Positions 1-11,984 of a DNA stretch of 11,984 nt are shown here, one piece after another. Source of the stretch: Nitrososphaerota archaeon (GTDB lineage: Archaea > Thermoproteota > Nitrososphaeria > Nitrososphaerales > Nitrosopumilaceae); NCBI GenBank assembly GCA_002730325.1, contig PBZV01000023.1, forward strand, positions 1-11,984, given 5' to 3'. Each line of letters opens with the position of its first letter. The stretch's first letter is position 1. Position numbers and translations under genes: made by a program. The notes beneath the pieces are model-generated. The model was not told where the DNA came from and searched no databases. It saw nothing but the letters and a program-made list of their open reading frames with translations.

Positions 1-240
1 AATCAATGCTAGTTCGGCATTATTATCATCAAGGTTTTGCTCTAAAGCCCAAAAGTGACCTAGAGTTTCCTCAAGACCTGCACCGAATTCTAGTTTTTCT
101 TCAACTGAAAGTATACTTCCAGAATTACTTATTTCAGCTCTTGCTTCTTCAACTGGTAATTGGCCACCAAGTCCAATGCCAATTACAAGTAAAAATAGCA
201 TTAAGCTGCTCTTTGCATTAAGAGAGAGTGTTTTACTCAT
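1..240 (-). CDS. Exported helical protein, N-terminal part (cut by window edge)
   Basis: This is an open reading frame of 80 codons from an ATG at 240 that runs off the left edge without a stop. Residues 10-26 form a hydrophobic segment preceded by a lysine, then a polar stretch (LPVEEARAE), which reads as a signal peptide or signal anchor. The mature part is helical and contains GLEETLGHFWALEQNLDDNN. This resembles residues 48-72 of the FTR1 protein in this window (ELL...L...L..NLNENN..HA), so I infer the same kind of extracytoplasmic helical domain; the gene could encode another iron permease of this type or a soluble partner. It has a TATA-rich promoter with a short leader. The overlapping plus-strand reading frame is only its shadow. 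The product cannot be named from this fragment. Confidence 0.75.
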   Translation of the reverse strand, partial: MSKTLSLNAKSSLMLFLLVIGIGLGGQLPVEEARAEISNSGSILSVEEKLEFGAGLEETLGHFWALEQNLDDNNAELALI

Positions 241-257
241 AAAAAATAGCATACTTG

Positions 258-284
258 TTTTTGTAATTAAAAATTAGGATGATT
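258..284 (-). promoter_or_regulatory. Promoter segment shared with the YCII-like gene (copy 1)
   Basis: These 27 bases are identical to 785-811. Read on the minus strand the segment begins AATCATCCTAA and ends TTACAAAAA, and holds the near-palindrome TAATT-N3-AATTA. It lies between the TATA-like region (about 285-297) and the ATG at 240, at about the expected transcription start. Archaeal repressors often bind at this place, so a shared operator is a reasonable inference. Confidence 0.55.
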
Positions 285-286
285 GT

Positions 287-330
287 ATATTTATATTTCA
301 TATTTATATTTCATATTTATATTTCATATT
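287..330 (-). repeat. 13-base tandem repeat over the promoter TATA region
   Basis: Three perfect copies of a 13-base unit (plus strand ATATTTATATTTC) lie at 287-299, 300-312 and 313-325, with a partial fourth to 330. Read on the minus strand each unit contains a TATA-like AAATATAAATAT core. The copy nearest the gene is at the distance expected for the TATA box of the exported-protein gene. The array therefore stacks several potential TATA boxes upstream of that gene. Confidence 0.75.
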
Positions 331-429
331 CATAAAATAAATACAGATTATGAAAATAGATTTTAAGATTTAGAATTAGATAAAAATTCCAATAACTATA
401 CAATTAATTTTTAATATATTAATCAGAAT

Positions 430-462
430 TTTTTTTCATCATAATACGAAAAATGAAAAAAA
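430..462. terminator. T-rich inverted repeat after the YCII-like gene
   Basis: A 10-bp inverted repeat (TTTTTTTCAT at 430-439 and ATGAAAAAAA at 453-462) gives an oligo-T tract on both strands. On the minus strand a run of seven T starts four bases after the YCII-like stop codon. Oligo-T tracts terminate archaeal transcription, so this is probably the terminator of that gene. Confidence 0.5.
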
Positions 463-465
463 TAT

Positions 466-768
466 TCAGTGGGATAACACTGAAAGTAGAGGCATTGCAT
501 CCCACGAATACATGGAATATTCTAATGATCCAGAACAAATGGAATCATATTTTTTGAAGAATTCATCTGCTTCTTGTTTTGTTGCTTCAAAAACTGCCAT
601 ACCAGTTAAGTTATCACTGAATGCACCTGACCACATTAGTTTACCATGTGATTGCCATTCATCTACAAGTGATTGAATTTGTGGTGCAATATTTTGAAGG
701 TCGTTTGGATTTACATTTTCCTTGAACACTGTTATGATTACCCAAGGATTAGTTTCTTCTTGACTCAT
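466..768 (-). CDS. YCII-related small protein
   Basis: The protein has 100 residues from an ATG at 768. The order of elements fits the YCII-related / dimeric alpha-beta barrel fold: a first strand (WVIITVF, residues 9-15), a long helix ending in LVDEWQSHGKL, the strand motif MWSGAFSDNLTGMAVFEA (45-62), a second helix (QEADEFFKKYD) and a last strand LEYSMYSWDAMP (82-93). YCII-like proteins are small, often dimeric proteins of mostly unknown activity, so no reaction is assigned. It has no signal peptide or membrane segment and should be cytoplasmic. Its promoter shares 27 identical bases with the upstream exported-protein gene, so the two are probably co-regulated as separate transcripts. Confidence 0.75.
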   Translation of the reverse strand: MSQEETNPWVIITVFKENVNPNDLQNIAPQIQSLVDEWQSHGKLMWSGAFSDNLTGMAVFEATKQEADEFFKKYDSICSGSLEYSMYSWDAMPLLSVLSH

Positions 769-784
769 GGTATTATGATAATTA

Positions 785-811
785 TTTTTGTAATTAAAAA
801 TTAGGATGATT
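785..811 (-). promoter_or_regulatory. Promoter segment shared with the exported-protein gene (copy 2)
   Basis: This is the second copy of the 27-base segment at 258-284. A TATA-like TTATAAAA (817-810 on the minus strand) abuts it, and the YCII-like ATG lies 17 bases beyond it, nearly the same spacing as copy 1. The flanks of the two copies are otherwise different, so the segment itself is what has been kept. Confidence 0.55.
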
Positions 812-929
812 TTATAATTATATTTTTAATTTATGAAACAAAATATGATTACAAAAAATAATTTCAATATCATAAAATAAATCAGTAGAACTTCAGACAG
901 GTATAATAAATTTTAAAAAATAAGATTAA

Positions 930-1086
930 TGTGCTACGTGCTGAGCTGACATCCCTTTACACGTCTGCACATACTGAGAGTCATTGGAACAATTGGAATC
1001 TGCGAGAATCAATCATCCTAACCGACTATGGATGTATTGTTATTGGTATAACTTGTCTACCAGTCACTTCCAATGACTCTTTTTTT
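930..1086 (+). ncRNA. Unclassified structured RNA, or structured leader of the TFB-like gene
   Basis: This stretch is clearly GC-richer than its surroundings, as expected for structured RNA in an AT-rich archaeon. Hairpin A pairs 930-934 with 967-971 and 936-940 with 960-964. A perfect 13-bp stem (977-989 with 1068-1080) closes a domain with two more hairpins: 1010-1018 with 1030-1039 (one bulge), and 1043-1048 with 1058-1063. The 3' strand of the long stem runs straight into a seven-T run (1080-1086), a likely terminator. A TATA-like TATAATAAA at 902-910 is well placed for a start near 930. I see no RNase P, SRP, tRNA, C/D or H/ACA signature. The TFB-like start codon is only 11 bases after the T-run and has no good promoter of its own, so this may be an attenuated leader. 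Pairings were found by eye. Confidence 0.6.
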
Positions 1087-1097
1087 AATTTATTGAA

Positions 1098-1688
1098 ATG
1101 ACTGGAACGTATTCAAGTTTAAAACTAATAACTGAAAGAATAGAATTTTTAAAAAACAAACTTGAGTTATCTAATGAATTAAGGGAAAAAGCAGTTGAAT
1201 TGTGCAAAAAAATCGTTGAAAAAAATATCCCAAGATGTAGATCTACAGATACCATGGCAGCTGCAATAATTTATGCAATATGTAGAGAATCAGGTGTAAA
1301 CCATACACTAAATGACATTGTAAAAATCACAGGATTGAAAAAAAACTCCATTGCAAAATATTATCGCATCATAATTAATAATCTAAACCAGAAAATGCCA
1401 ATATTTGAAATAGAATCAGGTGTAAATCGAATTACAACAAATATGAAAATATCAGATGATGTAAAGGAAATTGCTCTTGAACTTGTGAATTTTGCCAAAA
1501 AAAGAAATCATGTTGCAGGAAAAGCCCCAATGGGAGTAGCTGCTGCATCACTATATCTTGCATCATTTGATATGAATACAAAAATTTCACAACGAGAATT
1601 AGCACAAATCGCTCATATTTCAGAGGTTACAATACGAAATAGATGCAAGGAACTAGTTTCATTAATCAATCTTAGGTATGATTTGTAA
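1098..1688 (+). CDS. TFB-like transcription factor lacking the zinc ribbon
   Basis: This 196-aa protein carries the two cyclin-like repeats of TFB (archaeal TFIIB): repeat 1 about residues 12-96 and repeat 2 about 106-192. The second contains the BRE-binding helix-turn-helix ISQRELAQIAHISEVTIR (163-180). In the family these repeats bind TBP and promoter DNA upstream of the TATA box. Usual TFB has about 300 residues, with an N-terminal zinc ribbon and B-finger that recruit and activate RNA polymerase. None of that is here: no CxxC pair precedes repeat 1, and an in-frame stop (TGA at 1074) and lack of an ATG, GTG or TTG rule out a longer start. Thaumarchaea carry several TFB paralogues; this one is truncated and could compete with full TFBs or act with a separate partner. 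The function is inferred, the domain content is seen. Confidence 0.85.
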   Translation: MTGTYSSLKLITERIEFLKNKLELSNELREKAVELCKKIVEKNIPRCRSTDTMAAAIIYAICRESGVNHTLNDIVKITGLKKNSIAKYYRIIINNLNQKMPIFEIESGVNRITTNMKISDDVKEIALELVNFAKKRNHVAGKAPMGVAAASLYLASFDMNTKISQRELAQIAHISEVTIRNRCKELVSLINLRYDL

Positions 1689-1735
1689 TATTGAAAAATT
1701 TAATATCTCATGGAATTTATCGACGATAACTAATT

Positions 1736-1837
1736 ATGATTTTACATTCTTCTCTACATAAATGTGAAAAGTGTGAGACTGTTTTTGTAAAGAATATCAA
1801 AAAACCTATTTGTTCTAACTGCAAGTTCAAAAAATAG
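1736..1837 (+). CDS. 33-aa zinc-ribbon mini-protein
   Basis: A short ORF starts at ATG 1736 and stops at TAG 1835-1837. It encodes C10-x2-C13, then C26-x2-C29, in a lysine-rich 33-residue chain: a complete minimal zinc ribbon (HKCEKCETVFVKN...PICSNCKFKK). It begins 48 bases after the stop of the TFB-like gene on the same strand and could share its transcript; a weak TATA-like TTTAATATC lies at 1699-1707. The spacing between the cysteine pairs (12 residues) is shorter than in normal TFB ribbons, so it is not simply a detached TFB N-terminus. Four correctly spaced cysteines in so short a frame argue against chance. The function is unknown. Confidence 0.5.
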   Translation: MILHSSLHKCEKCETVFVKNIKKPICSNCKFKK

Positions 1838-1850
1838 ACAATGCCACATG

Positions 1851-1857
1851 TTTTTTT
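1851..1857 (+). terminator. Oligo-T terminator after the zinc-ribbon ORF
   Basis: A run of seven T lies 14 bases after the zinc-ribbon stop codon, just before the convergent hydantoinase-family gene ends. It fits an archaeal oligo-T terminator for the TFB-like/zinc-ribbon transcript. Confidence 0.4.
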
Positions 1858-1927
1858 AAAGAAGTTTGTAATTTTTCTCAATAAAAATTAGACTACATGT
1901 ATCATGGAGAATCTTATTTGAATTAAA

Positions 1928-4060
1928 TTATAATTCTACAATAATTGCAGTCTTTTCAGATTTTTTAGATTCATCTCTAATCCCATCTAATATTTTTGAA
2001 GATGACGTTAAACTAGAATAATCTACCAATTTAAGATCATTTAGTAAGAACACCTTTGGTGCAATATCTGAATGTCTTGATTCTAAAAAGTCATCCAACT
2101 CTTCAATCATAGAGATTTTCCCACCTTGGAAAACTTGCCCATTTTTTAAAGATAACTTCATCTTACCATATCTATCTAAAATCAAAATATGGTGTTGATT
2201 CTTTTTGTTAAACAATTTTTTAACTTCTACATGACCAATAAAAACAAAATAATGGTCAGTTTCAAAACCCAAATCTATCAAGTCTTCAGGGATATCAATA
2301 ATTTCACTTGCTCTTGTTTTTGCATCACCTAAAGTGAAAATATTTTTTGATGTCTCAACACTATCCAGTTCAATATTCCCTATTGCAGTGACACGTAACA
2401 ATGCTTTTTCTGAAATATATTCACTATCAATAATTATTGATTCTGGAATTGCACCTTTATCTACTAACAAGGTATGGATTTTTTTTTGAACTTTTGCAAT
2501 TTTTTCAGGAGTAGCATCATCCATTGTTTGTTCAATTTCTTCTTGAAGCATAGAAGATGCAACACCTATAGAAGAAATAACATCAGCATGTTCTGCTTTT
2601 TCATAAGAAAATCCTAATTGTTTTGCAACAAAAGGTACAAGTACAGATGCACCTCCTCCGCCTCCAATTAATTTTACAGAAGAATTTAGCTTGAATTCTT
2701 TCATGATGTTAACTATTGTTTTGTTTATTTCAAAGGATGCAGTATTAATTATTGATTGAGCAACTTCGTGATAATGAACTCCAATATGTTCTGCTAATAT
2801 TTTTAGAGCAATTTTTGCAGATTCTTGATTGGCAAACGAGTAATCTCCTTTCTCAATCATCTCCAGAGCATTTGCAGCACATGTGTTTGTAATGGCATAT
2901 GTTCCATTTTCACACTTTATTGCAACATATTCATCAATATCATTTTCTTTAGGTTTTATCTGAATTATTTTACCAGTTTTAAGATCATCTGGATCTGCAA
3001 AACATGAATATTTCAAACCTGCAATATGTGCACTTCTTGGTCCAACCTTAGAAACTCTATTTTGGCTCAAAGAAACCATACTACCACCAGCAACGCCTAA
3101 AATTCTAACATCCATTGAACGAATACATGTAGGGTGTTGATTAACTGTGACATATCTAATCTCAGGTTTCCCATTTTTTATTATACAAATATTTGTACTA
3201 GTGCCTCCAACTTCAACAAATATCCCATTAGTTACTTTGAGATAAAGTAATGCACCTGCAACACTTGCAGCAGGTCCAGATAAAACAGTCAAGATTGGTT
3301 TTGTTCTAAAAGTGTCCATACTTGAAACACCACCATCACCTTTCATTATCATTAAAGGTGCAATTACTCCAGTTTTTCTTATTGCTTCTTCAACATAGTT
3401 TGCAACTTGAAATGTTTTAGGTAAAACACTGGCATTAACTGCAGCAGTTAATGTTCTGATTTCTAAACCATAAACTCCTGAAATTTCATGTGATGCAGTA
3501 GATGGAATATTACATTTAGCAGAAGTGTTCATTACAAATAATTCATTAGAAGGATCATCAACGCCAAATGCTTCAGTAGCAACAATAACTTGTGCACCTT
3601 TAGATTTTAGTTTATCAATAATTTCCTTAACTTCGTTTTCAGTGATTAAATGAGATGTATCTAAAAATTCATGGAATGTGGTAATATTTTGATCATTGTT
3701 TCCAGACATTTCTTGAAGGTTTGTACGTTTAACCACATCTTTTTTTGAAGGGCCAACACCCATTGCAATAATACCAACTTTTGAAGTATCAGATTCCAAG
3801 AGTGCATTAATTGCCTGAGTAGTGCTATGAGAAATTAATTCAATGTCATTGATATCAATTTTTGATTCTTCTAATATGTTTGATAATGCAGATACAATTC
3901 CTTCAGAAACTCCTCTCTCAGCTTTATGAGTAGTTGGAACAGTTGATTTTGATAAAATGGAACCAGTTTTAGCATTAATTGCTACTGCTTTAGTAAAGGT
4001 ACCACCCACATCAATTCCTACACGAATTCTTTGTTTATCAGACATCTGTATTTGCTCCAT
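1928..4060 (-). CDS. HyuA-like hydantoinase/oxoprolinase-family protein
   Basis: The 710-aa protein belongs to the ASKHA-fold hydantoinase A/oxoprolinase family, whose members couple ATP hydrolysis to opening of cyclic amides or to related ATP-dependent carboxylation. Residues 12-200 match the Hydant_A N-terminal domain with phosphate-1 loop GIDVGGTFTK (15-24). Residues about 205-500 match the catalytic core, with SGPAASVAGA (261-270), the phosphate-2 region EVGGTSTN (283-290) and a glycine-rich GGGGGAS (466-472). The C-terminal 200 residues are not recognised. In phosphate-2 the usual pattern is D-x-GGTSxD, but here both acidic positions differ (E283, N290). No HyuB partner is present. The start overlaps the upstream FTR1 gene, so the two are translated from one message; the second methionine (4045) gives a tighter overlap and is equally likely. 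The substrate cannot be told. Confidence 0.85.
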   Translation of the reverse strand: MEQIQMSDKQRIRVGIDVGGTFTKAVAINAKTGSILSKSTVPTTHKAERGVSEGIVSALSNILEESKIDINDIELISHSTTQAINALLESDTSKVGIIAMGVGPSKKDVVKRTNLQEMSGNNDQNITTFHEFLDTSHLITENEVKEIIDKLKSKGAQVIVATEAFGVDDPSNELFVMNTSAKCNIPSTASHEISGVYGLEIRTLTAAVNASVLPKTFQVANYVEEAIRKTGVIAPLMIMKGDGGVSSMDTFRTKPILTVLSGPAASVAGALLYLKVTNGIFVEVGGTSTNICIIKNGKPEIRYVTVNQHPTCIRSMDVRILGVAGGSMVSLSQNRVSKVGPRSAHIAGLKYSCFADPDDLKTGKIIQIKPKENDIDEYVAIKCENGTYAITNTCAANALEMIEKGDYSFANQESAKIALKILAEHIGVHYHEVAQSIINTASFEINKTIVNIMKEFKLNSSVKLIGGGGGASVLVPFVAKQLGFSYEKAEHADVISSIGVASSMLQEEIEQTMDDATPEKIAKVQKKIHTLLVDKGAIPESIIIDSEYISEKALLRVTAIGNIELDSVETSKNIFTLGDAKTRASEIIDIPEDLIDLGFETDHYFVFIGHVEVKKLFNKKNQHHILILDRYGKMKLSLKNGQVFQGGKISMIEELDDFLESRHSDIAPKVFLLNDLKLVDYSSLTSSSKILDGIRDESKKSEKTAIIVEL

Positions 4061-6278
4061 GAGACTTTCTCATTGAAGCTAAATGTCGTTCTTTTCTTGG
4101 TCTCATTACTAACACATACGTTGATGCCACTAAATAAATTCCAAGTAAGATTATTTGTGCCACTACAGTTTCCAATGTAGGATAGATTCCAGTCATAGTT
4201 GCCAAATTAATATCCAATCTAGGAATAATTCCAATCATGCCTGTATATGGTACTATTTCCAATATCTGGAGTTCTCTAACTGCATTACCCAAAAATGTAA
4301 TGGACATGTAAGCACCTACTCCCATAGTTAATCCAAACAATGCTCGTAATGGTAATTTTCTTCCAAGCTTTCTCATTAGATAATATATCAAAAATAATAC
4401 ACCCAGCCCTGCAATAAAGCCAAGACCAACGTATACCTCCATGTATTTTGCAAATCCAGACATGGCCTGATAGAACAATACTGTTTCAAATCCTTCCCTG
4501 TACACAGTGAAAAATGCCAACATGACAAACACCATGACACTTCCAGTAGTTGTCGCCTGCCAAATTTTGGCCTTGACAAACTCCATCCATTTCTTATGTT
4601 CGATTTTATTTAATACCCAGAAACTAACATAAAACAGCATCGCAGTTGCAGATAGTGCTGCAATTGCTTCAATGAGTTCCCTATTTGCTCCAGATAATTC
4701 AATTACATACGATGCAATAATCCAAGTAAGACCTGTTGCTCCAAGTGCACCAATAACACCATAGTAGACATGTTTTTTGAAACGATTATTTCGAGATGCC
4801 TCTAAATATGTCAAAATAGCCCCAAGAATTAAAACAGATTCTAACCCCTCACGAAAAATTATAGCAAATGATGAAGTAAATGCAATGGAAGGTGCTAAAG
4901 TACCAGTACCACTAACTAAACGTTCAGATTCATCTAAACTTCGTTTAATAGAAATTGCAACTTCTTGAATTTCTTCAAAATCTGCTTGCTGTTTAATTAG
5001 ATTTCTTAATTCTGCAAATTGATATTCAACTTCTAATGTAAAGTCAGGATCAATTGCACGTAATGGAATTTCTACAAACTCATAACTATCTAGATATGCT
5101 GTTCGTGCAGAAGTATAAGCTGATTGATAATCCCCACTCTGATATTGAATTAGCATTTCTTGAAGAGTATCACGAATAAAGTCAATTTCTCCCCGGACAC
5201 CTGATTTTTGAACATCTGTAGCATCACCCATTTCTTTAAGTTCTTTATCCAAAACAGTATTTGCCAATCCTTCAGTCCCCAATACCTGGACTTTTGATTC
5301 AGCTAAACTAAGATCAGGCAATATTGATTCTTCTACAAAAATTCTTATGCGTTGTGCATCTTGATTATTTTTAATCATATCTCGTAATTCTTCTCTCATA
5401 TCTAATTCAAGGGCATAAAGTAATTCAGGATCAACTTTTTCAATATCAGGTTCCAAATATTCAAAATTCTCAAGATATGCCTCAATTGCTAATTCTTCAG
5501 CTTTCTCATAATCACCAGCATCTAAAGATACAAGCATATCTGAATACAAGTCGCGTATTGTTTCGTAGAACTTTTGTTTATCATAAACAACTGATTCATG
5601 TCCAACAAAATCACGACTTATAGCAGTGATCAAAGTACCGACAGATAGAAAGTCACTCTTGTTTGCAACTTTATCATTTAATTCAACTAGAAAAGAATTA
5701 AGTTCCAAGGTTAAGCGTTCATTATAATTTGTATTGGAAAATAATTCATGGGAACGATTAACTAGTAATAATGAAAACTCATACAAAGTTTCATTTTCAT
5801 TAGTTATGGATATTTGATATTGTTCATCTACAATTATTAGTAATAATGCAATTGTCTTGCCATAATCAGGATTAGTAATGGTATACTGATTTAGAATGCT
5901 TTCCACTTTGTTAATATCAGCAATTAATTGTGAACTATCTATAACTCCAATTCCATTATGAATATCTAATAGCATGATATGAATTTCATCAGAAATAATT
6001 GGGTTTGATTCTCGTAAGTTTTGAAGATGTAGAGGAAATATTTCAGTATTAATTAAAGACAGGTTTTTTGCATGCTCTATATTATTTTCATTAAGATTTT
6101 GTTTGATTAATGAAAGTGATGTGGTCAATAATTCTGTGACAAATAATACTGAGGTATCAGACTCAGAAAAAGTGTCAAGTTCAGCATTAATGTCAATTTT
6201 AGGCATTAACATTAAAACAATCAGACATACAAAAAATACTCTAATCGTGTTTGATTTTATTGAAGACACTTCATTCAA
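4038..6278 (-). CDS. FTR1-family iron permease with large extracytoplasmic domain
   Basis: This 746-aa protein probably imports iron across the cytoplasmic membrane. A signal anchor (about 12-30) is followed by about 430 mostly helical, acidic extracytoplasmic residues, then an FTR1 membrane domain (about 462-728, near seven segments) with both signature motifs, REGLE (476-480) and REGFE (594-598). The extracytoplasmic part contains an internal duplication: residues 247-303 and 373-430 share the pattern L-x-GDY-x-A....A-YL-x-x-(F/Y)E-(Y/F)-x-E-P....DP. Fungal Ftr1 is about 400 residues and lacks this domain; bacterial relatives often have such a part. The first codon at 6278 is TTG; GTG at 6269 also fits, and lies about 30 bases from a TTTAAATA box (6302-6295). 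The hydantoinase-family gene overlaps its end. An operator-like palindrome sits just upstream of the TATA box. Confidence 0.9.
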   Translation of the reverse strand: MNEVSSIKSNTIRVFFVCLIVLMLMPKIDINAELDTFSESDTSVLFVTELLTTSLSLIKQNLNENNIEHAKNLSLINTEIFPLHLQNLRESNPIISDEIHIMLLDIHNGIGVIDSSQLIADINKVESILNQYTITNPDYGKTIALLLIIVDEQYQISITNENETLYEFSLLLVNRSHELFSNTNYNERLTLELNSFLVELNDKVANKSDFLSVGTLITAISRDFVGHESVVYDKQKFYETIRDLYSDMLVSLDAGDYEKAEELAIEAYLENFEYLEPDIEKVDPELLYALELDMREELRDMIKNNQDAQRIRIFVEESILPDLSLAESKVQVLGTEGLANTVLDKELKEMGDATDVQKSGVRGEIDFIRDTLQEMLIQYQSGDYQSAYTSARTAYLDSYEFVEIPLRAIDPDFTLEVEYQFAELRNLIKQQADFEEIQEVAISIKRSLDESERLVSGTGTLAPSIAFTSSFAIIFREGLESVLILGAILTYLEASRNNRFKKHVYYGVIGALGATGLTWIIASYVIELSGANRELIEAIAALSATAMLFYVSFWVLNKIEHKKWMEFVKAKIWQATTTGSVMVFVMLAFFTVYREGFETVLFYQAMSGFAKYMEVYVGLGFIAGLGVLFLIYYLMRKLGRKLPLRALFGLTMGVGAYMSITFLGNAVRELQILEIVPYTGMIGIIPRLDINLATMTGIYPTLETVVAQIILLGIYLVASTYVLVMRPRKERHLASMRKSHGANTDV

Positions 6279-6294
6279 AATTCTTTTCTGTCAA

Positions 6295-6302
6295 TATTTA
6301 AA
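6295..6302 (-). promoter_or_regulatory. TATA box of the FTR1/hydantoinase operon
   Basis: On the minus strand this reads TTTAAATA, identical to the box upstream of the divergent winged-helix genes. Its centre is about 20 bases from the TTG and 30 from the GTG start, so the operon is probably leaderless or nearly so; the geometry slightly favours the GTG at 6269. Confidence 0.6.
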
Positions 6303-6307
6303 GCAGG

Positions 6308-6332
6308 TTCTTGTTCTATAGTCTTAGAATGA
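6308..6332. promoter_or_regulatory. Operator-like palindrome at the FTR1 promoter
   Basis: The 25 bases read TTCTTGTTCTA, six variable bases, then TAGAATGA on the plus strand. The core TTCTA-N6-TAGAA is a perfect dyad. The element ends 5 bases upstream of the FTR1 TATA box, over the place where TFB contacts the BRE. A second copy with the same 19 fixed bases but a different spacer lies at 6471-6495, which points to a protein binding site. Confidence 0.65.
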
Positions 6333-6470
6333 AAAAGATCTGAATTATACAAGCAAGCCAAGTCAAAATTTTATTAAATGTTTAATGGGAGTCATGATAA
6401 TTCTTATTAAATTATTTTCAGCAAATTCATGATTATTAATTATTTTAATTATCTAAAGAATTATTTCAGA

Positions 6471-6495
6471 TTCTTGTTCTAATAACATAGAATGA
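6471..6495. promoter_or_regulatory. Operator-like palindrome at the winged-helix gene promoter
   Basis: This is the second copy of the 25-base element at 6308-6332: all 19 fixed positions match while the six-base spacer differs (ATAACA against TAGTCT). It lies 16 bases upstream of the TATA box of the tandem regulators. A flanking GAGAACAA also mirrors the TTGTTCT in its left part. The stretch between the two copies (6333-6470) is AT-rich with no gene. Confidence 0.65.
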
Positions 6496-6511
6496 GAACA
6501 AAAACATTTTG

Positions 6512-6519
6512 TTTAAATA
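6512..6519 (+). promoter_or_regulatory. TATA box of the tandem winged-helix genes
   Basis: TTTAAATA is centred about 29 bases before the ATG at 6545, which predicts a leaderless or very short-leader transcript. The same eight bases form the FTR1 box on the other strand. Confidence 0.6.
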
Positions 6520-6544
6520 ACTAAAAATTAATCAAATTAATTAT

Positions 6545-6877
6545 ATGGTTAAAAAATTAATGTTACCCCAACTAAAAAAATACGATGTTACTCAAAAAGT
6601 TATAGAGGCATTAGCTGATTCAGAATCCCGAACAATCTTATTTTCTATGATTAAAAAAGGTGGTACAGCAGCAGACCTTTCTAATAAACTCAAAATCCCC
6701 TTAAGCTCTGTTTACAAAAAATTAGCAGATTTAGAAGAACTTACTCTAATTGAAGTTGAGCAATGGCTGCTGTCTGATAAAGGAAGAAAATACAAAGTAT
6801 ATCGTAGCAGAATCAGTAAAGCTGAGATTTCTATCAAAAAGCCAGAGCCTACATTGATATTATTGCCCTTGAAATGA
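6545..6877 (+). CDS. Winged-helix transcriptional regulator (first of tandem pair)
   Basis: The 110-aa basic protein has a winged helix-turn-helix: helix 1 (TQKVIEALADSESRTILFSMI, 16-36), the HTH TAADLSNKLKIPLSSVYKKLADLEELTLI (41-69) and a wing with a basic C-terminal strand (YKVYRSRISKAEI). This resembles ArsR/TrmB-like one-domain regulators common in archaea. It has no cysteine and no evident ligand domain, so a metal sensor site is not visible. It is about half identical to the next gene, from which only five bases separate it, and it is divergent from the FTR1 operon with a shared operator-like element. I infer that it binds that element and controls itself and iron uptake; the target has not been shown. 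Confidence 0.8.
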   Translation: MVKKLMLPQLKKYDVTQKVIEALADSESRTILFSMIKKGGTAADLSNKLKIPLSSVYKKLADLEELTLIEVEQWLLSDKGRKYKVYRSRISKAEISIKKPEPTLILLPLK

Positions 6878-6882
6878 TTTGA

Positions 6883-7245
6883 ATGGCCAAACCTGAGATT
6901 ATTCAACTATCTGAATTTGACATTACTCAAAAAATCATAGATTCTCTAAGTAATGTTTGTAATAGGGCGGTCTTATTTTCTATAAAAAATGAATCAAAAG
7001 ATGCAGCCCAAATTTCAGATGAAATTAAAATTTCTATTTCTTCCACATACAAAATACTATCTACTTTGGAAGAACTTGCATTGATAGAAGTTAATCAATA
7101 TATTATTTCTTCTGAAGGGAAGAAAATTAAACAATATAGAAGTAGAATTAGTAAAGTTGAGATTGTTTTAGATAATCTAGAGCCTATTTTGAATTTATTT
7201 CCAAATATCGATAATCCAGAATCAAAACAAAATCAAATAATATAA
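6883..7245 (+). CDS. Winged-helix transcriptional regulator (second of tandem pair)
   Basis: This 120-aa protein is a paralogue of the preceding one, aligned end to end: (Y/F)D(V/I)TQK(V/I)I, then a helix ending in LFS, then SS-x-YK-x-L...LEEL-x-LIEV, and YRSRISK-x-EI. The winged helix spans about residues 14-90 and the tail is short and polar. It has a single cysteine (C26). The start lies five bases after the previous stop with no clear Shine-Dalgarno sequence, so it is probably co-transcribed and perhaps translationally coupled. Two closely similar regulators in one operon suggest a heterodimer or split sensing, which is inference. It ends 28 bases before the convergent cbtB stop. Confidence 0.8.
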   Translation: MAKPEIIQLSEFDITQKIIDSLSNVCNRAVLFSIKNESKDAAQISDEIKISISSTYKILSTLEELALIEVNQYIISSEGKKIKQYRSRISKVEIVLDNLEPILNLFPNIDNPESKQNQII

Positions 7246-7273
7246 TTAAAAATTTTCTTCAGTAATTAAATAA

Positions 7274-7489
7274 TTAATGACAAGGAAATCCTGCTGCATG
7301 ACGCATGTCATGAGTTAACTCATGTAAGTACATGTTTTCATATGCTGATTCACCTAGTACAACACTGAATATATGGCCCTGATCAAATGCTACAACAAAC
7401 AATCCAACTGCAAATACTATTGCTAATGCAATAATTGCTAATTTTGGAACATCATTTTTTGATACGTTAATTTGTCTTGATTGAGACAT
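7274..7489 (-). CDS. cbtB: Predicted cobalt transporter subunit CbtB
   Basis: The small protein of 71 residues has one membrane helix (about 17-36, LAIIALAIVFAVGLFVVAF) and a C-terminal histidine-rich segment with HELTHDMRH and a final GFPCH, the hallmark of the CbtB family, whose histidines are thought to bind the metal. CbtB is predicted to work with CbtA, the next gene upstream on the same strand, in cobalt uptake linked to cobalamin synthesis. I chose the ATG at 7489; a TTG two codons earlier (7495) is in frame, but a TATA-like TTAAATATA (7517-7509) is centred 24 bases before the ATG, predicting a leaderless transcript. The gene has its own promoter, separated from cbtA by 170 bases. Confidence 0.85.
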   Translation of the reverse strand: MSQSRQINVSKNDVPKLAIIALAIVFAVGLFVVAFDQGHIFSVVLGESAYENMYLHELTHDMRHAAGFPCH

Positions 7490-7508
7490 ATTCAAAGCAA
7501 CATCTGAA

Positions 7509-7517
7509 TATATTTAA
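7509..7517 (-). promoter_or_regulatory. TATA box of cbtB
   Basis: TTAAATATA on the minus strand is centred 24 bases before the cbtB ATG. This spacing selects 7489 over the upstream TTG as the start. The rest of the cbtB-cbtA gap holds AT-rich sequence and the cbtA terminator. Confidence 0.55.
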
Positions 7518-7601
7518 GTACTTGGATAATGGAATCGGATCTCGTTTGAAGATCAGAATAATATTTATTCAAAAAAATCATTTCAATGATAAAATATTTT
7601 T

Positions 7602-7626
7602 AAAAAAATCACAAAAAAAACAAAAA
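7602..7626 (-). terminator. Multiple oligo-T tracts after cbtA
   Basis: On the minus strand three T-runs follow the cbtA stop codon in turn: five (7626-7622), eight (7620-7613) and seven (7608-7602). Serial T-tracts are typical archaeal terminators, and they support separate transcription of cbtA and cbtB. Confidence 0.6.
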
Positions 7627-7659
7627 TGAAGCATATTATGTTTAGAAATTATTTTGATC

Positions 7660-8382
7660 TCAAATATCAGAATTTTTCATATCAGGTCTAAATTTATTCC
7701 ATAACCCGCCAAAAATTACACCAAGAGAAATCCAAAATACACTTACAGCAATTATAGACATTGCTCTAAACCCATTTACTAAATCCATAGGGGCAGTTAT
7801 TTCATCAGGGTTTGGAGGCATTAACACAAAGATAATTGAAATAAAAATACCATACCCTGCGATTGCCACTAACTTTTTTGATTGCATTCTCTTGTATACT
7901 TGATAAAATACTACTGCACTAATCCCCGATATTGCAATAAATGATAGATACAAAATTGAGCGTAATACTACAGTTTCAGCATCACCCACAGTTGGAGGGT
8001 TTGCAGGGTATTTCAAAAATGGAATTATGTAGATTGTGAGCCACATTATTCCTGCAAGAATAAGTGATTTTTTAATATCACTTCCTCCTGGAAGTGATTT
8101 CTTAGAAAATACATAGACAATTCCAAATAATGCACTCATTGACATTCCCAAAATAGTACCAGCTAGAATTTGACCACTTTTTTGCCAATCGCGATATGCA
8201 TCATACTCCACCCAAAATGCAAGAGTGTCATCTTCATCTCCAGATGCGAAAAGATTTTGATTCTCAATTCCAATTGCTTTATCCAAGTATGGTTCAACTA
8301 ATACCAAATTTGCAACACCATGAATTGTTCCAGATAAAGCCCCTGAAAACAAAACAATAGCCAAAAATAAAATTGTCTTCAT
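7660..8382 (-). CDS. cbtA: Predicted cobalt transporter subunit CbtA
   Basis: This is an integral membrane protein of 240 residues from ATG 8382, with about six hydrophobic segments. The CbtA motif LKYPANPPTVGD lies in the middle (residues 123-134), and a second loop LMPPNPDEITAPMDLVNGFR precedes the last helix. The first helix carries the conserved GxxxGxxH-type pattern (SGALSGTIHG). CbtA is the predicted channel part of a cobalt transporter with CbtB, encoded next door. A longer form from ATG 8430 adds 16 residues (MGSYSAEFLYYWVKYD); I prefer 8382 because family members begin directly at this helix and a TATA-like TTTATATT (8407-8400) lies 21 bases before it. Transport itself is a family prediction. 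Confidence 0.85.
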   Translation of the reverse strand: MKTILFLAIVLFSGALSGTIHGVANLVLVEPYLDKAIGIENQNLFASGDEDDTLAFWVEYDAYRDWQKSGQILAGTILGMSMSALFGIVYVFSKKSLPGGSDIKKSLILAGIMWLTIYIIPFLKYPANPPTVGDAETVVLRSILYLSFIAISGISAVVFYQVYKRMQSKKLVAIAGYGIFISIIFVLMPPNPDEITAPMDLVNGFRAMSIIAVSVFWISLGVIFGGLWNKFRPDMKNSDI

Positions 8383-8563
8383 GTCATATTTTACCCAATA
8401 ATATAAAAATTCTGCAGAATATGAACCCATTCGATCAAGGGCAATAAAAATAAAAAATAGTTTGGTTCTTTTGTATCTAAAAGTTATGAAACAAATTAGT
8501 TTTTGATAATCTTATCTAAAAAATTGAGAAATCTATTTACTTGAAAATTTTGGATATGTTATT

Positions 8564-9205
8564 ATGTTAAGAAAACAATTTTTATTGATTCCATTAATCA
8601 TAGGGATTTCAGCAGGGGTATTCTTAGTATTTTCTCCACAAACAGAAAATAATCAACAATTTACATCATCATCATTAATTCAAGGAGGTTCTCCAATTAT
8701 GGGAGAATCTAATGCACAAATTACAATTCTAGAGTGGGGTGATTATCAATGTACATTTTGTTACAAGTTTCATCAAAATACATTAGATGTAATTAATGAT
8801 CAATATATCAAAAATGGAAAAGTGAAATTAATTTACAAAGATTTTCCACTAAATGGACCAGATTCATTTCTTGCAGCAGAGGCAACATATTGTGCTGAAG
8901 ATCAGGGAAAATACTGGCAATACCATAATGAACTTTACAAGAATTGGGGAGGAGAAAGGACAGGATGGGTTACAAGAGATTCATTAGATAGATTTGCAAC
9001 TACAATAAATCTAAACTTGGATATGTTTGATGCCTGCCTTGATGATCAAAAATATCAAAAACGCGTAAGAGCACTATATGAATTTGGAAAAGAGATTGGA
9101 ATAGATGCCACTCCATCATTTTTGGTCTTCAATGATGAGAAAATTATTAAAATCATAGGAAATCAGCCATTACAAGTATTTTTAAAAACTTTTGATGAAT
9201 TTTAA
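8564..9205 (+). CDS. Membrane-anchored DsbA-like thiol oxidoreductase
   Basis: The 213-aa protein has an N-terminal membrane anchor (residues 5-23) and a linker of about 25 residues, then a thioredoxin fold of the DsbA/thioredoxin_4 type. The active site is C63-T-F-C66 in WGDYQCTFCYKFH, with the helical insertion after DFPLNGPDSFLAAEA and the cis-proline loop DATPSF (P184). Two further cysteines (C110, C158) could form a structural disulfide. It should act outside the membrane, making or reshuffling disulfides in exported proteins; thaumarchaea often carry several such proteins. The promoter is not clear. It is divergent from cbtA and lies 56 bases upstream of aRF1 on the same strand, probably with no functional link. 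Confidence 0.88.
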   Translation: MLRKQFLLIPLIIGISAGVFLVFSPQTENNQQFTSSSLIQGGSPIMGESNAQITILEWGDYQCTFCYKFHQNTLDVINDQYIKNGKVKLIYKDFPLNGPDSFLAAEATYCAEDQGKYWQYHNELYKNWGGERTGWVTRDSLDRFATTINLNLDMFDACLDDQKYQKRVRALYEFGKEIGIDATPSFLVFNDEKIIKIIGNQPLQVFLKTFDEF

Positions 9206-9261
9206 TTTCAAAATATAGAAACAATCAAAATTAATATCCGCATAATGAGGAAAAATTACAA

Positions 9262-10542
9262 ATGGGAAAAATAAATATTGAAAAACAAGATTCAGTTAAA
9301 CTCTATAAGATTAGAAAAACTCTGGAAGAATTATCACATAAATCAGGCAGAGGAACTGAGCTTATCACAGTATACATTCCAAAAGGAAAACAACTTCATG
9401 AAATAATTGGTTCGCTCCAACAAGAGCAAGGAACAGCTGACAACATTAAATCAGATCTTACAAGATCACACGTAGTTGATTCTTTAGGTAAAGTTGTTCA
9501 AAGATTGAAACTATACAAAAAAACACCTCCAAGGGGATTAGTTATGTTTTGTGGGGCGTTACCTCCAGAAGAAGGAGGGCCATTAGGCAGTGAGGTGGTA
9601 AAAGTATGGGAGATAGATCCGCCAAAAGATTTGAATCAATATCTGTACAGATGTGATGATCATTTCCATGTAGACATTCTGAAAGACATGCTAAAAGATG
9701 ACAATTTGATTGGGTTTTTAGCAATTGATGCAAAAGATGCTGGTTGGGGATTACTACATGGTGATAAGATTGAAGTTTTATCTCAAACAGGATCTGGTGT
9801 AGCAGGAAAACATAGACAAGGAGGACAGTCTGCAAAAAGATTCCAAAAACTAAGAGAGATGGAATTAACTTATTTTTACAATAGAGTTGCCCAAACCACA
9901 AGAGAATATTTTATTGATATCTATCCCGTAAAAGGACTAATAATTTCAGGGCCAGGACCTACAAAAGAGGATTTCATTAATGGGAGTTATCTGGAATATC
10001 GATTACAAAATAATATCATATCTACAATTGATGCATCATATTCAGGTGCAGAAGGGATTAGAGAGGCGTTTGCAAAATCATCCGATATTTTAGGGGATTT
10101 TAGAATGGTTGAGGAGAAAAAATTAGTTGAAGTATTATTCAGAGAAATTAACGGAAACACTGGAAAAGGCTCTTACGGTTTACAAGAAGTAATTGAATAT
10201 CTAAAAAACAATGTAGTTAAAACATTGATCATTACTGATAACACAAATCTGCACAGAGTTGAAGGTAAATGTAAACGATGTCAAAATATTCAAGAAGAAA
10301 TTTTAGAAAGACCACTAGTAATTCCAAAGAAAACAGAATATTCAAACAAACCTTGTCCTGGATGTAATGCAATGGAAGTTGAAGTTAAAGAACAAGATAT
10401 TGTAGATTATTTAGAAATTCTTGCAGCAAAAACAGGTTCACAATTAGAAGTTATTTCAGGAAGTGCAGAACATGGAAATATGCTTGCAAGTCTTGGAAAA
10501 ATTGCTGCAATTCTAAGATACAATCCAGGGCATTCTAAATAA
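9262..10542 (+). CDS. prf1: Peptide chain release factor aRF1
   Basis: This 426-aa protein is the archaeal class-1 release factor, which reads all three stop codons and triggers release of the peptide in the ribosomal A site. Domain 1 (about 1-140) has the stop-decoding NIKS motif (61-64) and a YRCDDHF element (129-135). Domain 2 has the catalytic GGQ (187-189) in GKHRQGGQSAKRF. Domain 3 has the minidomain with two cysteine pairs, CKRC (337-340) and CPGC (365-368), a zinc site that many archaeal members have. Length and order match the family; nothing is missing. A TATA-like TTAATAT sits about 29 bases upstream of the ATG. Its stop codon overlaps the convergent HIT gene by eight bases. Confidence 0.96.
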   Translation: MGKINIEKQDSVKLYKIRKTLEELSHKSGRGTELITVYIPKGKQLHEIIGSLQQEQGTADNIKSDLTRSHVVDSLGKVVQRLKLYKKTPPRGLVMFCGALPPEEGGPLGSEVVKVWEIDPPKDLNQYLYRCDDHFHVDILKDMLKDDNLIGFLAIDAKDAGWGLLHGDKIEVLSQTGSGVAGKHRQGGQSAKRFQKLREMELTYFYNRVAQTTREYFIDIYPVKGLIISGPGPTKEDFINGSYLEYRLQNNIISTIDASYSGAEGIREAFAKSSDILGDFRMVEEKKLVEVLFREINGNTGKGSYGLQEVIEYLKNNVVKTLIITDNTNLHRVEGKCKRCQNIQEEILERPLVIPKKTEYSNKPCPGCNAMEVEVKEQDIVDYLEILAAKTGSQLEVISGSAEHGNMLASLGKIAAILRYNPGHSK

Positions 10543-10942
10543 GAATAGTACGGATTTTTTTTGCAAGTTCTGAGAGTTCAGAATCATTTGAAATTTGTCG
10601 CTTAGTCCAAATTGTTCCTTTATGGTTATATCGAGGAATAATATGAACATGGACATGAGGAATAATTTGTTTTGCAGCTTTGCCATTATTTTGGCCTAAA
10701 CTAAAAGCATCTGCACCAGTTACATCCAAAATGGCTTTTGCAATTTTTGGAACAAGAGAAAAAATATTTCCAACATTTTGAGATTCCATATCAGTGATTC
10801 TTTCATGATGTTTTCTAGGAATTATCAAACTGTGACCAACATCAATTGGATATTTGTCCAAAAATGCAACATGTGAATCATCTTCATAAAGAAAATGACC
10901 ATTTCTTGTTCCATCTAAAATATCACAAAAAATACAATCCAT
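10535..10942 (-). CDS. HIT-family nucleotide hydrolase/transferase
   Basis: The 135-aa protein starts MDCIFCDIL at ATG 10942; a TTG four codons earlier also exists but the family typically begins at this methionine, and a TATA-like tract (10970-10961) lies about 23 bases upstream. It has the histidine triad HVHVH (96-100) followed by IIPR, the GQNNGKAAKQ loop (83-92), and C3/C6 with downstream histidines that bind zinc in many HIT proteins. HIT (Hint/HinT-like) proteins hydrolyse nucleotide phosphoramidates or dinucleotides in the cytoplasm; the exact substrate is not set by sequence. The last eight bases overlap the convergent aRF1 gene. Confidence 0.93.
   Translation of the reverse strand: MDCIFCDILDGTRNGHFLYEDDSHVAFLDKYPIDVGHSLIIPRKHHERITDMESQNVGNIFSLVPKIAKAILDVTGADAFSLGQNNGKAAKQIIPHVHVHIIPRYNHKGTIWTKRQISNDSELSELAKKIRTILI
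10555..10562 (+). terminator. Oligo-T tract for aRF1 inside the HIT coding region
   Basis: A run of eight T on the plus strand begins 13 bases after the aRF1 stop and lies within the HIT gene, where it encodes a Lys-Lys-Ile near the C-terminus. As no intergenic space exists, this is the most likely end signal for aRF1 transcription. Confidence 0.4.
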
Positions 10943-11022
10943 GGAGATTAGCAATTAATGATTTTATTTATTGTTTTGATGATTTTGCATAAGATGATTT
11001 ATCAAATTTGCTAAAAAATGAA

Positions 11023-11109
11023 CTAACTATACAGCAACAACGCCAATATCCCATAAAATGCAACAACTGATACTCCAACAATTATTACTCCAAGTATGGC
11101 TTTTTTCAC
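11023..11109 (-). CDS. 28-aa single-helix membrane peptide
   Basis: A short ORF from GTG 11109 to TAG 11023 encodes a peptide with two lysines, then an almost unbroken hydrophobic stretch (AILGVIIVGVSVVAFYGILALLLYS). It fills one membrane crossing and reads like a bona fide small membrane protein. A TATA-like TTTAAATT (11138-11131) is centred 25 bases before the GTG, which predicts a leaderless transcript starting at this codon. No ATG is available in frame. It could be a small subunit of a membrane complex, but no family is recognised. The rest of the 10943-11242 gap, apart from promoters, shows nothing else. Confidence 0.5.
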   Translation of the reverse strand: MKKAILGVIIVGVSVVAFYGILALLLYS

Positions 11110-11130
11110 GATGTTTTTTTGAAAATTATG

Positions 11131-11138
11131 AATTTAAA
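11131..11138 (-). promoter_or_regulatory. TATA-like box of the 28-aa membrane peptide
   Basis: TTTAAATT on the minus strand is centred about 25 bases before the GTG at 11109, the distance expected for a leaderless archaeal gene. It is the main support for the GTG start. Confidence 0.45.
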
Positions 11139-11242
11139 GATTGAGTATATTTTGTAAATTTTAGAAGGGTGTTCATTGATTGTGTTTCAAGATAATGTCA
11201 ACGAATGGTTAATTAGGGCAAATTTAAAAATCAGTTCATCAC

Positions 11243-11842
11243 ATGGGCCGAAAAGAACGAAGAGAACGTGAAGATAAACGTGAAAATTATGCTGCAAAAC
11301 ATTCAGCTGCAAAAAGAAAAGAAACACTCATCGCAGTTGGTGTTTTAGCTGTAATTGCAGTTATCGTAGGATATGCAGGATATTTGTTCTTGAATATGAC
11401 TGAAACCGCCCCTGGAGGACCAGATAATGGAGGTTTTGCTTTAGGCAGTGAACACTCACACGCAGGAATTTTGGTAAAAATATTTGGCGATACATTTGAC
11501 TTTTCAGCACCAGCCTATCAGATCAAATCAAGTTGGATACATTTTGAAGGAAGAGACGGCTCTACAGTACACAAACATGCAACAGGAGTTGATCTAGGAT
11601 ACCTCTTTGAGACATTATCTTTAGGTGTGGATGATCAATGCTTTTCTTTCCAAGATGGAAGGAATTTCTGTACAAATGAAGATTATAAACTAAGTTTCTT
11701 CATTAACGGAGAACAAGTTTCAGACATTAGAGATTATGAAATTATAGAAGATGACAGAATTTTGATTTCATATGGTGAAGGCATACAAGAAGAAATTCAA
11801 GAACAACTTTTAGAACTTGAAAATCAAGAAATTATCAAATAA
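11243..11842 (+). CDS. Conserved membrane-anchored protein of unknown function
   Basis: The 199-aa protein has a strongly charged cytoplasmic start (MGRKERREREDKRENYAAKHS), one membrane helix (about 29-50), then an outside domain of about 145 residues. That domain contains SEHSHAGILVKIFG, the segment FDFSAPAYQIKSSWIHFEG, a VHKHATGVDLGYLFETL motif, two cysteines (DQCFSF...NFCTN), and a final strand DRILISYG before an acidic helical tail. The clustered histidines (HSH, HKH) suggest metal binding, and the two cysteines may form a disulfide; both are inference. Proteins like this recur in thaumarchaeal genomes as hypothetical proteins, as I remember them, and no function is known to me. It has its own promoter region and ends four bases before the convergent gene at the right edge. 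Confidence 0.8.
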   Translation: MGRKERREREDKRENYAAKHSAAKRKETLIAVGVLAVIAVIVGYAGYLFLNMTETAPGGPDNGGFALGSEHSHAGILVKIFGDTFDFSAPAYQIKSSWIHFEGRDGSTVHKHATGVDLGYLFETLSLGVDDQCFSFQDGRNFCTNEDYKLSFFINGEQVSDIRDYEIIEDDRILISYGEGIQEEIQEQLLELENQEIIK

Positions 11843-11846
11843 AATT

Positions 11847-11984
11847 TTAGTTATTACTTGTCGTGAATTTTGCCATTTTATCAAAGAACATGTAATATCC
11901 ACATTTTGTACATCTTAAAACAGTTAATTCAGTAGTAAGGAATTCTTTGTCTTCAAAACGCCCACTAAGTTTTACATTTTCACC
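11847..11984 (-). CDS. Zinc-ribbon protein, C-terminal part (cut by window edge)
   Basis: An open frame enters from the right edge and ends at TAA 11847, giving the last 45 residues of a protein. They contain RCTKCGYYMFFD, a CxxC knuckle typical of the second half of a zinc ribbon, and a short polar tail; the first pair would lie outside the window. The stop is four bases from that of the convergent gene. The product cannot be named. Confidence 0.65.
   Translation of the reverse strand, partial: GENVKLSGRFEDKEFLTTELTVLRCTKCGYYMFFDKMAKFTTSNN

Follow-up and report, generated by a model that had tools for sequence, protein, structure and literature searches.

A structured small RNA family of the Nitrosopumilaceae with a seed complementary to ferredoxin start codons, a candidate for iron-sparing control

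RyhB is an iron-sparing small RNA of bacteria, and archaeal small RNAs have been listed by ocean metatranscriptomics. IsrR is likewise described as a bacterial iron-sparing RNA, and its report presents it as a case of unrelated RNAs converging on iron sparing (PMC9410917). Among the archaea, sRNA154 and sRNA41 of Methanosarcina mazei are reported to be intergenic, trans-acting RNAs that mask the ribosome binding sites of their targets (PMC5867862), and sRNA162 of the same organism is described as an intergenic trans-acting RNA (PMC3510493). Tan1 is reported as an abundant non-coding RNA of marine Euryarchaeota, 229 nt long and belonging to Thalassoarchaea (PMC5069720).

The RNA gene presented here lies in a window of 11,984 nucleotides, the whole stretch of Nitrosopumilaceae DNA that was analysed. 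Like RyhB and IsrR, its product would be a small RNA that pairs near the starts of Fe-S mRNAs and would lower the level of Fe-S proteins, several targets sharing the same pairing region. Unlike them, it has an archaeal host and a seed inside a closed stem, its predicted pairing takes in the AUG itself, in mRNAs whose leaders appear to be short or absent, its control by iron is putative, and kinship is unsupported by any Rfam match. With the M. mazei RNAs it shares an intergenic, archaeal origin and a predicted action in trans, whereas their targets are nitrogen and carbon metabolism genes with leaders; the sequence comparison with them was limited to the Rfam scan. Tan1 is also an unclassified structured RNA of marine archaea but differs in length and host. 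The open literature searched contained no report of this RNA or of any ferredoxin-directed archaeal small RNA, although an earlier mention elsewhere is possible.

The features of the window referred to below are as follows.

466..768, minus strand: gene for a 100-aa protein with a predicted ferredoxin-like fold (dimeric alpha-beta barrel type), the usual divergent neighbour
874..914, plus strand: promoter block, from conservation, with AAAATAA (874-880), AGAACTTC (887-894) and the TATA box TATAATAAATTTT (902-914)
930..1086, plus strand: small RNA gene with predicted ends (covariance-model match 923-1083)
930..971, plus strand: 5' hairpin P0 (helices 2 and 3)
976..996, plus strand: 5' arm of the closing stem P1 (976-989 and 992-996; helices 4 and 5), from the minimum-free-energy (MFE) structure
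1003..1008, plus strand: 5' strand of the inner helix P2 (helix 6), partner 1040-1045
1030..1049, plus strand: conserved seed GGATGTATTGTTATTGGTAT, antisense to nucleotides 1-20 of the ferredoxin A mRNA, from complementarity
1060..1081, plus strand: 3' arm of P1 (1060-1064 and 1068-1081), from the MFE structure and covariation
1080..1086, plus strand: seven T, likely terminator, read directly in the sequence
1098..1688, plus strand: TFB-like gene (TFIIB match), a neighbour outside the conserved unit
4038..6278, minus strand: FTR1-family iron permease with a long N-terminal region, from a family match

A preliminary description of the window had proposed a structured RNA in front of the TFB-like gene, and its account of the fold stood up well. 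The RNA has a GC content of 0.40 in AT-rich surroundings, as expected of the GC-richer island that had been pointed out; the arms of the closing stem, 977-989 (AGAGTCATTGGAA) and 1068-1080 (TTCCAATGACTCT), are the perfect 13-bp complements that had been claimed, extended in the MFE structure to 976-989/1068-1081; and that structure holds the two hairpins drawn inside the stem as well as the one before it. In the recommended comparison with shuffled controls, the MFE of 930-1088 was -46.0 kcal/mol versus -30.6 (sd 3.7) in 200 dinucleotide shuffles (z -4.2), one of which folded as well. The reverse strand also has a good fold (z -3.6, equalled by 0 of 200 shuffles), so the strand of the RNA is set by the upstream TATA box and by the terminal run of seven T that had been described, and not by the fold alone; the same two elements give the predicted 5' and 3' ends. 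Bases 1010-1013, for which two alternative folds had been suggested, are complementary to both 992-995 and 1036-1039 as far as complementarity goes, and homologues back a different inner helix, P2.

The RNA is a member of a real, structured RNA family of the Nitrosopumilaceae. In keeping with the lack of a known family signature noted earlier, neither the window nor 14 homologous loci matched any Rfam 15 family at the gathering score, and a scan of 780-1150 down to E 10 returned chance-level matches only. A DNA search of 61 genomes yielded two convincing homologues (in G013 and G003), both adjoining a homologue of the 100-aa gene and neither followed by TFB. The 100-aa protein itself is present in 33 of 95 genomes of the genus, and among 50 named loci carrying its gene 19 gave sense-strand matches to the RNA at E <=0.015, each of them having a copy in the same divergent position, some 130-180 nt from the 100-aa gene, and two with a second copy. 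These 19 span records of Nitrosopumilus, Nitrosarchaeum and Nitrosotenuis, including N. chungbukensis MY2, the Nitrosotenuis matches being weak (E 0.0003-0.015). A profile search of 68 loci placed the RNA at 17 distinct loci, covariance model R1 found it in 25 of the 95 genus genomes, and a search of 400 genomes of the order with model R2, built from 30 sequences, recovered it in 30 (5 of 66 genera, one family only), under strict filters by which weak copies may be missed. Since the majority of genus genomes have no model match, the RNA appears to be dispensable. Some genomes carry several copies that differ in stems and seeds, four in G033 (L100, L101) and three in G086 (L099). One locus containing N (L127) was left out, and weak antisense matches of about 18-27 bits, L099:3523 and L109 were set aside as unconvincing. 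Also rejected were an 18-nt match, GTCATTGGAACAATTGGA, which lies in many genomes inside what appears to be a single conserved coding sequence and is attributed to chance, and CTATTGGCA upstream of the neighbour gene in two Nitrosopelagicus loci (L175, L177), which falls within apparent coding sequence.

Comparison of homologues, also recommended at the outset, supports the structure. In an alignment of 30 sequences (A3), which was fitted to R1 and hence biased towards its structure, 90.4% of 1068 cells pair, against 77.0% in shuffles, and in 139 cells both members of a pair have changed, compared with 41.5 (sd 5.6) in shuffles and at most 30 when partners were slid. P0 and P1 have been rewritten among copies (P1, for example, in L100, L111 and L061): two-sided changes affect 14 of 14 pairs in P0 (89.9% and 80.6% of cells paired in its two helices) and 16 of 17 in P1 (94.5% and 91.8%). 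P2 is paired in 91.5% of cells, with one mismatch in the window copy, and has two-sided changes in just 1 of 6 pairs, so it is little tested. Two candidate pseudoknots, of a GACC loop with a 3' GGTC or with the P0 loop, showed covariation no greater than shuffles.

The RNA is probably transcribed independently. In the window the TATA box lies about 27 nt ahead of the predicted 5' end, and most of the 44 copies, Nitrosotenuis included, carry an (A/G)AATA-like element, then a AAAATTTC-like one, then TATAAT some 27 nt ahead of the RNA, in this order and at near-fixed spacing. The block is absent in L130 and altered in L111, L112, L132, L064, L110 and L125. Across 16 genomes the pattern of these elements had 14 matches, 6 at RNA genes and 8 elsewhere; as the latter are about as many as in the reversed control (7), the block seems specific to the RNA, and a wider regulon sharing its promoter was rejected. 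A stricter pattern had 2 matches in 8 genomes. By sequence, then, promoter block and T-run delimit a predicted transcription unit apart from the ferredoxin targets, which lie elsewhere in the genome.

The most conserved stretch of the RNA, GGAAGTATTNCTATTGGCAT, has a complement that opens with a start codon. The 10-mer ATGCCAATAG occurs at 105 places in 12 genomes, versus 4 for its reversed control. Of the 30 places looked at, 14 are gene starts, ten of them ferredoxins matching Fer4 models: four of ferredoxin A (MPIAILPDIDEQRCIGCALC), five of C (MPIAENF) and one of D (MPIDEKF). By eye, the remaining four encode a CopG/NikR-looking regulator (three) and a membrane-like protein (one); we note that the regulator (L218, L222, L231) is a possible further target outside the ferredoxins. 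Of 23 genomes read, 22 share the same first 20 nt of ferredoxin A, ATGCCAATAGCAATACTTCC, and a TTTAAATA box precedes its ATG by 26-33 nt in Nitrosopumilus and 34-41 nt in Nitrosotenuis, a distance from which the mRNA probably has little or no leader. A paralogue, ferredoxin B, starts with ATGCCAGTAGGAATTATTCC in many genomes. In the genome of the window the exact 10-mer stands at a start in ferredoxin A alone, B having a wobble form, and the seed pairs at 19 of 20 ferredoxin A positions, two of them G-U (three sites of the RNA depart from the exact complement, these two included). G086, the host of three RNA copies, yielded no ferredoxin A, and in G268 a change in the target is unmatched by its RNA. 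In growing N. maritimus, one ferredoxin, Nmar_0239, has been reported as the most highly expressed protein (PMC6776035).

The complementarity is specific. When ATGCCAATAGNAATACTTCC was sought in 15 genomes with up to three mismatches, the sole places with 0-1 mismatch were the start of ferredoxin A, in 15 of 15, and the RNA gene, in 8 of 15, the other RNA gene copies differing from the pattern at 2-3 sites; ferredoxin B was a recurrent three-mismatch match at a known gene start, in 14 of the 15. Among the places discarded, the near-match ATGCCAAT(A/T)GCAATTCTTGC of six genomes proved, at both places that were checked, to be internal to an open frame rather than at a start, and two further two-mismatch places are not gene starts. 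We also ranked the ferredoxins against 410 gene starts of one genome (G061, from 20 stretches), each of A, B, C and D being a single representative start rather than each genome's own. By energy of the core duplex, 34 of 44 RNAs place ferredoxin A at the top. With the whole RNA and the cost of opening each 20-nt site, it is first for 30, in the top three for 36 and in the top ten for 38, a conserved pairing by computation with the translation start of an Fe-S mRNA; the 44 RNAs are related (36 distinct seeds) and thus not independent trials, and about 0.1 first ranks would be expected by chance. In the same accessibility-aware scan B exceeds all 410 starts for 19 RNAs, C for 12 and D for none. 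The six RNAs for which ferredoxin A falls outside the top ten are L041, L061, L103, L106, L131 and L141. Nested co-folding of six RNAs did not reproduce the preference, ranking ferredoxin A 31, 7, 242, 1, 123 and 2, and was judged unsuitable because it cannot form pairing inside the closed P1 loop. The 410 genes include only one Fe-S gene, which ranks 345 among predicted targets, and two genes without an Fe-S motif that also begin with ATGCCA(A/G)TAG.

Among the 36 distinct seeds, 94-100% pair with ferredoxin A at mRNA positions 2-10 and 12-14, 86% at position 1 and 56-94% at positions 15-20. At position 11, where the mRNA base is C in ferredoxins A and C, G in B and A in D, 47% pair with A and 72% with A or B. 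Seed transitions that preserve pairing number 41, spread over 7 positions; the 37 that disrupt it fall at 13 positions, with 32 at 11, 16, 19 and 20. The target start is equally conserved in 14 of 14 genus genomes in which the models found no RNA. There is therefore no co-variation on the target side, the RNA and its target could each be conserved independently, and changes in the target are unusable as proof; the RNA seems to follow a fixed target.

Synteny bears on the suggestion, made in the preliminary description, that the RNA is either an independent small RNA or an attenuator- or riboswitch-like leader of the TFB-like gene. Of these alternatives the former is borne out by the promoter-like block, the two-sided pair changes and the homologues in several genera, and we consider a cis-acting leader of the downstream gene, here TFB, highly improbable. 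The TFB start does lie 11 nt past the T-run (ATG at 1098), and a simple scan of 1021-1098 agrees with the claim that it lacks its own promoter, as no stretch there matches TTTAAATA in 7 or more of its 8 letters, the threshold for a clear TATA box; in seven loci, mostly of small genomes (L102-L108), a gene for a 59-aa zinc-type protein lies about 65 nt downstream on the same strand and replaces the divergent 100-aa gene, and one G086 copy is followed, about 17 nt on, by the start of a DtxR gene. Across the family, however, what follows the RNA varies: often a convergent gene, elsewhere a gene for a winged-helix protein, a zinc protein or DtxR, or no gene nearby; and among 39 loci a complete TFB follows the RNA in the window only, with a TFB fragment in the sister genome G086 (44% over 43 aa, E 5e-6), which speaks against a leader for the family as a whole. 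The window's paralogue covers positions 126-309 only of the TFIIB model and is thus without the N-terminal part. The 100-aa gene, by comparison, is divergent to the RNA in 30 of the 39 loci (truncated in L110). Its product matches nothing in Pfam or NCBIfam; the model (pLDDT 85) is ferredoxin-like, with ClcF as the top solved match in a fold search, a predicted fold that would not point to RNA binding.

An RNA that acts through its structure or by binding a protein, its core kept for folding or protein contact and the ferredoxin complementarity coincidental, seems unlikely, although the seed overlaps P2, which by itself demands CTATT, and the P0 loop too has conserved segments whose complement, ATGATAGACC, is not enriched as a second seed would be (22 places in 6 genomes versus 19 for the reversed control). 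Against coincidence stand the exact 20-nt register from the start codon, unique genome-wide, the first rank of ferredoxin A for 30 of 44 RNAs, the seed complement shared by several ferredoxins, and the conservation of seed positions 1-4 and 12-14, which lie outside P2. Alternatively, the RNA may pair with ferredoxin mRNAs and stabilise or activate them, or answer to copper, oxygen or ammonia, rather than spare iron. No computed result fixes sign or signal, and iron-related neighbours are sparse (FTR1-type proteins at 7 of 38 loci, DtxR beside one copy); by established logic, a duplex that covers the start codon itself favours translational repression, and we think stabilisation, activation or another signal distinctly improbable.

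Several other features of the neighbourhood are recorded here for their own sake. Small zinc-ribbon-like and TrmB-like genes are often found near the RNA, and in the window two adjacent small winged-helix genes (6545-6877 and 6883-7245) give weak TrmB-type matches and have relatives near several RNA copies. An identical 27-nt element, TTTTTGTAATTAAAAATTAGGATGATT, stands at 258-284 and 785-811, upstream of two minus-strand genes, namely an open frame that ends at 252 and the 100-aa gene, which starts at 768. It may be an operator common to both, and the RNA repeats part of the element's complement, ATCATCCTAA, near 1013-1022. A short tandem repeat of TATTTATATTTCA-like units occupies 286-330, upstream of the minus-strand gene that lies at the edge of the contig.

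The reading that we favour, and hold to be reasonably probable, is that of an antisense RNA acting in trans on ferredoxin mRNAs, whose start codons it would cover, probably to spare iron. The conserved core, held in the loop closed by P1 and partly masked by P2, would pair across the start codon, over the first 10-20 nt of ferredoxin messages whose leaders appear to be short or absent; the best target would be ferredoxin A, with B, C and D reached through the shared 10-nt seed complement. In the cell this would deny the ribosome access to the 5' AUG so that less ferredoxin is made, the likely purpose being to spare iron. Support for the iron signal comes from the dominance of ferredoxins among recurrent targets, the DtxR gene after one copy and the FTR1-type neighbours, which lie within 2.5 kb of the RNA at the loci counted above and were absent from a 400-kb sample. 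Evenly balanced, in our estimation, is the fuller proposal of an archaeal iron-sparing family whose 10-nt seed against AUGCCA(A/G)UAG covers up to four ferredoxin starts, the eleventh base and the flanks tuning the choice of paralogue.

We know of no earlier Thaumarchaeota regulatory RNA with assigned targets that acts by direct occlusion of the start codon; if the favoured reading is true, this RNA would be one, and would represent another independent origin of iron-sparing RNA control. It offers a testable case of small RNA action on mRNAs that may lack a ribosome binding site for it to mask. The sea is rich in ammonia-oxidising archaea, and if the RNA sets their ferredoxin supply, it would tie iron to nitrification.
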